A stretch of 64,000 bases of DNA from Shimia gijangensis (lineage in GTDB: Bacteria; Pseudomonadota; Alphaproteobacteria; Rhodobacterales; Rhodobacteraceae), in the NCBI RefSeq assembly GCF_900142085.1, contig NZ_FQZQ01000002.1, positions 62,001 to 126,000 on the forward strand, in the 5' to 3' direction. Below, one piece after another: positions 1 to 64,000 of this stretch. Within the stretch, counting starts at the first letter, position 1. Each line of letters begins with the position of its first letter. Made by a program: the position numbers and the translations under genes. The notes beneath the pieces were generated by a model. The model was not told the origin of the DNA and did not search any database. It worked only from the letters and a program-made list of their open reading frames with translations.

Positions 1-450
1 GTCGGCTGTGGCCTGACGGCGAACCCCGTTCAGGTCAATCAGATTGGGGGTGCCATAGGCGGGGCCAAAGATCATGTTTCGGCCGCCCACTTTGACCGAA
101 CGATCCGGGTTGTGCGCATGATAATCAAATTCTGACGGCACTGTAGCGATTAGCTTGCGGATCAACTCGCGCGGAATGCGTACCCGATGGCCGTCGACAT
201 CCGCACCGGCATCTGCCCAGATTTTGGCTGAGATGTCGTCGCGAAACTCAACACCAATTGTTTCCAAAATCCCCATGGCGTGATCGTCAATTGCCTCCAG
301 CCCGTCTTGCTTAAGGATTTCATAAGTCGGGATATTTCTGATCGCATTTGGCAAATAAACAACCGGCCCCCGAAGGCGGGATTCACGTCGGGCAGCAGCG
401 CCGCCACTCCTTCCGGAACGCTTGCTGCGGGGTTTAACTGGGTCTGCCAT
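1..450 (-). CDS. MttB-family methyltransferase, N-terminal part (cut by window edge)
   Basis: The minus-strand frame from ATG at 450 is open to the window edge (150 codons). It has a basic, Ser/Gly-rich N-terminus, then IPTYEILKQDGLEAIDDHAMGI and FRDDISAKIWADAGADVDG, then IPRELI and the FDYHAHNP and FGPAYGTPNL blocks, as in the trimethylamine methyltransferase (MttB) superfamily. A GGGAGA ribosome binding site lies six bases before the ATG. Non-pyrrolysine members move methyl groups from quaternary amines such as glycine betaine to a corrinoid protein or another acceptor. The region where pyrrolysine would sit lies outside the window, so that point cannot be judged. The substrate is not deducible. 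A second member of the family is at 51926-53479. Confidence 0.8.
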   Translation of the reverse strand, partial: MADPVKPRSKRSGRSGGAAARRESRLRGPVVYLPNAIRNIPTYEILKQDGLEAIDDHAMGILETIGVEFRDDISAKIWADAGADVDGHRVRIPRELIRKLIATVPSEFDYHAHNPDRSVKVGGRNMIFGPAYGTPNLIDLNGVRRQATAD

Positions 451-523
451 ATGATTTCTCCCTATGGTGCCATCCTTTCTGGTTACGGGTCTGGCCACAA
501 CGTCACTAATACTTGCGGCTTAG

Positions 524-540
524 CGTAACGTGAAGTTACG
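524..540. promoter_or_regulatory. Inverted repeat between divergent mttB and asmA genes
   Basis: CGTAAC, five bases, GTTACG: a perfect 6-bp inverted repeat in the 180-bp divergent intergenic region, about 75 bp upstream of the mttB start. It could be a regulator site for the methyltransferase gene. This is inference from position and symmetry only. Confidence 0.3.
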
Positions 541-630
541 AGCGACGGGAGCAGGTTAGTCCCGGCTTGGATTTGGGGGCACCGTGGGTTCGACATTGCT
601 CTTACACAAGGAGAATGGCATCCTTGTCTC

Positions 631-3333
631 ATGAGTATTTTGAAAAAGCTGATTTTTTGGGTGGCTGGCCTTCTGGCGGCTGCGTTCTGTGTGGCGTGGC
701 TATTACTTTCGTCTTCGGTTTTGGCCGGACCACGCGCCACCCTGACAGAGTGGTTGATCAGCCGTGAAACCGGTCAGACAATCGAAATCAACGGTGGTGT
801 TTCTATCGATCTGGGGTCGATTGTGCGCGTGTCCGCAAAAGGTCTGAGAGTGCCCGGCAAAATGGGTGTGGACGATGATCTGGCCAATGTCACATCTCTG
901 GATTTCGATGTCGCGTTGAGCGAATTAGTCATGGGTGATCTACAGCTAAGCCAGGTTGTGTTGGATGGTGCTGATATCATGCTTTCGGTCGACAAAGACG
1001 GAACTCCGTCCTGGCCAATTGCCCAACAACCTCAGGACATGGCGGAGAAATACAAGCAAACTGGCGCACTAAATCCCGGCGCTGCCCTATCCAACATTCT
1101 TTCAGATCATAGACTTCAGATGTTCAACTCGGGCATCAGTTTCCGTGATGCAAAGTCTGGATTTGAATTTGATTTACGTTTGACGGACCTTGGCCTTAGC
1201 AGGCAATCGGCGTCAGCACCGATTGATCTGAAAGCAACTGGCATGCTGAACGGTCAGGCTCTTGATCTGAGCGGGGAATTTTCGCCAAACGCACCTTTCA
1301 AAGGCCAGCTGTCTTTTGAAAGTATCCAGATTGATGCCACAGGAACTCCGGATCAGCAGGGGTACGAGGCCGGTTTCCGAACAGCAATAAACGCATCGAT
1401 CGATGACTTGCAGCAGTTGCAAAAAATCCTGCTGCTCGATGATGTTCTGGAAGGTACGGCGCATGCCAATGCGGAAATTGTCTATGAAGACGGGAAGCTG
1501 TTCGTTGGCAATGCCGATGCGCTGATATCTCTGATCGGCGGACAAAGCGTTGTTCTGGCACGCACTTTGGGCCCATCAGGCGGTCCGGGCGATGCTACTT
1601 TGGACACGACAATACGGCTTTTCCCAGAAGACAATGAGCCACCCGCAACAACCGTACGTCGGGACTTGAAGTTGGTCAGCATCTATATGCAGCTTGCTAA
1701 TCGCATTGATGATGTTCCTTTGCGAAAAATGGTCATCGCAACAAATGGGATGGTGATCGACACCGCTGGGGTTGGCCCCCCACCCATCACAGTTTCGGAT
1801 GTTTCACGCAGTCAGGATGGATTGCTTCGCCTTGGGGATGTGGTGTTTCGGATCGGCCCAACGGATGCACCCTTTTTGGTCCTGCAAGGGGCCGTCAATG
1901 ACGCGCTTCAGATGGCTCAGGTTGATGTTGAAGGGGACTTAACCTTACCTCTGGCCAGCTTGCTGTCTCCTGAAATATTTCAGGAGTCAGGCGTGCTTGG
2001 GCAGGTTTCCGGGGGGTTTCGGCTGACTGGCAGCAGAGACATGCTTGTTCTTTCGGATTTGAAAGGTGATTCAGGTGATGCCGATCTTTGGCATTTCGAT
2101 GTCAGTGGGTCAGTTGGCGACATACTCACATTGAATGATATCAATGTTCAGGTGACAGCCAGAGTACCTTCGGGGTCTGACTTACTGACCGCTTTGGAAC
2201 TCGAACCGATTGATACCGGGGCTGTGAAAATTGACGCCAGCCTTGTCAGTCAGGAAGCCGACTGGGACGCGTTGGCAACTGTTGCAGTTTCTGACTCGGA
2301 ATTGATTTTTGATGTGTCACTGGATGCCGCAATCCCCAATCCGATCGTGCGGGGCAGCGTGACAAGTGACCTGATCCAAGTGAACCATATCCGCGATATC
2401 GTGGCCGCGGTACTTCAGATTGGTCGGCTAGGTGATATTGAAAGCCAGTCGAAACAAGCCGCCGATGCGGACGGCAACGAAGATCAAGCGGGGCCGGTGA
2501 CCTCGGGCAGTGGGCCGTTTCGCGACGTGACTTTGCAGCCTCTGGGGCGGGCCATCTTGTTGTCGGGGATGGACTTGGCCATCGGAATTGATCTGAAGAA
2601 AATCGAAGGCGACAAAGGCTCGACCAGCCTTAAAAGCGATCTTTTGCTGGATGGCAGCAAAGCCCAGCTGGGGCCAGTGGAATTTGCCTATGGCGGAGGC
2701 CAGTTTAACCTGACAGGCAAAGTGGATCTTAAGGAAAATCCGGAGATATTACAGATCGCAGGGTCGACGGGTGGCTGGGATTTGGGAAAAATCATGCAGT
2801 CGTTGAAATTCAAAAAAGGTGTCAGTGGAATTCTAAACGCCAACCTTGAACTGTCGGGGGATCATGCGTCGGTACAAGATTTCATGAAAACCGCGCAAGG
2901 TTGGGCGACGGTATCGATGCGCAAAGGTAGTATCGAAACGCAACTATTGGATATCGCCGGGCTTGGCGTTCTGCCTTGGTTGTTTTCCAAGGGCAAAGGC
3001 GACCGGGCGCCAATCGTTTGTTTGCGCGCCCCTATGCATGTTTCCAATGGCAGGGTGTCCTCAAAGGAGATTGTGGTTGAAACCGACATGGTTCAGATCG
3101 TCGTTTACGGTGACGTCAATCTCGGTAAGAAAACGTTGGATATCCATGGTCAGCCCCGCCGTATTGGCAAGCCTCTGTCGCGTAGCCCATGGCCGTTTTC
3201 TGTTTCAGGCGCGCTGGCTGATCCGAAAGTCAAAGTCAAAGACGGTCCACGCAGAGTCAAACGCAAGGACGGGGCCTCGACCATGCCCGCGCAGCGCAAG
3301 CTGTGCATCGCTGATATTTTGCAGTTGAAATAG
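631..3333 (+). CDS. AsmA family protein
   Basis: A 900-residue protein with one N-terminal membrane segment (residues about 5-30, KLIFWVAGLLAAAF) followed by a long periplasmic region rich in beta strands. The early motif EINGGVSIDLG and the C-terminal block around FNLTGKVDL, GVSGILNANLELSG and GWATVSMRKG are typical of AsmA/DUF3971-like proteins. Members of this family bridge the periplasm and are linked to outer-membrane assembly and lipid transport. ATG 631 is the only plausible start in frame, but no good ribosome binding site lies close to it. The gene stands alone; the next gene is convergent. Confidence 0.85.
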   Translation: MSILKKLIFWVAGLLAAAFCVAWLLLSSSVLAGPRATLTEWLISRETGQTIEINGGVSIDLGSIVRVSAKGLRVPGKMGVDDDLANVTSLDFDVALSELVMGDLQLSQVVLDGADIMLSVDKDGTPSWPIAQQPQDMAEKYKQTGALNPGAALSNILSDHRLQMFNSGISFRDAKSGFEFDLRLTDLGLSRQSASAPIDLKATGMLNGQALDLSGEFSPNAPFKGQLSFESIQIDATGTPDQQGYEAGFRTAINASIDDLQQLQKILLLDDVLEGTAHANAEIVYEDGKLFVGNADALISLIGGQSVVLARTLGPSGGPGDATLDTTIRLFPEDNEPPATTVRRDLKLVSIYMQLANRIDDVPLRKMVIATNGMVIDTAGVGPPPITVSDVSRSQDGLLRLGDVVFRIGPTDAPFLVLQGAVNDALQMAQVDVEGDLTLPLASLLSPEIFQESGVLGQVSGGFRLTGSRDMLVLSDLKGDSGDADLWHFDVSGSVGDILTLNDINVQVTARVPSGSDLLTALELEPIDTGAVKIDASLVSQEADWDALATVAVSDSELIFDVSLDAAIPNPIVRGSVTSDLIQVNHIRDIVAAVLQIGRLGDIESQSKQAADADGNEDQAGPVTSGSGPFRDVTLQPLGRAILLSGMDLAIGIDLKKIEGDKGSTSLKSDLLLDGSKAQLGPVEFAYGGGQFNLTGKVDLKENPEILQIAGSTGGWDLGKIMQSLKFKKGVSGILNANLELSGDHASVQDFMKTAQGWATVSMRKGSIETQLLDIAGLGVLPWLFSKGKGDRAPIVCLRAPMHVSNGRVSSKEIVVETDMVQIVVYGDVNLGKKTLDIHGQPRRIGKPLSRSPWPFSVSGALADPKVKVKDGPRRVKRKDGASTMPAQRKLCIADILQLK

Positions 3334-3401
3334 GGCCCAATAGCCATCGGCGACCATCTGGCCCGCAACTCTACGGCAAAGCCAGATGACCGCATTGCCG
3401 G

Positions 3402-4634
3402 CTAGGATTTGACAATGCCTTCTGCGACCCACGCATCAAAGGTTGCAAGAACCCTGTCACAAAACTCGGCGTCGTTGATGTGACAGTCTAGGGGGATGTA
3501 ATTCACATTGTCCGGCATCCGGCGTTCAATTTCGTCGACAAAGGCCGCAAGACCGTCGGCGTCGTGCAGGTCAGCATTGGGGCGATCCCACTCATTGCAC
3601 CCGCCCTTCGGCATAATGAACACTGTAGGACCTTCGGCCTGGCTCAGCTTATCCGCATGTGCACGGGCAACCTCGCGTCGTTCGTCGGCATCCAAAACAA
3701 CAGCTTTCAACAGGCGGTTATGGTCGTGGGTGGGTTTGCCAGCCATGCGCTGTGGCAAGGGCTTCCAACCGACCAAATCGACCAAGTCATAGCAGGCAGG
3801 TGCCACGATTTGGGGCGTCGCAGTGGCGCCCGCGTTAGTCAGGCGATCTGCCCCGGCTGAGAGGCCCCCCATCAGATGGTTGCCGACCTCTTGCGTAGCG
3901 AAATCCATCACGCAGGCAAAGGCCCCTTCGGCGGCCAGAGATTCAAACGCCCGCCCGCCCATGCCGGTGGCGTGGAACACGGCAACTTCAAAGCCGCGTT
4001 CTTCCAGTGCGGGTTTCAGAGTGACCATGTAGTGCAGGATGGTTTTACCAAAAGAGGTCATACCGATCAGTGGCTTGTCACCCGCAGGCCTTTCAACAGC
4101 ACGGGCGGCCCCCAGAACGGCGCCAGCCGCTTGGCTGAGAGAGGATTTGCAGACCGAGTTCAGGCCATAGAGCCCGCCCGCCCAGAGGATCATCTGGATA
4201 TCTGCCGCCAGTCGCTCGGGGGGCAGAAGATGTGAGAAGCTGACAGTCGAGGCCACATATTTTGGCACGCCCAGCGGCAGCGCCTGACAGATGTCCAGCG
4301 CCACGTCGGTGCCCATCGTGCCGCCAAGAACCACGACTCCGTCCACTTTGCCCTCTCTGTGCAAACGCAAGGCCAGCAGCGCACCACCACGGGCCATGAT
4401 CTGCATGGCGTGGTTTTCGTCGCCTGAGTCGATGGCCTCCTGAATGGAAGAGCCGCCCTCTTCGGCGACGGCGTGTTTGGAGTAATCTGTCGGCTCGGAC
4501 GGGTCGCCCAGCACGCTGATATCCATCGACAAGACATTGCCGCCCTGGCCCTGGATGCAGTCACACATGTAGTTCAGTTCGTCGTCTTTGGTGTCATAGG
4601 TTCCGACAACGAGGATGGTTTTGTCCTGGGTCAT
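3402..4634 (-). CDS. Tm-1-like ATP-binding domain protein (UPF0261)
   Basis: A 410-residue protein starting ILVVGTYDTKDDELNYM, with the internal block GGTMGTDVALDICQALPLG, as in the Tm-1-like/UPF0261 family. In plants the Tm-1 protein binds ATP and a viral replicase. In bacteria the role is unsettled, although these genes often sit in catabolic operons beside phosphoenolpyruvate-hydrolase-like domains. The start ATG overlaps the TGA of the upstream kinase gene by four bases, with a GGAG site seven bases before it. It is the last gene of the seven-gene operon that starts at 11372, so a role in the same catabolic route is likely but unproved. Confidence 0.85.
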   Translation of the reverse strand: MTQDKTILVVGTYDTKDDELNYMCDCIQGQGGNVLSMDISVLGDPSEPTDYSKHAVAEEGGSSIQEAIDSGDENHAMQIMARGGALLALRLHREGKVDGVVVLGGTMGTDVALDICQALPLGVPKYVASTVSFSHLLPPERLAADIQMILWAGGLYGLNSVCKSSLSQAAGAVLGAARAVERPAGDKPLIGMTSFGKTILHYMVTLKPALEERGFEVAVFHATGMGGRAFESLAAEGAFACVMDFATQEVGNHLMGGLSAGADRLTNAGATATPQIVAPACYDLVDLVGWKPLPQRMAGKPTHDHNRLLKAVVLDADERREVARAHADKLSQAEGPTVFIMPKGGCNEWDRPNADLHDADGLAAFVDEIERRMPDNVNYIPLDCHINDAEFCDRVLATFDAWVAEGIVKS

Positions 4635-5563
4635 GAGGGACTCCGTTCGAGATAGGATTGGGCAAGCCGCGTGGCGTGGGCAATCATGCGTTTTGATCTG
4701 ACGTCGCCACCGGGTTCCTTGCGGCGTGGGATGATCCAGCCGACGTAAGTCAGGGCTCGTAGCAGCAGGGCGAGGTCAAGTTCGGGTGCGTCAATACGGC
4801 GACGTGCGGCATAGCCGTCGGTGAGTGCTGCGCAAAGGTCGGCGAAGTCAGGACGCTCGCTATAGCGCAGCAGGAAGGTTGCGAGTTCAAAGGCGCGGTA
4901 GCCTGTGACGCTGTCGTCAAAGTCCAGCAGGCCCAGACGATCGCCATCGACCAGCAGATTTTCGGCCAGCATGTCGGCATGGATCAGGCCGGTGTCATGG
5001 TCGAGGAGGGCACTGTCACGCCGGGCAGCAGCGCGGGCCTGTTGTAGCAGTGCGACCTGATCCGACGTGAGGTCGGGGTGCTCCCAAAACGGTCCCCAGA
5101 GGGGAGTGTCGCCGACAAGTGCATCCATGGCCCAGTCGGGGCGAGTGAAGGTGGCGGGGCGCTGCCAGAGGTCGGTGATCTGGTGTAGGCGGGCCATTTC
5201 CTGTCCAACCTGACGCGCAAGCTGCTGGGGATCCCCCGTGATCTCGGAGCCTTCGCCGATTGGAACGCCAGAGAGCCACGGCAATACGCTGACGTATGTT
5301 TCACCAATTTGGCGCAGGAGGGCTCCTGTCCTGTCAGGCTGGGGGCGTGGGACGGTCAGGCCCTGATCCGCGAGGTGTTGGCACCAGTGCAGTTCCGACA
5401 GCAACTCATCTTCGGTGCGATAGCCGGGGCGGTGAAAGCGCAGGGCGCAGGTCGCGCCGTTGTGATCCACGCGGTAAACGTGGTTTTCGCGCTGGGCCGC
5501 CAGGATCGTGATTGCGCCCTCCATGTCCCAGAAAGCCAGAGCCTTTTGCACGTGCGCGTTCAT
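4631..5563 (-). CDS. APH-family phosphotransferase, possibly hydroxylysine/amino-alcohol kinase
   Basis: About 310 residues with the aminoglycoside phosphotransferase fold. The catalytic loop HADMLAEN is at residues 195-202 and the metal-binding DFDD at 214-217. The family phosphorylates hydroxyl groups of small molecules; in animals the hydroxylysine kinase (AGPHD1/HYKK) belongs here. The next upstream gene encodes a phospho-lyase-like class III PLP enzyme, and this pairing mirrors hydroxylysine kinase plus phosphohydroxylysine phospho-lyase. I infer that it phosphorylates an amino alcohol for that enzyme. The start is ATG 5563 in a TGATG overlap; a GTG at 5566 is an alternative. A homoserine-kinase-like role cannot be excluded. 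Confidence 0.8.
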   Translation of the reverse strand: MNAHVQKALAFWDMEGAITILAAQRENHVYRVDHNGATCALRFHRPGYRTEDELLSELHWCQHLADQGLTVPRPQPDRTGALLRQIGETYVSVLPWLSGVPIGEGSEITGDPQQLARQVGQEMARLHQITDLWQRPATFTRPDWAMDALVGDTPLWGPFWEHPDLTSDQVALLQQARAAARRDSALLDHDTGLIHADMLAENLLVDGDRLGLLDFDDSVTGYRAFELATFLLRYSERPDFADLCAALTDGYAARRRIDAPELDLALLLRALTYVGWIIPRRKEPGGDVRSKRMIAHATRLAQSYLERSPS

Positions 5564-6855
5564 CACGGTTCCAACGGTGTTTCGCTTAGTGCCTCATTCA
5601 ATCTTTCCAGCATGTGGTCGGCATTGGACTTGGAAAACGGCAGCGGCGGACGGATTTTCAGGGCGTTGTAGTGGATGCCAAGGAAGTTCAGCAGCACGCC
5701 CTTGTTGCGCATGGCGTTGGCGATGCGTTTGGTGAAATTCGTGGCAGGGTTTTTTGCGTCGGGGTCCAGCACCATCTCGGCACCAAAGAACAGGCCGGAG
5801 CCGCGGATGTCGCCGATACAGGCGTGGTGGCTAGCCAGTTGGCGCAGGCCTTCGCGGGCATAATTGCCAACCTCTGCGGCATTCTCCATCAGGTCTTCGT
5901 CCTGCACGACCTTTAGTGTGGCGAGGGCTGCGGCGGCGGACACAGGGTTGCCGCCAAAGGTATTGAAGTAGCGAAAGTTCTGGCGAAAGGCGGTCATCGT
6001 CTCGAGGCAGGTGACCACGCCGCCAACCGGGTGACCGTTGGCCATGGGTTTGCCCAAGGTGACCACGTCAGGCAGGAAGCCCGCCTTTTGATGGCCCCAG
6101 AAATGCGTGCCAAGGCGGCCAAAGCCGGGCTGAACTTCGTCCGCGATGATGATACCGCCCGCTTTGCGCACTGCGTCGATGGCGGATTGCAGCCAGCCTG
6201 CGGGCAGGTCCGGGAAGCCTTCGTTGGCGAAATAGGGGCAGATGATGAGGGCCGAAAGCCCGTGGCCGCGTGCCGCCAGCTCTGCGATAGCGCGCTCAAC
6301 TTCAGCCGCAAAAGCGCGTGCGTGGGCGGCACCCGCTTCGCCACCAAGCGGGCGATAGCTGTCGGGGGCGGGCACATAAGCCACGTTGTCCCAGCGGTTG
6401 GGCGGTGGGTTGGTACAGCTCAGCTGCGACACGGCCATGGTGTTGCCGTGATAGGTGTGGTCGCTGGCGATGACGCCGGTGTTGCCAGTGACGGCTTGTG
6501 CCATGCGTAAGGCGATGTCGTTGGCCTCGGACCCGGTGCAAGTCATGATCGCGGTGTTCAGCGGATCGGCGAACGTGTCGGTCAGGGCCTCAACATAATC
6601 AAGGATGCCTGCGTGCAGATAGCGCGTATGGGTGTTGAGCGTGCCGGCCTGCTGACAGATCGCCTCGACCACTTTGGGATGGCAATGGCCGACGTGTGGC
6701 ACGTTGTTGTAGCAATCAAGGTATTTGCGCCCGTCCGCATCCCAGACCCAGACACCGTCGCCTTTGACGAGATGCACTGGGTCTTCGTAAAACGTGCTGA
6801 CGTTGGGCCCCAAAAGCTGGGCTCGCCGATCAATCAGGGTTTGGCTGTCTTGCAT
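5563..6855 (-). CDS. Class III PLP enzyme, phospho-lyase (ETNPPL/PHYKPL)-like
   Basis: About 430 residues. Blocks YLDCYNNVPHVGHCHP (residues 45-60), LNTHTRYLH (73-81), TGSEAND (107-113), the cofactor Asp in ADEV (239) and the Schiff-base Lys in TLGKPMANGHP (269) are visible. The NNVPHVGHCHP and GKPMANGHPVG wording is closer to ethanolamine-phosphate and 5-phosphohydroxylysine phospho-lyases than to ordinary omega-aminotransferases. Those enzymes release phosphate and ammonia and leave an aldehyde. The neighbours fit: a kinase downstream and an aldehyde dehydrogenase upstream. The start is ATG 6855 in a TGATG overlap with the dehydrogenase stop; the in-frame TTG at 6870 is less likely. An aminotransferase activity remains possible. 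Confidence 0.82.
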   Translation of the reverse strand: MQDSQTLIDRRAQLLGPNVSTFYEDPVHLVKGDGVWVWDADGRKYLDCYNNVPHVGHCHPKVVEAICQQAGTLNTHTRYLHAGILDYVEALTDTFADPLNTAIMTCTGSEANDIALRMAQAVTGNTGVIASDHTYHGNTMAVSQLSCTNPPPNRWDNVAYVPAPDSYRPLGGEAGAAHARAFAAEVERAIAELAARGHGLSALIICPYFANEGFPDLPAGWLQSAIDAVRKAGGIIIADEVQPGFGRLGTHFWGHQKAGFLPDVVTLGKPMANGHPVGGVVTCLETMTAFRQNFRYFNTFGGNPVSAAAALATLKVVQDEDLMENAAEVGNYAREGLRQLASHHACIGDIRGSGLFFGAEMVLDPDAKNPATNFTKRIANAMRNKGVLLNFLGIHYNALKIRPPLPFSKSNADHMLERLNEALSETPLEP

Positions 6856-8339
6856 CAAAGTTTGATCCAAGTGGTTTTGAGGTCGACGTATTTTTCCATC
6901 GCGTGCAGGGATTTGTCGTGGCCGTTGCCGGATTGTTTGACGCCACCTAACGGTACCGTATTGTCCGGCCCGCCATAGGTGTTCACATGCACAACGCCGG
7001 TGCGGATACCGCGGATCATCTTGTGCGCGCGGCTAAGGTTTGAAGTCCACACACCGCCCGCGAGGCCATAGATCGAGTTGTTGGCAAGCGCGATGGCCTC
7101 GTCATCTGACGAGAATGGAAGCACGCCGAGCACCGGGCCGAACACCTCTTCCTGTGCCAGCCGGTCGGTGGGTTTGACGTCGGTGACAATGGTGGGTTCC
7201 ATATAGTAGCCGCCGGTGTCTTCGAGGATGCGATTGCCACCCAGATAGATGGTGTTGCCATCGGCATGCGCGCTGTCGATGAAGCCAAGGTTGCCCTGTA
7301 GCTGGGTCAGCGAGTTCACCGCACCCACGTCATTGCCCAGATCCAGCGGATCGCCAACCTTAAGCGCGGCGGCGTATTTGGCGACCTGTGCGACGAAATC
7401 GTCGTGGATCGACGCTTCAATCAGAAGGCGTGAGCCCGACACGCAGACCTGGCCTGAATTGCGGAAGATGCCCATGGCCGAGACCTTGGCGGCCTCATCC
7501 AGATTGGGGGCGTCGGCAAAGATCAGATTGGGGGACTTGCCGCCAAGTTCGAGATAGCAGCGTTTCATGTTGGAACGGGCCGAGTATTCCAGCAGGCGGC
7601 GGCCTACGCCGCCAGAGCCAGTAAAGACCAGAATATCGACATCCATTGACAGCGCGATGGCCTCACCCACAACGGATCCTTGTCCGGTGACGACGTTCAG
7701 CACGCCGTCCGGCAGGCCAGCCTCAGAGGCCAGTTCAGCGAGTTTCAGCAAGGAAAGCGAGGCGGTTTCCGCAGGTTTCAGGATGACCGAATTGCCCATT
7801 GCTAGTGCGGGCGCCAGTTTCCATGAGCCGATCATCAGCGGGAAGTTCCAAGGCACGATGGCGCCCACGACGCCAACCGGTTCCTTGTGGATCATCCCAA
7901 GGAAGTTGGGGTCGGTCGGGGCAATCTCACCGTACACTTTATCCAGCGCTTCGGCGTAATAGCGGAAGGTACCAGCGGCGGATCCACTTTCGGCTTTGAT
8001 AGCCATGTTCAGCTCGGTGCCGTTGTCGCGCACGCCCAGAACTGCCAGTTCAAGGGCGTTTTTCTCGATCAGGTCGGCGAGCTTGTGAAGTACCTTTTTG
8101 CGTTCCGCAGGGGCCATACGACTCCACCGGCCATCGTCAAAAGCAGCGCGCGCCGAAGCTATCGCGCGATCCGCATCCGCAAGAGTGGCACGGGCAATGG
8201 TGGTTAGCGTTTGTCCGTCGATCGGGGATTGTACTTCAAGTGTTTCTCCCGAACCTTCCTGCCACGCTCCCTCAATAAATAATCCTTGCGGCGGGACATG
8301 TGCATTCCGAAGTTTGTTGACGCGTGCTTGGTCGACCAT
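6855..8339 (-). CDS. Aldehyde dehydrogenase (NAD(P)-dependent)
   Basis: A 494-residue ALDH-superfamily enzyme. It has the general-base Glu in LELGGKSP, the nucleophile Cys in NSGQVCVSGSRL, the Rossmann-site TGSGGVGR and the PWNFPL block. It oxidises an aldehyde to the acid. In this operon the likely substrate is the aldehyde made by the neighbouring phospho-lyase-like enzyme, which is inference. ATG 8339 is preceded by AAGGAGG at ideal spacing and gives the usual N-terminus (FIEGAWQEGSG). The first 136 bp overlap the 3' end of tctA in another frame. Confidence 0.92.
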   Translation of the reverse strand: MVDQARVNKLRNAHVPPQGLFIEGAWQEGSGETLEVQSPIDGQTLTTIARATLADADRAIASARAAFDDGRWSRMAPAERKKVLHKLADLIEKNALELAVLGVRDNGTELNMAIKAESGSAAGTFRYYAEALDKVYGEIAPTDPNFLGMIHKEPVGVVGAIVPWNFPLMIGSWKLAPALAMGNSVILKPAETASLSLLKLAELASEAGLPDGVLNVVTGQGSVVGEAIALSMDVDILVFTGSGGVGRRLLEYSARSNMKRCYLELGGKSPNLIFADAPNLDEAAKVSAMGIFRNSGQVCVSGSRLLIEASIHDDFVAQVAKYAAALKVGDPLDLGNDVGAVNSLTQLQGNLGFIDSAHADGNTIYLGGNRILEDTGGYYMEPTIVTDVKPTDRLAQEEVFGPVLGVLPFSSDDEAIALANNSIYGLAGGVWTSNLSRAHKMIRGIRTGVVHVNTYGGPDNTVPLGGVKQSGNGHDKSLHAMEKYVDLKTTWIKL

Positions 8340-9823
8340 TTGGCCTCCTTGAGTTCTTTATGATCCTGCCAGACGCGCAGGAAATGGATGATAAGAACGC
8401 CCACGATCATCAAAAATAGAATCATGGCGATGGGGCGGTCGATAAAGTCGAATGGTGTCTTCACCCGCGCCATACCTGCGCGCAGCTTGACCTCCATGAT
8501 CCCGCCCAGAACCATGCCAAGGATGATCGGCACAGCGGGTATGGACAGACGTTTCAACACAAAGCCGAAGATACCGAAACAGGCAGCGATCAGGCAGTCG
8601 GTGAAAGAATTTCGCAAGCTGTAAACGCCGACAAAAGACAGCACGAGGATACAGGCGCCCAAGAAGCGGTTTGGAATATTCACCACTTTGATCAGCTGAT
8701 TGGTGGCGAACAATAGGAAGACCAAAACCAGCACGTTCAAAATGAGCAGCGCCAGATAGAGCGCGACCACAAAGTCCATGTCGTTTTGAAACAGCTGCGG
8801 TCCGGGCACCACGTTGTGCACATAAAACACAGACAGCATCATCGCGGTCAGCGCTTCGCCAGGAATACCCAAAGCCAAAAGCGGCACCATGGCTGCGGCG
8901 GGTACGGCGTTGTTGGAGGTTTCGGCAGCGATCAGCCCTTCAGATGAGCCATGGCCAAAATCCTGCGGTCGCTTTGAGCTTTTTTGCGCGTAGGTGTAAC
9001 TCAGGAATTGCGCGGTAAATTCGCCAACGCCGGGGATCATGCCCATCAGCACGCCAAACGTGCCCGAAACACCAGCCACGCGCGGGTGGCGTATCAGCTC
9101 TCGCAGGCCTTGAAACATGCCGCCGCGCAATTTGGTCAGGCGGGTTTTCTCATCTTCGCCCTGCAACAGGTAAAACGCTTGTGACAAAGCAAACAGGCCG
9201 AGCACAACCACAATCAGGTTCACACCACCAGACAGCCAGCTTTGGTCAAAGGTGAAGCGTTTTGAATACTTTACAGGCTCGAGCCCCACCGTGTTGAGGA
9301 AGATACCAAAGCAAGCCAAGGCCGCAGCAATCAAGGTCTGACCACGATGGGCAACGACCACAAGTATCAGGCCGAGCAAGGCCGCTAGGAATATCTCGCG
9401 GCTGCCAAACATCGGTGCGATTTTAGCGAGGATCGGGGCAAAAAGGATCAGGCAGATGACTGAAAAGATACCGCCAAAGAAGGATGCGCTATAGGCCAGA
9501 GACAAGGCACGCCGCGCCTCGCCGCGCGTGGTCATTGGGTAACCATCATAAGTGGTCAGCGCGTTCACGGCCGTGCCCGGCGTATTGATTAGGATGGCTG
9601 GGATTGAGCCGCCATACATTGAGGATCCGTAGATACCCAGCAACACAGTAAGACCCACAATCGGGTCCATCGAAAACGTGGCGGGCAAAAGGATCGCAAT
9701 GGCCACGGCAGGGCCTACGCCGGGAATCGCGCCGATCAAGACACCGCCGACAGAACCGGCCAAAAGCGCCAGCAAGACATCCCAGCGGGCCAAAATGTCG
9801 ATTGAGGAAAGAATAAGGTCCAT
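8204..9823 (-). CDS. tctA: Tripartite tricarboxylate transporter, large permease TctA
   Basis: A 539-residue protein with about 11-12 hydrophobic segments, the family motif GAIPGVGPAVAIAILLP near residue 32 and a second GMIPGVGE motif near residue 262, both characteristic of TctA. It forms the membrane channel of a TTT importer with TctB and the periplasmic binder. The last 45 codons form a basic tail (SRRKDYLLRERGRKVREK) that runs 136 bp into the aldehyde dehydrogenase gene. Such long overlaps are unusual, so the tail may be real or may reflect a late frameshift. The substrate is probably a carboxylate or amino-acid derivative used by the downstream enzymes. Confidence 0.93.
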   Translation of the reverse strand: MDLILSSIDILARWDVLLALLAGSVGGVLIGAIPGVGPAVAIAILLPATFSMDPIVGLTVLLGIYGSSMYGGSIPAILINTPGTAVNALTTYDGYPMTTRGEARRALSLAYSASFFGGIFSVICLILFAPILAKIAPMFGSREIFLAALLGLILVVVAHRGQTLIAAALACFGIFLNTVGLEPVKYSKRFTFDQSWLSGGVNLIVVVLGLFALSQAFYLLQGEDEKTRLTKLRGGMFQGLRELIRHPRVAGVSGTFGVLMGMIPGVGEFTAQFLSYTYAQKSSKRPQDFGHGSSEGLIAAETSNNAVPAAAMVPLLALGIPGEALTAMMLSVFYVHNVVPGPQLFQNDMDFVVALYLALLILNVLVLVFLLFATNQLIKVVNIPNRFLGACILVLSFVGVYSLRNSFTDCLIAACFGIFGFVLKRLSIPAVPIILGMVLGGIMEVKLRAGMARVKTPFDFIDRPIAMILFLMIVGVLIIHFLRVWQDHKELKEAKWSTKHASTNFGMHMSRRKDYLLRERGRKVREKHLKYNPRSTDKR

Positions 9824-9833
9824 CAGGCGTGCC

Positions 9834-10364
9834 CTAGAAGTTCAGGATAAAAAAGCTGCGCAGCGCACCGGGCAGGTATTCATAGGTGGCACCGCCTGGA
9901 ATTTTAACGTCCAGCAAAGCCTTGAAAAGGATCACAACGGCCACGCCAAAGAACACGGATATCCAGAGCATTTTCTTGCTGCGATACCCCATGCGCCACA
10001 TCAGGATCGGCATGAAGACCATCGTTACGGGCAGATAACCGATGATTGGTACGAGGATGACGTAGATCAGGAACCATAGCACCCATTCGATCGTAAAAAG
10101 CCACACGCGCCATTCGACAAAGTCGGCGCGATCGAACTTGCGACGTGGCAATTTCCAAAGGTGCAGGCCGCCAAACAGGACCATGCCGATGATTGAGACC
10201 GCAGGCCAGAAACGCGGCTGAGCAAAGAACTTGGTGCGTTTTACCCATTTGGTCTGGTCGCCCAACTGCGACAGCAGCAACAGTGCCGCGACAAGAAACA
10301 CGATAGCAAACAAAAGCTGCCCTCGCAGAGGGCCTTTAAAGCGTTTTTCTTCGAGTGAGCTCAT
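9834..10364 (-). CDS. tctB: Tripartite tricarboxylate transporter, small subunit TctB
   Basis: About 176 residues with four predicted membrane segments (LLFAIVFLVAALLL; FWPAVSIIGMVLFGG; WVLWFLIYVILVPIIGYLP; LWISVFFGVAVVILF), the usual TctB layout. I chose ATG 10364. The longer frame back to 10409 would start inside the tctC-tctB hairpin, whereas 10364 has a GAGG site nine bases upstream. The gene lies 10 bp before tctA in the same operon. Confidence 0.88.
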   Translation of the reverse strand: MSSLEEKRFKGPLRGQLLFAIVFLVAALLLLSQLGDQTKWVKRTKFFAQPRFWPAVSIIGMVLFGGLHLWKLPRRKFDRADFVEWRVWLFTIEWVLWFLIYVILVPIIGYLPVTMVFMPILMWRMGYRSKKMLWISVFFGVAVVILFKALLDVKIPGGATYEYLPGALRSFFILNF

Positions 10365-10386
10365 GTTGCCGGGCCTCTGAATACAG

Positions 10387-10417
10387 AAAAAGGCCGGAGG
10401 CATTTGCACCTCCGGCC
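10387..10417 (-). terminator. Intrinsic terminator or attenuator between tctC and tctB
   Basis: Read on the minus strand: GGCCGGAGG, an eight-base loop, CCTCCGGCC, then TTTTT. The 9-bp GC-rich perfect stem followed by a U-run fits a rho-independent terminator inside the operon. It probably ends many transcripts after the binding-protein gene, giving excess TctC over the membrane subunits. Confidence 0.85.
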
Positions 10418-10430
10418 CGCATTTTTTATA

Positions 10431-11372
10431 TTACTCGAGGATACCCGAGATCACGGCACCAGTGGCCTTGTCTTTGGCAATGATCTCGGCTGAAGCAGCC
10501 GCATCAGCCCAATAGACCTGAGCACCGGTTTCCTTGGCAATCGCCTGTGCGCGGTCGCTCATCACTGTTTTCGACGCAACAGCAGCCAGTTTCTCGCGAA
10601 CATCGGCCGGTGTGTCCTTGTGAACAAACAGGCCGTTCCAAAGTGCGATGTCCAGTGACGCGTCCAATTCGCCAATGGTAGGCGCATCAGGTACCAGAGG
10701 AATACGCTCGCCAGTGATCGTGGTCAAAACCTTGACCTTGTCCAGACAAGGCAGGATCAATTGCAGCGTGGTGTTGATCACGTCCGCATCGCCCGAAGCC
10801 AATGTGTTGCAGTCGAGCGCGTCAAAAGCCGCGTCTGAACCCCACTCAAAGCCTGCATTAACGGCATAGGCCATGGTGACTTGGGTTGGCGTCAGAACCT
10901 GACCAAAGTGACCCAGTGCAACGTCATTGGATTTGGCATGTTCCGCCAGTTCCGCCATCGATGAGTACGGCGCGTCTGCTGAGGTGGCGATCACGAATGG
11001 GTAGGTCAGGAAAATTCCGACCGGCTCAAACACTTCGCCTGCCAGCTCATCAATGCCAATCTCGTGGCCGATGACGGGCACCGCTGGGACAAAGGAACCG
11101 ATGGTATAGCCGTCAGCTGGAGCTGTTGCAACTTCGATCGCACCGGGGAAGGGGCCGCCGCCGCCTCCGGGTTTGTTTACCACCGCTGCCGAGACGCCAT
11201 ATGCCGCCTGAAAGTCTTCGGCAATCATACGGGTTAGCACGTCTTCGAGATCTCCGGGGGGCCACGGAACGATAAAGCTGACGGGCTTTTCGGGGTATTC
11301 TGCCAAGGCAGCTCCGGAAACGGAGGTCATGGCCAAGGCGAGCGTGCCGCCGATAAGTGTTTTGAATTTCAT
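10431..11372 (-). CDS. tctC: TTT transporter periplasmic substrate-binding protein TctC
   Basis: About 313 residues. A signal peptide (MKFKTLIGGTLALAM to the cleavage region SGAALAEYP) is followed by the tctC/Bug-family start EYPEKPVSFIVPWPPGD and the VVNKPGGGG motif. It captures the substrate in the periplasm and delivers it to TctAB. ATG 11372 is chosen because it begins the signal peptide and has GGGAGA at correct spacing. The frame is open back to 11414 but without a site. It is the first gene of the operon and is divergent from an IclR regulator. Confidence 0.93.
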   Translation of the reverse strand: MKFKTLIGGTLALAMTSVSGAALAEYPEKPVSFIVPWPPGDLEDVLTRMIAEDFQAAYGVSAAVVNKPGGGGGPFPGAIEVATAPADGYTIGSFVPAVPVIGHEIGIDELAGEVFEPVGIFLTYPFVIATSADAPYSSMAELAEHAKSNDVALGHFGQVLTPTQVTMAYAVNAGFEWGSDAAFDALDCNTLASGDADVINTTLQLILPCLDKVKVLTTITGERIPLVPDAPTIGELDASLDIALWNGLFVHKDTPADVREKLAAVASKTVMSDRAQAIAKETGAQVYWADAAASAEIIAKDKATGAVISGILE

Positions 11373-11429
11373 TGTTGTCTCCCTGTGCGTCCTGTGGTTC
11401 ACTAAACAAACCAAGGGTTCGAAAATAGA

Positions 11430-11456
11430 TTGACAGGTTAACTATATTTCTGTCAA
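11430..11456. promoter_or_regulatory. Candidate IclR operator and divergent promoter site
   Basis: TTGACAG, 13 bases, CTGTCAA: a perfect 7-bp inverted repeat in the tctC/iclR intergenic region. Each arm contains a TTGACA that could serve as a -35 box, one for each direction. It lies 58 bp upstream of tctC and 75 bp upstream of the regulator start. Binding by the adjacent IclR protein is inferred. Confidence 0.55.
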
Positions 11457-11530
11457 CACTTTTAGAACGTATGGGCCAAATCATTTGGTTTCATATCGCG
11501 GAAAGCGCTTGCGGAGAATGTGGAGTATCG

Positions 11531-12334
11531 ATGGGGACGGTTTCTAAGGGTTTGTCATTGCTGGGTTATTTTTCTCGTTCTCGTGCCAAAATTGGCCTGA
11601 GCGAGATGACGCGCCTGTCTGGGATGAACAAGGCGACAGTGTACCGATTGATGACAGAATTGGCTGAACAGGGATTCGTTGAGCAGATTGGCACAGGTCG
11701 AGAATATCGTTTGGGGCCGGTTTTCCCCCGACTTGCTGCGTTGCGCGAAGCGGCCGTTCCCATGCGTGAAGTGGTGCAAAACCTTCTGAGACGTCTTAGC
11801 GAGGCCACCGGAGAAACGGCCCATATGTCGATCCATCAGGGGGATCGATTGACGGTTGTCAGCTATTGTTACAGCCCATTGCACGGCACACGGGTGACAA
11901 TGGAAGACGCTGAGCAAATCACGTTTCATTCGACAAGCTCAGGGCATGCGGTGCTGGCTTTTGGGGCGTCATCACTGGTGGACGATGTGCTGGGACGCCC
12001 CTTGGAAAAGAAAACGGATCTCACCGAAACTGACCCGGATGTGATCCGGCAGCGCCTTAGAGAGACGCGCATTCAAGGTTTCGCAGAATCGATAAGTGGC
12101 CATGAAATGGATGTGCATTCTCATGCCTGCCCAATTTTTGATGCACAGCAAAATTGCTATGGCGCGGTCGCCGTTGCTGCCCCTGTTGCGCGTATGACAC
12201 CAGAGTTAAGGCACACTATCCGGCGCGAACTCATGCTTGCGTCGCTTGAAATGACCCGCTTGTTGGGCGGATTTATCCCCGAAGAATTCAAATTAAAGCT
12301 GACCGCGTTTGAGGCAGAAACCGCCAACGCATGA
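11531..12334 (+). CDS. IclR family transcriptional regulator
   Basis: About 267 residues. The N-terminal winged helix (KGLSLLGYFSRSRAKIGLSEMTRLSGMNKATVYRL) is followed by the IclR effector domain (ETAHMSIHQGDRLTVV; HSTSSGHAVLAF; SISGHEMDVHSHACPIFD). It is divergent from the TTT operon, which it most likely controls in response to a substrate. ATG 11531 has GGAG five bases upstream and fits the family start; ATG 11471 would add 20 residues unlike the family. The aminotransferase gene follows 18 bp later on the same strand. Confidence 0.88.
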   Translation: MGTVSKGLSLLGYFSRSRAKIGLSEMTRLSGMNKATVYRLMTELAEQGFVEQIGTGREYRLGPVFPRLAALREAAVPMREVVQNLLRRLSEATGETAHMSIHQGDRLTVVSYCYSPLHGTRVTMEDAEQITFHSTSSGHAVLAFGASSLVDDVLGRPLEKKTDLTETDPDVIRQRLRETRIQGFAESISGHEMDVHSHACPIFDAQQNCYGAVAVAAPVARMTPELRHTIRRELMLASLEMTRLLGGFIPEEFKLKLTAFEAETANA

Positions 12335-12352
12335 TCCGAAAGGCCTGAACCG

Positions 12353-13711
12353 ATGAAAGACAGCAATTTCCTGAAAGAGAAAAACGCCCGCTCTTTGTGG
12401 CATCCGATGACACATCCGGCAGATAGTCTGGCGAATCCGCCGGCCATTATCACTAGCGCCCAAGGCGTACGAATTTCGGATGTGGACGGCCACGAAGTAG
12501 TAGATGGTGTTGGCGGGCTTTGGAATGTGAACCTTGGCTTTTCATGCCAGCCAGTCAAAGACGCCATTGCCCGCCAATTGGACGTGTTGCCGTATTATTC
12601 GACTTTTCGTGGTACCACCAATGATGCGGTTATTGAATTGTCCGAAGAACTTCGTGACTTTTACGAGCCAGACGGCCTGACCCGCGCATTTTATACATCT
12701 GGTGGCTCGGACTCGGTGGAGACTGCGTTGCGATTGGCGCGCCAGTACCACAAAATTCGGGGTGATGAGGGGCGTACCAAGTTTTTGAGCCTGAAAAAGG
12801 GTTATCATGGCACGCATATGGGCGGAGCTTCGGTCAATGGTAATGCCAACTTCCGCACGCAGTACGAGCCGCTTTTGCCGGGCTGTTTTCATATCCCCGC
12901 GCCATATACCTACCGCAACCCATTTAACGAGACCGATCCGGAAAAGCTGGCCGCACTGTGTTTGCAGGCCCTGCAGGACGAGATAGCGTTTCAGGGGGCT
13001 GGCACAATTGCCGCGATGATTATGGAGCCGATCCTCGGGGCAGGGGGCGTGATCCCACCACACGAAAGCTTTATGCCCGGCGTGCGCGATATCTGTACCA
13101 AGAACGGTATCCTGTTGATTGCTGATGAGGTAATCACGGCCTTCGGCCGCACCGGGAGCTGGACTGGCTCACGCCATTGGGGTGTTCAGCCCGATATGAT
13201 GGCCACCGCCAAGGCTATCACAAACGGATACTTTCCATTCGGCGCGGTGATGATCGCCGACAAGGTGGTTGAAGTGTTTGAGAGCGACACCAGTGGCAAG
13301 GCGGCCATCGGCCATGGTTACACCTATTCCGGACACCCGGTTGGGGCAGCGGCGGCTTTGGCCTGTCTGGCCGAAACCAAACGCCTGAAAGTCAACGAGA
13401 ATGCCGCGGCGCGTGGCGCTGAGATGTATGCGGGGTTGCTAGCCTTGCAAGAGAAACACGAACTGATTGGCGATGTGCGTGGTGGGCATGGGCTGATGTG
13501 CGCGATTGAACTGGTCAGCGATCGCGCCAGCAAAACGCCAATCGACAAAAAATCTGGGGGCGTGGTTCAGGACGTGGCCTATCGCAGCGGTGCGATTGTA
13601 CGCATTTCCGGGCCCAACATTATCCTGTCTCCCCCTTTGGTGCTGACCTCGGAAGATGTGCAGGTGATCTTGTCCAGTCTGGATGCGGGTCTGGAAGCGG
13701 CGGCACAATAA
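12353..13711 (+). CDS. Class III aminotransferase (omega-amino acid:pyruvate type)
   Basis: A 452-residue PLP enzyme of fold type I. It shows LWHPMTHP near the N-terminus, DGVGGLWNVNLGF, YTSGGSDSVETALRLAR, the cofactor Asp in LLIADEVITAFGRTG and the Schiff-base Lys in ATAKAITNGYFP. This wording is that of omega-amino acid:pyruvate and related aminotransferases, which turn a terminal amine into an aldehyde. It probably forms a transcription unit with the upstream iclR and ends at a strong terminator. The substrate is unknown; an amine from the neighbouring P450 or TTT pathways is plausible. Confidence 0.88.
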   Translation: MKDSNFLKEKNARSLWHPMTHPADSLANPPAIITSAQGVRISDVDGHEVVDGVGGLWNVNLGFSCQPVKDAIARQLDVLPYYSTFRGTTNDAVIELSEELRDFYEPDGLTRAFYTSGGSDSVETALRLARQYHKIRGDEGRTKFLSLKKGYHGTHMGGASVNGNANFRTQYEPLLPGCFHIPAPYTYRNPFNETDPEKLAALCLQALQDEIAFQGAGTIAAMIMEPILGAGGVIPPHESFMPGVRDICTKNGILLIADEVITAFGRTGSWTGSRHWGVQPDMMATAKAITNGYFPFGAVMIADKVVEVFESDTSGKAAIGHGYTYSGHPVGAAAALACLAETKRLKVNENAAARGAEMYAGLLALQEKHELIGDVRGGHGLMCAIELVSDRASKTPIDKKSGGVVQDVAYRSGAIVRISGPNIILSPPLVLTSEDVQVILSSLDAGLEAAAQ

Positions 13712-13734
13712 ACCAATCAAAGTCTGGAACAGGA

Positions 13735-13765
13735 AATGGCGCCGTTGACGGGCGCCATTTTTTTT
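13735..13765 (+). terminator. Rho-independent terminator after the aminotransferase gene
   Basis: AATGGCGCC, seven-base loop, GGCGCCATT running into eight T residues, 24 bp after the stop codon. It also separates this unit from the convergent ferredoxin gene. Confidence 0.88.
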
Positions 13766-13785
13766 GTCGTTTTTCGGGGCGGGCG

Positions 13786-14100
13786 TTACGGTTGTGGAAC
13801 CAGCAGAACAATGCCGTCGAGGGCGTCGCTGGCCTCAATTTGACAGCTGAGGCGACTGGCGTCGGTTCGTTCGGCCTCGGCGACATCCAGCATGGCATCT
13901 TCAAAATCGTCCACGGACCCGGATTGTGCGATCCAGTTTGCATCAACGTAAACATGGCAGGTAGCACAGCTGAGGCAGCCGCCACATTCGCCGACCACTC
14001 CGGGGACATTGTTGTCCACAGCCGCTTGCATCATGTTGGTGCCGTTTGCGATTTCGGCAGTGATTTCGCTGCCATCAGACAGTTTCCAGGTGGCTTTCAT
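13786..14100 (-). CDS. 2Fe-2S ferredoxin
   Basis: About 104 residues of the adrenodoxin/putidaredoxin type. Cluster ligands are visible in ECGGCLSCATCHVYV and, near the C-terminus, RLSCQIE. Proteins of this class pass electrons from a reductase to class I cytochrome P450s. The P450 gene is two genes upstream in the same minus-strand unit, so it is the likely partner; no ferredoxin reductase gene is present nearby. ATG 14100 has AAGGAG eight bases upstream and starts the beta-strand MKATWKL; a longer frame to 14121 lacks a site. Confidence 0.9.
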   Translation of the reverse strand: MKATWKLSDGSEITAEIANGTNMMQAAVDNNVPGVVGECGGCLSCATCHVYVDANWIAQSGSVDDFEDAMLDVAEAERTDASRLSCQIEASDALDGIVLLVPQP

Positions 14101-14187
14101 AATTTGTGCTCCTTGAGCCAAGGGTGCGTCGGGACAGAGTGCGGGAGCCTCCGGCGGGAGTATTCTTGAAATACTGAAAGATGAGGA

Positions 14188-15477
14188 TCAGACAAAGTAG
14201 ACGTAGAAATCACGCAAGGCATCGCCTTCGAGGTTCTTCGTTTTCTTGACTTCCTTTTCTTTCATGAAAACGTGGTTGTCGACCAACATGCGGCCCACAG
14301 CGTCGCTCAGAACAGTGTCGGACTTGAGATCAGAAACTGCCCCGGCCAGGTCCATGGCGCAGCTTTCCTTGGCGTCGTTGTTCTCAAACCCGTCACCGGT
14401 TTCAATCGGTTGCAGTGGATAGCTGTTCTCGACCCCAAGCAATGACGCCTGAAGTACTGCAGCCACAGCAGTATAAGGGTTTGCGGTGCCGTCTGCCATC
14501 CGGTGTTCTAGTCGCGATTTGGGCCCCCCTTCAGAGCTGATCCGTGTGGTGACATTGCGGTGATCGCCGCCCCAATTTTTCCAAAAGCCCGACAGTGAGC
14601 CCGGTTGCAGGCGCTGATAGCTATTGGCGGTTGGCGCGATCAGACCGGCCAGCGCTTTGTGATGATACAGCAGACCGGCAAGGCAGCCCTTGGACAGGTC
14701 ATTCAGCGTTTCGGGCATATTGCGCGGGCCAGAAGACACGGCGTTGCCGCCCGAGGTGTCGGTAAATGAAAAGTTGATGTGCATGCCTGACCCACCGGCT
14801 TCGGCAAGTGGTTTGGGCATAAAGGTCAGGATGATGCCATGTTCCAGCGCGATTTCCTTGGCCATCAGGCGGAACAAAACGATGTCGTCCACCGCCTGAA
14901 CGGCGCTATCAAATGTCAGGGTGTATTCAAACTGAGGCGCGTCAAATTCAGCTGTGATCATATCAAGGTGAAAGCCCAGCTCGTCGGCTTTTTCCCAGAT
15001 CGCATCGTTAAACCGCATCGGGTCAGTCATTGGCCCGGTGCCATAGACCACAGCCCCCGGCGTATCATAAGGGCGCAGGTTGCCATCCTGATCCGCCTGC
15101 ATTGCAAAGGCTTCCAGCTCGATGCCAACTTTGGGGGTGAGGCCCTTAGCCTCCCAGGCGGCAACGGCACGTTTCAGGGTGCCGCGCGGACACAACGGCA
15201 GAGCTTCGCCGCGGTCATCATAAAGATCACCAATCACAATTTTGGTGTGTGGATCCCAGCTATCGCGGATGTCGTCATGCTTCCAGCGCAGCTCCATATC
15301 GGGAAGGCCCTCCATCATCATCGCGCCGGGAGCGGGCAGCAGGTCCTTGTCGTAGTGAACACCAAAGGTCGAGCGGCAAAAACGGGTTTCCGAATCTGCC
15401 AGTTTCGAGGCCGGCAGATATTTTCCCCGTATGATGGACAGGTGGTCGCAGAATACAGCGCGTAGGCGATCTTTCAT
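14188..15477 (-). CDS. Glutamine synthetase family protein (gamma-glutamyl ligase, GlnT/PuuA-like)
   Basis: A 429-residue protein, slightly shorter than true GlnA. It shows IELEAF in the position of the metal-binding GxExE motif, AGGSGMHINFSF (ATP/metal region), PTANSYQRLQPGS and SRLEHRMADGTANPY, as in glutamylpolyamine and related gamma-glutamyl ligases. These enzymes use ATP to join glutamate to an amine. It starts 11 bp after the P450 gene with a GGAAG site. Similar GS-like genes occur next to P450 and ferredoxin genes in mycobacterial morpholine and pyrrolidine loci. I infer glutamylation of an amine substrate or product. Confidence 0.88.
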   Translation of the reverse strand: MKDRLRAVFCDHLSIIRGKYLPASKLADSETRFCRSTFGVHYDKDLLPAPGAMMMEGLPDMELRWKHDDIRDSWDPHTKIVIGDLYDDRGEALPLCPRGTLKRAVAAWEAKGLTPKVGIELEAFAMQADQDGNLRPYDTPGAVVYGTGPMTDPMRFNDAIWEKADELGFHLDMITAEFDAPQFEYTLTFDSAVQAVDDIVLFRLMAKEIALEHGIILTFMPKPLAEAGGSGMHINFSFTDTSGGNAVSSGPRNMPETLNDLSKGCLAGLLYHHKALAGLIAPTANSYQRLQPGSLSGFWKNWGGDHRNVTTRISSEGGPKSRLEHRMADGTANPYTAVAAVLQASLLGVENSYPLQPIETGDGFENNDAKESCAMDLAGAVSDLKSDTVLSDAVGRMLVDNHVFMKEKEVKKTKNLEGDALRDFYVYFV

Positions 15478-15488
15478 CTGAGGCTTCC

Positions 15489-16751
15489 TTATTTCAGTTG
15501 CACGCGGACGGGCAATTCTTTGATGCCGCCGACAAAGTTAGAACGCAGAAATTTGTGTTCGCCATTAGCTTCTATGCTTTTCAGGCGTTTGCAAAGCTCT
15601 TGGAACAGTACACGCACTTCCAGTCGTGCCAGCCACATGCCCAAACACAGATGCGGGCCGGATTGACCAAAGGATAAATGCTTGTTTGGGCTGCGCATCA
15701 GATTTACGCGCATCGGGTCTTCAAGAACCGTTTCATCGCGATTGGCAGAAATCCACCAGAACAGCGCTTTGTCGCCTTCTTTCATGATTTTGCCATGGGC
15801 TTCGAAATCGCGGGTCAGTGTGCGGCGGAAATACAGAGCAGGCGTGGCCCATCGGATGATTTCATCGGGGGCGAGTTCCCACAGGTCGTCACCTCCGGCC
15901 TGCATCTGACCAAGAAGTTCCGGCTGGTGACACATGGCCTGAAGGCCCGCTGCTATTGAATAGCGGGTGGTATCGTTGCCCGCAGCGACCAAAAGGCAAA
16001 AGAAATTGCGGAACTCTTCTTCGGAAATGGTGTTGCCATCTTTGTCGGGTTGCAGGATCAGATGCAGTACGCCGTTGGTGTCGCCGGTGGCGTTCTTGTG
16101 GGCCATCAACTCTTTGGCATATTGAAATAATTCGGCCCCGGCCGGAGAGTTGAATGGCATCATGCGGAACTCGTCCGTAGTCATTTTGTCGAGCACATGA
16201 TCAGTGAAATCCGGATCCGTGTTGGCGATCAACGCATCGCCTTTTTCGACCAGCCAAGGCAGGTCTTCTTCCGGTGTGCCAAGAATACGTCCAAGCATGA
16301 GCATGGGCAATTGGCGGGCGATGGCTTTGGTTGCGTCGAATTCAATGGTCGATAAAGCCTCATCAAGGATCTGATTCGAGAGATCCCGCAAATCCTGTTC
16401 AAATCCAGCGACAACCGGTTTGGAAAACGCCTTGGCGACTTTGATGCGGGTTTTCATGTGATCTGGCGGATCGGTTTCCTGAAAAGTGCGCCGGGCTAGG
16501 TATTCTTCGTAGGTCTGATCCTCCATCCGGATTCCCCGCGCCGAAGAAAAAACCTCAAAGTTACGGTTCATCTCGGTGATGTCCTGATGCCGGGTGATCG
16601 ACCAGAACCCTTCACCCTGGTCCCAATCTGTCCAGCTGACCGGGTCTTCGTTGCGCAAACGCTGAAAGGTTTTGTGCGGCGCGCCATTAGAAAAAGTGTC
16701 ATGGCTTGTCAGATCGGCAAAGCCGTCATCGGTGGGTGTCCAGACAGTCAT
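15489..16751 (-). CDS. Cytochrome P450 monooxygenase
   Basis: A 420-residue soluble bacterial P450. The I-helix oxygen-binding motif is AAGNDTTR, the heme loop is FGQSGPHLCLG with the thiolate Cys near residue 365, and HMKTRIKVAKAF matches the C-helix region. The heme loop keeps Phe, His, Cys and Gly of the consensus. It hydroxylates small molecules using electrons from a ferredoxin, probably the one at 13786-14100. It is the first gene of the unit with GGGAGG upstream. The link to amines comes only from its neighbours. Confidence 0.92.
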   Translation of the reverse strand: MTVWTPTDDGFADLTSHDTFSNGAPHKTFQRLRNEDPVSWTDWDQGEGFWSITRHQDITEMNRNFEVFSSARGIRMEDQTYEEYLARRTFQETDPPDHMKTRIKVAKAFSKPVVAGFEQDLRDLSNQILDEALSTIEFDATKAIARQLPMLMLGRILGTPEEDLPWLVEKGDALIANTDPDFTDHVLDKMTTDEFRMMPFNSPAGAELFQYAKELMAHKNATGDTNGVLHLILQPDKDGNTISEEEFRNFFCLLVAAGNDTTRYSIAAGLQAMCHQPELLGQMQAGGDDLWELAPDEIIRWATPALYFRRTLTRDFEAHGKIMKEGDKALFWWISANRDETVLEDPMRVNLMRSPNKHLSFGQSGPHLCLGMWLARLEVRVLFQELCKRLKSIEANGEHKFLRSNFVGGIKELPVRVQLK

Positions 16752-16794
16752 ACGAGCCGCCTCCCTTGCTGGCTTGTTTACTTGCTTTGTTATG

Positions 16795-16822
16795 TATATA
16801 TATGCAGATCATAAATATGCAA
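16795..16822 (-). promoter_or_regulatory. Putative promoter of the P450 operon
   Basis: On the minus strand, TTGCAT, a 16-base spacer and TATATA lie about 45 bp before the P450 start in an AT-rich divergent region. Match to the sigma-70 pattern only. Confidence 0.4.
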
Positions 16823-16847
16823 AATGAAAAATGCGCGGACTGTGGAT

Positions 16848-17558
16848 ATGAAACTTGCGATCCTGATGACAAACACGGATGAGAGCGCCTTTGCCCAAGC
16901 GCGACCAAAGGACGGCGAGAAGTTCTCGGTTTTGGTGCAGGAACAACGTCCGGACTGGGAGTGTGTGACTTTCTCGGTTAAGGATGGCGACTTTCCTGAG
17001 GATATTCAGGCGTTTGATGGGGCGATGATCACCGGGAGCCCGGCGTCGGTGTATGATGACGCACTATGGGTTGGGCGATTGTTCGACCTGATCCGCGCGA
17101 TGGATGCATCTGAACTGCCTGTCTTTGGCGCGTGTTTTGGTCACCAGGCGATCGCCGTGGCATTGGGCGGAATCGTTGAACGCAACCCAGATGGGTGGGT
17201 GCATGGGTTGGCAATGACCGAATCGGTTGGTGAATTGCCGTTTGACGAACGACCCAATCAGGTCGGTCTCTATGCGAGCCATATTGAGCAGGTGACGACG
17301 TTGCCCAAAGGTGCTGAGGTTGTGGCCTCTGGTCCGGGATGCGCGGTGGGGGGCTATCTGAAGGGGCGCCATATTTTTACGACTCAGTATCATCCTGAAA
17401 TGACGGATGCATTCATTGCAGACCTCGTGGAGTTTACGGCGGATTATGTCGGGGATGAAGTCACGCAAGCTGCGCGCGAGTCACTAAAAACCACGGCGGA
17501 TCGGGATGATTTTGGACGTCAGATCGTGCAATTTTTTGAGTGGGCAAGGCGCGATTAA
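16848..17558 (+). CDS. Type 1 (class I) glutamine amidotransferase-like protein
   Basis: About 236 residues. The nucleophile elbow is GACFGHQAIA and the catalytic His lies in TTQYHPEM, with the oxyanion region ITGSPASVYDD. The closest functional types are stand-alone class I amidotransferases and gamma-glutamyl hydrolases. Next to a gamma-glutamyl ligase and a P450, a role in removing the glutamyl group, as PuuD does in putrescine breakdown, is plausible but inferred. ATG 16848 begins the conserved strand MKLAILMTN; ATG 16824 is an alternative. It is divergent from the P450 operon and its stop overlaps the VOC gene stop. Confidence 0.85.
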   Translation: MKLAILMTNTDESAFAQARPKDGEKFSVLVQEQRPDWECVTFSVKDGDFPEDIQAFDGAMITGSPASVYDDALWVGRLFDLIRAMDASELPVFGACFGHQAIAVALGGIVERNPDGWVHGLAMTESVGELPFDERPNQVGLYASHIEQVTTLPKGAEVVASGPGCAVGGYLKGRHIFTTQYHPEMTDAFIADLVEFTADYVGDEVTQAARESLKTTADRDDFGRQIVQFFEWARRD

Positions 17559-17944
17559 TCCAGAGGCGCGGCAATCCACCAGATATTGCCGCAAGGGTCT
17601 GTCAACCCCGCCATGCGATCCCCGTGTGGCCTGTCGTTGGGTTCCATAAGGGACTGAGCCCCCAGCGACAGAGCTGTCGAAAAGGTTGTGTCGACATTGT
17701 TTACGTACAGGTGAATCTGCGACACATTTGCTTGGTAATCAGACGAGCTCTGGTTGAGCATCAAGATTGAATCTCCAACCAAAAGGCGTGCGTGTTGGAT
17801 ACGTCCATCATCGTATCGGCTTTCTCTGATCACTTTGGCATGAAAAGCCTGCGTTAGAAATCTGATCAATAGGTCCGCGTCTTGGACGGTGAAATACGGG
17901 GTCATGCTGTGGAGCGGATGTATCTCGGTTTCGGCAGGCTGCAT
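17555..17944 (-). CDS. VOC family (glyoxalase/PhnB-like) protein
   Basis: A 129-residue single-unit vicinal-oxygen-chelate protein. It starts the fold with MTPYFTVQDADLLIRFL, continues with ARLLVGDSILML and ends GLTDPCGNIWWIA, as in PhnB-like members. The exact function is unknown. It lies just downstream of the GntR gene on the same strand (17 bp gap) and converges on the amidotransferase gene with a four-base overlap. An internal ATG at 17905 is an alternative start. Confidence 0.78.
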   Translation of the reverse strand: MQPAETEIHPLHSMTPYFTVQDADLLIRFLTQAFHAKVIRESRYDDGRIQHARLLVGDSILMLNQSSSDYQANVSQIHLYVNNVDTTFSTALSLGAQSLMEPNDRPHGDRMAGLTDPCGNIWWIAAPLD

Positions 17945-17961
17945 TTTACGGGGCTTTCTCT

Positions 17962-18612
17962 TCAGCTGAGGACGGCGAGCAAATCCATGGCCGTGACCTG
18001 GTCAAACTGCACATGTCGCGCCATGCGGTTTTCGGCGGCTTCGGCGTCGCGGGCAGTGATCAATGTGGCAATCTCACGGTGTTCGCTGGCGCTTGCAGCA
18101 ATCGCGCCGACGTATTGATAACGGGCGCGGTAGTAGGCCATCAGCTTGCGTGCATTGGTTTTGATCATCTCAAGAAGGAACGGATTTCCGGCTGCGATGG
18201 CGACGATCTCGTGAAAGCGCATATTGAGCTGATAATAGCCGTCCGGATCGGCATCACCTTTTTCGGCCGCATGCTTTTCACAAGCTGTGACAACCTTTTC
18301 AAGCTGATGCGCATCCTGCGTTGACAGGCGCCGCGCTGCCAAACCTGCGGCCTGACCTTCCAGCTTGGCGTGCACTTCGAGAATCGCGAGGAATTCTTCC
18401 AGCGTGGGTTTGAACACCACCACCCCTTTGCGGGGTAGTCGGGTGACAAGCCCTGCGGTTTCCAACTGGATCATGGCTTCGCGCAAAGGGGTGCGGGACA
18501 CGGCCAGACGCTTGGCCATTGCAGCCTCGTCAATTCCGTCACCGGGGTTGAGGATACCGGCTTCGATATCGTTTAGGATTGCGGAAATAATTGTTTCGGT
18601 CTGGCCTGCCAT
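17962..18612 (-). CDS. GntR family regulator with FCD domain
   Basis: About 216 residues. The winged helix contains LAVSRTPLREAMIQLETAGLV, followed by VVVFKPTLEEFLAILEVHAKLEG and the FCD metal-site pattern with MRFHEIVAIAAGNPFL and SEHREIATLI. FadR/FCD regulators sense carboxylic acids. I chose ATG 18612 because it gives the usual length. The same frame is open back to 18876, adding 88 residues unlike the family, and neither start has a strong ribosome site. It is divergent from comDE, its most likely target. Confidence 0.8.
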   Translation of the reverse strand: MAGQTETIISAILNDIEAGILNPGDGIDEAAMAKRLAVSRTPLREAMIQLETAGLVTRLPRKGVVVFKPTLEEFLAILEVHAKLEGQAAGLAARRLSTQDAHQLEKVVTACEKHAAEKGDADPDGYYQLNMRFHEIVAIAAGNPFLLEMIKTNARKLMAYYRARYQYVGAIAASASEHREIATLITARDAEAAENRMARHVQFDQVTAMDLLAVLS

Positions 18613-18921
18613 AAGGTCTTTATCCGTGGCAAGACCGGCAATTGTCCAGCCCAATTCAGCGCAAGTCGACCAGAGCCATTTGGCCACCGTCTTGCGTGAT
18701 CCGGGCAGCTTGGCAAAGTTTGAGCTTTGATGCCGTTCTGCGCGCCTGATCCGGGTGTTGCCATTTTGCAGTCTGAATGGGGGGTAATCGTTCATCCCGC
18801 TCGCCTTTGGTGAAGTCTGCTGGGTGGCTTTGAGGGTGTCCACGGAAACACTGGAAGGTGTCGTTTCGCTTCTCATTCAGGCAGAAGATGTCGCCAATGT
18901 TCAGGAAGGCAAAAAGAGACG

Positions 18922-18970
18922 TTCAAATACCAAAATTGTCTGAATTGTCTTGGACAGCCGTATTTGAACT
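18922..18970. promoter_or_regulatory. Bracketing inverted repeat upstream of comD
   Basis: GTTCAAATAC and GTATTTGAAC are perfect 10-bp inverted arms separated by 29 bases. Between them lie two direct copies of AATTGTCT nine bases apart and a small TGTC-N3-GACA palindrome. The layout in front of comD, opposite the GntR gene, suggests a regulator binding region. Binding partner is inferred. Confidence 0.5.
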
Positions 18971-19031
18971 GTGGTTGATGGCTTCAACGACCAAGACCAA
19001 GGCGGCTGAGTAAAATGAAAGGCCTATCCCG

Positions 19032-19538
19032 ATGAACATCGACAAGAAGATCACCGATGATCTTGTCGCCAACGACGTCTCATTTGTCACCACCGTGCCT
19101 TGCAAGCAGCTGGCCGGGGTGATCGATGAGATCGATGCGCGCGACGAGATTTTTCACATCCCCTCAAACAAAGAAGACGAAGGTATGGGGCTTTGTGCCG
19201 GGGCCTTTATGGGCGGCAAACGCCCGGCGATCATCATGCAGAACACCGCCATTGGAGTCACGATCAACACGCTTGCGACGCTGATCCAATACTACCGGAT
19301 GCCGCTGCCGATGTTGATTTCCTACCGTGGCGAGCTGCGTGAACCTGTCGCCTGCCAGGTGGAAATGGCCGTGCACACCAAGGCGCTCTTGGCCGAAATG
19401 AAAATTCCCACTTACCACTTTCATCATCAAAAGGATGTGGAGGAGTTGGATGCGATCCTGAAATACACCTTCATGTGCAACAAACCGGTCGCCATCCTGA
19501 CCGACGCCAACTTTTGGGGAGGCTACGGAGACCAATGA
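19032..19538 (+). CDS. comD: Sulfopyruvate decarboxylase, alpha subunit
   Basis: A 168-residue PYR-domain protein of the thiamine-diphosphate family. FVTTVPCKQLAGVID, HIPSNKEDEGMGLCAGAF (with the activating Glu) and MQNTAIGVTINTLATL are typical of ComD and phosphonopyruvate decarboxylase alpha domains. With ComE it would decarboxylate 3-sulfopyruvate to sulfoacetaldehyde, a step in breakdown of cysteate and related C3 sulfonates. No Xsc gene is in the window. Phosphonopyruvate or another 3-substituted pyruvate cannot be excluded. Confidence 0.85.
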   Translation: MNIDKKITDDLVANDVSFVTTVPCKQLAGVIDEIDARDEIFHIPSNKEDEGMGLCAGAFMGGKRPAIIMQNTAIGVTINTLATLIQYYRMPLPMLISYRGELREPVACQVEMAVHTKALLAEMKIPTYHFHHQKDVEELDAILKYTFMCNKPVAILTDANFWGGYGDQ

Positions 19539-20089
19539 TACGTTCTGAAATCCTCAAAGAGATTGCCCCGATCCTGCGGGATCATCTGGTCGTTTGTAAT
19601 ATTGGCCTGCCAAGCCAGGAACTGCATATGATCGACGACCAACCCACCAACTTTTATATGTTGGGCACCATGGGGCTGTCGTCATCGATCGGATTTGGGT
19701 TGGCACTGGCCCAAGACAAAACCGTGATCTCAATCGACGGAGATGGTTCGGTTCTGACCAATCTTGGCACCCTGCCGACCATCGCCAACAATGAAACCGA
19801 CAACTATATCCTGCTGATCATCGATAACGGATCGTACGGCTCAACCGGGGATCAACCAACCTATGCGGGCAAGAAAACCTCGCTGTCGGCGGTGGCAACG
19901 GCTTGCGGTTGTGACACTGTGATCGAAGTGCAGGACAAAGACCTTGGTCCGGTTTTGCAATCGGCCATCGACAGCAAAAAGATGACCGTGATTGTCTGCA
20001 AATGCGACAGCGGCAACATCAAACTACCGGTGATCACAATGGACCCCGTGGTGATCCGGGATCGCTTCATGAAAGCGGTACAGGCGTAA
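19535..20089 (+). CDS. comE: Sulfopyruvate decarboxylase, beta subunit
   Basis: About 184 residues forming the PP domain partner of ComD. The thiamine-diphosphate motif starts GDGSVLTNLGTL and continues to the DNGSYGSTG loop. Its ATG overlaps the comD stop (ATGA), which implies translational coupling and a two-subunit enzyme. A longer open frame back to 19475 lies inside comD and is not the start. A bidirectional terminator follows. Confidence 0.87.
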   Translation: MIRSEILKEIAPILRDHLVVCNIGLPSQELHMIDDQPTNFYMLGTMGLSSSIGFGLALAQDKTVISIDGDGSVLTNLGTLPTIANNETDNYILLIIDNGSYGSTGDQPTYAGKKTSLSAVATACGCDTVIEVQDKDLGPVLQSAIDSKKMTVIVCKCDSGNIKLPVITMDPVVIRDRFMKAVQA

Positions 20090-20172
20090 CAATGACGCCC
20101 GCTGCACAGCCTTTAGGTCCGCCAGTGGATATCGGCGGAAGCAGTTGGACGAAATAGCCGGCCAAAGAAAAG

Positions 20173-20204
20173 CGGCGACCTTTTTAAGAAAGGTCACCGT
20201 TTTG
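20173..20204. terminator. Bidirectional terminator between comE and the dehydrogenase gene
   Basis: A stem of CGGCGACCTTT and AAAGGTCACCG with one mismatch, a five-base loop and TTTT on the plus side, with A-rich sequence on the other side. It lies between convergent genes. Confidence 0.7.
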
Positions 20205-20225
20205 GAATTGAGTGTTCTACTTTTC

Positions 20226-21173
20226 TCAAAGACCGGTCGGGATCACCTCATAGCCGGCCTCTTCGGGCTCATCATCCAGCATTTCTGATGGGAACCCGGG
20301 GGCACGGATGTCCAGACCGGTGGCTTCTTCCAGGCGGCGGATGATGTTAGGTGACAATTCGCGGTCGCCATAACGCTCGATACCATCTTCAAAGATTTTG
20401 ACCAGCATGGGTGAAATCTCGAGTGGTACGTTGTTGCGGTCGGCGACTTCCTGAAACAGGCCAGCGTCCTTTTTTACCAAGTCCATGGTGAAAGAGATAT
20501 CACGCGATCCGTTCAGGATCACCTGGCTTTCAGTTTCGTGTACGAACGATGTACCTGACGAGATTTTCATCGCCTCATAGGTGGTGTTCAGGTCCATGCC
20601 AGCGGCTTTGGCCGTCACCAGAGCTTCGCAGCAGGTGACGAGGTTGGCTGTGGCAAGGTAGTTGGTGACAACTTTGAGGATCGAAGCTGAACCCAACTCA
20701 CCGGTGTGCAAAATGCGCCGACCCATGGTTTTCAGGAAGGGCGCAATGCTTTCGAAAGTGGCGCGGTCGCAGCCGGCAAAGATCGAAATGTTGCCAGTGT
20801 CCGCACGGTGACAGCCACCCGAAACCGGACAATCCACGGCAGCACCACCGGCTTCCATGACCATCGCGCCCAGACGACGTACTTCGGCTTCATCCGTGGT
20901 GGACATTTCCATCCAGATTTTGCCTTTGGTCACTTCGGGCAGCATTTGGGTCATCACAGCATCCGAGGCCGCGGGAGAGGGCAGGCAGGTGATGACGGCG
21001 TCGCAGTTACGCATCAACTCTGCAGGGCTGTCGGCCTTTTTGGCGCCGCGTTCTACAAAGTTCGCCATCAGGTCTTCGTTCAGATCGTGCACAGTCAGGT
21101 CAATGCCATTGCGCAAAAGCGAACCCGACAGTTTGCCGCCGACATTGCCGAGGCCAATAAATCCAACTTTCAT
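20226..21173 (-). CDS. NAD(P)-dependent beta-hydroxyacid dehydrogenase (3-HIBADH family)
   Basis: A 315-residue protein with the N-terminal Rossmann motif GFIGLGNVGG, the substrate-site block DCPVSGGCHRADTGNISIFAGC and the catalytic Lys in ASILKVVTNYL. The family includes 3-hydroxyisobutyrate, tartronate-semialdehyde and sulfolactaldehyde reductases. Nearness to comDE makes a C3 hydroxyacid or sulfonated aldehyde an attractive substrate, but the two units converge and have separate control. A good GGAG site precedes ATG 21173. The C-terminus is longer than usual by an acidic tail. Confidence 0.85.
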   Translation of the reverse strand: MKVGFIGLGNVGGKLSGSLLRNGIDLTVHDLNEDLMANFVERGAKKADSPAELMRNCDAVITCLPSPAASDAVMTQMLPEVTKGKIWMEMSTTDEAEVRRLGAMVMEAGGAAVDCPVSGGCHRADTGNISIFAGCDRATFESIAPFLKTMGRRILHTGELGSASILKVVTNYLATANLVTCCEALVTAKAAGMDLNTTYEAMKISSGTSFVHETESQVILNGSRDISFTMDLVKKDAGLFQEVADRNNVPLEISPMLVKIFEDGIERYGDRELSPNIIRRLEEATGLDIRAPGFPSEMLDDEPEEAGYEVIPTGL

Positions 21174-21276
21174 TTCTATTCTCCAGTCATGCGAGGCCTA
21201 CAGGCCGAAAAGATGTTCCTGCGGATAGCAATATGTGAGTGGTAAGCAGGTTGTAAAATGAGTAATAATACGGATA

Positions 21277-21298
21277 ATCACAAAAATATTTTGGTGAT
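21277..21298. promoter_or_regulatory. 22-bp near-perfect palindrome over the lysR ribosome binding site
   Basis: ATCAC-A-AAAATATTTT-G-GTGAT reads the same on both strands except for one base pair. It ends three bases before the TTG start of the LysR gene and contains its GGTG ribosome site. It could be an autoregulatory operator or, in mRNA, a hairpin hiding the ribosome site. Confidence 0.55.
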
Positions 21299-21301
21299 AA
21301 A

Positions 21302-22177
21302 TTGAGTAAACTACCAAGTCTTGTCTGGTTGCGGTCTTTCGAATGCGCAGCCCGCCATCTTAGTTTCACCGCTGCTGCCGGGGAGCTGGGGATCACCCAA
21401 AACGCGCTCAGCCTGCATGTGCGCTCGCTGGAAGCCAAATTGGGCTGCAAGCTGTTTACGCGCGCCGCACGCAAACTGGCGTTGACCGAAGTGGGGCAGG
21501 CCTATGCCTTTTCGTTACGACGTGCGCTTGGGGATATTGCGCTCTCAACCTCCAGCCTGTTTGGCGCAGGCAGCGCGCAGGTGCTGACGGTGCGGGCACC
21601 AATATCCACTGCCACTCTGTGGCTGTCGCGTCGATTGCCAGAATTTGTTGAACGCCACCCGGGGATCACCATCAAGCTTGTCTCAAATATCTGGGCAGAA
21701 TCAATCGGGCACGAAGATGTGGACGTCGAATTGCGCCTTGGGACAGGGGGATGGGACGATTTTGTGTCTCGCAAAATTTCTTCCGAAAAAATTGTGCCGA
21801 TTGCGGCGACTTCGATTGGCTCTCAGCAGGCCGTGATAGATGTGTTGAAACAGGGGCCAATGGTTCAAATTCTTGGCTACGAAGATATGTCACAACTCTA
21901 TCTCTCCGCCCATGACGTGATCCTGTCCGAGCAAACCTCGCCCTTTTCGGTGGATACGACGATTGCCGCCATTGAGATTGTTGCGGCCGGGGGGGGATAT
22001 GCTGTCGTTTTAGAGCGGTTCGCCAATTATGCAGTTGAATTCGGCCATCCAATAACCATCGTCGGCGAGCCGATCCCCTTCAATCAAAGCCACTATCTGA
22101 TCGTAGGCTCTGCTCCGGAAGTAAACGATACGTCCAAGCAATTGTTTGAGGCCTGGGTCGAGGAGATTTTTCAGTGA
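21302..22177 (+). CDS. LysR family transcriptional regulator (GcvA-like)
   Basis: A 291-residue LTTR. The N-terminal helix-turn-helix reads LSFTAAAGELGITQNALSLHVRSLEAKLG, and the C-terminal half is the periplasmic-binding-like effector domain. The start is TTG 21302, since no ATG is available near the conserved N-terminus. The gene is divergent from the beta-hydroxyacid dehydrogenase gene and could control it, the downstream agmatinase and pxp genes, or both. Confidence 0.87.
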   Translation: MSKLPSLVWLRSFECAARHLSFTAAAGELGITQNALSLHVRSLEAKLGCKLFTRAARKLALTEVGQAYAFSLRRALGDIALSTSSLFGAGSAQVLTVRAPISTATLWLSRRLPEFVERHPGITIKLVSNIWAESIGHEDVDVELRLGTGGWDDFVSRKISSEKIVPIAATSIGSQQAVIDVLKQGPMVQILGYEDMSQLYLSAHDVILSEQTSPFSVDTTIAAIEIVAAGGGYAVVLERFANYAVEFGHPITIVGEPIPFNQSHYLIVGSAPEVNDTSKQLFEAWVEEIFQ

Positions 22178-22296
22178 AGCATCAAGGCCAACACGTTCTC
22201 TAAGCCTCGACTTTTGCCAAAATCGAAAGATACCTTGTAAGAAATGACTGCCAAAACTTGGAATGCCAGAATGTTAAATGAAACAGAGGTGTGAAA

Positions 22297-23244
22297 ATGA
22301 CTTTTAATCAACCGCTTGGTGGAAACGATATGCCACGGTTTGGTGGCTTGCCCACTATGATGCGCCTGCCATTTCAAGACAATGCTGCCGGTCTGGATGC
22401 CTGCTTTGTGGGCATTCCGATGGACATTGGCACCTCGCATCGCTCGGGCACACGTTTTGGGCCACGCCAGATACGCGCCGAAAGCGCCATGATCCGCCCC
22501 TACAATATGTGGACCAAAGTGTCGCCGTTCGATTCGCTTCAGATTGCCGACATTGGCGACGTGGCCATTGATACGTTTGATCTGAAACGATCGGTGCAGA
22601 TCATTGAGGAAGCCTATGACGAGATTCTGAGCCATGGTGTGATCCCCCTGACGTTGGGTGGCGATCACACACTGAGCTATCCGGTGCTCAAAGCGATTGC
22701 CAAAAAGCACGGACCAGTTGGGTTGATCCATGTCGATGCGCACGCCGATATCAATGACCTGATGTTTGGCGAAAAAATTGCCCATGGCACGCCGTTTCGC
22801 CGCTCTCATGAGGATCAATTGTTAGACCCGTCGCGTGTGTGTCAGATCGGTTTGCGGGCCACGGGCTATGAGGCAAGCGATTTTGACTGGCCGCGCGAGC
22901 AAGGCTGGCGCGTCGTTCAGGCCGAAGAAATCTGGTACAAATCGCTGGCCCCTTTGATGGAAGAAGTGCGCGCGCAGATGGGCGATGGTCCGGTTTATGT
23001 GACCTTTGACATCGACAGCTTTGATCCAGCCTATGCTCCTGGTACGGGCACAACCGAACCGGGCGGGCTGACGTCTCATCAGGGGATCGAACTGATCCGG
23101 GGGCTGGCAGGCCTTAATATTGTGGGCTGTGATCTGGTTGAGGTGTCGCCGCCATATGACCACACCGGGGCAACGGCCAATCTGGCGGCCAATATCCTTT
23201 TCGAAATGCTTTGTGTTTTGCCGGGTGTGAAACCTCGGGGGTAA
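22297..23244 (+). CDS. speB: Agmatinase / ureohydrolase family protein
   Basis: About 315 residues of the arginase/agmatinase family. Manganese ligands are visible in GGDHTLSYP, HVDAHADIND and TFDIDSFDPAYAPG. It hydrolyses a guanidino compound (agmatine or guanidinobutyrate) to urea plus an amine. ATG 22297 has GAGG eight bases upstream; the GTG at 22291 is less likely. The following pxp genes are about 110 bp away, which fits a nitrogen-salvage locus. The exact guanidino substrate cannot be set from sequence. Confidence 0.88.
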   Translation: MTFNQPLGGNDMPRFGGLPTMMRLPFQDNAAGLDACFVGIPMDIGTSHRSGTRFGPRQIRAESAMIRPYNMWTKVSPFDSLQIADIGDVAIDTFDLKRSVQIIEEAYDEILSHGVIPLTLGGDHTLSYPVLKAIAKKHGPVGLIHVDAHADINDLMFGEKIAHGTPFRRSHEDQLLDPSRVCQIGLRATGYEASDFDWPREQGWRVVQAEEIWYKSLAPLMEEVRAQMGDGPVYVTFDIDSFDPAYAPGTGTTEPGGLTSHQGIELIRGLAGLNIVGCDLVEVSPPYDHTGATANLAANILFEMLCVLPGVKPRG

Positions 23245-23357
23245 TGCGGCCGCTGTTTTAGACGATTTGAGCAATACGCATGTGACGTCTATCGCAATTT
23301 TTCTTGAAGCCACCAAACGCACCGCACTACTGTCACGCAAAAGGAGCCAACAGGCCG

Positions 23358-24110
23358 ATGGCAGAAATGACGCCTACCGATACGCCGCATTGGCCACGGA
23401 TCAGAACGGCCGGGTACAAGGGCTTTCTGATCAGTTTTGCTGATCGGCTGAGCGAGCCTGCAAATCGCGCGGCCTTGGCTTTTCGCGATGCGCTGGAACA
23501 GTCTGGCATGCCCGGGATCGAGGAAACGTCTACTTCGCTTGTCTCTACCTACCTTCGGATTGACGCGCTTTGTTTGGACCACGCTGCCATCCGTAGCGGA
23601 TTGTACAATCTGTTGAACAGGCAGAATTGGTTTGATGCTGCGCTGCCTGCCGGGCGCAAGCTTTGGCGGGTTCCAACAGTCTTTGGAACCGACCTTGCGC
23701 CGCAACTTGAAGAGGCAGCGCGCGCCGCTGGCATGACCCCGGCGCAGGCCATCACATCAATCTCGTCGTCTCGGGTGCGAGTTCAAACCATTGGTTTTGC
23801 GCCCGGAATGCCGTATTTGGGGGAATTGCCTGCTGACTGGAACATTCCGCGTCAAACAGGGCTGACGGCGCAAGTGTCCGCCGCAGGACTTTGTGTGGCC
23901 TTACGTCAATTGGTTCTGTTTCCCGTGGCCACGCCAACCGGGTGGCGCCAGATCGGGCAAACCGCATTTCGCCTGTTTCGTCCCGAAGCAGATCATCCGT
24001 TTGTTTTGCGACCCGGTGACGAAGTGTTGTTTGAACCTACGACCCCCGAAAAACTGACTGTGATGAACAAAGACGTTGATGGCGGTGCTCTGTCCGAGGC
24101 CATTTCGTGA
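23358..24110 (+). CDS. pxpB: 5-oxoprolinase subunit PxpB
   Basis: About 250 residues of the allophanate-hydrolase-subunit-1/KipI type. It shows DRLSEPANRAALAF, the central IGFAPGMPYLGELP and the C-terminal PTGWRQIGQT and LRPGDEV blocks. With PxpC and PxpA it forms the prokaryotic ATP-dependent 5-oxoprolinase that turns pyroglutamate into glutamate. ATG 23358 follows AAGGAG by 11 bases; the frame is open to TTG 23304 but that end is unlike the family. The stop overlaps the pxpC start. Confidence 0.87.
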   Translation: MAEMTPTDTPHWPRIRTAGYKGFLISFADRLSEPANRAALAFRDALEQSGMPGIEETSTSLVSTYLRIDALCLDHAAIRSGLYNLLNRQNWFDAALPAGRKLWRVPTVFGTDLAPQLEEAARAAGMTPAQAITSISSSRVRVQTIGFAPGMPYLGELPADWNIPRQTGLTAQVSAAGLCVALRQLVLFPVATPTGWRQIGQTAFRLFRPEADHPFVLRPGDEVLFEPTTPEKLTVMNKDVDGGALSEAIS

Positions 24111-25009
24111 ACCGCGCCTTGATTGTTCATCGCGCGGGGCCGGGGGTAACCGTGCAGGATCTGGGCCGCTCAGGATATCTGGCTTTTGGCCTGTCGCGGG
24201 GCGGGGCGGCTGATCGGCTGGCGTTGATTGAAGGTGCTACGCTTTTGCAGCAGGACGTGTCCAATGCGGCCTTGGAGCTGGCAGGCATGGGAGGAGAGTT
24301 CGAAGCCAGCGAAGAAATGCGTATTGCTTTGACCGGGGCACCGATGAAAGCCACGATTGATGGCGCCCGGGCTGTGTGGAACGCCAGTCATATCCTTCCA
24401 AAAGGCGCGCGTTTGTCAATTGGTGCGGCAGAGGTCGGCAGTTACGGCTATCTGCATCTTGGCGGAGGGTTACATCTGCCCGAACAGTTGGGCGCACAAA
24501 GTACACATCTGGCCGCCGGAATTGGAGCCACTGTGCAGGCCGCAGACAGATTGCCTGTTGGCCCGGATGATCTGGCGACAACAGGTCTGACACTGGACCG
24601 GGATACGCGATTTGACGGCGGAACAATTCGTCTTGTCCCCAGCCTGCAAACCGAATTCTTCGACGCCAGGGAAATCACGCGATTTGAAGCGACCGAGTTT
24701 CTGCGCGACAATCGAGCTAACCGCATGGGGGTGCGTATTGTGCCTCAGGGCGAAGGGTTTCATACAGAGGCGGGCCTTACGATCCTGTCCGAAGTGATAG
24801 TGCCCGGGGATGTTCAGATCACTGGCGACGGAACCCCTTTCGTATTGCTGAGCGAATGCCAGACCACCGGCGGCTATCCCAGGATTGGATCGGTTCTGCC
24901 GACGGATTTGCCTCGTGTGGCTCAGGCCGGACGAGGCGCGGCTCTGCGGTTTCGGTTTGTGACGCTGGAACAAGCGGTTGAAGCTGAGCGACGCGAGGCC
25001 ACCCGGTAA
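24107..25009 (+). CDS. pxpC: 5-oxoprolinase subunit PxpC
   Basis: A 300-residue protein of the allophanate-hydrolase-subunit-2/KipA type. It starts ALIVHRAGPGVTVQDLGRSG, typical of the family, with the motif GLSRGGAADRLAL and the C-terminal TTGGYPRIGSVL. It starts with GTG 24107 in a GTGA overlap with pxpB, so the two subunits are coupled. Confidence 0.9.
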   Translation: MNRALIVHRAGPGVTVQDLGRSGYLAFGLSRGGAADRLALIEGATLLQQDVSNAALELAGMGGEFEASEEMRIALTGAPMKATIDGARAVWNASHILPKGARLSIGAAEVGSYGYLHLGGGLHLPEQLGAQSTHLAAGIGATVQAADRLPVGPDDLATTGLTLDRDTRFDGGTIRLVPSLQTEFFDAREITRFEATEFLRDNRANRMGVRIVPQGEGFHTEAGLTILSEVIVPGDVQITGDGTPFVLLSECQTTGGYPRIGSVLPTDLPRVAQAGRGAALRFRFVTLEQAVEAERREATR

Positions 25010-25128
25010 AAGACCCTGCGCAATCACCTGCGCCCTCTGATCCGCGATCCCCATTCGATCTCAGATCTGCTATCTTATCAATTGATCAGTGGAACAACCG
25101 CTGGCGACGATCTTGAAAAGGACATTCC

Positions 25129-25902
25129 ATGAGCAAAACCGTCGATTTGAATGCGGATATGGGCGAAAGCTTTGGTCCATGGACCATGGGTGATGATCTG
25201 GCTTTGTTGGATGTAATCAGCTCGGCCAATATTGCCTGTGGGTTTCATGCGGGTGATCCCGACGTGATGGCGAAAACCATGCGTGCCGCCAACAGGCGAG
25301 ACGTTGGAATTGGGGCGCATCCGGGCTTTGCTGACCTTCAGGGATTTGGTCGTCAGCGCATGTCTTTGCCTGCTGAAACCCTTGCGAATATGGTGCAGTA
25401 TCAACTGGGGGCGGCTTTGGCGGTGGCGCGTGCAAATGATGCCAAGGTTCGCCATCTGAAGCTACATGGCGCAATGGCCAACTTGGCGGCGGAAGACAAG
25501 GCGATGGCGCTTACATGTTATCAGGCGGCGCTTGCGGTCGACCCGGATATCATCATCATGGTTCTGGCTGGTACCGCGCAACAAGCCGCGGTTCACGAGC
25601 TGGGATGCCATGCGGCTTGCGAGATTTTTGCAGACCGCGCTTACAATGATGATGCCACTCTGGTGGATCGAAAATTGCCCGGCGCTGTGATCCATGATCC
25701 GGAACTGGCGGGTCGCCGGATGGTCGAGATGTTGCAGGTCGGGGCCATTATCACCGAAAGTGGCAAACACATTCCAACCCGGATCGACACGATATGCCTG
25801 CACGGGGATACGCCAGAAGCCGTGGATATCGCCAAATCCACGCGCCGCGCATTGCAAGCCAATGGCATCTCTGTGGAACAATTCTCCGGTACGCGTATTT
25901 AA
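25129..25902 (+). CDS. pxpA: 5-oxoprolinase subunit PxpA (LamB/YcsF family)
   Basis: A 257-residue protein beginning VDLNADMGESFGPWTMGDD, with SSANIACGFHAGDP and GAHPGFADLQGFGR, all hallmarks of the LamB/YcsF family. It is the third subunit of prokaryotic 5-oxoprolinase. It lies 119 bp after pxpC. The next gene converges with a gap of three bases. Confidence 0.92.
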   Translation: MSKTVDLNADMGESFGPWTMGDDLALLDVISSANIACGFHAGDPDVMAKTMRAANRRDVGIGAHPGFADLQGFGRQRMSLPAETLANMVQYQLGAALAVARANDAKVRHLKLHGAMANLAAEDKAMALTCYQAALAVDPDIIIMVLAGTAQQAAVHELGCHAACEIFADRAYNDDATLVDRKLPGAVIHDPELAGRRMVEMLQVGAIITESGKHIPTRIDTICLHGDTPEAVDIAKSTRRALQANGISVEQFSGTRI

Positions 25903-25905
25903 CTG

Positions 25906-26850
25906 TCAGCCGGGTTGCGTGGTCTGAGTTACGTCTAAAAGGACCTGAACACATCCTTGAAGGGCCGCGGCATCTTCCTCAATAAGAGAAACTGAAATTT
26001 TCGCGACATCTACAACACCCAAATCTCCGCTGGAAAACGCCCGTTCAAAGTGCACAAAACCGTCGGATTTCAAAACGCTGCGCGCTACGCTGCCAGCAAA
26101 GAACAAACCCGCTCGGGGCATGTATTGATAGACCATTTGCCGCCCGAGCTTGCCAAGTACCTGTGCAAAAACTTCAACGGACTGGGTGGCGTTCTGATCT
26201 GAATTTACCTCGAAACGTTGCATGATTTCCCGGCTGGGCAACGACTCGCCCGACATCAATTGGTAAATCCGCTCAAGTCCCGATCCACACATCCAATCCT
26301 CAACGCGAGGGGTGTTCGAGATCGAACAGCCAAGGTGATCCGCCAGCATGTTCGCAATTGGGCTGGGCAGTGCCGCATGCCCCAACTCGGCTTCAAAGGC
26401 AACTGTACTGCTCTCTGATGTGCGCTTGGAGAGGCTAACATTGAACCCGGTGCCCATGCCCACTATCAGACTTTGCACTTCGTCCGGTGTCGACTTGGGG
26501 CCGTAAAGCCGAGTTGGGTTTAACTCGGAAAGCGCATAACTAAGAGCCGCCAGATCGTTGATGAAAACGACTGAATCGGTTTTCAGGGCCTTGCCAATAC
26601 GGGCAGCATCAAACGTCCAGTCTCGGTTTGTCAGGCGTGCCGCTGCGGCCCCCACGGGTCCCGCAATTGCCAAGCAGGCCGCATCGATCCCGGTGGCGCC
26701 GGCATCGTCGCGAAACTGCTCGAGCACTTCATCAAACGTGCCAAACAGATCGTTTTGGTAGTGCCGCTGCGTTCGAGAGTTCACACCTGATGGGTCTGCC
26801 AAAGCCAGACGCGTATTGGTGCCGCCTATGTCGCCAACCAGATATTTCAT
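25906..26850 (-). CDS. Glucokinase-family sugar kinase
   Basis: About 314 residues with the ASKHA phosphate-1 motif LVGDIGGTNTRLAL, the substrate loop NRDWTFD and catalytic Asp in FINDLAAL, the ATP motif GMGTGFNVSL and the AELGH motif. It matches Glk-type glucokinases. It is the last gene of the xylFHG operon, starting at ATG 26850 four bases after the xylG stop. An in-frame longer start at 26886 lies inside xylG and is unlikely. Its place suggests that the importer also carries glucose or a related hexose. Confidence 0.85.
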   Translation of the reverse strand: MKYLVGDIGGTNTRLALADPSGVNSRTQRHYQNDLFGTFDEVLEQFRDDAGATGIDAACLAIAGPVGAAAARLTNRDWTFDAARIGKALKTDSVVFINDLAALSYALSELNPTRLYGPKSTPDEVQSLIVGMGTGFNVSLSKRTSESSTVAFEAELGHAALPSPIANMLADHLGCSISNTPRVEDWMCGSGLERIYQLMSGESLPSREIMQRFEVNSDQNATQSVEVFAQVLGKLGRQMVYQYMPRAGLFFAGSVARSVLKSDGFVHFERAFSSGDLGVVDVAKISVSLIEEDAAALQGCVQVLLDVTQTTQPG

Positions 26851-26854
26851 CAAC

Positions 26855-27607
26855 CTAGCAATCCACGCCTTCTGGTTTTTTGCCAAGGATGATCATGCCC
26901 AAAAGATCGTCGTCTGTAACATCATCGACATCAACCACGCCAACCAGTTTGCCGTTCTTCATCACACTGGCGCGGTCGCACAATTCCATCACGTCGTGAA
27001 TGTCATGGCTGATCAGAAAAATCCCGATACCATCCGCCTTGAGCTGCTGAATAAGCTCGGCCACCATTTGGGTCTCATGCGGCCCAAGGGCGGCGGTCGG
27101 TTCATCCATAATCAGGATGCGGGCATTGAAGTAAACCGCCCGGGCGATGGCCACAGACTGACGTTGCCCACCTGAAAGCGCCGAAACTGGTTCGCTGAAC
27201 TTTTGAAAGTTCGGGTTAAGCCGCGCCATGATCTTGCGGGTTTCGGCCTCCATTGCGTCGTCGTCCACCAACCCAAAAGGCGTCACCAGTTCGCGTCCAA
27301 GAAACAGGTTTGATGCGGCATCCAGATTGTCGGCCAAAGCCAACGTTTGATAGATTGTTTCGATCTGATGAGATCGCGCGTCGCGCGGATTGTGAATCTC
27401 AACCTTTTCGCCATTGATCAGGATTTCGCCGCTGTCGGCCTGATAGGCCCCGGACAAAATCTTGATCAGAGTGGATTTCCCCGCCCCGTTGTGACCCAAC
27501 AGGCCCACTACTTCTCCGGGATGAAGGTCGACGCTGACGTGGTCCACGGCATGTACCCCACCAAACGAGATACAGATGTCGCGCATTTCTACGAGAGGAG
27601 TGGTCAT
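26855..27607 (-). CDS. xylG: Sugar ABC transporter ATP-binding protein (XylG-like)
   Basis: A 250-residue single ATPase domain, half the size of the classical two-domain XylG. Walker A is GHNGAGKST, the signature is LSGGQRQS, Walker B is ILIMDEPTA and the switch His lies in LISHDIHD. It powers import of a monosaccharide with XylH and XylF. It overlaps xylH at a TGATG junction. The single-domain form is known for several alphaproteobacterial sugar importers. Confidence 0.9.
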
Positions 27608-28905
27608 CAGGCACCTCCAGTGCGTTTGCGATAGATGATGTCGATCAGGACAGCCAGAACCAGAACCGCTCCGACCACGATGTTTTGCAACGGCGCGTCA
27701 ACGCCAACCATGGCCATGCCCGATTGCAAAGATTGCATAATCAGCGCGCCAAGGATTGCACCGTGAATGGTGCCCACACCTCCGGCAAGGGCTGTTCCGC
27801 CAATCACTGCGGCGGCAATCACCCGCAATTCGTCCAGCGTGCCGATGTCGTTAGAGTGGTTGGTCAACCGGGCCGACGCGACAATTGCCGAGATCGCACA
27901 CAAGGCGCCCATCAGGGCGAAAATCTTGACTGTGAGCAATCGGGTGTTGATGCCCGACAGCTCTGCCGCATCCGGGTTGCCCCCGGTGGCAAAGATGTAT
28001 CGTCCCAACCGGGTGCGGCGCGCCAGAATGGTCATGCCGATGGCAATGGCAATCAACACCAGAACCGAGATGGGGATGCCATAAGATTGCGTGAACCCCT
28101 CAGGCATAACCTCGCCTCTGGCGTCAAACAATCGCTGTAGCTTGCGGGTTGGCACGTCATAGGCATTCAACGTTGCGACAAATCCCAGGATCGCGCTGGC
28201 CGCAATGCCGCCCAATACATATTCGGCCCACAAGGGCTTGACCGCAAAACCATGCTTTAGCTTGTTGCGACGTGCGTTGAGCAGACCAAACAGGGCGGCC
28301 GCAGTGGCCAAGGCGCCCACGATCCAGGACCCCGAAGCGCCCAAAGTGCCATTGATGCCGCCGAATTTCTGAAAGGTTGTGTCCAATGGACCGATGGTTT
28401 TACCGCTGGTCATGTACCACGCAACGTTGCGCCAGACCAATAACCCGCCAAGGGTCACGATAAAGGCTGGGATGGTCAGGTATCCCACAAGAAAACCGTG
28501 AAAGGCACCAATTGCTGTGCCCGCGATCACGCCGATAACAATGGTGATCCAAGGGGTGAGCGCGTGGTCGAACCCAAGCCCCAAAACTTGTGGAAGGAAC
28601 TGAGTTTGTGTCATCGCCATAATCGCCGAGCAAGTGGCCAGCAAAGCGCCAACGCTCAGGTCGATGTGGCGGGTGACGATCACAAACACCATGCCGGTTG
28701 CCATGATGGCTACGGAAACGGTCTGGATCGTCAGGTTAAAGATGTTGCGGGGGGTCAGAAACCGTCCGCCAGTCGCGAAATCAAACCCGATGCACAGGAT
28801 GACAAACGCGCCAACCATGCCAAGTAATCGAAGGTCGATCTCGAGCGTTTGAAAAAATCCGCGTTTCTGCGCCGTCGGCAACGCGTTGGTATCATGTTGG
28901 GGCAT
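27607..28905 (-). CDS. xylH: Sugar ABC transporter permease (XylH-like)
   Basis: A 432-residue membrane protein with about ten hydrophobic segments. The typical branched-sugar permease blocks are [29 protein letters not shown] and the C-terminal [19 protein letters not shown]. It forms the channel of the xylose-type importer. The start ATG 28905 has AAGG seven bases upstream. Confidence 0.92.
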
Positions 28906-28946
28906 GGGAAAACCTTGTGAAAAGCCTGGGTCAAAAGGCTGAAGTA

Positions 28947-28977
28947 GCAGCCGCCCATCCGAGATGCGGGCGACTGC
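28947..28977 (-). other. Intercistronic hairpin between xylF and xylH
   Basis: The arms GCAGCCGCCCATC and GATGCGGGCGACTGC pair with one mismatch and a two-base bulge around a three-base loop. There is no T-run, so it is more likely an mRNA-stabilising stem that raises binding-protein output than a terminator. Confidence 0.5.
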
Positions 28978-28989
28978 AATTGGTGTGGC

Positions 28990-30018
28990 TTAGTTACAGG
29001 GGGCAGGGCCGCCGCTGACACCCTGACACAGGGCGTCTTTTGCAATCCAGCCCGCGTCAACAACCACAGTCAGATTGTCTTTGGTGACCGGAACCGGTGC
29101 CAGAAACTTGGCTGTCATTTCCGTGCCAGCCGGAGATGTCCAGCTGCCCGCGCCGTCCACGTCAACCATGGCCGATCCACCGGCCAACGCGACAGCAATT
29201 TCGCCAGCCGCTTTGCCCAATTCACGCGCGTCTTTCCAGACAGACACGGTTTGATGACCCTTGGCCACACGGTTCAACGCCGCGTGGTCGCCATCCTGAC
29301 CTGATACCGGAATGCCTTCCATGCCTTGGGCTGTCAATGCTGCCACAACACCACCGGCTGTGCCGTCATTTGAGGCCACAACAGCGTCGACACCGTTATC
29401 GGCGGCTGTCAGGATTTGCTCCATGTTGCGTTGGGCATTGGCAGGCAGCCAGCCATCGGTATAGGCCTCGGCCACAATCTCAATGTCACCCGCGTCAACT
29501 GCGGCTTGAATGATCTCTTGCTGGCCACCGCGCAGGAAGTCTGCGTTTGGATCGGTGGGCGAGCCCTTGATCATGACATACCGGCCTTTTGGCATCTCGG
29601 CGAACACGGCACGTGCTTGCATGCGGCCCACTTCAACGTTGTCAAACGTCAGGTAAAACGCACGTGGGTCTTCGATTAGGCGGTCATAGCCTACAACGGC
29701 CACGCCTTCGTCGGCAGCGGCCTGAACCGCAGGACCAATGGCCTGCGCATCCTGTGCCAGAATGATCAGCGCATCTGCTCCCTGCGCAATCAGGCTTTCC
29801 ACATCCGAAAGCTGCTTGGCCGATGAGCTTTGTGCATCTGACGAGATGTATTTTGCACCTGCGGCGTCAAGCGCTGCTTTGATGGCGGCCTCATCGGTTT
29901 TCCAGCGTTCTTCCTGAAAATTCGACCAGCTCACGCCGACGATCAGATCATCCGCAAAAGCCGCAGCACCCATAAACGTGCTCGCGACAATTGCAGCAGC
30001 AGTTGTAAATAGTTTCAT
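28990..30018 (-). CDS. xylF: Sugar ABC transporter substrate-binding protein (XylF-like)
   Basis: A 342-residue periplasmic protein. The signal peptide MKLFTTAAAIVASTFMGAAAFA is followed by DDLIVGVSWSNFQEERWKTDE, typical of XylF. VVGYDRLIEDPRAFYLTFDN and VVASNDGTAGGV are further ligand-site blocks. It binds xylose and possibly other monosaccharides. A GGGAGAAG site precedes ATG 30018. It is the first gene of the xylFHG-glk operon and has a candidate operator upstream. Confidence 0.92.
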   Translation of the reverse strand: MKLFTTAAAIVASTFMGAAAFADDLIVGVSWSNFQEERWKTDEAAIKAALDAAGAKYISSDAQSSSAKQLSDVESLIAQGADALIILAQDAQAIGPAVQAAADEGVAVVGYDRLIEDPRAFYLTFDNVEVGRMQARAVFAEMPKGRYVMIKGSPTDPNADFLRGGQQEIIQAAVDAGDIEIVAEAYTDGWLPANAQRNMEQILTAADNGVDAVVASNDGTAGGVVAALTAQGMEGIPVSGQDGDHAALNRVAKGHQTVSVWKDARELGKAAGEIAVALAGGSAMVDVDGAGSWTSPAGTEMTAKFLAPVPVTKDNLTVVVDAGWIAKDALCQGVSGGPAPCN

Positions 30019-30090
30019 GATTCTTCTCCCTCATATTCAATGCTCATCGTTCCATCCAAGGATGAAACGCGTGCTGCTTAGATGTTACCT

Positions 30091-30117
30091 GATTAAATTT
30101 GCAAATCAAATTAAATC
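30091..30117. promoter_or_regulatory. Candidate xylose-regulon operator, copy 1 (xylF/ROK gene)
   Basis: GATTAAATTT, six bases, CAAATTAAATC: an inverted repeat with ten of eleven base pairs matching across a five-base centre. It lies 73 bp upstream of xylF and 106 bp upstream of the ROK regulator gene. The same 27-bp pattern occurs at 38035-38061 before xylB. Binding by the ROK regulator is inferred. Confidence 0.72.
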
Positions 30118-30222
30118 GAATAAGCTAGCAAAAAGGGACTCTTCGCGGCACTCTGAATACCACAAGGCGACACATCACAATCACGGGTGTGGTTGCGCTA
30201 AGATACGGGAATATTTGAAATA

Positions 30223-31416
30223 ATGGCTGGAGAGATTCGCAATAATGGTCGGCGCGCCCTGCTGGCGGAAATCCGACGTAATAAGCGGATTCCGCGCATT
30301 GACCTAGCTGAACGGACGGGTATCAGTCGTGCAACGGTGACGACCATTACTGCCGATCTTCTGAAAGAAGGGCTGATCGAAGAGGTGCGAGAAGACGTAA
30401 CTGGCAAAGACAACCGCCGCGGACGTCCCAAGGTTGATCTCAAAATTCGGGGAGCAGCGCGGCATGTTGTCGGCATTAAGGTCGCCAATAAAACGATTTC
30501 AACCGTGCTGCATGACTTTGAAGGCGCGCAAATTGCAGACCACGACCTGGCACTTGAGAAAAGTGTTTTTGGTGCAAATGAGCTGGCTGAAAAACTGGCT
30601 GAAGTCATTGCCGGCCTGGTCGACAAGGCCGGACTAGATGCTGAGGATATTTCGGGCGTGGGGGTTGGAATCGCGGGTACGGTCGATGCATTGCAGGGGT
30701 TTGTTTATTGGTCGCCCTCGTTAGTCGACCGAAATCTGGCGCTGGGTCAGGTGTTAAAGGATCACCTTGGAGTTCCGGTTTTTATTGACAACGATGCCAA
30801 TCTGGTGGCCGTCGCCGAGCGTTCTTTTGGGCTGGGGCAGGAACATTCGGACTTTATTGTTGTGACGATCGAAAGCGGTGTCGGCATGGGAATTGTCATT
30901 GGCAATGAACTATACCGTGGCAATCGCGGCTGCGGTGCCGAATTTGGTCATACCAAAGTGCAACTCGATGGGGCCCTGTGCCGCTGCGGCCAACGTGGTT
31001 GTCTTGAGGCTTATGTCGCCGATTATGCGCTGCTGCGCGAGGCGACCGTTGCTGGCGGCAACCCAGCTGATGACAAGGTTGAAAACTTGCTTGGTGCAGC
31101 ACGGCACGGTGATCCTCTGGCCAAATCCATTGTGGATCGGGCTGGGCGCATGTTCGCCATGGGGCTGTCTAACATCGTCAATATATTTGACCCCGAACTG
31201 ATCATCCTGTCCGGTGAGCAGATGCAATCAGATCATCTTTATGCAGAAGACGTCATCGAAGCGATGCGCAAATCAGTTGTGCAGATCGACAAGGCCGGCC
31301 CTGAAGTGGTGGTGCACCAATGGGGCGACCTGATGTGGGCGCAGGGTGCGGCGGCTTATGCGCTGGACGAGGTGTCGGAACTTGCCGTTTCAGGAATTAA
31401 GCCGAATGCAGTTTGA
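30223..31416 (+). CDS. xylR: ROK family transcriptional regulator (XylR type)
   Basis: A 397-residue protein. The N-terminal winged helix (IPRIDLAERTGISRATVTTITADLL) is fused to a ROK sugar-kinase-like domain with the ROK zinc motif CRCGQRGCLEAY and the phosphate loop GVGVGIAGTVD. ROK repressors of this layout control xylose genes in Bacillus and alphaproteobacteria. It is divergent from xylF. Its 3' end overlaps the CRTAC1 gene by 11 bp. No strong ribosome site is visible before ATG 30223. Confidence 0.87.
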   Translation: MAGEIRNNGRRALLAEIRRNKRIPRIDLAERTGISRATVTTITADLLKEGLIEEVREDVTGKDNRRGRPKVDLKIRGAARHVVGIKVANKTISTVLHDFEGAQIADHDLALEKSVFGANELAEKLAEVIAGLVDKAGLDAEDISGVGVGIAGTVDALQGFVYWSPSLVDRNLALGQVLKDHLGVPVFIDNDANLVAVAERSFGLGQEHSDFIVVTIESGVGMGIVIGNELYRGNRGCGAEFGHTKVQLDGALCRCGQRGCLEAYVADYALLREATVAGGNPADDKVENLLGAARHGDPLAKSIVDRAGRMFAMGLSNIVNIFDPELIILSGEQMQSDHLYAEDVIEAMRKSVVQIDKAGPEVVVHQWGDLMWAQGAAAYALDEVSELAVSGIKPNAV

Positions 31417-32953
31417 TTTCAGGGTCTGTGTGATGTCTGCTTTGGTCTGGGCGGGGGCGACCAGCGCTGATCCCTTGTTTCTGCCCGAATCTGTCCCCAT
31501 GCATGTTTATGACGGAGGATGGGAACATTTTGTCGGCGGAGGTGTGGCGGTATTTGACTGCGACGGCGATGCCCTCCCCGAGATGTTCGTCGCCGGAGGC
31601 AGCAATCCGGTGCAATTGCTGCGCAACTATTCTGAGGTTGGCGGGCCATTGCGCTTTGAATCTCACACGCCCAGGCACCTTGCGATGAGCGGTGCAACGG
31701 GGGCTTATCCGCTGGATATCGACAGTGATGGTCACATGGATCTTGCGGTTTTGCGGGTTGGTGACAATCAACTGTTTCGTGGTCTGGGCAATTGCGCCTT
31801 TGAACCCTATGCGCCGAATGGGTTTCTGGGCGGCGCTGGCTGGACCACGGCGTTCTCAGCGACTTGGGAAGCGGAGCAAAACTGGCCTACTTTGGCGTTT
31901 GGGAACTATGTTGATCGTGACGATCCCAAAGGCCCCTTTGGCAGTTGTGATCGCAATTATCTGTTTCGCCCTTCCGGGCTATCCTACGTTCGCGGTGAAC
32001 TGGCACCGGCTTTTTGCCCGTTGTCTATGCTGTTCAGCGATTGGAGCCGCACAGGGCGCGCTGATCTGCGCATCAGCAATGATCGTCACTACTATGTTTC
32101 CGGTGGCGAAGAGCAGCTTTGGCAAATGGCCTCGGCGCCCCGGCTGTTTAGTCCAGAGGAAGGCTGGAAACTGTATCGCCTTTGGGGCATGGGCATCGCC
32201 TCGCGGGATCTGAATTTTGATGGGCTGCCTGAAGTCTTCTTATCGTCCATGGGAGATCAGAGACTGCAGAGGATGTCCGGGCAGCGGGTGCCGATGTGGG
32301 AAGACGTGCCCTATGAAATGGGATCGACGGCGCATCGGCCTTATGTCGGGGACGACGGGCGGCCTTCGACTGGGTGGCATGTGAGCTTTGGCGACGTGCA
32401 AAATGACGGGCTGGATGACGTATTCATTGCCAAGGGCAATGTGGAACAGATGCCTGACAGCGCTATGGAAGACCCCAATAATCTATTGCTGCAAAACGCT
32501 GACGGATCATTCACCGAAGCGGGAAATCTGGCGGGTGTTGCCAGCCTGCATCGAGGTCGCGGCGCAGCCATGGTTGATTTCAATAAGGATGGGCTACTGG
32601 ACCTTGCGGTGGTCAACCGTCGTTCCGCGCTTGAGGTCTATCGCAATGTGTCAACCGACACTGGCAACTGGCTGTCGCTGCAACTTCGCCAAGATGCGCC
32701 CAACGTGAACGCCGTTGGCGCGTTCATTGAACTGCGTGTCGGTGACAAAACGATGGTGCGCGAAATCACAGTGGGCGGAGGTCACGCGGGCGGCGTAGCA
32801 GGCCCCGAACATTTTGGTCTGGCCAAAGCCAAACAGGTGCAAGTGCGGGTGATCTGGCCGGATGGACAGGCTTCGGATTGGACCGGGCTATCCATAAACC
32901 AACGGCTATTAATTGGTCGCTCTGACCTAGCCTTGCAAGTGACGGCTTACTGA
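31406..32953 (+). CDS. CRTAC1 family secreted beta-propeller protein (FG-GAP/VCBS, ASPIC/UnbV)
   Basis: About 515 residues. A signal peptide (MQFDFRVCVMSALVWAG, cleavage near TSADP) precedes repeated calcium-type FG-GAP/VCBS loops: AVFDCDGDALPEMFVAGG, PLDIDSDGHMDLAVL, FGDVQNDGLDDVFIAKG and MVDFNKDGLLDLAVV. The C-terminal ASPIC/UnbV domain follows (NAVGAFIELRVGDK, then VRVIWPDGQASDW). ATG 31406 has AGGA ten bases upstream and overlaps the end of xylR. Its function is unknown; it is probably periplasmic or secreted. It converges on a MauG-like gene with a seven-base overlap. Such an occupant of a xylose locus is unexpected. Confidence 0.87.
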   Translation: MQFDFRVCVMSALVWAGATSADPLFLPESVPMHVYDGGWEHFVGGGVAVFDCDGDALPEMFVAGGSNPVQLLRNYSEVGGPLRFESHTPRHLAMSGATGAYPLDIDSDGHMDLAVLRVGDNQLFRGLGNCAFEPYAPNGFLGGAGWTTAFSATWEAEQNWPTLAFGNYVDRDDPKGPFGSCDRNYLFRPSGLSYVRGELAPAFCPLSMLFSDWSRTGRADLRISNDRHYYVSGGEEQLWQMASAPRLFSPEEGWKLYRLWGMGIASRDLNFDGLPEVFLSSMGDQRLQRMSGQRVPMWEDVPYEMGSTAHRPYVGDDGRPSTGWHVSFGDVQNDGLDDVFIAKGNVEQMPDSAMEDPNNLLLQNADGSFTEAGNLAGVASLHRGRGAAMVDFNKDGLLDLAVVNRRSALEVYRNVSTDTGNWLSLQLRQDAPNVNAVGAFIELRVGDKTMVREITVGGGHAGGVAGPEHFGLAKAKQVQVRVIWPDGQASDWTGLSINQRLLIGRSDLALQVTAY

Positions 32954-34269
32954 TCCACAGGCAGCCCGCTTGGCACAGTGACGGGAACGCCCAGCCGTCC
33001 GACTACGGCCACTGGATCACTCAAAGCTGCCAAGAATGACAAGATATCCTGCACCTCTTGATCGCTCAGCATCACTGGGGCCAATTCATTGGCATCAGCG
33101 ATGGCTGCAACTTCTTCGGGGATGGTCATCAGCGCATCATCGGTCTCAAAGGGTTGCCCGGGTAAAATGGCTTGGCTGACATCATATGCTTTCAACGCGG
33201 CAACAGGATCAAGATGGTGGCGCACCACGGTTTCAAGACTGCGATATGCTCCGCTATGCCCATAGGGTGCGGTTTCGGTCACGTTGCGCAAAGAAGGCGT
33301 GCGAAAGCGATAGGCGTCGTCTGGATCACCCGTCACACGCATGCGCCCGATATCGCGATTGTGTCGCTCAAACCTTGCTGCCTTTCCGGGGCCAATCTGA
33401 GGCATTGCGATCGCGTGATATTGCTGATCCGTTTGGAAAATTCCAGAATGACAGGTATCGCATTCTGCCTTTCCATAAAACAATTCCATACCTGCGATGG
33501 CTTGTTCTGGCATCGTGTTTTCGCCGCGCAGATATAGGTCAAACAGGCTTTGATCGGCACGCCATTCAAAGGCAATGAAATCCGCAATGACATTTGCAAT
33601 ATCCGCGAAAACAACCGGATCAGACGAGGATTTCAGACCCTCAAATGCCAGCCCATAGTCGGGAATGGCCGTGACCCGCGCCGTCAAAATGGCCCAGGCG
33701 CCGCCTTCGCCCGTCAAAAAACCCTGACGCACCGCCTGGGCCACATCACTTTCCGAATAATGCCCGGCCATTTCGTCGCCCGATAACACAGGAAACATTG
33801 CCTGAGCGGCTAGGGCGGATTTGAAACCCTTCTCCATTTCGCCGCCCAACGGCGTACGAATGCCCGAGGGCCGGGTGTTGTCCTGCTCAAGCCGTCCATC
33901 ATGGAAAAACCGGGTAAATTCAGTTGCACCCAGATTGAACAAGGCTGGTGCATTGCGTGGGATGCGCTGTTCCGGCGGATTGTCAGGATCAAAGCGACGA
34001 TCAGGCCCAAGCCCGATGCCCCCATCCCCAATGCCAAGCGACACGCCGTCCGAGGTGCCAAACCGAGGATGATGACAGGTCGCACAGGACACATCGCGAT
34101 TGCCGCTCAGAATGGGATCGTAAAACAGCTGTTGACCCAACCGCACAGAGCGCATGTCCAAGTCAGGAAATTCAGCGTCGGGTGTTGGCAAAGGTCCGGC
34201 AATGGCAAGACTTGGAACCAGGCAGATCGCCACCATCAGGTTGCGAATTTTTCTGCTTAGTCCTGACAT
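32947..34269 (-). CDS. Di-heme cytochrome c peroxidase / MauG family protein
   Basis: A 440-residue exported protein. The signal peptide is around NLMVAICLVPSLAIAGP, and the two c-type heme sites are CATCH (residues 62-66) and CDTCH (270-274). RFDPDNPPEQRIPRNAPALFN and TPSLRNVTETAPYGHSGAY are typical of the CcpA/MauG family. Members reduce peroxide or oxidise protein residues in the periplasm. The start overlaps galM by 13 bp, making it the fourth gene of the xylB-xylA-galM operon. Whether it acts as a peroxidase or a MauG-like maturase cannot be told by eye. Confidence 0.9.
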   Translation of the reverse strand: MSGLSRKIRNLMVAICLVPSLAIAGPLPTPDAEFPDLDMRSVRLGQQLFYDPILSGNRDVSCATCHHPRFGTSDGVSLGIGDGGIGLGPDRRFDPDNPPEQRIPRNAPALFNLGATEFTRFFHDGRLEQDNTRPSGIRTPLGGEMEKGFKSALAAQAMFPVLSGDEMAGHYSESDVAQAVRQGFLTGEGGAWAILTARVTAIPDYGLAFEGLKSSSDPVVFADIANVIADFIAFEWRADQSLFDLYLRGENTMPEQAIAGMELFYGKAECDTCHSGIFQTDQQYHAIAMPQIGPGKAARFERHNRDIGRMRVTGDPDDAYRFRTPSLRNVTETAPYGHSGAYRSLETVVRHHLDPVAALKAYDVSQAILPGQPFETDDALMTIPEEVAAIADANELAPVMLSDQEVQDILSFLAALSDPVAVVGRLGVPVTVPSGLPVDQ

Positions 34270-35243
34270 ATCGTGACTTTCAACTGATGCCGGTATGGGC
34301 GCTCTGGGGTGACGATTGTTGACGCAAAGGCTGGGACGTTTACTGCATTGGGAAACCCCTGTGTCTCAAGGCAGAACCCGCAATAGGGCGCATGGAACTG
34401 CCCGGCCAAAGGTGTATGCAATGCACTCAGGTTTCGCGCGGTGTAAAGCTGAACACAGGGCTGATCGGTTTCCAATGTCAATCGCAGACCATTTGGGGCT
34501 GTGACCGTTGCGGCCGTTTGCTGGGTTTGGGATAAAACGTAATTGATATCATATCCGTCGCCCGCCGAATCCGCATCGCGAAATCGTCTGGGCGCTGTGA
34601 AATCATACTGCGAGTCGGCGACATCGCACAGAGGCCCTGTGGCAATGTTGTCTTTGTCCAAAGCGGTGATCCGGGCCGCGTTCAAATCAACCACATGATC
34701 GCGCACGTCAGCCTTTCCCATCAGGTTGTAATAGGAATGCTGGGCCAGATTGATCGGTGTCGGTTGATCTGCATCGGCTCGCATATCATAGGTCAGGCTG
34801 TTTTGCGACAATGTGATTGTGACCTGAAACGCAACGGTCCCCGGAAATCCCTGATCTCTGTTCTGCGAGGTCAGGTGCAAACGTACTGATTTGTCCCCAT
34901 CCGGCGCCATGGTCCAGAACCGCGTGCCGATGCCCTCAGCACCGCCGTGCAGGCAGTGCGCCCCTTCATTGGCGCTTAGGTCATGACGTTGGCTGTGCAA
35001 CGTATACCGGGCATTGCCAATACGGTTGGCGACACGGCCCACAATAGCCCCCATGAAATAAGGGTTTTGCAAGTAAGATTCCGGATCAGAATACCCCAAC
35101 ACCACCGGTATGCGGCGATCTTCAACCGGCACACGCCAGTCCTGTGTGATACACCCCAGATTTAAAATCGAAACCGACACATCGCCGTCCGAAAGCACGT
35201 GTTTTCGAACCTCTTCGTCTGATGGTGACCGGACCCGATTCAT
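34257..35243 (-). CDS. galM: Aldose 1-epimerase (galactose mutarotase family)
   Basis: A 328-residue mutarotase. ANRIGNARYTL, NEGAHCLHGGAEGIGTRFW (a catalytic His region), INLAQHSYYNL (second His) and the C-terminal FCLETQGFPNAVN (catalytic Glu) are visible. It interconverts sugar anomers and so speeds use of alpha/beta xylose or glucose. It overlaps xylA by one base (TAATG). Confidence 0.9.
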   Translation of the reverse strand: MNRVRSPSDEEVRKHVLSDGDVSVSILNLGCITQDWRVPVEDRRIPVVLGYSDPESYLQNPYFMGAIVGRVANRIGNARYTLHSQRHDLSANEGAHCLHGGAEGIGTRFWTMAPDGDKSVRLHLTSQNRDQGFPGTVAFQVTITLSQNSLTYDMRADADQPTPINLAQHSYYNLMGKADVRDHVVDLNAARITALDKDNIATGPLCDVADSQYDFTAPRRFRDADSAGDGYDINYVLSQTQQTAATVTAPNGLRLTLETDQPCVQLYTARNLSALHTPLAGQFHAPYCGFCLETQGFPNAVNVPAFASTIVTPERPYRHQLKVTICQD

Positions 35244-36547
35244 TACACAAATCGGTTGACGTAATTCTCCAGTATTTCCTGTCGGCCTGACTGAGGTTTT
35301 GGATCAACTTTGCCCGTGTGAACCTGCTCAAAAATCGAACCCAGATCACCTTGGAGCATGGCTTGAGCTTCGGGCGTGTCCCAGCCTGCGTAACGTGCTG
35401 CAAGCGCTTGGTCCAACCCACCATCTTCCAACATCGCTGCCGCAGCTTTGAGCCCACGCGCACAGATGTCCATGCCGCCAACATGCGCCGCCACAAGGTC
35501 TTCGGCGTCTAGTGATTGGCGTCTTAGTTTGGCGTCAAAATTGGTGCCGCCAGATGTGAACCCACCGTCCTTCAGGATGTGATAATAGGCCAGTGCAACT
35601 TCGGGTGTGTTGTTGGGGAACTGATCGGTGTCCCAACCCGACTGATAATCGTTGCGGTTCATGTCAATTGATCCAAGCACCCCAAGGGCCGTCGCCGCCG
35701 CAATCTCATGCTCGAACGAATGTCCGGCCAGAATGGCATGCCCCTGTTCAAGGTTCAGCTTGACCTCATTTTCGAGACCGTATTTCTGCAAAAACCCATA
35801 GCAAGTGGTCGCATCATAATCATATTGATGCTTAGACGGCTCCTGCGGTTTTGGCTCCACCAGAATAGCCCCTTTGAAGCCAATCTTGTGCTTGTAATCG
35901 ACCACCATGTTCAGGAAGCGACCCATATGATCCAGTTCCCGGCCCATGTCGGTATTAAGCAGGGTTTCATAGCCTTCGCGACCGCCCCACAGCACATAGT
36001 TCTCACCGTTTAACCGGTGGGTCGCATCCATGCAGGTTTTCACAGTGGCCGCAGAATAGGCAAAGACATCCGGGTCCGGATTGGTTGATGCACCAGACAT
36101 CCAGCGCCGGTGGCTGAACATATTGGCGGTCCCCCACAACAGACGGGTTTTGCGGGTCGACATTTTCTCTTCGAAATAGTCGATGATGGTTTCAAAATTG
36201 CGCAGCGAGGCGGCAAAACTGTCCCCTTCGGGCCGAATATCCGCGTCATGCCAGCAAAAATAGGGCTGTCCCAGAATGTCGAACAATTCAAAAGCGGCGT
36301 CTGCTTTGACTTTGGCGCGGCCAATCTCGTCCTGGGGGTGCCAGGGGCGCTCAAACGTTTGGCCACCAAAGGGATCCCCACCTTCCCAGGCAAAAGAATG
36401 CCAATAGGCGACCGCAAAGCGCAGATGGTCTTCCATGCGTTTGCCCATGACAACCTCGTCCGGGTTGTAGTGGCGAAACGCCAGCGGGGATGTGCTGTCC
36501 GGGCCTTCATAGGCAATTGGCGCCATACCTTGGAAAAAATCGGTCAT
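35243..36547 (-). CDS. xylA: Xylose isomerase
   Basis: A 434-residue class II xylose isomerase. [14 protein letters not shown] holds the catalytic His and Asp pair, [17 protein letters not shown] and [19 protein letters not shown] carry metal ligands, and [18 protein letters not shown] follows. It converts xylose to xylulose. Its ATG overlaps the xylB stop (ATGA). Confidence 0.95.
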
Positions 36548-37998
36548 GAGGAAAGTCCTTTTAGGCTCGGATATAGGTTTCGATACACGGCATAGGCCTC
36601 TTGGTAGCGGCCTGTCAGTTCAGTACGGGGCATAATCGTCGTGGAAATCTGTGGCTTGGTCATCACCACCTCCGGGCTTTGGCCAGTGACACCACAGATG
36701 GCCAGACGGGCGGCCCCCAAAGCGGCGCCAAACTCGCCCTTTTCGGGCAGGTGCAGTGGGGTTTCCAGTACAGTCGCGACCAGCTCCAACCAATAGCGCG
36801 ATTGCGACCCGCCACCGATGGCAAACACACTGTCCAGCGACGCCCCGGTTGATTTCAATGCCTCAAGGCTGTCGCGCAAGGCAAAGCTTACGCCCTCGAT
36901 GACAGCCCGGGTGAGGTCAGCGTGATTACTCGAGATGTCCAGACCAATCAGGGCGCCGCGAATGGCGCTGTCATTATGTGGGGTGCGCTCACCAGACAGA
37001 TAGGGCAAGAAATGCACCGTTCCGGGGGCGCCCAACGTATCGCCCAGCAATGTCGTCAACTGCTCTGGGCTTTGTTGCAGGTTTCGCGACAGCCAGTTCA
37101 GGCTGTCGGTTGCTGCCAGTATGACCCCCATCTGGTACCATTTGCCGGGGACGGCATGACAAAACGTGTGCACCGCACTGGCCGGTTGCGGGGCAAAGTT
37201 GTCGCGTGCGGCCAGCAATACGCCAGATGTTCCAAGTGAAACAAAACCGTCGCCTTCGCTGAGCGCACCAATCCCGCAAGCGGCAGCAGCATTGTCTCCG
37301 GCGCCTGCTGCAACGGCGACATCCGACGGCAACCCAAGTTCCGATGCCAGATCAGATCGGATGACCCCGACAAGGTCAGTGCCTTCAAACAATCGCGGCA
37401 TCTGGTCTTGGCGCATGTCTCCGGCCGCAAGCAACGTTTTGGACCAGTCGCGTTTGCCAACATCAAGCCATGCGGTTCCGGCACTGTCGGACATGTCAGA
37501 CGTGAACGCACCCGTGAGCCAGAAGGTCAGATAATCTTTGGGCAGCAGAACTTTTGCGACTTTTGCAAAAATTTCCGGTTCATTTTCGGCAACCCAGGCC
37601 AGTTTGGGCGCTGTAAAGCCGGGAAACACGATATTTCCACTCAGATCTCGAACACTCTCAAAGCTATCCAGCTTTGCAGCCTGAACGGCGCTGCGTGTGT
37701 CATTCCACATAATGCAGGGGCGTAAAACGCAGGCATCTCTATCCAGCAACGTCGCACCGTGCATATGTCCCGAAATGCCCAAACCGCGTAGCTGGCCCAT
37801 CTGGCTGGGCATGCGATGACGAAGATCTCTCAGCACTTTTTGAGAGGCACTCACCCAGTCTTCGGGGTCTTGTTCGCTCCAACCAGAGTGCGCATGGGTC
37901 GTGTCGTACGATGCCTCAGACACGGCTATGGTCTGCTGGTCATCATCGACCAACAGGGCGCGCAAGCCCGATGTGCCCAGATCAAGTCCTATAAACAA
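36544..37998 (-). CDS. xylB: Xylulokinase
   Basis: A 484-residue FGGY kinase. It has the phosphate motif [17 protein letters not shown], the substrate motif HMHGATLLD, the [11 protein letters not shown] and GTSGVL ATP-site blocks, and the C-terminal [13 protein letters not shown]. It phosphorylates xylulose. The start is TTG 37998 with GGGGGA six bases upstream; no ATG fits. It is the first gene of xylB-xylA-galM-mauG and has the second operator copy over its putative promoter. Confidence 0.94.
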
Positions 37999-38034
37999 TT
38001 TCGTTCCCCCAGCTGTGTATTCACAGGTGCTTCG

Positions 38035-38061
38035 GATTAAATTTTAGACACAAACTAAATA
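38035..38061. promoter_or_regulatory. Candidate xylose-regulon operator, copy 2 (xylB)
   Basis: GATTAAATTT, six bases, CAAACTAAATA: the same 27-bp pattern and spacing as at 30091-30117, differing mainly in the six central bases. It overlaps the -10 element and spacer of the putative xylB promoter, a typical repressor position. Confidence 0.7.
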
Positions 38062-38070
38062 GGAAATCAA
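38041..38070 (-). promoter_or_regulatory. Putative xylB operon promoter
   Basis: On the minus strand, TTGATT, an 18-base spacer and TAAAAT lie about 45-70 bp before the xylB start. The candidate operator covers the -10 box. Confidence 0.45.
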
Positions 38071-38094
38071 TCAAAGGATATCGTGGGCCGTCAT

Positions 38095-38158
38095 AAAAAC
38101 CCAAATTGCTTTTCATGCGGCATGTCCTGAGATTTGCGCAAAATCACAGTTTTGGGTT
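38095..38158 (-). terminator. Possible terminator after the lacI-type gene
   Basis: On the minus strand, AACCCAAA and TTTGGGTTTTT are complementary across a long loop, and the second arm ends in a T-run. It would separate the lacI-type gene from xylB. The loop of more than 40 bases makes it uncertain. Confidence 0.3.
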
Positions 38159-38175
38159 TGTTTTCAGGGGGGCGT

Positions 38176-39180
38176 TCAGAGCGACGCGCCGAAGGATACC
38201 ACGGGATGAAGCTCAACAACAGTATCAGGCCGGGTCTCGTCTGATTGCTGGTTCGCAAGAATGATTTCGGATGCTTTGAGCCCAATTTCGAATCTGTGGG
38301 CGTCTGTTGTGGCCAGCTCAATCGGCAGACCGCGCAGCAGCTCCAGATTGTTAAATCCGCACAAGGCGATGTCGCCGGGCACCGAGAGACCGTTGCTAAG
38401 GCAATGCATCATTCCGCCGACAGCCATCAGGTCACTCGAATAATAGATGCATTCAATGTCGGGTGTCCGCGCCAACATCGTTTCCGTCAGCTCGCGACCG
38501 GTTTCGATCGACGATTGCCCGGAGTACCGTTCGAGATCTGCAACCTCGAGGCCGTTGGCCTGCAGATAATCCTGAAATCCTGTAAGCCGTTTGTTCGCGC
38601 GATAATCCTGCTCCATCTTGGTGCCGATAAAGCCAATCTTGCGATACCCTTTGCCCAGTATTGTGGCGGCCATTCCGCGGCCTGCCGAAAAATGAGAAAT
38701 GCCAACGCAATGTGCGACCGGGTCGCCGTCAACGTCCATAATCTCGACCACGGGGCAGGCGGCTGCAGCCAGCATTGCTCGGGCGGCGTCAGTGTGCTCC
38801 AACCCTGCCACAATAACACCAGAGGGACGCCAGCTCAGCATTTCGCGAATGACCTCTTCCTCTTCATTCAGATCATAACCTGTCACGCCGATCACCGGCT
38901 TCAAAGGGCCTGACGATAGCCCTTTGGTGATCCCTGATAAGACTTCGGGGAACACGAAACTGCTAAGAGAAGGGACAACCACGCCAACAAGTCTGACCGA
39001 TTGTGAGGCCAGTGACCCCGCGATCCGATTGGGTACATACCCCAGTTCAGTCGCAATTTTCTGTATCTTTGCACGCGTTGCCTTGGCGACATCCGGGGCG
39101 TCGCGCAATGCCCGGCTCGCGGTCATTTCACTGACACCGGCCAATCGCGCGATATCTTTCAACACAAGGGGTTTGGTCAT
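38176..39180 (-). CDS. LacI family transcriptional regulator
   Basis: About 334 residues. The N-terminal LacI helix-turn-helix is LKDIARLAGVSEMTASRAL with the hinge PNRIAGSLAS, followed by a sugar-binding domain (GVVVPSLSSFVFPEV; CGFNNLELLRGLPIELATT). The wording is near GntR/gluconate-type members. ATG 39180 has AGGA ten bases upstream; ATG 39198 is an alternative. It sits between xylB and gap and is divergent from gap, so either could be a target. Confidence 0.87.
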   Translation of the reverse strand: MTKPLVLKDIARLAGVSEMTASRALRDAPDVAKATRAKIQKIATELGYVPNRIAGSLASQSVRLVGVVVPSLSSFVFPEVLSGITKGLSSGPLKPVIGVTGYDLNEEEEVIREMLSWRPSGVIVAGLEHTDAARAMLAAAACPVVEIMDVDGDPVAHCVGISHFSAGRGMAATILGKGYRKIGFIGTKMEQDYRANKRLTGFQDYLQANGLEVADLERYSGQSSIETGRELTETMLARTPDIECIYYSSDLMAVGGMMHCLSNGLSVPGDIALCGFNNLELLRGLPIELATTDAHRFEIGLKASEIILANQQSDETRPDTVVELHPVVSFGASL

Positions 39181-39282
39181 GGCTTGATCGTCCTGCACAT
39201 AAGCCCGCGCTTCAAGCGATTTTCACACCCATTTCAAACAATTCTTCGCGCGGGTTGAAAAATCGGATGAATGACTCTATGA

Positions 39283-39290
39283 TAGCGCTA
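39283..39290. promoter_or_regulatory. LacI-type operator candidate upstream of gap
   Basis: TAGCGCTA is a perfect central palindrome in the context TGATAGCGCTAACG, similar to operators of several LacI-family sugar regulators. It lies in the divergent lacI/gap region, 72 bp before the gap start. Confidence 0.55.
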
Positions 39291-39361
39291 ACGGTGGCGA
39301 TACCAAAATGTCAGCCACACTAGGGAATTGATCTTGTGGCGGGTTAGGCGGAGATAAGAAA

Positions 39362-40393
39362 ATGACACTTAAAATTGCAATTAATGGATTCGGACGGATC
39401 GGTCGCGGCGTTTTGCGCGCTTTGCTCGAAAGCGGCGCGAACGACATCGAAGTGGTGGCGATCAATGATCTGGCGCCAGCCGAAACAATCGCGCATCTTC
39501 TGAAATACGACAGTGTTCATGGCCGTCTTAAATGTTCTGTTAAGGTTGCCGGAGACAGTCTTCAGGTTGCTGGCAAGACCATTCGTCTTACGGCCATCCG
39601 GGAACCCGAAAATTTGCCATGGGGTGACGTGGACATTGCCTATGAATGCACAGGCCTTTTTACCACCCGTGAAAAGGCAGCTTTGCATCTGAAAAACGGA
39701 TCGAAACGGGTTTTGATTTCTGCACCCGGTCAGGATGTGGACCGCACTGTGGTTTTTGGGGTGAATGACGCCGATCTCACAGCGGATGATCACATCGTGT
39801 CCAATGCCTCCTGTACGACCAACTGTCTGGCCCCGGTGGCTTTGGTTCTGGATCGCGCGTTTGGGATTAAGACCGGCTATATGACGACGATTCACTCATT
39901 TACTGGGGATCAGCCCAGCCATGACACCAGCCACCGCGATCCTTACCGGGCGCGGGCGGCATCCCTGTCGATGATCCCGACATCAACCGGCGCAGCCCGG
40001 GCAATCTCACTTGTGTTGCCACAGTTGGCAGGCCGTCTCGAAGGCTCTGCAATTCGCGTGCCCACGCCCAATGTGTCTTTGGTTGATCTTAGCTTTGTGC
40101 CGGAAAAACAGGTGACAACTGCGCAAATCAACGCCGCGATTGCGCAAGCCGCCCAAGGTGAATTGGCTGGCGTTCTGGCCTATGAAGAAGACCCGATGGT
40201 GTCGATTGATTTCAACCACGACCCGCATTCGTCCTGTTTTGCCGCCGCACAGACAACGGTGACAAAGGATGGTCTGGTGCGTGTGGTCAGCTGGTATGAC
40301 AACGAGTGGGGGTTTTCCAACCGGATGATCGACACAGGCCGACGGATTGGCGAGCTTCTCTCACTGGCGCAGCCGATGAAATTGGCGAGCTAA
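39362..40393 (+). CDS. gap: Glyceraldehyde-3-phosphate dehydrogenase, type I
   Basis: A 343-residue GAPDH. It has the NAD-binding start IAINGFGRIGRGVLRA, the catalytic Cys151 in SNASCTTNC, the HSFTGDQ region with the catalytic His and the C-terminal SWYDNEWGFSNRM. It oxidises glyceraldehyde 3-phosphate in glycolysis or works in reverse. Control by the divergent LacI-type regulator would tie triose metabolism to sugar supply. This may be a second, sugar-specific GAPDH, since roseobacters often carry more than one. Confidence 0.93.
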   Translation: MTLKIAINGFGRIGRGVLRALLESGANDIEVVAINDLAPAETIAHLLKYDSVHGRLKCSVKVAGDSLQVAGKTIRLTAIREPENLPWGDVDIAYECTGLFTTREKAALHLKNGSKRVLISAPGQDVDRTVVFGVNDADLTADDHIVSNASCTTNCLAPVALVLDRAFGIKTGYMTTIHSFTGDQPSHDTSHRDPYRARAASLSMIPTSTGAARAISLVLPQLAGRLEGSAIRVPTPNVSLVDLSFVPEKQVTTAQINAAIAQAAQGELAGVLAYEEDPMVSIDFNHDPHSSCFAAAQTTVTKDGLVRVVSWYDNEWGFSNRMIDTGRRIGELLSLAQPMKLAS

Positions 40394-40529
40394 CGTTTCT
40401 GGACTGCGACGGATTGGCCAAAAGCGCGGCTGGCCTTTGACAAGTCGTGCAATGCGCGTCTTGATGCGGCGCAATTGGCGGTGACTTCTGTGGTTTCGCC
40501 AACTCTGTTGGCAGCTTACGAGGCACATC

Positions 40530-41015
40530 ATGTCAGATCGTTTTGCAACCCGTCCCGGCGAGGTCGAACTGGGATTTGATCCCGCCGAACGTCAGGACGC
40601 CTTGGTGCGTTTCATTGGTAAGCTGCGCACACCATGGTCCGAAGGCAATTGCCCCAAGAACGTCCGGGCGGCCCGTGAAAGCGGTCAATCCGCACGGATC
40701 GAGCTTGAACCGGATTTCGCCCCCGGCCTTGAGGGGGTAGAGGTTGGGCAGGGTGTGATCCTGATTTACTGGATGAACCACGCGCGTCGTGATCTGATCC
40801 GGCAGGCCCCGCGGCACGTAGAAGGCACTCGGGGTACTTTTGCTCTGCGCTCGCCTGTTCGCCCGAATCCTCTGGCCATGTCGGCCGTGCGGATTACCGG
40901 CATCGACATGGAAAATGGCGTCGTGGAAATTGACGCCATTGATTGTTTTGATGGCACGCCGCTTGTCGATATCAAACCATGGATTCCAACCGTTGATATG
41001 CCCGCCGAGGTCTAA
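40530..41015 (+). CDS. trmO: tRNA (N6-threonylcarbamoyladenosine-N6)-methyltransferase TrmO
   Basis: A 161-residue protein of the TrmO/YaeB (UPF0066) family, with the motifs LEGVEVGQGVILIYWMNHARRD, GTFALRSPVRPNPLAMSAVRI and DCFDGTPLVDIKPW. It methylates t6A37 of threonine tRNA using S-adenosylmethionine. It lies 137 bp after gap and its stop overlaps the convergent stress-protein gene by four bases. Confidence 0.9.
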   Translation: MSDRFATRPGEVELGFDPAERQDALVRFIGKLRTPWSEGNCPKNVRAARESGQSARIELEPDFAPGLEGVEVGQGVILIYWMNHARRDLIRQAPRHVEGTRGTFALRSPVRPNPLAMSAVRITGIDMENGVVEIDAIDCFDGTPLVDIKPWIPTVDMPAEV

Positions 41016-41845
41016 AGCCGGGGCAAAGGTGAAATCAGCAGGTCCACAGGTGGCTGACGGACCAGTTCAGCTGCAAAGCCACCCAGCCGACGAATGGCGA
41101 AACCCGAACGGGTGTGGGCGCCAATTGCCAACAGGTCGGGTTTCAACTCCGACAATTTTTCTTCCATCATAAACCGCACCGACCCAGTGACGATCTTAGG
41201 CTTGGGTGTCCCTTCGGGAAGCGTGACTGCCGCCATCCATTGGTCCCGCATCTTGCTGGCGTCTTGCGTCGCAGCGCGGGCCATGTCGGTATCGTCCGCC
41301 CCTCCGGTTAAGCCCGCAAAAGGGACGTGAAGGGCGTGAAAGGCCGTGACATCTGCCACAGGGGCCAGCTGTTTCACAGTGTGAATGGCCGCGGCGCAGG
41401 CGGGTGAAAAACTGATTGGGATCAGAACATTTCGGTAAGGTGCATCCGGCGCGTCCGTCACAAGAAGCACCGGTACCATGCTTGAAGCGACCAGACGTTC
41501 CATTGTGGTCTCACGCAACCCATCAAGGAAAATCCGGGGGCGGTGTAACCCCAGAACCATCAGGTCAGCTTCGTGCAACGAAGCAAACCGCGTCAACATC
41601 TCAATTGTTTCACCACGCAAAACAGTCACTTCGGTATCTGCATCCGGAGCCTTGCCATCCAAAAGGCTAAGCAAACGCTCGGAAATACTGTCCGCAAGAT
41701 TGTTAGAGATTTCCACAGGAAGGGCATCGTCCACGACCGACACAACATGACACTTGGCCTTTTGCTCAGAAGCAATGCGCAAAGCCCGTTCAATCGCCCG
41801 GTCCGAACGTTCGGAAAGGTCGGTTGCAACAAGAATGGTATCCAT
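41012..41845 (-). CDS. Universal stress protein, two-domain
   Basis: About 277 residues with two tandem UspA domains. The first starts TILVATDLSERSDRAIERAL with ATP-site remnants ADLMVLGLHR, and the second starts YRNVLIPISFSPACAAAIHT and ends DLLAIGAHTRSGFAIRRLGG. ATG 41845 has GGGAGG at good spacing; the longer open frame to 41938 is unlike the family. Role: general stress tolerance, partner unknown. Confidence 0.88.
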   Translation of the reverse strand: MDTILVATDLSERSDRAIERALRIASEQKAKCHVVSVVDDALPVEISNNLADSISERLLSLLDGKAPDADTEVTVLRGETIEMLTRFASLHEADLMVLGLHRPRIFLDGLRETTMERLVASSMVPVLLVTDAPDAPYRNVLIPISFSPACAAAIHTVKQLAPVADVTAFHALHVPFAGLTGGADDTDMARAATQDASKMRDQWMAAVTLPEGTPKPKIVTGSVRFMMEEKLSELKPDLLAIGAHTRSGFAIRRLGGFAAELVRQPPVDLLISPLPRL

Positions 41846-42099
41846 GAAATCCTCCCAATGACAGGCGATGCTGCCTGCTCTTTCAAAGATAGGGAGGCAG
41901 GATGAAAATAAAACGACGCCATTGCGAAAATCGCCCATCTGCGACGCCTTGCCTTATGCTGGATCACCCTCAATACCTTTGGGCGCACTGTGCGGATGAA
42001 TTCCGTACCCGTATCACGTCAGCCGGGTTTCAAGTCCAAAAACTGTCGCTGGCTGATGCATTCGGTTGACGGCGGGGGTGGGGTCGTCACAATGGCTGC
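41846..42099. other. Divergent intergenic region with no recognised gene
   Basis: 254 bp between the stress-protein gene (minus) and the CoA-transferase gene (plus). No coding pattern, convincing palindrome or RNA gene was seen; it must carry both promoters. Confidence 0.5.
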
Positions 42100-44019
42100 A
42101 TGAAACGTAAAGTTGTCTCTTCCGCCGAAGCTGCTGCCCTTGTTCAGGACGGCGATACCATCACCACATCTGGCTTTGTCGGCATTGGCGTGCCGGACGA
42201 ATTGCTGGCAGCGGTCGAAGCCCGTTTTCTCGACACCGGGCATCCGCGTGATCTGTCGTTGGTGTTCGCGGCGGGGCAAGGTGACGGCAAGGATCGGGGT
42301 CTCAACCGACTGGGTCACGAAGGTCTGCTGAAAAAGGTTGTGGGCGGCCATTGGGGATTGATCCCCAAGGTGGCGAAACTGGCAACGACAGGCAAAATCC
42401 AAGGGTGGAATCTGCCACAGGGCTGCATCAGCCAGCTTTTCCGCGACATCGCAGCGGGCAAACCGGGGATGCTGTCCAAGGTCGGGCTCGAGACTTTTGT
42501 TGATCCTCGTCAGGGGGGAGGCGCGGTGAACGACATCAGCACCGACGCTCAGGTTGAACTCACACAGATCAATGGCGAAGACATGCTGTTCTATCCGGCG
42601 CAAAAGCTGACAGTTGCGCTGTTGCGCGGCACAACGGCGGATGAGGCAGGCAATGTCACCATGGAGCGTGAGGCTCTGACCATTGACAATCTGGCGCAGG
42701 CAATGGCCGTCAAAAATGCAGGCGGCGTGGTGATTGTACAGGTCGAACGCATTGCGCGGGCCCATACCTTGCCCGCTCGTGATGTGCAGATTCCCGGTAT
42801 TCTGGTTGATGCAGTGGTGGTCGCCAAACCTGAAAACCACCTGCAAACCTATCGCACAACGTTCAGTCACGCCTTTACCAATCGCGTGCGCCCACCCGAA
42901 GGCGAAATGCCCGCGATGGCGCTGGATGCCCGCAAAGTGATTGCGCGGCGCTGCGCGTTTGAATTGCCGGTGAACGGCGTGGTTAACCTTGGTATTGGCA
43001 TGCCCGAAGGTGTGGCCTCGGTCGGTGCCGAAGAGGGGCTGTTGGATCACATGACACTGACGGCGGAACCCGGCGTGATCGGCGGGCAACCGGCCTCGGG
43101 TCTGGATTTTGGCGCGGCCGTCAATACCGATGCGGTGATCCCGCAAAACAACCAGTTTGATTTCTACGATGGCGGCGGGTTGGATATGGCCTGCTTGGGG
43201 CTGGCGCAGGCTGACGCCACTGGCAACGTCAATGTCTCACGATTTGGCCCCCGATTGGCCGGAGCCGGTGGGTTTATCAACATTTCGCAAAATGCCCGCC
43301 GTGTGGTTTTTGCAGGTACGTTCACCACTTCGGGGCTTGATGTATCGGTGCACGATGGCGCGATCTACATCGTAAGAGAAGGGTCTGCCCGTAAGTTCCT
43401 GACGGCAGTTGAACAGATTACCTTTTCCGGCGCCCGCGCGGCCCGTTTGGGCCAGCCCGTTTTGTATGTCACGGAACGCTGCGTGTTCGAACTATCACCC
43501 AAGGGATTGAAGCTTGTTGAGATTGCGCCGGGTGTGGACGTGGACCGCGATATCCTTGCCCGGATGGACACACCGCCGCTGATCGACGAGTTGCGTGAAA
43601 TGGATGCGCGCATTTTCTGTGACAAAGAAATGGGCCTGCGCACCGATCTGTTGCATCTTGATTTGCCCGACAGGATTGCCGTGGACACCGAGACCGGGCA
43701 ATTGTTCCTGAACTTTGAGAAAATGCGCGTGCGCACCGAAGCCGAAGTGGATCGCATTGGACAATTGGTCAGCCAGACCTGTTCGCCGCTGGGCGTGCGG
43801 GTTGATGTTGTGGTGAACTATGATGGGTTTCAGATCGACGAGGCCCTCGAGGCGGATTGGGCGCGAATGGTCGCCGGGCTAACAGAACAATTCTATAACA
43901 ATGTCAGCCGCTACTCAGGATCCGCCTTTATGCGCATGAAGCTGCACAAAGTATTCTCGGACGCACGAACCCATATTTTCGAAACCGCAGATCAGGCGCG
44001 GTCTTTCCTGGATACGTAG
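42100..44019 (+). CDS. Fused acyl-CoA:acetate/3-ketoacid CoA-transferase with C-terminal extension
   Basis: A 639-residue protein in which the alpha-type half (VSSAEAAALVQDGDTITTSGFVGIGVPDELL) and the beta-type half (PVNGVVNLGIGMPEGVAS) are joined, as in YdiF/propionate CoA-transferases. The likely catalytic Glu lies in LTAEPGVIGG. After about residue 530 there is a roughly 105-residue extension (DLPDRIAVDTETGQLFL to the end) beyond the usual fused enzyme. It moves CoA between short acids. A suitable start context is present at ATG 42100 but no strong ribosome site. It stands alone. Confidence 0.87.
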   Translation: MKRKVVSSAEAAALVQDGDTITTSGFVGIGVPDELLAAVEARFLDTGHPRDLSLVFAAGQGDGKDRGLNRLGHEGLLKKVVGGHWGLIPKVAKLATTGKIQGWNLPQGCISQLFRDIAAGKPGMLSKVGLETFVDPRQGGGAVNDISTDAQVELTQINGEDMLFYPAQKLTVALLRGTTADEAGNVTMEREALTIDNLAQAMAVKNAGGVVIVQVERIARAHTLPARDVQIPGILVDAVVVAKPENHLQTYRTTFSHAFTNRVRPPEGEMPAMALDARKVIARRCAFELPVNGVVNLGIGMPEGVASVGAEEGLLDHMTLTAEPGVIGGQPASGLDFGAAVNTDAVIPQNNQFDFYDGGGLDMACLGLAQADATGNVNVSRFGPRLAGAGGFINISQNARRVVFAGTFTTSGLDVSVHDGAIYIVREGSARKFLTAVEQITFSGARAARLGQPVLYVTERCVFELSPKGLKLVEIAPGVDVDRDILARMDTPPLIDELREMDARIFCDKEMGLRTDLLHLDLPDRIAVDTETGQLFLNFEKMRVRTEAEVDRIGQLVSQTCSPLGVRVDVVVNYDGFQIDEALEADWARMVAGLTEQFYNNVSRYSGSAFMRMKLHKVFSDARTHIFETADQARSFLDT

Positions 44020-44078
44020 TGATCTGATTTGGGAAAGTGGCAGTGGACGCAGCCCTGAGCTAGCGGGTCTCAGCGTAA

Positions 44079-44170
44079 AATTCCCTGCAATGCGATAACA
44101 GGGAGTTTTTCGCCCGAACAGAAAAATGAAATCTCGTAACAGGGAATTTGAAATGCCTTCAGGGAATTCT
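44079..44170. repeat. Cluster of CAGGGAATT-type short repeats
   Basis: AATTCCCTG at 44079-44087 (inverted), ACAGGGAGTT near 44099, ACAGGGAATTT near 44139 and TTCAGGGAATTC near 44158 lie within about 90 bp downstream of the CoA-transferase gene. The repeated, mixed-orientation core suggests a mobile-element remnant or protein-binding array. Confidence 0.5.
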
Positions 44171-44278
44171 GTAGTTGAGAGAGTTTTGTCGTATGTTTTG
44201 GTCTTATCGGCAATTCACGGCGACGGGGTGTGGCAATAACAAGCCTTTCACCTTCACGCGATCCGGAGGTGATGATGT

Positions 44279-44326
44279 AAGGTCACCGGGCGTTAGTGTG
44301 TCTGGCGCCCGGTGACCTTGGTTTTT
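44279..44326 (+). terminator. Strong orphan terminator
   Basis: A 14-bp perfect stem (AAGGTCACCGGGCG with its complement), a 13-base loop and, after two G residues, TTTTT. It is 260 bp beyond the CoA-transferase stop, so it may end a separate short transcript. Just before it is GGAGGTGATGATGTAA, a ribosome site followed by ATG ATG TAA. Confidence 0.75.
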
Positions 44327-44330
44327 AAGG

Positions 44331-44918
44331 TTACTGACTTAGGCCTAACTGCTGGGCCATGTCAGCCATATCGTAGAAGATTTGCTCCTCGATCAATTTG
44401 TCACCTTTCGCCATCGCAATGGTCACCATCTTCATGGTGTAGTTCTTGCCGTTCGGCGGGATCACGATGTCAGTGCCCGGCAGGTGCCAAGGTTGCGTGA
44501 AGGTGCCTCCGTTCTGATGCACGGCGCAGACCTTGTCGCCTTGGCCAATGAACGCGACATAGGGCTGTTCGATCTTGTGATCGGGAAACGCGTTGACGAA
44601 GCTTTGAACCACAGCCAGATGGGTGTCGCGGTCTGTCGTTGTGACCGGCGCATCCGAGCTTTTCACCCAAACATCATGGGAATGTACGCTGTTGAAGCCT
44701 TTCCAGTCGCGCGCATTCATGGACACATCGGCCATCGTCATCAGTGACAAATTGTGCTCAATCAGAGCCTCTTCGGCACGGTAAGCTTCCAACTCTGCCG
44801 TCAGCGTCGCAATTTGGGCCTTGAGGTCTTCAACTGTTTCGCCGCCGGCAAATACAGAACCCGACACAGTACCAGCAATGGCTACGGCGATCAGGGTTCC
44901 AAGGAGTTTCTGTTTTAT
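44331..44918 (-). CDS. Exported SnoaL-like (NTF2-fold) protein with uncertain start
   Basis: About 195 residues. A signal peptide (KQKLLGTLIAVAIAGTVSG) is followed by a short coiled segment (VEDLKAQIATLTAELEAYRAEEA) and a SnoaL-like ester-cyclase fold (HSHDVWVKSSDAP; FPDHKIEQPYVAFIGQGDKV; EEQIFYDMADMAQQLG). AAAGGA lies properly spaced before position 44918, but the codon there is ATA where ATG is expected (ATA AAA CAG). The frame is open upstream to a TTG at 44984 inside the SDR gene. So either ATA or an unusual start is used, or the gene has lost its start. Confidence 0.65.
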   Translation of the reverse strand: MKQKLLGTLIAVAIAGTVSGSVFAGGETVEDLKAQIATLTAELEAYRAEEALIEHNLSLMTMADVSMNARDWKGFNSVHSHDVWVKSSDAPVTTTDRDTHLAVVQSFVNAFPDHKIEQPYVAFIGQGDKVCAVHQNGGTFTQPWHLPGTDIVIPPNGKNYTMKMVTIAMAKGDKLIEEQIFYDMADMAQQLGLSQ

Positions 44919-44967
44919 ATTGGTATCCTTTCTTTGAGAGTGAGCCCTTCGGTGAAGGCAGGGCGTG

Positions 44968-45555
44968 TTAACCGAATTTGGCAACTTGACCGGAAACCGG
45001 TTCTAGTGCGGCCATTTGATAGAGTTTGGCGACCTCGGATGCGGGAACGCCGCCGTTTCCCCATCCCATTTTGATCGCGGTCTCGCGCACCAGAGGCGGG
45101 CTGACAGCGTTGACCCGTAACCCACGTGGCAATCCCAGTGCCGCGGCGCGGGCAAACCCCTCAACGGCCGAGTTAAGAGTGGTCAGGAGGACCGAGTTGG
45201 TGTTCGGGTGATCCGCGAGAATGCCGCTTGTCAGAACGATACTGCCATTGTCGCGGACATAGTCGCGCCCGAAGCGAACAAGGTTGATCTGGCCCATCAG
45301 CTTGTTGCCAAGGCCAAAGGTGAAATCCTCGTCGCTCAGCGCATCCAGCGGCCCAAATGCTCCGCTGCCTGCGGTAGAGATGACAGAATCAACTTTGCCT
45401 ACTTTGTCGTACATGGACAGGATTGAGGCAGCATTACTGAGGTCGACAGACACTTCGCCTTTGCGCGATGCCGCAACAACTTCGTGGTCTTGTGACAGCA
45501 GATCAGTGACGGCGCTGCCGATCGTTCCACTGGCACCTATGACGAGTATTCGCAT
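44968..45555 (-). CDS. Short-chain dehydrogenase-like protein, atypical
   Basis: A 195-residue SDR-fold protein with the cofactor motif VIGASGTIGSAV and the STAGSGAFG strand. Where classical SDRs have Ser-x(12)-Tyr-x3-Lys, this one reads TSGILADHPNTNSVLLTTLNSAVEGF and lacks Tyr and Lys. Such members exist and may be non-catalytic or act differently. It is divergent from a LysR gene and about 50 bp upstream of the SnoaL-like gene. Confidence 0.8.
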   Translation of the reverse strand: MRILVIGASGTIGSAVTDLLSQDHEVVAASRKGEVSVDLSNAASILSMYDKVGKVDSVISTAGSGAFGPLDALSDEDFTFGLGNKLMGQINLVRFGRDYVRDNGSIVLTSGILADHPNTNSVLLTTLNSAVEGFARAAALGLPRGLRVNAVSPPLVRETAIKMGWGNGGVPASEVAKLYQMAALEPVSGQVAKFG

Positions 45556-45627
45556 TTTGGGTTTCCTTTCAGTCTTTTGTTTTTCTGACCCTGATGTAGA
45601 CTAAGCTGTATTGGATGATAATATTTG

Positions 45628-45649
45628 CAAACCGGGAAAGTTTGTCCCG
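45628..45649. promoter_or_regulatory. Interleaved inverted repeats before the LysR gene
   Basis: CAAAC-N7-GTTTG overlaps CGGGA-N7-TCCCG in the SDR/LysR divergent region, 17 bp before the LysR start. The layout fits an LTTR binding site; binding is inferred. Confidence 0.4.
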
Positions 45650-45665
45650 ATAGGTGGGATAATTG

Positions 45666-46544
45666 ATGGATCGACTGGATATGATGAGGGCCTTTGTGGC
45701 CGTAGCCCGGGAAGGCGGGTTCTCGCCCGCAGCGCGTCAGCTGGACATCTCTACTTCCGCGCTCAGCCGGTACATCGCAGCACTTGAAGAGTGGCTGAAT
45801 GTTCAGTTGTTTTTTAGGACAACACGGCATGTTCGTCTCACTGACGCGGGTCAAGGGTACCTGGCCCGGTGCCTGAAAGTTCTTGATGATGTTCGAGAAC
45901 TGGAACAGGTCGGGCTGGACACACATGAGCAGCTTTCAGGCAACCTGCGCATCGCAGCGCCGTTGTTCTATGGCCGCGAGTTTGTCGCGCCGGTGATTGC
46001 TGGATTTCTGCAGGAACACCGTGGGGTATCGGTGGATCTGTTTTTCAGCGATAGGCTTGTGGATCTTGTGGCGGAGGGGTTTGACCTTGCTGTGCGTGTC
46101 ACAAAGCCTAAGGATTCGGCGATGATTGCGCGTAAGCTGAGTTCCACTCGTCTATGTCTTGTCGCGTCGCCTGGGTATCTTGAACTCAATGGGCTGCCCG
46201 GCTGCATCGAAGATCTGGCTGAGCATCAGTGCATTGTTGATCAGGCGCCGGGTGCTGGGGCGAGATGGGAGTTTTCCACTGCGGGTGGCCTTGTTAGTCA
46301 GAAGCTCAAGGGACAGATTCAGGTCAATGATGGTCAATCGGCAAGTGGATTTGCCATGGCAGGGCTTGGCATAGCCCGGTTACCGAAGTTTTTTGTTGAA
46401 AGCGCACTGTCTTCAGGCCAACTAGTTGAGATCAAGGCCGGGGAAACCCCTGAGGAGATCGGGATCTTTTCGTTTTATCCGCCAACGCGCCATCTTTCCC
46501 GCAATCTTCGGGCATTGGTCACACGATTGGCAGATGAGTTGTAA
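45666..46544 (+). CDS. LysR family transcriptional regulator
   Basis: A 292-residue LTTR. Its N-terminal helix-turn-helix is GGFSPAARQLDISTSALSRYIAALEEWLN and the effector domain begins near LSGNLRIAAPLFYGREFV. It resembles regulators that stand opposite SDR or quinone-reductase genes. It is divergent from the SDR/SnoaL pair, its probable target. Confidence 0.88.
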   Translation: MDRLDMMRAFVAVAREGGFSPAARQLDISTSALSRYIAALEEWLNVQLFFRTTRHVRLTDAGQGYLARCLKVLDDVRELEQVGLDTHEQLSGNLRIAAPLFYGREFVAPVIAGFLQEHRGVSVDLFFSDRLVDLVAEGFDLAVRVTKPKDSAMIARKLSSTRLCLVASPGYLELNGLPGCIEDLAEHQCIVDQAPGAGARWEFSTAGGLVSQKLKGQIQVNDGQSASGFAMAGLGIARLPKFFVESALSSGQLVEIKAGETPEEIGIFSFYPPTRHLSRNLRALVTRLADEL

Positions 46545-46920
46545 GCGAACTCCTACTCCACAGCTTGGCTGCTTACACAACGCTGGGGACGCGTTGGGGT
46601 AGGGCAGGGGCAGAGATTGGTTCGTTTGTTTGAGGCAGAAAGTCAGGCAAGTGAAAACGCCTTATCAACTTCTAAGGCCAAGTTCAGGCGCGGGTATCAA
46701 CCGGTTGGATAGCGCCGGGTTTTATTCTGAAGGTTCAATTGCAAATAGGGAGAATCACTTGGCATCGTTGATCATTTTCCTCCAGAATTAGGCAATTGGG
46801 TATTTCGTTCGTCAGGACTTTGGTGCTTCCGAAATTTGCTCACAGGCCATTATCGTAACGTCTGAATCTTCTATCTATTTTTAATTATATGATAAAGATT
46901 ACAGTGCCTTCAGGCCAATA
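46545..46920. other. Non-coding, degenerate stretch
   Basis: 376 bp with no convincing gene and a lower GC content towards 46860-46910. It precedes the transposase remnant and is probably decayed DNA. Confidence 0.4.
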
Positions 46921-47130
46921 AGGCGGCCTAAACTGCCCGGCGATTTTGAAGGTCAAATCGGCGCATTCCTCGCCCACAATAACAACCAGCGCTACCATGA
47001 AAGCCTGAACAACGTCACACCTGCCGATGTCTGCTTCGGTCGCGACAAAGCTATCCTGCGATAAAGAGAGAAGATCAAGAAACTGACAATCAAACACCGC
47101 CGCTTGCAACATCAAAAACAAGCCGCATAA
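46921..47130 (+). pseudogene. IS3-family transposase (OrfB) C-terminal remnant
   Basis: The plus frame from 46921 reads LPGDFEGQIGAFLAHNNNQRYHESLNNVTPADVCFGRDKAIL, then an in-frame TAA at 47062, then REKIKKLTIKHRRLQHQKQAA and a stop at 47128. This is the end of the integrase core of an IS3-group transposase. Only about 70 codons remain and the frame is interrupted, so the element is dead. The sequence GACGACGGACAATT near 47193-47206 probably marks the old IS end. Confidence 0.82.
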
Positions 47131-47211
47131 TCAATCACGAAAACGATCCAGAGACTCCAAAACTCAAACCGCTCTGACTACCCACTTCATATGACGACGG
47201 ACAATTTTTGA

Positions 47212-47436
47212 GGGCGAGTTTGTTGGTTTGGGTTAACTGTCAAGGATACCGCACGCTTCGCCGATGAGCCGGATGGTTGGGCCTATTACAGCTTTGGACA
47301 CAGTGGCGAACCATATGCAGAAACGGCTCAGACCTTCCCTGCGAAATCTTGCAATTCTTGTCACGAAGCTAATGCGGACACTGATTTCGTCTTCACGCAG
47401 TTTTACCCGGTTCTGCGTGCGATCCAAGGAGACTGA
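47212..47436 (+). pseudogene. Cytochrome P460-domain remnant, 5' end lost
   Basis: The frame reads DEPDGWAYYSFG, FPAKSCNSCHEANADTDFVFTQFYPVLRAI and stops at 47434. The CxxCH heme motif with the following DxVFxQFYPVLR pattern is that of the C-terminal end of cytochrome P460 proteins, which handle hydroxylamine or are of unknown role. The N-terminal part is missing and the frame opens right at the presumed IS end, so insertion probably destroyed the gene. Confidence 0.72.
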
Positions 47437-47619
47437 TTTTCGAAAAATCTGATGTTTTGTTTTGGTCTGTTTGCGTTAACCACCCCTTTACCTGCTTTTG
47501 AACAGGAGTTTTCTGTGCAAACGCAAGGTGTCTTCGGAGCGGATGGCAGCATTCACATGCCTGACAATTTCCAACATGCTGAGAAAGCACGATGACAAAA
47601 TACGCCGAGACCGGTGTAT

Positions 47620-48108
47620 TTATTCGGTAATAACTTGCCGAACGGCCGCCACCAAAACATTCGCTCCCGCCTCAGCCTGTTCTGGTTTAATACGTTCGGC
47701 TTCATTGTGGCTGATTCCGTTTCGACAGGGGGTGAAAATCACCGCTGTGGGAATGCGGTGGGCTTCCAAAAGTGCGTCGTGCCCAGCACTCGAGACGATG
47801 TCGATATGATCTAAACCCAATCCGATTGCTCCATTGCGGATGGTTTCAACGAGTTCAGCATCAAATTCCACAACCGGAGAATGCCATACCGAGCGCATTT
47901 TTATTTCCGTGAAATCTTTTCATTCTTACAGTTCACCAACCAGCTGACACAGACGCTCATTCATCTCGGTAGGGGTGGATTCATCCGGAGGCCTGAGGTC
48001 AACACTGAGCTCGATTGTGCCGGGTATAACATTTCGACTTCCCGGCTGAGCGTTAAGTTGGCCAATGGTGGCTCGAGCAACCTCGCAGTCAAATATCGCA
48101 GGTGACAA
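47620..48108 (-). pseudogene. M20-family amidohydrolase remnant (carbamoylase/allantoate amidohydrolase type)
   Basis: On the minus strand one frame gives ATIGQLNAQPGSRNVIPG and ELSVDLRPPDE, then two in-frame stops (TAA at 47926-47928, TGA at 47920-47922), then WHSPVVEFDAELV, SSAGHDALLEAHRIPTAVIFTPCRNGISHNEAE and the end at 47620. These blocks belong to the C-terminal half of M20 N-carbamoyl-amino-acid hydrolases. The N-terminal half is gone. Confidence 0.8.
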
Positions 48109-48404
48109 AATTCAACTTTACCACCTCCCTATTCGACCCAAAGAGCACCAACCGAGCGAATGGGCGCCCAGAGTTCGAGGCGAACCTCCCGAAAACTGTT
48201 GGCCATTTAATGACTAGCCAGACTCATGATTTGCGGTATGTGGTGAATTTCGCAAAAAATGTGCCGAATACGTCGGATTGAGGCGGCCAGCTGTTTCGAA
48301 CCTGATCTTTTCAAGGTAATCCTGCATTTAAGGGACACAGTGCTAGCCAAGTCACTATTTCCACTGTTAAACGTTTCCTTGGGGGACAATTACGGGGACG
48401 TGTC
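48109..48404. other. Gene-free stretch before lpxR
   Basis: No gene is recognised. Near the right end, GGGGAC occurs twice 12 bases apart (48381-48399) in a pattern reminiscent of REP-associated elements, but too little is present to name it. Confidence 0.35.
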
Positions 48405-49358
48405 ATGTTTGGCCGGATTACCACCAATATATTTGTCTTTTGTTTTTCAGCTTTTGCCGGGCTGGCTGAGCCGTCTTTCGAGACTTCTGAGCCCAACTTT
48501 GGAGCGGACCGTGTTCATCTCGGCACAGGGCATATGCTGGTTAATGACCTTCTTGGTGACGGTAAGGACCGATGGCGCACAGCGTCCCTAAATCTCAGCG
48601 TGATCAGGGGCAGGGAATGGACCGGAGAATTGCCGAATACCTTTGGTGACCTTCTGGAGTACCGCTTCATGGGCGAGCTTCTGCAGCCCGCAGACATTGT
48701 GACACCAGCCGCCGGAGATCGACGGTATGCCGGGGCCTGGTCGGCCGGAGTGCACAGCCATTTCCTGACACCGCGGCGAAACGAGGTGAGTTTTGGGGGC
48801 GACCTGGTTGTGATCGGACCTCAGACCAATATCGATCAAATTCAGTCCGCGGTTCACCGGGCATTCGATATGGCAGAACCTTCGGCCGCGACTTTGGCAG
48901 CTCAGATTGGTGATAAGGTCCGGCCCAGCGCGACGTTTGAAATCGGTCGGAGTGCCGCTATTGGATCTCAGGGTGTCTTCCGGCCCTTTGGAGAACTTCG
49001 CGCAGGTGTGGAAACCTTTGCTCGGATTGGCTTTGATCTGACTTTTGGCCTATCGCTAAGCGGCGACATGTTGGTGCGAGATCCGGTAACTGGATTTCGT
49101 TATAGCGGGATCAAAGGGTCGAGAGATGGTGTAAGCTTTGTGCTGGGCGCAGATATCGCAAAAGTTTGGAACAGCACCTATCTGCCCAGTGATCAGGGCT
49201 ACAGCTTGACTGATAGCCGAAGCCGCGTACGTGCCGGCCTCAATTGGCAGGGTAAGAAGTGGACCATGTTTTATGGGGTGACCTGGCTTGGCAAAGAATT
49301 TGTTGGCCAGCCTGACGATCAGATCACCGGCGCCATCCACATTGATGTGAAATTCTGA
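48405..49358 (+). CDS. Lipid A 3-O-deacylase LpxR family outer-membrane protein
   Basis: A 317-residue protein with a signal peptide (TTNIFVFCFSAFAGLAEP) and LVNDLLGDGKDRWRTASLNLS, the LpxR/DUF2219 N-terminal block with the catalytic-site Asn-Asp and Asp-Arg residues. Alternating beta strands follow and the chain ends in Phe, as outer-membrane barrels do. Members remove an acyl chain from lipid A. It borders the decayed region and has no operon partner. Confidence 0.82.
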   Translation: MFGRITTNIFVFCFSAFAGLAEPSFETSEPNFGADRVHLGTGHMLVNDLLGDGKDRWRTASLNLSVIRGREWTGELPNTFGDLLEYRFMGELLQPADIVTPAAGDRRYAGAWSAGVHSHFLTPRRNEVSFGGDLVVIGPQTNIDQIQSAVHRAFDMAEPSAATLAAQIGDKVRPSATFEIGRSAAIGSQGVFRPFGELRAGVETFARIGFDLTFGLSLSGDMLVRDPVTGFRYSGIKGSRDGVSFVLGADIAKVWNSTYLPSDQGYSLTDSRSRVRAGLNWQGKKWTMFYGVTWLGKEFVGQPDDQITGAIHIDVKF

Positions 49359-49454
49359 CACAGCTGCCGAAAAACCAAACAGGACTCTTTTCAGAACGAA
49401 TCAGGTCTGTTAACGTTTTTGCAATAAAAAAATAAAATGGCAGGTTATCAGGCA

Positions 49455-50516
49455 ATGAAGACGGGCTTTCGTGGCACGTTTGTCATCTCCTGGTCACAGA
49501 CAGAAATAGACGGTGTTGGAGCTACACCAGTACAAGCGCTGGAAACAGGCGCGGTGTGGTCATGGCATGGAGATGCGGTTCGTGTAGACGGGCCGTCCGA
49601 GCTATTACGGCTGGATCAGGCGGAAGGTGAGGCAAACATCCGCAAACGAGCGGCGCGCATGGTGCGCCGGTTGGTTGGGGCAGCGGTCAGTAATGCGACC
49701 AAATTAGATGACGTCGACGTCGATGAACCGCTTCTTGAGGGCGGTTTTATTGTGACGAATGGCGCACAAAGTTACACGGTGACAGTGATAGAAGTCGAAG
49801 GCAGCCAACCTTTGCTGATGTTCCTTAACGATATGCCACCTAAGAACGCGGACCTATGGGTGGTGCATCATACAATGGATGCGGTTGAGGCCAACCCAAT
49901 GGGACCTGCGACAGGTGGTGTGATCTGCTTTACCCCAGGTACGACGATCGCCACGCCGGATGGGCCACGCCTTGTGGAAGAGCTTCGCGAAGGCGATCGG
50001 GTTCAGACAAAGGACAACGGCGCTGAGGAAATTCGCTGGATTGGCAGTCGCCGCATGACCGGTGCGCGGCTGTTTGCATTGCCAAAATTGCGGCCTATCC
50101 GCATTCGGGCGGGTGCTTTGGGTATTGAACGACCAGATCAGGAATTGCTGGTGTCTCCAAACCATAGAATGCTGATCGAGGGACACGCGGCGAGAGCTCT
50201 ATTTAATACTTCTGAAGTTCTGGTGTCAGCCGGAGAGTTGGTGAATGGAACAACGGTGGCTGTGGATTACACCAGCCGTGAGGTGACCTATATCCACCTG
50301 CTTTTGACGCGTCATCAAATCCTCTGGGCGAACGGTGTTGAAACCGAGAGTTTCCACCCGGCCAATGCTGCCCTGTCGACCTTGGAAAATTCGGATCGAA
50401 ATCGGCTTTTGGGGATGTTGCCCGAGTTGCAATATGATCCTAACACCTATGGCGCCTATGCGCGTCGTAATCTCAGTGCAAGCGAGGCTGCGATTCTGAT
50501 GCACGAGGCCGCCTGA
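49455..50516 (+). CDS. Hint domain-containing protein
   Basis: About 353 residues. The N-terminal part GFRGTFVISWSQTEIDG is a hallmark of a roseobacter Hint protein family. The Hint module starts at GVICFTPGTTIATPDGPRLVEELREGDRV, with LLVSPNHRMLI as the second block. Hint domains self-process in inteins and hedgehogs; here no clear extein C-terminal nucleophile is seen and the role is unknown. ATG 49455 gives the usual MKTGFRG start; ATG 49437 is possible but has no ribosome site. Confidence 0.85.
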   Translation: MKTGFRGTFVISWSQTEIDGVGATPVQALETGAVWSWHGDAVRVDGPSELLRLDQAEGEANIRKRAARMVRRLVGAAVSNATKLDDVDVDEPLLEGGFIVTNGAQSYTVTVIEVEGSQPLLMFLNDMPPKNADLWVVHHTMDAVEANPMGPATGGVICFTPGTTIATPDGPRLVEELREGDRVQTKDNGAEEIRWIGSRRMTGARLFALPKLRPIRIRAGALGIERPDQELLVSPNHRMLIEGHAARALFNTSEVLVSAGELVNGTTVAVDYTSREVTYIHLLLTRHQILWANGVETESFHPANAALSTLENSDRNRLLGMLPELQYDPNTYGAYARRNLSASEAAILMHEAA

Positions 50517-50689
50517 GGCGGAAAATCAACCGAACTCCACAGAACGCGCCGGTCCGCTAACGGCCAGCGCGATTTCGTCTTTGGTGGCCTGGCTCTATGG
50601 GAAAACCGCTTTGTGTATTATGTCGGTTTCGTATTGGTGTTGGATTTAACCCCGAGCCGGTGTCCGGGACTCTGCCAACCTCGTTTTGA

Positions 50690-50857
50690 TTGGTGATCCC
50701 CAAGTCCAATCCAGCAGATTCTTGCAGGCAAGCCCTGAAATACGATGCGGTCTTTTGCCATGTCGAGCCAGTTGTGCAAATGCGTGTTGTCCGGGAGCAG
50801 CTCTTTCATCTTCTGATCAGTCTCGTAGATACACCGAGCCGCCCTTCGAGATTTCAT
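50690..50857 (-). pseudogene. Urocanate hydratase (HutU) fragment
   Basis: The minus frame gives [20 protein letters not shown] and [23 protein letters not shown], which match the central/C-terminal region of urocanase, including the [10 protein letters not shown] motif. The similarity stops abruptly after GLG and nothing else of the gene is present. It is a short relic of a histidine-degradation gene. Confidence 0.75.
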
Positions 50858-50911
50858 GAATCCAGAATTCTATGTATTAAATTTTCAAGAGAGACCTGAA
50901 GGAACGTCGTT

Positions 50912-51832
50912 TTGCGAAAATACCCATTGCCGCCCTTGTCGCAGTTACACACATTCGAGGCAGTATCCCGGCGGGAAAGCTTTTCCGCTGCTGCTGATGA
51001 ATTGTGCCTGACGCAGAGCGCTGTAAGCCGCCAAATCAAGGCATTGGAAGAAAATCTGGGCCGATCCCTGTTTCGTCGCAAACATCGTGCAATTGAATTG
51101 ACACCTGAGGGTGGTCGATTATTCGAGGCCGTGACGCGCGGGCTTGATGAGATCGCGCATTGTGTCGGCGAATTGCGCGACGCCAACGAGACGCCACAGA
51201 TCACAGTCGCGGCTTCTGTTGCTTTTTCCTATTTCTGGCTGATGCCTCGACTTGAGCGCTTTACGGCACGCCACCCCGATGTTGACCTGCGGGTTCTGGC
51301 GACGGACCAACAGGTCGATCTGCAAAAGGGCGGCGCCGACATTGCCGTTCTTTATGGCGATGGACGCTGGGAGGGTGTCGAAGCAAGGCGGTTGTTCGGA
51401 GAGCGGGTCTACCCTGTTTGCAGCCCGGGCTATTTGCTGGACCACCCTGAATTGCTGTGCCCCAATGATGTTTTGGATCAGACACTTCTGCACCTTGAGG
51501 GCGGCGGCAATATCTGGGGGGCCGTTGACTGGAAGGCTTGGCTGGTGCGGCAAGGTGTGTCCGGACAACCTGTTCGCAGGGGCATCAGTTTGAATAGCTA
51601 TCCCATGGTGTTGCAAGGGGCCGAAGCAGGGCGAGGAATTGCATTGGGGTGGAGTTACATCACGGATCCCCTGCTGGCCGAAGGGCGTCTGGTCTGCCCT
51701 GTTGGCGAACCACTGAAAACAAACAGTAGCTATTACGTTGGCGCATCCCAGGGCCGTATAGGCAACCCTGTTGTTGCCAGCTTCCTTCAATGGATGATGG
51801 AAGAAGTCTCGGAAGGGGCCGATTTCGTATGA
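50912..51832 (+). CDS. LysR family transcriptional regulator (GcvA-like)
   Basis: A 306-residue LTTR with the N-terminal segment LPPLSQLHTFEAVSRRESFSAAADELCLTQSAVSRQIKALEENLGRSLF and the GcvA-type blocks VDLRVLATDQQVDLQKGGADIAVLYGDG. TTG 50912 is the likely start, with AAGGAA eight bases upstream; no ATG fits the conserved N-terminus. It lies 93 bp upstream of the mttB-like gene on the same strand and probably controls it. Confidence 0.88.
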   Translation: MRKYPLPPLSQLHTFEAVSRRESFSAAADELCLTQSAVSRQIKALEENLGRSLFRRKHRAIELTPEGGRLFEAVTRGLDEIAHCVGELRDANETPQITVAASVAFSYFWLMPRLERFTARHPDVDLRVLATDQQVDLQKGGADIAVLYGDGRWEGVEARRLFGERVYPVCSPGYLLDHPELLCPNDVLDQTLLHLEGGGNIWGAVDWKAWLVRQGVSGQPVRRGISLNSYPMVLQGAEAGRGIALGWSYITDPLLAEGRLVCPVGEPLKTNSSYYVGASQGRIGNPVVASFLQWMMEEVSEGADFV

Positions 51833-51925
51833 TCTGACGGAATGTCATGCATTCGAAATGATTGTTTGAGAATTGCCAGTGCTTGCTGCCAGAGTGGCCT
51901 CAGAACCCTAGTCTGAGGTCCTGTT

Positions 51926-53479
51926 ATGTCCACATCCCCTGGCCGTCGGACCAGTCGTCGCAGCCGAACAAGCACGAGCAGTGCGCCTGTCGTTTCACCG
52001 GTCCAAGCCGGAATGCATGGGGGGCATTACACACCTCTGACGCAGACAGAAATAGAGCGCATTCATGCGCTTGTTTTGCGGCTGCTTGAGGATTTAGGGT
52101 TAAGTCAGGTGACCCCCAGTCTTGAAGCCCGTGCGGTTGAAGCCGGGTGCTGGGTGGATGATAACAACCGCCTGCGGTTTCCGCGTGCGCTGGTCGAAGA
52201 CATGATTGCCCGTACCCGACGCAAGTTCACCCTGCATGGCATCGATCCGACACATGACATCGAAATTGGGGGGAAGCGGGTGCATGCAGGTACCGGCGGG
52301 GCGGCCCCGACGATTTTGGATTTTGAAACCGGCAAATACCGCGAAAGCACGGTTGCAGACCTTTATGACATTGCGCGGTTGGTTGACCGGCTGGACAATA
52401 TCCACTGGTATCACCGCTCAGTTGTGGCACGGGACACAGCATCCATCCTCGATCTGGATATAAACACGACCTATGCCTGTCTTGCAGGAACAACCAAGTC
52501 CATCGCCGTCAGCTACACTGATCGCGCAAGCATTGACGCAGTGCTGCCGATGCTGGACGCCGTGGCTGGTGGTGAAGGCGCGTTTCGCAAGCGCCCATTC
52601 TGCACCGCAGTCTGTTGCCACGTGGTGCCGCCCATGCGCTTTGCGACAGAAAGTTGCGAAGCTCTGGAGGCGGCTGTCGAGGCCGGTATGCCTATCCTTC
52701 TGGTTGCCGCCGGACAAGCCGGGGCAACCGCACCCGCTGCCCTGGCCGGGGCCGTGGCGCAAGCCTGCGCTGAAGTTTTGGCTGGATTGATCCTGTGCAA
52801 TATCATCGACCCTAACTGCCGCGGTATCTTTGCCACCTGGCCGTTTGTCAGCGATTTGCGCACTGGGGCAATGTCAGGCGGGTCTGGCGAGCAGGCCTTA
52901 TTATCTGCGGCCTGCGCACAGATGGCGGGATTCTATGATTTACCCAATTCAGTGCCCGCTGGAATGACGGACAGCAAGCTGCCTGACATGCAATCTGGTG
53001 GCGAAAAGGGGTATACGGTGTCTCTTGCCGCTCATGCAGGGGCCTCGATGATCCACGAATCTGCAGGAATGCAGGGATCGCTGATGGGCACCAGCTTTGA
53101 AGGTTATGTATTGGACAACGACCTGCTGGGCGCCATTCTACGCACCGTCAAAGGGGTCGAAGTCAACGAAGACACGCTGAATTTCGATGTGATCTGTGAC
53201 GTCGTGATGGGCGAAGGTCACTATCTGGGCCATCCCCAGACCTTTGCTCGGATGAAGACAGATTACCTTTACCCCGAGATCGCCGACCGACGCAGTATCA
53301 GCGAGTGGGAAGAGGCCGGTGGACGAGATGCACGGGATGCGGCGCGCGACGAGGTGCGCAAAGTATTAGCAGAGCATTATCCCAGCCATATTCCCGACAA
53401 TACCGACACGCAGCTGCGTGATCACTACAATATCATCCTGCCAAAAGCGCGGATGCGGACAGGTAATGGCGTCTGGTGA
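51926..53479 (+). CDS. MttB-family (non-pyrrolysine) methyltransferase
   Basis: A 517-residue protein of the trimethylamine methyltransferase superfamily, with IHALVLRLLEDLGLSQVTPS, RFPRALVEDMIARTRRKFTLHG, DYCA-like CLAGTTKSIAVSY and the C-terminal block GHYLGHPQTFARMKTDYLYPE. The whole frame is read without an internal amber codon, so it is a non-pyrrolysine member. Such enzymes demethylate quaternary amines such as glycine betaine. It is followed 24 bp later by a GcvT-type flavoprotein gene, which fits stepwise demethylation of a methylated amine. Confidence 0.88.
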   Translation: MSTSPGRRTSRRSRTSTSSAPVVSPVQAGMHGGHYTPLTQTEIERIHALVLRLLEDLGLSQVTPSLEARAVEAGCWVDDNNRLRFPRALVEDMIARTRRKFTLHGIDPTHDIEIGGKRVHAGTGGAAPTILDFETGKYRESTVADLYDIARLVDRLDNIHWYHRSVVARDTASILDLDINTTYACLAGTTKSIAVSYTDRASIDAVLPMLDAVAGGEGAFRKRPFCTAVCCHVVPPMRFATESCEALEAAVEAGMPILLVAAGQAGATAPAALAGAVAQACAEVLAGLILCNIIDPNCRGIFATWPFVSDLRTGAMSGGSGEQALLSAACAQMAGFYDLPNSVPAGMTDSKLPDMQSGGEKGYTVSLAAHAGASMIHESAGMQGSLMGTSFEGYVLDNDLLGAILRTVKGVEVNEDTLNFDVICDVVMGEGHYLGHPQTFARMKTDYLYPEIADRRSISEWEEAGGRDARDAARDEVRKVLAEHYPSHIPDNTDTQLRDHYNIILPKARMRTGNGVW

Positions 53480-53503
53480 CGCCCTGATGAAAAGGATTTT
53501 GTG

Positions 53504-55915
53504 ATGCAATCTCATGCGAAAGTAGTCATCGTTGGCGGCGGCATGATGGGCGTGGGCCTTGCGTACCATCTGGCCGAAGAAGGTTGGAAAGATGTTGTTT
53601 TGATTGAAAAGGGTGAGCTTACCAGCGGCTCAACCTGGCACGCGGCGGGGCAATGCCCCAGCTTTATCAGCAACTACAACATGGCCAAAATCCACCATTA
53701 CTCAAACACGCTTTACCCGCGCCTCGAAGAATTGACCGGGCAACCCGCTGGGTGGCATGGATGTGGTGGCATTCGTTTGGCGACAACGCAAAAAGAGGTG
53801 GACTGGTTCCGTCATGTGGCTGGTTTCTCGGCCAATGTCGGCTTCCATATGGAGGTTATCGGGCCTGATCGGATCAAAGAACTTAACCCTTGGATCGAAA
53901 CCGAAGGTGTTCTTGCCGGGGCTTACACCAATATGGATGGCCACGTGGACCCGACAAGCGCCTGTAATGCTATGGCCGCCGGTGCGCGCCAAATGGGGAC
54001 ATCTATCATCCGTCACACCCGCGTGACGAACATCACCGTGTTGCCATCAGGTGAATTTGAAGTGCAAACCGACAAGGGCAACATCACCTGCGAACATGCG
54101 GTGAATGCCGCAGGCTGTTATGCCCGCGAAGTCGGTAAATGGGTCGGGGTCGAAACGCCGATCACAAATATGGAGCACCAATATCTGGTGACTGAGCCCT
54201 TGGAAGAGTTCAAAGACGCAGACTTTGAACTGCCGGTTATGCGCGACCCGGCCACCGCAGGATATTACCGGCAGGAACAAAACGCCGGGCTTGTCGGCAT
54301 TTATGAGCATTACGGTAGCCGCGAGGCCTGGGCCGGACGTGGGGGGTTCCCGGAATGGGACAGCGAGAACGAACTTTTTGAGGGTGACATTGATCGCATC
54401 GCGCCGTGGCTTGAGGCGGCCTTGGAACGGATGCCGATTTTTGCGAATGCGGGTATCAAGCGCATTATCAACGGGGCTATTCCACATACGCCGGATGGCA
54501 ACCCCTTAGTTGGCCCCGCGCCGGGACTGCGAAATTTTTGGCAGTGCTGCGGTGCAGCCATTGGCATTGCGCAGGGGGCTGGTACGGGCAAATATCTGGC
54601 ACAATGGATGGTGCACGGCGACAGTGAGATCAACATGCACAGCATTGATCCGCGTCGCTTCGGCGACTATGCCGATCCAGATTACACCCGGGCCAAAAGC
54701 TTTGATGACTATGAGAACATGTTTGAAACACCGCTGCCGGGCCGCGAGATACACGCAGGCCGCCCGAACCGTGTGACACCGCTTTTTGAACCACTAAAGG
54801 CCAAGGGCGCGGTCTATACCGAGGTCTATGGCTGGGAGCGCCCCAAGTATTTTGCGCCCGACGGGTTCGAGGAAACGCTGCAATACCGCCGCAATAACCT
54901 GTTCGATATCGTGGCTTCTGAGTGCAAAGCGGTGCGCGAGCGTGTCGGTGTTATGGACCTTTCAAGTTTCGCAAAGTTTGAGGTCTCTGGTGCGGGGGCC
55001 GAGGCACTGCTTGACGGTCTGACGGCCAATAAATTGCCGAAAAAGGTGGGGGGGATCAATCTAACTCACGTTCTGTCCGAAGGTGGTCGGATTGAGGGTG
55101 AATGGACCATCACGCGCTTGGCCGATGGTCATTTCTATGTCCTGTCCGGTGCAGGCACCGAGCGGCAGGCGCTTGATCAGTTGGCCTTTGGCGCAGGGGA
55201 TGATGTGGTCATAGCCAATGTGACCGATGATTATGGCATGCTGGTTGTGGCAGGACCCAAGGCGCGCGAAGTGCTTGGTCCTCTCACTGAGTCTGATATG
55301 ACGAGTGCTTCATTCCGATGGCTGTCAGGCCAGGAAATCACCATCGCAGGCATCCCTGTAAGGGCGCTTCGGGTGAACTATGTGGGCGAATTGGGTTGGG
55401 AACTGCACGCGCCAATGGCGAATTTAGCCACGCTCTATGACGCGATCTGGGCGTCAGGTGCCACGTATGGCATTGCTGATTTCGGAGTGCAGGCAGTGAA
55501 CAGCCTGCGCATGGAAAAAGCCTATCGTGGATTTGCGGCAGAGCTTACCAACGAGATCACCTTGATAGAGGCAGATTGCGAACGGTTTTACGCCCCGGAA
55601 AAGGGTGATTTCACCGGTCGCGCCGCGACTGAAAAGGTGCGCCAGCAGGGCATCGTTACCAAACTGGTCTATGGTGAGGTCGCCGCGACGGATTGTGACA
55701 TCTATGGCGGCGAGGCTGTCATGCAAGGTGACAAGGTTGTCGGTGTTTGTACGTCGGGTGGCTACGGTCATGCCACCAGCAAAAGCCTTGCGTTCGCCTA
55801 TGTGGAGCCTAAGGAGACCGAAGGTTTGGAAATCGTAGTTCTTGGCGAACGCCGTGCGTTCACGCTATTGGACGAACCCGCATGGGATCCTACGAACGCC
55901 CGCCAGAAAGTGTGA
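53504..55915 (+). CDS. FAD-dependent oxidoreductase with GcvT domain (dimethylglycine/sarcosine dehydrogenase-like)
   Basis: About 803 residues. The N-terminal DAO-type FAD domain starts VVIVGGGMMGVGLAYHLAE, with the flavin-attachment-like region LTSGSTWHAAGQCPSF. The C-terminal half is a GcvT/aminomethyltransferase module (VMDLSSFAKFEVSGAGAE; VNYVGELGWELHAP; NSLRMEKAYRGFAAEL) that passes the methyl as formaldehyde to tetrahydrofolate. ATG 53504 has AAAGGA seven bases upstream. It probably acts on the product of the neighbouring MttB enzyme. The substrate is not fixed by sequence. Confidence 0.9.
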   Translation: MQSHAKVVIVGGGMMGVGLAYHLAEEGWKDVVLIEKGELTSGSTWHAAGQCPSFISNYNMAKIHHYSNTLYPRLEELTGQPAGWHGCGGIRLATTQKEVDWFRHVAGFSANVGFHMEVIGPDRIKELNPWIETEGVLAGAYTNMDGHVDPTSACNAMAAGARQMGTSIIRHTRVTNITVLPSGEFEVQTDKGNITCEHAVNAAGCYAREVGKWVGVETPITNMEHQYLVTEPLEEFKDADFELPVMRDPATAGYYRQEQNAGLVGIYEHYGSREAWAGRGGFPEWDSENELFEGDIDRIAPWLEAALERMPIFANAGIKRIINGAIPHTPDGNPLVGPAPGLRNFWQCCGAAIGIAQGAGTGKYLAQWMVHGDSEINMHSIDPRRFGDYADPDYTRAKSFDDYENMFETPLPGREIHAGRPNRVTPLFEPLKAKGAVYTEVYGWERPKYFAPDGFEETLQYRRNNLFDIVASECKAVRERVGVMDLSSFAKFEVSGAGAEALLDGLTANKLPKKVGGINLTHVLSEGGRIEGEWTITRLADGHFYVLSGAGTERQALDQLAFGAGDDVVIANVTDDYGMLVVAGPKAREVLGPLTESDMTSASFRWLSGQEITIAGIPVRALRVNYVGELGWELHAPMANLATLYDAIWASGATYGIADFGVQAVNSLRMEKAYRGFAAELTNEITLIEADCERFYAPEKGDFTGRAATEKVRQQGIVTKLVYGEVAATDCDIYGGEAVMQGDKVVGVCTSGGYGHATSKSLAFAYVEPKETEGLEIVVLGERRAFTLLDEPAWDPTNARQKV

Positions 55916-56126
55916 CCGCCGGCAAAGATGCAACCTGGCTTTTGCGGACTAGCTCTGATCGCTGACAGGGAAACGGTCGGTCTCTATCTTTGTGCACCTC
56001 TCGAAGCGCCTTTTATGTGTTTCCTGTAATGGGCTTTGTGCGGGTCGCTGTCATTGGCGCACCCGTAGAGAAAGCAACCTTTGTACCGTGGAGCACTCCA
56101 TTGCCCTAAACTCGCTCGCTATTCAC
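55916..56126. other. Intergenic region upstream of the rpsD promoter
   Basis: No gene or clear terminator recognised between the flavoprotein gene and the rpsD promoter. Confidence 0.4.
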
Positions 56127-56154
56127 TTGACTCCCTGACGTACTCCTATATACG
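56127..56154 (+). promoter_or_regulatory. Putative rpsD promoter
   Basis: TTGACT, a 16-base spacer and TATACG, about 130 bp before the rpsD start. This leaves a long leader that holds the paired hairpins described separately. Confidence 0.5.
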
Positions 56155-56178
56155 CGCGGCTTCATTGGTGTTGGTGGC

Positions 56179-56218
56179 CCTCGCAAGAGGATTCCTGTCA
56201 TGTCGCAAGACAAGAGGA
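56179..56218 (+). promoter_or_regulatory. Tandem GCAA-tetraloop hairpins in the rpsD leader
   Basis: CCTC-GCAA-GAGG (56179-56190) is followed by TGTC-GCAA-GACA (56201-56212), the latter flanked by TCCT and AGGA that can extend the stem. Two consecutive GNRA-loop hairpins in the leader of a primary rRNA-binding protein gene suggest an S4 autoregulation site, by inference. Confidence 0.45.
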
Positions 56219-56283
56219 CAACGCCCTTCATAGTCGCCCATTCCGCCACGGTTTGAGCGTCGACCTAAAGAAGGATATCAGCC

Positions 56284-56904
56284 GTGACTAAGCGTACGTC
56301 TGCCAAGTATAAAATTGATCGCCGCATGGGCGAAAACATTTGGGGTCGCCCCAAATCCCCAGTCAACCGTCGTGAATATGGCCCCGGCCAGCACGGTCAG
56401 CGCCGCAAGGGCAAATTGTCTGACTTTGGTATTCAGCTGCGCGCCAAGCAAAAGCTGAAAGGTTACTACGGCGACCTGACCGAGAAACAATTCCGTCGCA
56501 TCTATGGCGAAGCCGAGCGTGTTAAAGGCGACACCGGTGAAAACCTGATTGGTCTGCTCGAGCGTCGTTTGGACGCCGTTGTGTATCGTGCCAAATTTGT
56601 TGCCACAGTCTTCGCTGCACGTCAGTTCGTGAACCACGGCCACGTCAAAGTGAACGGCAAGAAAGTGAACATTCCATCGTACCGCGTCAAAGAAGGCGAC
56701 GTTATTGAAGTTCGTGACCGCTCTAAGCAGCTGGCAGTTGTTCTGGAAGCTGCCGCTCTGCCAGAGCGTGACGTTCCGGATTACATGGACGTTGACCACT
56801 CAAAAATGACCGCCACTTTCGTGCGCACCCCGAACCTGGGCGATGTGCCATACCCGGTCTTGATGGAGCCCAACCTGGTGGTTGAATTCTACGCGAAGAA
56901 CTAA
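56284..56904 (+). CDS. rpsD: 30S ribosomal protein S4
   Basis: A 206-residue S4 protein. [38 protein letters not shown] and the S4 RNA-binding domain ([40 protein letters not shown]) are all present. It binds 16S rRNA early in 30S assembly. The start is GTG 56284 with AAGGA seven bases upstream. It stands alone with its own promoter and terminator. Confidence 0.98.
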
Positions 56905-56930
56905 ATCTTCGCCGATCTTGAAAATTGCAG

Positions 56931-56962
56931 AAAACCCGCAGCCGCCGCGCTGCGGGTTTTTT
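56931..56962. terminator. Bidirectional terminator after rpsD
   Basis: CCCGCAGC, six-base loop, GCTGCGGG with AAAA before and TTTTTT after. It serves rpsD and the convergent L,D-transpeptidase gene. Confidence 0.93.
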
Positions 56963-56973
56963 CTTTGGTGGTG

Positions 56974-57726
56974 CTATTCGCTTTCGGATTTGCGCTTTTC
57001 TTCCGCTTCAACTGCGGCATAGATAGCCTCGGGGTCCACGATTTTGGGTGGCATCTCGACTCCGCGGTTCGCCAATTCTTCGCCTTCCATCGCAACGGAT
57101 TCGTCATAGGTTCGCACAACAACATTTGTGCCCAACTCTATCTGGTCGGCCAAATGGATCACGTCCTGATTAAACATCCGGATACATCCCGCTGAATTGG
57201 CATTGCCAATGGACTCCATGTCATTCGTGCCGTGGATGCGGTACCTTGTGTCTTTGCCGCCGCGATAAAGGTACAACGCCCGTGCGCCCAACGGGCTGGC
57301 GACGCCACCTGGAATGCCACCCGCAAATGGGCCGTAAACCTCGGGTTCACTGCGCAGCATGTTCTTAGTGGGTGTCCAACCGGGCCACTGTTCTTTGCGC
57401 CGGATCGTTGCGTTCCCACGAAAACCGCGCCCCTCGCGCCCTACGGCGACCGGATATCGCGTGGCCTTGCCGCCTTCCTCGACTAGGTAGAGAAATTTGG
57501 CAAATGGATCGACAACGATGGTGCCGGGGGCCTCTTCGCCGACATACACGACATCTGCGCGTCGGTTGGGGGCTTCGAGAAAGCTGGCGGGTACTTCCGG
57601 TAGAGTAATGTCACCGTCGGTCTGAGCGGCATAAATGCCCGCTGTTTCAGATGGTGGTGTCGCGCAGGCGGCGATCAATGTCAGGCAGCAACAGGCGAAG
57701 AACCCTCGGATTAAACTTCTTGTCAT
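56974..57726 (-). CDS. L,D-transpeptidase (YkuD domain) lipoprotein
   Basis: A 250-residue protein with a lipoprotein signal (CLTLIAACATPP, lipobox LIAAC). The YkuD domain holds the catalytic His in YRIHGTND and Cys in SIGNANSAGCIRMFNQD. It crosslinks peptidoglycan peptides or attaches proteins to them in the periplasm. GGAGC before ATG 57726 serves as ribosome site. Confidence 0.92.
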   Translation of the reverse strand: MTRSLIRGFFACCCLTLIAACATPPSETAGIYAAQTDGDITLPEVPASFLEAPNRRADVVYVGEEAPGTIVVDPFAKFLYLVEEGGKATRYPVAVGREGRGFRGNATIRRKEQWPGWTPTKNMLRSEPEVYGPFAGGIPGGVASPLGARALYLYRGGKDTRYRIHGTNDMESIGNANSAGCIRMFNQDVIHLADQIELGTNVVVRTYDESVAMEGEELANRGVEMPPKIVDPEAIYAAVEAEEKRKSESE

Positions 57727-58003
57727 AAAAACAGCTCCGGAAACTTTGTGGCAAGGTGGCGGTCACCTCCCCCGGTGCCGCTGCGTCAATTTCAGGTTAC
57801 GTGCATCTTTGAAGCGGCAGCAAGTGTTGTGTGCGTAATGGTTGCGATATACTGGCCTTAACGGCTGGGTTTCCAAGCCCATTGCCTGCGAACTGTGCGA
57901 AAAGGCGTGACCCCAAAAGCGCAAATCGCTCCTCTGACGATTTTACAATCTTTCAAAGCAAGGGGCGCGACGCTAGAACCCAAGCGAAGCAGGAGTTTTT
58001 AGT
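57727..58003. other. Divergent promoter region, ldt/hisC
   Basis: 277 bp without a recognised gene. TATACT at 57848-57853 could be a -10 box for hisC with TTGTGT 15 bases upstream, a weak match. Confidence 0.35.
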
Positions 58004-59089
58004 ATGTCTCGCATTACCCCACAACCTGGGATCATGGATATTGAGCTTTATGTCGGTGGCAAAGCCACAGTCGAAGGCGTGTCGGACGTTGTTAAACTGT
58101 CGTCCAACGAAAACCCCTATGGCTGTTCGGATGCTGCCAAAGCAGTGCATGCCAAATCGGGGCACAACTTGCATCGCTATCCAAGCACCGATCACAGTGA
58201 CTTGCGCGTAGTGATTGGTGAAGTGCATGGGCTAGATGCGAGCCGGATCATCTGTGGTGCGGGTTCTGATGAAATCCTACAGTTCATCACGCAGTGTTAC
58301 GCCGGTGTGGGCGATGAGGTTGTCTATACCGAACATGGGTTCTCCATGTATCCGATCCTCGCCAGAATGGTGGGCGCAAAACCCGTCAAAGTGGCCGAGC
58401 GCGAGCGGGTTGTGGATGTAGATGCTATTTTGGCTGCCTGCACAAAGAAGACCAAAATCGTCTTTATCGCCAATCCGGCGAACCCGACAGGGACGATGGT
58501 GGGAGGTAATGAAATGGCTCGCCTTGCTGACAGTCTGCCGGATGGGTGCATTTTGGTGCAGGATGGGGCTTATGCTGAGTTTGTGGATGGCTTTGACGGC
58601 GGCGCGTCACTGATTGAATCCCGTGACAATGTGGTCATGACCCGGACTTTCTCAAAAATATACGGATTGGGCGGTTTGCGCATCGGCTGGGGCTATGGCC
58701 CGCAAGCGATGATTGATGTGCTCAACCGAGTGCGTCAGCCGTTCAATTTATCGACTGTTCAGCTTTCCGTAGCAGAAGCGGCCATGCGCGATCAGGCATT
58801 TGTTGCGAAATGCCGCGCTGACAACGCACGAATGCGCGCCTGGTTGGCCGAAGCTTTGGCTGAATTGGGTGTGCCATCGGATACGTCTTGTGCGAACTTC
58901 ATTCTGGCGCGCTTTGTGGATCAGGCCGAAGCGGAGGCCTGCGATGATTACCTAAAATCTCAAGGGCTGCTGGTTCGGCGTGTAACCGGATACGGTCTAC
59001 CCAATTGTCTGCGGATTACTGTGGGCGACGAGGCAAGCTGTCGCCGGGTGGCCCATGCCGTCGGACAGTTTAAAGGTGGTGCACGATGA
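58004..59089 (+). CDS. hisC: Histidinol-phosphate / aromatic aminotransferase (HisC family)
   Basis: A 361-residue class II PLP aminotransferase. [32 protein letters not shown] and the Schiff-base Lys in [18 protein letters not shown] are typical of HisC. Its overlap with a prephenate/arogenate dehydrogenase gene suggests that it serves tyrosine and phenylalanine formation as well as, or instead of, histidine formation. AGGAG precedes ATG 58004. Confidence 0.92.
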
Positions 59090-60012
59090 CAAAACCTGTC
59101 TACGGGCGCGTTGCACTGATTGGGCTGGGCCTGATCGCGTCGTCCATGTTCTGGGCGATCAAACGGGCTGGTCTGGCAGGGGAAGTTACGGGTTATGCTC
59201 GGTCGCAGGAGACCCGCGACACCGCGCGCAAAATCGGCCTTTGTGATCGGGTTTGCGAAAGTGCCGCCGAGGCTGCTGAAGGCGCTGATCTGGTGGTTCT
59301 CTGCGTGCCGGTCGGCGCAATGGGCGGTGTGGCGCAAGAGATCTCACCGGTCTTGAAGCCCGGTGCAACCGTATCTGACGTGGGCTCGGTCAAACGCGCA
59401 GTGATTGATGCCGTTGCACCGCATTTGCCTGAGGCTGTGCATTTTGTACCTGCGCACCCACTGGCAGGGACTGAGCATTCGGGGCCGCAATCCGGGTTTG
59501 CCGAACTTTATGACAACCGTTGGTGTATTGTGGTTCCGGCGGATGACGACACAGATGCTGAAGCGGTGGCGCGGTTGCGCTCTCTTTGGGAGGGCATGGG
59601 GGCCAATGTCGACCAGATGGATGCCGATCACCATGATCTGGTGTTGGCTGTTACATCACATGCGCCTCACCTGATTGCCTATACGATGGTTGGCGTCGCC
59701 GATGATCTGCGCCGGGTGACTGACAGTGAAGTTATCAAATACTCGGCTGCGGGATTTCGCGACTTTACCCGTATCGCGGCCTCTGACCCGACGATGTGGC
59801 GAGACGTGTTCTTGAATAACAAAGAGGCCACGTTGGAAATTCTTGGGCGGTTTACCGAAGAATTGTTTGCCCTGCAGCGCGCCATTCGGACTGGTGATGG
59901 CGATCACTTGTTTGACTACTTCACCCACACACGTGCAATCCGTCGCGGTATCATTGAGGCCGGACAGGACACCGACGCGCCAGATTTTGGGCGCGGTGCG
60001 AAGAAGCCGTGA
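59086..60012 (+). CDS. tyrC: Prephenate/arogenate dehydrogenase
   Basis: A 308-residue TyrA-family enzyme. The NAD-binding start is [18 protein letters not shown], followed by [27 protein letters not shown] and [17 protein letters not shown] with active-site His residues. It makes tyrosine precursors by oxidative decarboxylation. Its ATG overlaps the hisC stop. Whether it prefers prephenate or arogenate is not visible. Confidence 0.92.
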
Positions 60013-60881
60013 TCCGCTGGGCTGGTATTGTAGTTTTGCTGCTGACCTCTGTTGCGCAGGCCAACGCGCCAGCGTCTTCACGGCGACCCGTCGCGCGCGA
60101 AGATGTATTTCCCGCAGCACTGCCCAGCCTCGCCCCTGAAAGATCGTTACGCCCCAAGAAACGCTCTTATGCTGTGCAGCGTCGGGCGCAAATGGCCGGC
60201 GCCGCTACCACTGCGGTCGTCGCAACGCCAAAACAAACGGCGCCTAAACCCGCAGCCCAACCCCAGATGAATTCAGCGCGCTCTGCTGTGGCTCCCGCGC
60301 GAGACGCTGAACCCATCGTTTCAGCCCGGCGCAAAGGCACCAAAGACTCAGGCATCGGCAAAGTCTGCAAAGACCGCAAGCTTAAGGGGGCCAAAGTCGG
60401 TAAGGTTCCGGGAAAGCTGAACGGTTGCGGGATCAAAAAAGGCGCCATCAAACTCTATTCTGTGTCGGGGGTCACACTAAGTCAGCCTGTGGTGATGGAA
60501 TGCGACACCGCCAAAGCTTTGAAAAAATGGGTCGAAGGCGGGATGGATAAATCCGTTGGTCGGTATGGTGGTGGCGTTGTTGAGCTGAAAGTGGCGGCAG
60601 GCTATTCTTGCCGGACCCGCAATTCACGTCCCGGTGCCAAGATTTCGGAGCACGGCAAGGGGCGCGCCATCGATATCTCTGGCTTTGAACTCAAAAATGG
60701 CAACACCATCTCGGTCCTGAATGACTGGAGCCGCGGAAAAAAGGGGCGCATCCTCAAAAAGATGCACAAAGAAGCCTGCGGACCGTTTGGAACAGTTCTC
60801 GGCCCCAAGGCTGATCGCTATCACAAAGATCATTTCCACTTTGATGTCGCCAAACATCGCGGCGGTTCTTACTGCCGCTAG
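60009..60881 (+). CDS. Extensin-like protein, putative cell-wall hydrolase
   Basis: A 290-residue protein with a signal peptide (AGIVVLLLTSVAQANA) and a Pro/Ala/basic linker, then the extensin-like C-terminal domain. ISEHGKGRAIDISGF and DHFHFDVAKHRGG keep the His/Asp metal pattern of LAS-type peptidases. It may trim peptidoglycan. It starts with GTG 60009 overlapping the tyrC stop, and ends overlapping the convergent DUF2125 gene by four bases. Confidence 0.87.
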   Translation: MIRWAGIVVLLLTSVAQANAPASSRRPVAREDVFPAALPSLAPERSLRPKKRSYAVQRRAQMAGAATTAVVATPKQTAPKPAAQPQMNSARSAVAPARDAEPIVSARRKGTKDSGIGKVCKDRKLKGAKVGKVPGKLNGCGIKKGAIKLYSVSGVTLSQPVVMECDTAKALKKWVEGGMDKSVGRYGGGVVELKVAAGYSCRTRNSRPGAKISEHGKGRAIDISGFELKNGNTISVLNDWSRGKKGRILKKMHKEACGPFGTVLGPKADRYHKDHFHFDVAKHRGGSYCR

Positions 60882-61873
60882 CGTAAAACCAGGCGAGGTG
60901 CGGGTGCGATGGGGATTGGGCCAATCCGGATTGTACCACTTTTGAAATTGAGCGGAATATCGAGGGTTCTGGGGTTGCCCGAAATACCGGCCAGCAATTC
61001 CAAACCCTGTTCAATCGCATCAAGCACACTTGCTGGTATTTGATCCGAACTACGGGCCACCGAGATAATCTCGCGCCAATTGGTGGCTCGTATAGTGATT
61101 TCCCCGGTGGGATATCCTGTGTTGTCGACGCTCACATGGCCCGTGGCCTGCAGATCAAGATTGCCCCAGGCGATTTGTGCATTGGTGATCTCGACGGAAG
61201 TTGGCTGAGGGCGCGCATCTTCCAGCGCATGGCGGTCCCAGGAGGCATCGAACCCTACCAGCAGGTCCGCCTGAACGGTTTTGAGGGTTTGGGGTAAAGA
61301 TTGTCCTGACAGCAAATTGTAAGAAATGGGCGGCGCGAAACCTTCGGCAACCAAGGCAAGACGATAGATGTTTTTTTCTTCGGGTTGTTTGTGCAGAGCC
61401 AGCCGCAGCGTGTCTGCCGCCAATTGCCAATCTATCGTAGACTGAACAGCCAGCTTTTCGATTGCGAGGTTTGCACGCTCTAACGGCAAGGATGTATCTG
61501 CGCCCAAAACCAATGACGCCTTCATATCGCTGCTGGCGATCTGCAAAGTCTGATCGGGAAAGGCGAGGGTTTGTTCGTGGGGCCAAACCGCAATTACGTG
61601 GTTGGGTTTGTAGCTGAGCGCAAATAGCTGAAAGAACGGGGATTGCCAGGCCACGCCCGTTTCCGGATCGGCCAGTGCCAGGTCTGAGAATGTGGTGTCA
61701 AACCGATTGGGAAAGCCGTTTACGGAAATATCGGAAACTTCAGCCTGCCAGCCTTCGGATTGGCGAGCGTCAAACCATGCCACAAACCCGGACTTTGCAC
61801 CCGTTGCCCCGACGAACCAATAGGCCGACCAGCCAAAGGCAGCGACCAGAATGACAATAAGAAGACGTTTCAT
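60878..61873 (-). CDS. DUF2125 domain-containing protein
   Basis: About 331 residues. The N-terminal membrane anchor MKRLLIVILVAAFGWSAYWFVGA is followed by ARQSEGWQAEVSDISVNGFPNRFDTTFSDLAL, the DUF2125 pattern common in alphaproteobacteria. The rest is beta-rich and probably periplasmic. The function is unknown. ATG 61873 begins the signal-anchor; the open frame back to 62062 overlaps chaC and lacks the family's start. Confidence 0.87.
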   Translation of the reverse strand: MKRLLIVILVAAFGWSAYWFVGATGAKSGFVAWFDARQSEGWQAEVSDISVNGFPNRFDTTFSDLALADPETGVAWQSPFFQLFALSYKPNHVIAVWPHEQTLAFPDQTLQIASSDMKASLVLGADTSLPLERANLAIEKLAVQSTIDWQLAADTLRLALHKQPEEKNIYRLALVAEGFAPPISYNLLSGQSLPQTLKTVQADLLVGFDASWDRHALEDARPQPTSVEITNAQIAWGNLDLQATGHVSVDNTGYPTGEITIRATNWREIISVARSSDQIPASVLDAIEQGLELLAGISGNPRTLDIPLNFKSGTIRIGPIPIAPAPRLVLR

Positions 61874-61939
61874 CGGCTGGGCCCTTTTCCCTAAGTCGTG
61901 ATTGGTGTTTAACGGCGCAAAACCGCAAGGACCAGAGAC

Positions 61940-62470
61940 ATGACAATGTGGGTATTTGGCTACGGCTCGCTGCTGTGGAATCCGGGCTTTGAGTATCGTG
62001 AACAAAGCGTGGCGACTTTGCCCGGTTGGCATCGCAGCTTTTGTATGCGCTCGATCCATCATCGCGGGACAGAGAACGACCCTGGACTGGTGTTAGCGCT
62101 GGACGCCCAAAGCGATGCCCATTGTCAGGGCGTGGCGTTGTTGGTCGAAGAGGGCCACGAGGCGAAAACGCTGGATTATTTGCGGGAACGCGAATTGATT
62201 TCTTCCGCCTACCTCGAAAAAATGCTGGATATTGATCTTGCTGATGGCCGCCGGGTCGAGGCGGTGACCTATGTGATCGATCCGCAGCACGTGCAATATT
62301 GCCATCTTGATCTGGAAGAACAGGCCCGGATTATTGCCACTGCCGTCGGCGGGCGAGGGCCCAACACAGACTATCTGCACAACACAGCGTCACACCTGTG
62401 GGAGTTGGGAATTGAGGATGATGACCTTGATTGGCTTTCGGCGCGGGTTAAGGCGCTGACAACTGGCTGA
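61940..62470 (+). CDS. chaC: Gamma-glutamylcyclotransferase, ChaC type
   Basis: A 176-residue protein with the cyclotransferase loop VFGYGSLLWNPGF near the N-terminus, SIHHRGTENDPGLVLAL and YLRERELISSAY with the catalytic Glu. ChaC enzymes split glutathione to 5-oxoproline and Cys-Gly. The 5-oxoprolinase genes at 23-26 kb would recycle that product, though the loci are far apart. It is divergent from the DUF2125 gene. Confidence 0.92.
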   Translation: MTMWVFGYGSLLWNPGFEYREQSVATLPGWHRSFCMRSIHHRGTENDPGLVLALDAQSDAHCQGVALLVEEGHEAKTLDYLRERELISSAYLEKMLDIDLADGRRVEAVTYVIDPQHVQYCHLDLEEQARIIATAVGGRGPNTDYLHNTASHLWELGIEDDDLDWLSARVKALTTG

Positions 62471-62578
62471 AGGCCTGTTTCCCAAAGCGCTCGTTCTGTG
62501 CGGTCATAGGGCCTTGGCACATGCGATATGACCCAGTAGGGTAAGCACAGAAAAAACAATGTGTCAGGAGCTGTCCAG

Positions 62579-63775
62579 ATGGACGAGCCAGACCGCAAAG
62601 TCGAGCCGTATTTCTCTCACCCGGTCCGCCAGATTCTGCTGATGCTGATCGTGTTGGGGCTGACCGGGGTGCTGTGCTATTTCGCCCTGCCCAGCGTGCT
62701 GCCGGTGTTTCAGGCAAACCCGTATTTGAATGGGTTTATTGTTTTCGTTTTCCTGATTGGTGTTCTGGCCTGTTTTGGACAGGTGTTCTCTCTAATTTCA
62801 TCAGTGAAATGGATCGAAAATTTCGCGATGGAACGCGACGGCATCGACATGTCGACTGCCCCCTCTCTGCTGGCGCCCTTGGCTGCGCTGTTGGGGTCGC
62901 GCGCTGCACGTAGCCAAATTGGTACAACTTCGACACGATCCATTTTGGATTCAGTGGCAACCCGTATCGATGAGGGACGTGAAATCACTCGATACCTTGT
63001 CAACTTGTTGATTTTTCTGGGACTTTTGGGAACATTCTATGGCCTCGCCACCACTGTTCCCGCGCTTATTGACACCATCCGCAGCCTTGCCCCCCAGGAA
63101 GGCGAAGGCGGGATCGACGTCTTTACGCGGTTGATGACTGGGCTTGAGGCCCAGTTAGGCGGCATGGGCGTAGCGTTTGCGTCGTCACTTTTGGGTTTGG
63201 CCGGATCATTGATTGTCGGCCTGCTTGAGCTGTTCGCTGGTCATGGCCAAAACCGGTTCTACCGCGAACTGGAAGAATGGCTCAGCACCATCACACGGGT
63301 CAGTTTTTCGTCCGGAGACAGCGACGTCGGGATCGAGCAATCCGCCATTGCCAATGTGCTGGATCATATGACCCAGCAGATGGAAGCCTTGCATACGATG
63401 TTCGTTCAGAATGCCGACAGCCGGGCGGTAGTGGACGACAAGCTAGGTCGGCTTGCTGACGCGCTTGAAACCATGACCGATCGTATGGAAGCCCAAGCCC
63501 CGACAACCCAAGCCTTGTTGCGGGTGGCGGAAGGGCAAGAGCGGTTGATCCATGCGCTGGAAATGCGTCAGGAAAGCGAAGGCGGTATCGACGCGGAAAG
63601 CCGAATGCGTCTGCGGTCCATCGACGTCCAAATGCTGCGCATTCTGGAAGAAATTTCCGCAGGCCGTCAGGAAAGTATGGCTGAATTGCGCACGGACCTT
63701 GCCGCATTGACCAAGCAATTGCGTCAATTGTCTGCCCCCTCGACCAATCCCGCGGACATGGGCGGGGAGGGCTGA
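62579..63775 (+). CDS. MotA/TolQ/ExbB-like proton channel protein
   Basis: About 398 residues. Two N-terminal hydrophobic segments (ILLMLIVLGLTGVLCYFAL; GFIVFVFLIGVLACF) are followed by LVNLLIFLGLLGTFYGLATTVPAL and GMGVAFASSLLGLAGSLIVGLLELFAG, the conserved MotA/ExbB channel core. The C-terminal 130 residues are predicted coiled coil (MEALHTMF, DALETMTDRM). ATG 62579 has AGGAG nine bases upstream. The OmpA-type partner gene starts four bases after its stop. Confidence 0.87.
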   Translation: MDEPDRKVEPYFSHPVRQILLMLIVLGLTGVLCYFALPSVLPVFQANPYLNGFIVFVFLIGVLACFGQVFSLISSVKWIENFAMERDGIDMSTAPSLLAPLAALLGSRAARSQIGTTSTRSILDSVATRIDEGREITRYLVNLLIFLGLLGTFYGLATTVPALIDTIRSLAPQEGEGGIDVFTRLMTGLEAQLGGMGVAFASSLLGLAGSLIVGLLELFAGHGQNRFYRELEEWLSTITRVSFSSGDSDVGIEQSAIANVLDHMTQQMEALHTMFVQNADSRAVVDDKLGRLADALETMTDRMEAQAPTTQALLRVAEGQERLIHALEMRQESEGGIDAESRMRLRSIDVQMLRILEEISAGRQESMAELRTDLAALTKQLRQLSAPSTNPADMGGEG

Positions 63776-63778
63776 CCC

Positions 63779-64000
63779 ATGGCCCTGTCACGGCGCACAG
63801 GCCAAAGGTTTCAGGCATCGATCTGGCCTGGTTTCGTGGACGCGATGACGGGTCTTTTGTTGGTGCTGATGTTCGTTTTGACCATTTTTATGGTGGTGCA
63901 ATTCGTCCTGCGCGAAACCATCACCGGACAGGAAAGCGAGCTGGATACGCTGTCGTCTGAGGTGGCTGCATTAGCGCAGGCTCTTGGGCTCGAACAGGAC
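63779..64000 (+). CDS. MotB/OmpA-like envelope protein, N-terminal part (cut by window edge)
   Basis: 74 codons are visible: a short cytosolic start, one membrane segment WPGFVDAMTGLLLVLMFVLTIF with the Asp expected for a proton-channel partner, and the start of a coiled coil (GQESELDTLSSEVAAL). In this family a peptidoglycan-binding OmpA domain normally follows beyond the edge. It pairs with the upstream ExbB-like protein. Confidence 0.8.
   Translation, partial: MALSRRTGQRFQASIWPGFVDAMTGLLLVLMFVLTIFMVVQFVLRETITGQESELDTLSSEVAALAQALGLEQD

Follow-up and report, generated by a model that had tools for sequence, protein, structure and literature searches.

The window, i.e., the whole 64,000-nucleotide stretch of the Shimia gijangensis genome that was analysed, carries a xylose locus in which the genes of a CRTAC1-family protein and a MauG-like di-heme protein lie between xyl genes. 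The genes and other features are listed below together with the basis of each assignment.

25906..26886, minus strand: glucokinase, adjoins xylG (PF02685)
26855..27607, minus strand: xylG, sugar ABC ATPase (Pfam/NCBIfam)
27607..28905, minus strand: xylH, sugar ABC permease (PF02653)
28990..30018, minus strand: xylF, D-xylose ABC transporter binding protein (TIGR02634, above cutoff)
30093..30115, strandless: candidate XylR operator in the spacer separating xylF from xylR-CRTAC1 (palindrome search)
30223..31416, plus strand: xylR, ROK-family regulator (PF00480 and HTH)
31406..32953, plus strand: CRTAC1-family protein, 515 aa (FG-GAP_3 repeats and UnbV_ASPIC)
32947..34269, minus strand: MauG-like di-heme protein, 440 aa (CCP_MauG PF03150; two CXXCH)
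34257..35243, minus strand: galM, aldose 1-epimerase (PF01263)
35243..36547, minus strand: xylA, xylose isomerase (TIGR02630, above cutoff)
36544..37998, minus strand: xylB, xylulokinase (TIGR01312, above cutoff)
38037..38059, strandless: candidate XylR operator upstream of xylB-xylA-galM-mauG (palindrome search)

As in known XylFGH systems, which are CUT2-type importers, complete xylF, xylH and xylG genes are found beside a ROK regulator gene, and the classical xyl operons of other bacteria are not known to have a CRTAC1 or a peroxidase gene. The glucokinase gene adjoins xylG in 26 of 63 loci. According to the ORFs and their translations, xylB and xylA overlap by 4 bp, xylA and galM by 1 bp, and galM and the MauG-like gene by 13 bp, and together with the Pfam/NCBIfam matches they agree with the initial annotation, which had described the MauG-like gene as the fourth overlapping gene of xylB-xylA-galM. 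Its description of the CRTAC1 gene is also borne out by the ORF coordinates: the gene overlaps the end of xylR (31416) by 11 bp and meets the MauG-like gene tail to tail, the 3' ends of the two convergent genes overlapping by 7 bp.

The palindrome of the candidate operators occurs at two sites in the 64-kb window and in none of 100 shuffles. It precedes xylF|xylR-CRTAC1 and xylBA-galM-mauG, and is conserved in relatives, as seen in 79 and 77 intergenic regions, some possibly of the same genome, compared with one mononucleotide shuffle each. Because both transcripts carry the same palindrome, CRTAC1 and the MauG-like gene are likely to be co-regulated by XylR in this lineage.

The 515-aa protein belongs to the CRTAC1/ASPIC-UnbV family, with an FG-GAP score of 85 bits (gathering score 26.9) and a UnbV_ASPIC score of 54.8 (gathering score 23.4), and the PDB chain 9etn, Cartilage acidic protein 1, matches the CRTAC1 profile with an E value of 2.5e-27. 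We know of no agreed molecular function for the CRTAC1/ASPIC proteins, which occur from bacteria to humans. Judged by eye, the N-termini of CRTAC1 and the MauG-like protein both resemble signal peptides; CRTAC1 is apparently exported and the MauG-like protein may be as well.

A close homologue of CRTAC1 is present in 102 of 196 genomes of the order, namely in 102 of the 104 with XylF and in none of the 92 without it. All 102 genomes having CRTAC1 thus also have XylF, and therefore CRTAC1 follows the XylFGH importer. Among the XylA-positive genomes CRTAC1 was found in 102 of 104 with XylF, and because it is missing from all ten that lack XylF, the isomerase was rejected as the main association. 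The link to xylose proposed in the initial annotation stands in so far as the pair sits in a xylose locus, but the tie is more to the importer than to the isomerase, and nothing observed points to the plant-polymer use that had also been suggested. The CRTAC1 gene lies less than 8 kb from xylF in 97 of the 102 genomes, and in the order sample the unlinked CRTAC1 genes occur in XylF-positive genomes only. Among the matches listed, five or more genus labels (g2, g3, g7, g21, g34) include genomes with and without CRTAC1, and in these CRTAC1 and XylF change state together. The gene order of the locus has been rearranged in several ways with CRTAC1 remaining with xylF. In addition, CRTAC1 recurs with XylFGH in other orders and in another class, one genome of which has xylB-xylA-xylF-xylH-xylG-CRTAC1-VHPO-like, all on one strand. 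The locus survey and the co-occurrence in the order genomes rule out a chance neighbourhood.

In Ruegeria pomeroyi XylFGH is a glucose/xylose transporter, and the optical density of the xylFGH mutant (SPO0863) was reduced by 92% on glucose and by 97% on xylose (PMC10130141, Table 1). The uptake genes of S. gijangensis serve xylose and probably also glucose. The pooled mutant screen on xylose did not pick up the R. pomeroyi xylFGH (PMC10130141), a miss that was counted against the explanation proposed below, in which CRTAC1 has a partner.

Among the best 80 of 106 confirmed MauG-like loci of named genomes, 77 have one or more xyl genes, and CRTAC1 is present in 69. The two genes are separated by less than 600 bp and are convergent in 55 of these 69 loci (55/55), and in the remaining 14 they are 1.8-8.6 kb apart. 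When both are present in an order genome, the MauG-like gene adjoins CRTAC1 in 83 of 92 cases, always convergently (83/83, among the matches listed); the pairing noticed in this one genome is widely conserved and not due to chance. The close MauG-like protein was found in 92 of the 104 XylF-positive genomes and in eight genomes without XylA, XylF and this CRTAC1 (among the matches listed), the latter having the gene next to trmFO-like and other housekeeping genes. These counts refer to a close set delimited at E of about 1e-126, a cutoff chosen after inspecting the table, which leaves out the second copy of G106 and a sister clade (approximately 41-49% identity); G018, G040 and G152, counted as lacking the close gene, each have a sister-clade match.

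The partner of CRTAC1 is exchangeable between lineages. Ten CRTAC1-positive genomes are without the close MauG-like gene, and the neighbour of CRTAC1 is a PAP2/vanadium-haloperoxidase-like (VHPO-like) gene in six of them and the gene of a DHOR-type di-heme protein in three (among the matches listed). All five DHOR proteins tested exceed the PF06537 gathering score of 22 bits (23.7-43.1), the DHOR genes of L122 and L182 being assigned by tblastn alone. The two PAP2/VHPO-like proteins tested have PAP2 scores of 40.1 and 39 bits (gathering score 27.2), one of them also giving a weak VCPO_2nd match (21.1 bits, below 27), and the remaining VHPO-like loci were assigned by tblastn to L123 alone. The PAP2 match and the single weak VCPO match suggest that the PAP2 protein may have haloperoxidase activity. 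In a CRTAC1 tree made by a quick method (114 rows, 110 of them different, L159 and L160 repeating loci L101 and L147), the VHPO-paired rows form one group (100*), the DHOR-paired rows need two changes, and a starred branch separates both from the MauG side. A partner was not recognised in the stretch examined for 18 of the 110 different rows; L159 is labelled 'none' because the sequence cut leaves its MauG-like gene outside. No partner gene adjacent to CRTAC1 was found in G021, the Yoonia/Loktanella-type loci, Ruegeria TM1040 and several loci outside the order, and the Yoonia/Loktanella genomes have a MauG-like gene elsewhere. The partner-less loci and the eight genomes with a lone MauG-like gene were also counted against the partner explanation. 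The MauG-CRTAC1 pairing noticed in the initial annotation is not strict, as elsewhere CRTAC1 has a DHOR, a PAP2/VHPO-like or no neighbour, and the eight MauG-like genomes (among the matches listed) lack this CRTAC1.

A weight matrix did not find the palindrome upstream of five unlinked VHPO-CRTAC1 pairs, of four MauG-like genes away from CRTAC1 (L136, L137, L140, L146), of the eight lone MauG-like genes, of either the MauG-like or the CRTAC1 gene at L100 and L101, at L149 and L150, or of the ROK gene in the three xyl-linked DHOR loci L117, L120 and L122. Loci L118, L121, L147 and L153 score above the 99% background level. The absences at the VHPO-CRTAC1 pairs, at the MauG-like genes that are lone or away from CRTAC1, and at the DHOR loci were likewise counted against the partner explanation.

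The MauG-like protein is a member of the CCP_MauG superfamily, having a PF03150 score of 102.7 bits (gathering score 25.6) and CXXCH motifs at residues 62-66 and 270-274, of which the four Cys and two His are invariant in all 51 homologues. Position 352 is His in 50 of the 51 and Met in one, and by the phmmer range ends it pairs with residue 294 of chain 3l4m, presumably the Tyr that serves as axial ligand of the six-coordinate heme in MauG. Tyr-His ligation of this heme is described in the MauG literature (PMC6405878). At position 123, too, 50 of the 51 have His; in the alignment with the HXS MauG-like protein of the same genome this residue falls on the W of FFWDGK, and it would stand at the MauG inter-heme Trp position if that W is its equivalent. 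The reading as MauG, whose chemistry the initial annotation had invoked, is weakened because His stands where MauG has its Tyr ligand and presumably also where it has the inter-heme Trp; true MauG was rejected, the TIGR03791 score being 100.2 against a cutoff of 443.85. Bacterial cytochrome c peroxidases have a Met ligand on the high-potential heme, unlike the His at position 352 here, which is Met in one homologue. MbnH was rejected at a TIGR04039 score of 110.7 (cutoff 362.85). The best NCBIfam family is the His-Xaa-Ser MauG-like TIGR03981, matched by all 51 aligned homologues; with 273.7 bits the protein likewise falls below the cutoff (340), and the hxs genes were found on contig C58, where the HXS locus has its own MauG-like family member (386.6 bits).

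The explanation we favour, at a probability of approximately 45%, is that CRTAC1 is an exported accessory of XylFGH, and that a partner using peroxide either matures it or acts together with it. CRTAC1 would have been kept with the glucose/xylose importer through rearrangements and across lineages, and its partner in this lineage would be the MauG-like di-heme protein encoded in its own locus. Using H2O2 (or passing electrons) in the periplasm, the partner would mature or drive CRTAC1, which would then act on or capture the sugar, or its derivative, ahead of XylF. The genomic side is strong and comprises the co-occurrence, the gene order, the exchange of partners, the palindrome in common, the heme motifs and the His substitutions. 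The use of H2O2, the contact between CRTAC1 and its partner, the step on the sugar, the export of both proteins and the control by XylR are inferred. CRTAC1 with a peroxidase-type neighbour points to an undescribed cell-surface step during sugar uptake. Also counted in favour is a sister clade of the MauG-like protein: in 18 of 24 loci sampled, its gene has a TRAP binding-protein gene no more than approximately 7 kb away.

It is also conceivable, if somewhat unlikely, that CRTAC1 alone serves the importer by capturing or processing sugar, the peroxidase-type neighbours being independent peroxide-defence or electron-sink genes expressed during uptake. Indeed, the association with XylF is tighter for CRTAC1 than for the close MauG-like protein (102/104 against 92/104, among the matches listed), the CRTAC1-xylF loci L118, L150 and L155 are without a peroxidase-type neighbour, and the close MauG-like clade occurs without CRTAC1 in the eight genomes mentioned. 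However, three peroxidase-type families directly adjoin CRTAC1 in different CRTAC1 lineages, and the orientation of the adjacent MauG-like genes is invariably convergent.

That CRTAC1 is an H2O2-producing periplasmic sugar oxidase, with the di-heme peroxidase, DHOR or VHPO-like partner clearing the peroxide, we consider quite unlikely. The three partner families are all named for or related to peroxidases, and propeller folds act as sugar dehydrogenases elsewhere, but neither an oxidase nor a cofactor domain was recognised in CRTAC1 by Pfam and NCBIfam, sugar oxidation would compete with uptake, and the PAP2 protein is only a putative haloperoxidase, by a PAP2 match and one weak VCPO match.

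Still more doubtful is that a true MauG-type enzyme acts on CRTAC1 as MauG acts on methylamine dehydrogenase, building a cofactor from Trp or Cys. The superfamily match, six conserved CRTAC1 tryptophans (Trp146, Trp154, Trp239, Trp254, Trp260, Trp324) and the origin of the best NCBIfam relative in a radical-SAM peptide-modification system are in its favour. Against it are the two His substitutions, and the conserved Trp, Tyr and Cys of CRTAC1 are unchanged in the lineages with a DHOR or VHPO-like partner. Ten CRTAC1 positions distinguish the MauG-paired side, and Trp, Tyr, Cys, His and Met are absent from all of them. The initial annotation had considered the cysteine-containing CRTAC1 a possible substrate or partner; its four cysteines look structural rather than a MauG-specific target because the alignment shows them conserved whichever the partner.

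Hitch-hiking, with the neighbourhood in common and the function not, is highly improbable, since although the 196 order genomes are related and the co-occurrence is uncorrected for phylogeny, CRTAC1 stays with xylF despite the rearrangements, switches jointly with XylF in several genus labels (among the matches listed), is found again alongside XylFGH in further orders and in a second class, and when unlinked is still restricted to XylF-positive genomes of the order sample.

The partner explanation has relatives among known systems. As with MauG and methylamine dehydrogenase, the structure of which is a propeller, the gene of a di-heme CCP_MauG protein accompanies that of an exported protein presumed to be a propeller; here, however, the exported protein is CRTAC1, in a sugar importer locus. 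MbnH is a di-heme enzyme oxidising a Trp of its partner MbnP, and the closest solved chain by sequence, 6e1c (titled Di-heme enzyme), is presumably MbnH; the arrangement of an enzyme and an exported partner is alike, whereas the partner and the family score differ. In clades I-II of hydrazine synthase homologues the gene of a di-heme gamma-type protein is found near a CRTAC1 family gene, and in clade III an FG-GAP gene is nearby too (PMC12758564, remarks on gene neighbourhoods). The bis-His heme gammaII and gammaHis144 of the anammox enzyme (HZS) resemble His352 and His123, whereas in clades I-III the homologues linked to CRTAC1 carry Trp instead of His at position 144 (PMC12758564). Unlike hydrazine synthase, the protein here gives a weak match (20.7 bits against 625) in a different setting, and the alpha subunit was not recognised at the locus. 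Apart from that neighbourhood remark, no paper recognisable as dealing with CRTAC1 of bacteria together with MauG or xyl genes was found in the part of the openly licensed PMC literature covered.

An extension of the partner explanation, in itself unlikely, would be a new uptake module, in which binding-protein-dependent sugar importers need an exported CRTAC1 and an enzyme that activates it with peroxide. MauG-like, DHOR and VHPO-like proteins would have been swapped into this activating role, and CRTAC1, through a protein-derived or oxidatively activated site, would turn a sugar derivative that is otherwise unusable into the sugar that is imported. The function of CRTAC1 is directly testable here, given one transporter of known substrate, a recognisable partner chemistry and the arrayed transposon library of R. 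pomeroyi, which covers 3048 of 4284 genes (PMC10130141). The answer would also bear on the way in which glucose and xylose are dealt with by abundant marine bacteria in dilute seawater.

The gene overlaps, ORF positions and family matches of the window bear out the locus anatomy described in the initial annotation, and the CRTAC1 gene and the gene for the di-heme MauG-like protein overlap end to end by 7 bp. CRTAC1 is an apparently exported protein with FG-GAP and UnbV_ASPIC domains, and its FG-GAP repeats make it a predicted propeller.

Genes of the xylose locus (window positions)
25906-26886, glucokinase gene, directly after xylG
26855-27607, minus strand, xylG
27607-28905, minus strand, xylH
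28990-30018, minus strand, xylF
30223-31416, plus strand, xylR, ROK regulator, divergent from xylF and overlapped by CRTAC1
31406-32953, plus strand, CRTAC1, overlapping xylR
37998 down to 32947, strand opposite to CRTAC1, xylB-xylA-galM-MauG-like, successive overlaps of 4, 1 and 13 bp

Comparison with other genomes shows a conserved unit of importer and CRTAC1 with an exchangeable peroxidase-type partner; the chemical role of this unit we infer. A scan of named genomes with the MauG-like protein confirmed 106 loci, of which the best 80 were used. At least one xyl gene was present in 77 of these 80 loci and CRTAC1 in 69, so that the pairing of the two proteins in xyl loci is not confined to this genome. 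In 60/80 the gene immediately before the MauG-like gene, in the same orientation, is galM, xylA or xylB. Less than 600 bp separate CRTAC1 and the MauG-like gene in 55 of the 69 loci, all 55 convergent, and 1.8-8.6 kb in the other 14, in 11 of which the wide spacing is due to the permuted order CRTAC1, ROK, xylFHG, xylA, xylB, (galM), MauG-like. Eight of the 11 loci lacking CRTAC1 (all but L033, L061 and L071) were checked genome-wide together with loci L053 and L070, and all ten genomes have a CRTAC1 of 53-63% identity. A xylF-type gene adjoins this CRTAC1 in nine of the ten (47% identity in L101) and is missing beside it in L100. The latter, from a Hyphomicrobiales MAG, has a convergent MauG-like/CRTAC1 pair (L100:7391-12122) with KduI/IolB-type and class II aldolase genes instead of xyl genes. 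On a plasmid of Phaeobacter inhibens P88 (L154), xylGHF, ROK-CRTAC1 and MauG-like-galM are found together, and Phaeobacter accounts for 58 of the 64 plasmid records that match CRTAC1.

Among 196 genomes of the order, each at least 90% complete, CRTAC1 was found in 102, XylA in 114, XylF in 104 and the close MauG-like protein, delimited by a hand-chosen cut, in 100. All 102 CRTAC1 genomes have both XylF and XylA. CRTAC1 is absent from all ten genomes having XylA without XylF, and the association is therefore with the importer. Only two genomes (G024 and G104) have XylF without CRTAC1, and none was seen in the stretches read around their xylF. CRTAC1 and xylF lie at most 8 kb apart in 97/102 genomes; the five exceptions (G028, G165, G166, G181 and G185) all have a partner resembling PAP2/vanadium haloperoxidases (VHPO-like). 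Fisher's test for CRTAC1 and XylF, which ignores phylogeny, gave 1e-54, and among the rows listed the two change together inside the genus labels g2, g3, g7, g21 and g34, where both states occur. The MauG-like protein is tied to CRTAC1 more loosely than CRTAC1 is to XylF: with the same cut, both occur in 92 genomes, the MauG-like protein alone in eight and CRTAC1 alone in ten. The pair is adjacent (< 500 bp, median gap 36 bp) in 83/92, in every case convergently.

In the ten order genomes with CRTAC1 but no close MauG-like protein, the neighbour is a relative of the L123 PAP2 family protein in six, a di-heme protein of another family (DHOR) in three and neither in one (G021 has no such partner gene beside CRTAC1). 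Two VHPO-like proteins tested scored 40.1 and 39 bits for PAP2, and the L123 protein has, by eye, a twin-arginine-like start. Genome G056 has the order xylF-xylH-xylG-xylB-xylA-VHPO-like-CRTAC1. In the class sample CRTAC1 was present in 11/288 genomes, seven of them outside the order: DHOR and CRTAC1 stand next to xylFHG in G480 and in G206 (G206 lacks a XylA match and has an IlvD/EDD dehydratase); CRTAC1 accompanies xylFHG with no partner seen in G390, lies beside a branched-chain/urea-type ABC transporter in G378 and G462 (Pfam) and G425 (by eye), and is isolated in G267. In the phylum sample it was present in 17/299 genomes, four outside the family. The four are G681, from another class, with single-strand xylB-xylA-xylF-xylH-xylG-CRTAC1-VHPO-like (VHPO-like 41% identical, tblastn only), G691, with ROK-DHOR-CRTAC1 and xylFHG divergent from it, G539, where MalK-type ATPase-like and alpha-glucosidase-like genes (both by eye) adjoin CRTAC1, and G267, which shares its genus with G539. 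In loci L149, L151, L152 and L183 the neighbour of a CRTAC1 relative is an ABC transporter of branched-chain/urea or MalK type, which suggests that the importer association extends beyond xylose.

In a CRTAC1 tree of 110 rows, built by a quick method, a starred branch separates a MauG side (93 rows) from a DHOR/VHPO side (17 rows), and the VHPO-paired rows form one group; 18 rows, Ruegeria TM1040 among them, have no recognised partner in the stretch covered. Conserved on both sides are 103 positions, including Cys 52, 130, 181 and 204, six Trp, Tyr101/168/229 and His325/460/469, which suggests that CRTAC1 has one function irrespective of its partner. None of the ten MauG-side-specific positions is Cys, Trp, Tyr, His or Met, and the pattern therefore does not support a MauG-specific modification site.

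The nearest solved chains of the MauG-like protein are bacterial cytochrome c peroxidases and 6e1c, titled Di-heme enzyme, which we take to be MbnH; for none of the MauG, MbnH and HXS MauG-like families does the protein reach the curated cutoff. His352 stands in place of MauG residue 294 (as paired by the ends of the phmmer range), and His123 where the genome's own HXS MauG-like protein has Trp. MauG-type long-range oxidation appears doubtful here, because, according to PMC6405878, BthA apparently cannot be steered to the bis-Fe(IV) state without Tyr-His ligation. The idea of a periplasmic redox system with the xylose genes, put forward in the initial annotation, survives in general form; MauG-type cofactor building, given these two histidines and the CRTAC1 residues, gains no support. 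According to PMC12758564, hydrazine synthase has a bis-His heme gammaII and gammaHis144, and the genes for its homologues have CRTAC1 genes nearby, a second setting that brings a di-heme protein and CRTAC1 together; the Trp that these homologues carry instead of His at the gammaHis144 position counts against a close parallel. The window's genome also encodes a His-Xaa-Ser system (HxsB, HxsC, HxsA, TIGR03982; contig C58, L158:5962-10608), whose own MauG-like protein exceeds the TIGR03981 cutoff.

The MauG-like family leans to sugar-uptake loci and is not exclusive to them, as seen from two further groups. Of 24 loci sampled from a sister clade of about 45% identity, 18 (L142, L143, L145, L161-L171, L173, L174, L179 and L180) have a gene for a TRAP binding protein (DctP) no more than about 7 kb from the MauG-like gene, and in eight of the 24 it is less than 600 bp away; L142, L165, L170 and L180 also have a PfkB-aldolase-FucI-like-GalM set there. 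In eight genomes with neither XylA nor XylF (L127-L134), the neighbours of a lone MauG-like gene are trmFO-, gluQ- and hisI-like (named by eye), and the vicinity holds no genes of the xyl locus. These lone genes occupy a separate conserved place.

A 23-bp palindrome occurs, with up to 2 mismatches, only at 30093-30115 and 38037-38059 in the window and never in 100 shuffles of it; the pattern was read from these same sites, and the fair test is therefore in relatives. There, scores of at least 15/17 were reached in 39/79 xylF/xylR regions (shuffled 0/79) and 29/77 xylB upstream regions (shuffled 0/77). As a candidate operator, the palindrome predicts control by one regulator here for CRTAC1, together with xylR, and for the MauG-like gene, together with xylBA-galM. 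No such site turned up at unlinked copies or, in three DHOR loci linked to xyl genes, at the ROK gene, and the palindrome is therefore not universal.

Plant-polymer use, raised as a possible link, gains no support. Table 1 of PMC10130141 lists for the Ruegeria pomeroyi xylFGH mutant (SPO0863) optical density down 92.1% on glucose and 96.6% on xylose, and drawdown down 85.6% and 52.8%, respectively; the pooled screen in that source confirmed xylFGH for glucose and not for xylose. We infer that SPO0861-0863 are the R. pomeroyi counterpart of the window's locus, which a second strain of that species (L007) carries, its CRTAC1 and MauG-like genes lying next to xylFHG. The glucokinase gene adjoins xylG in 26/63 related loci as well as in the window, which fits a glucose/xylose importer.
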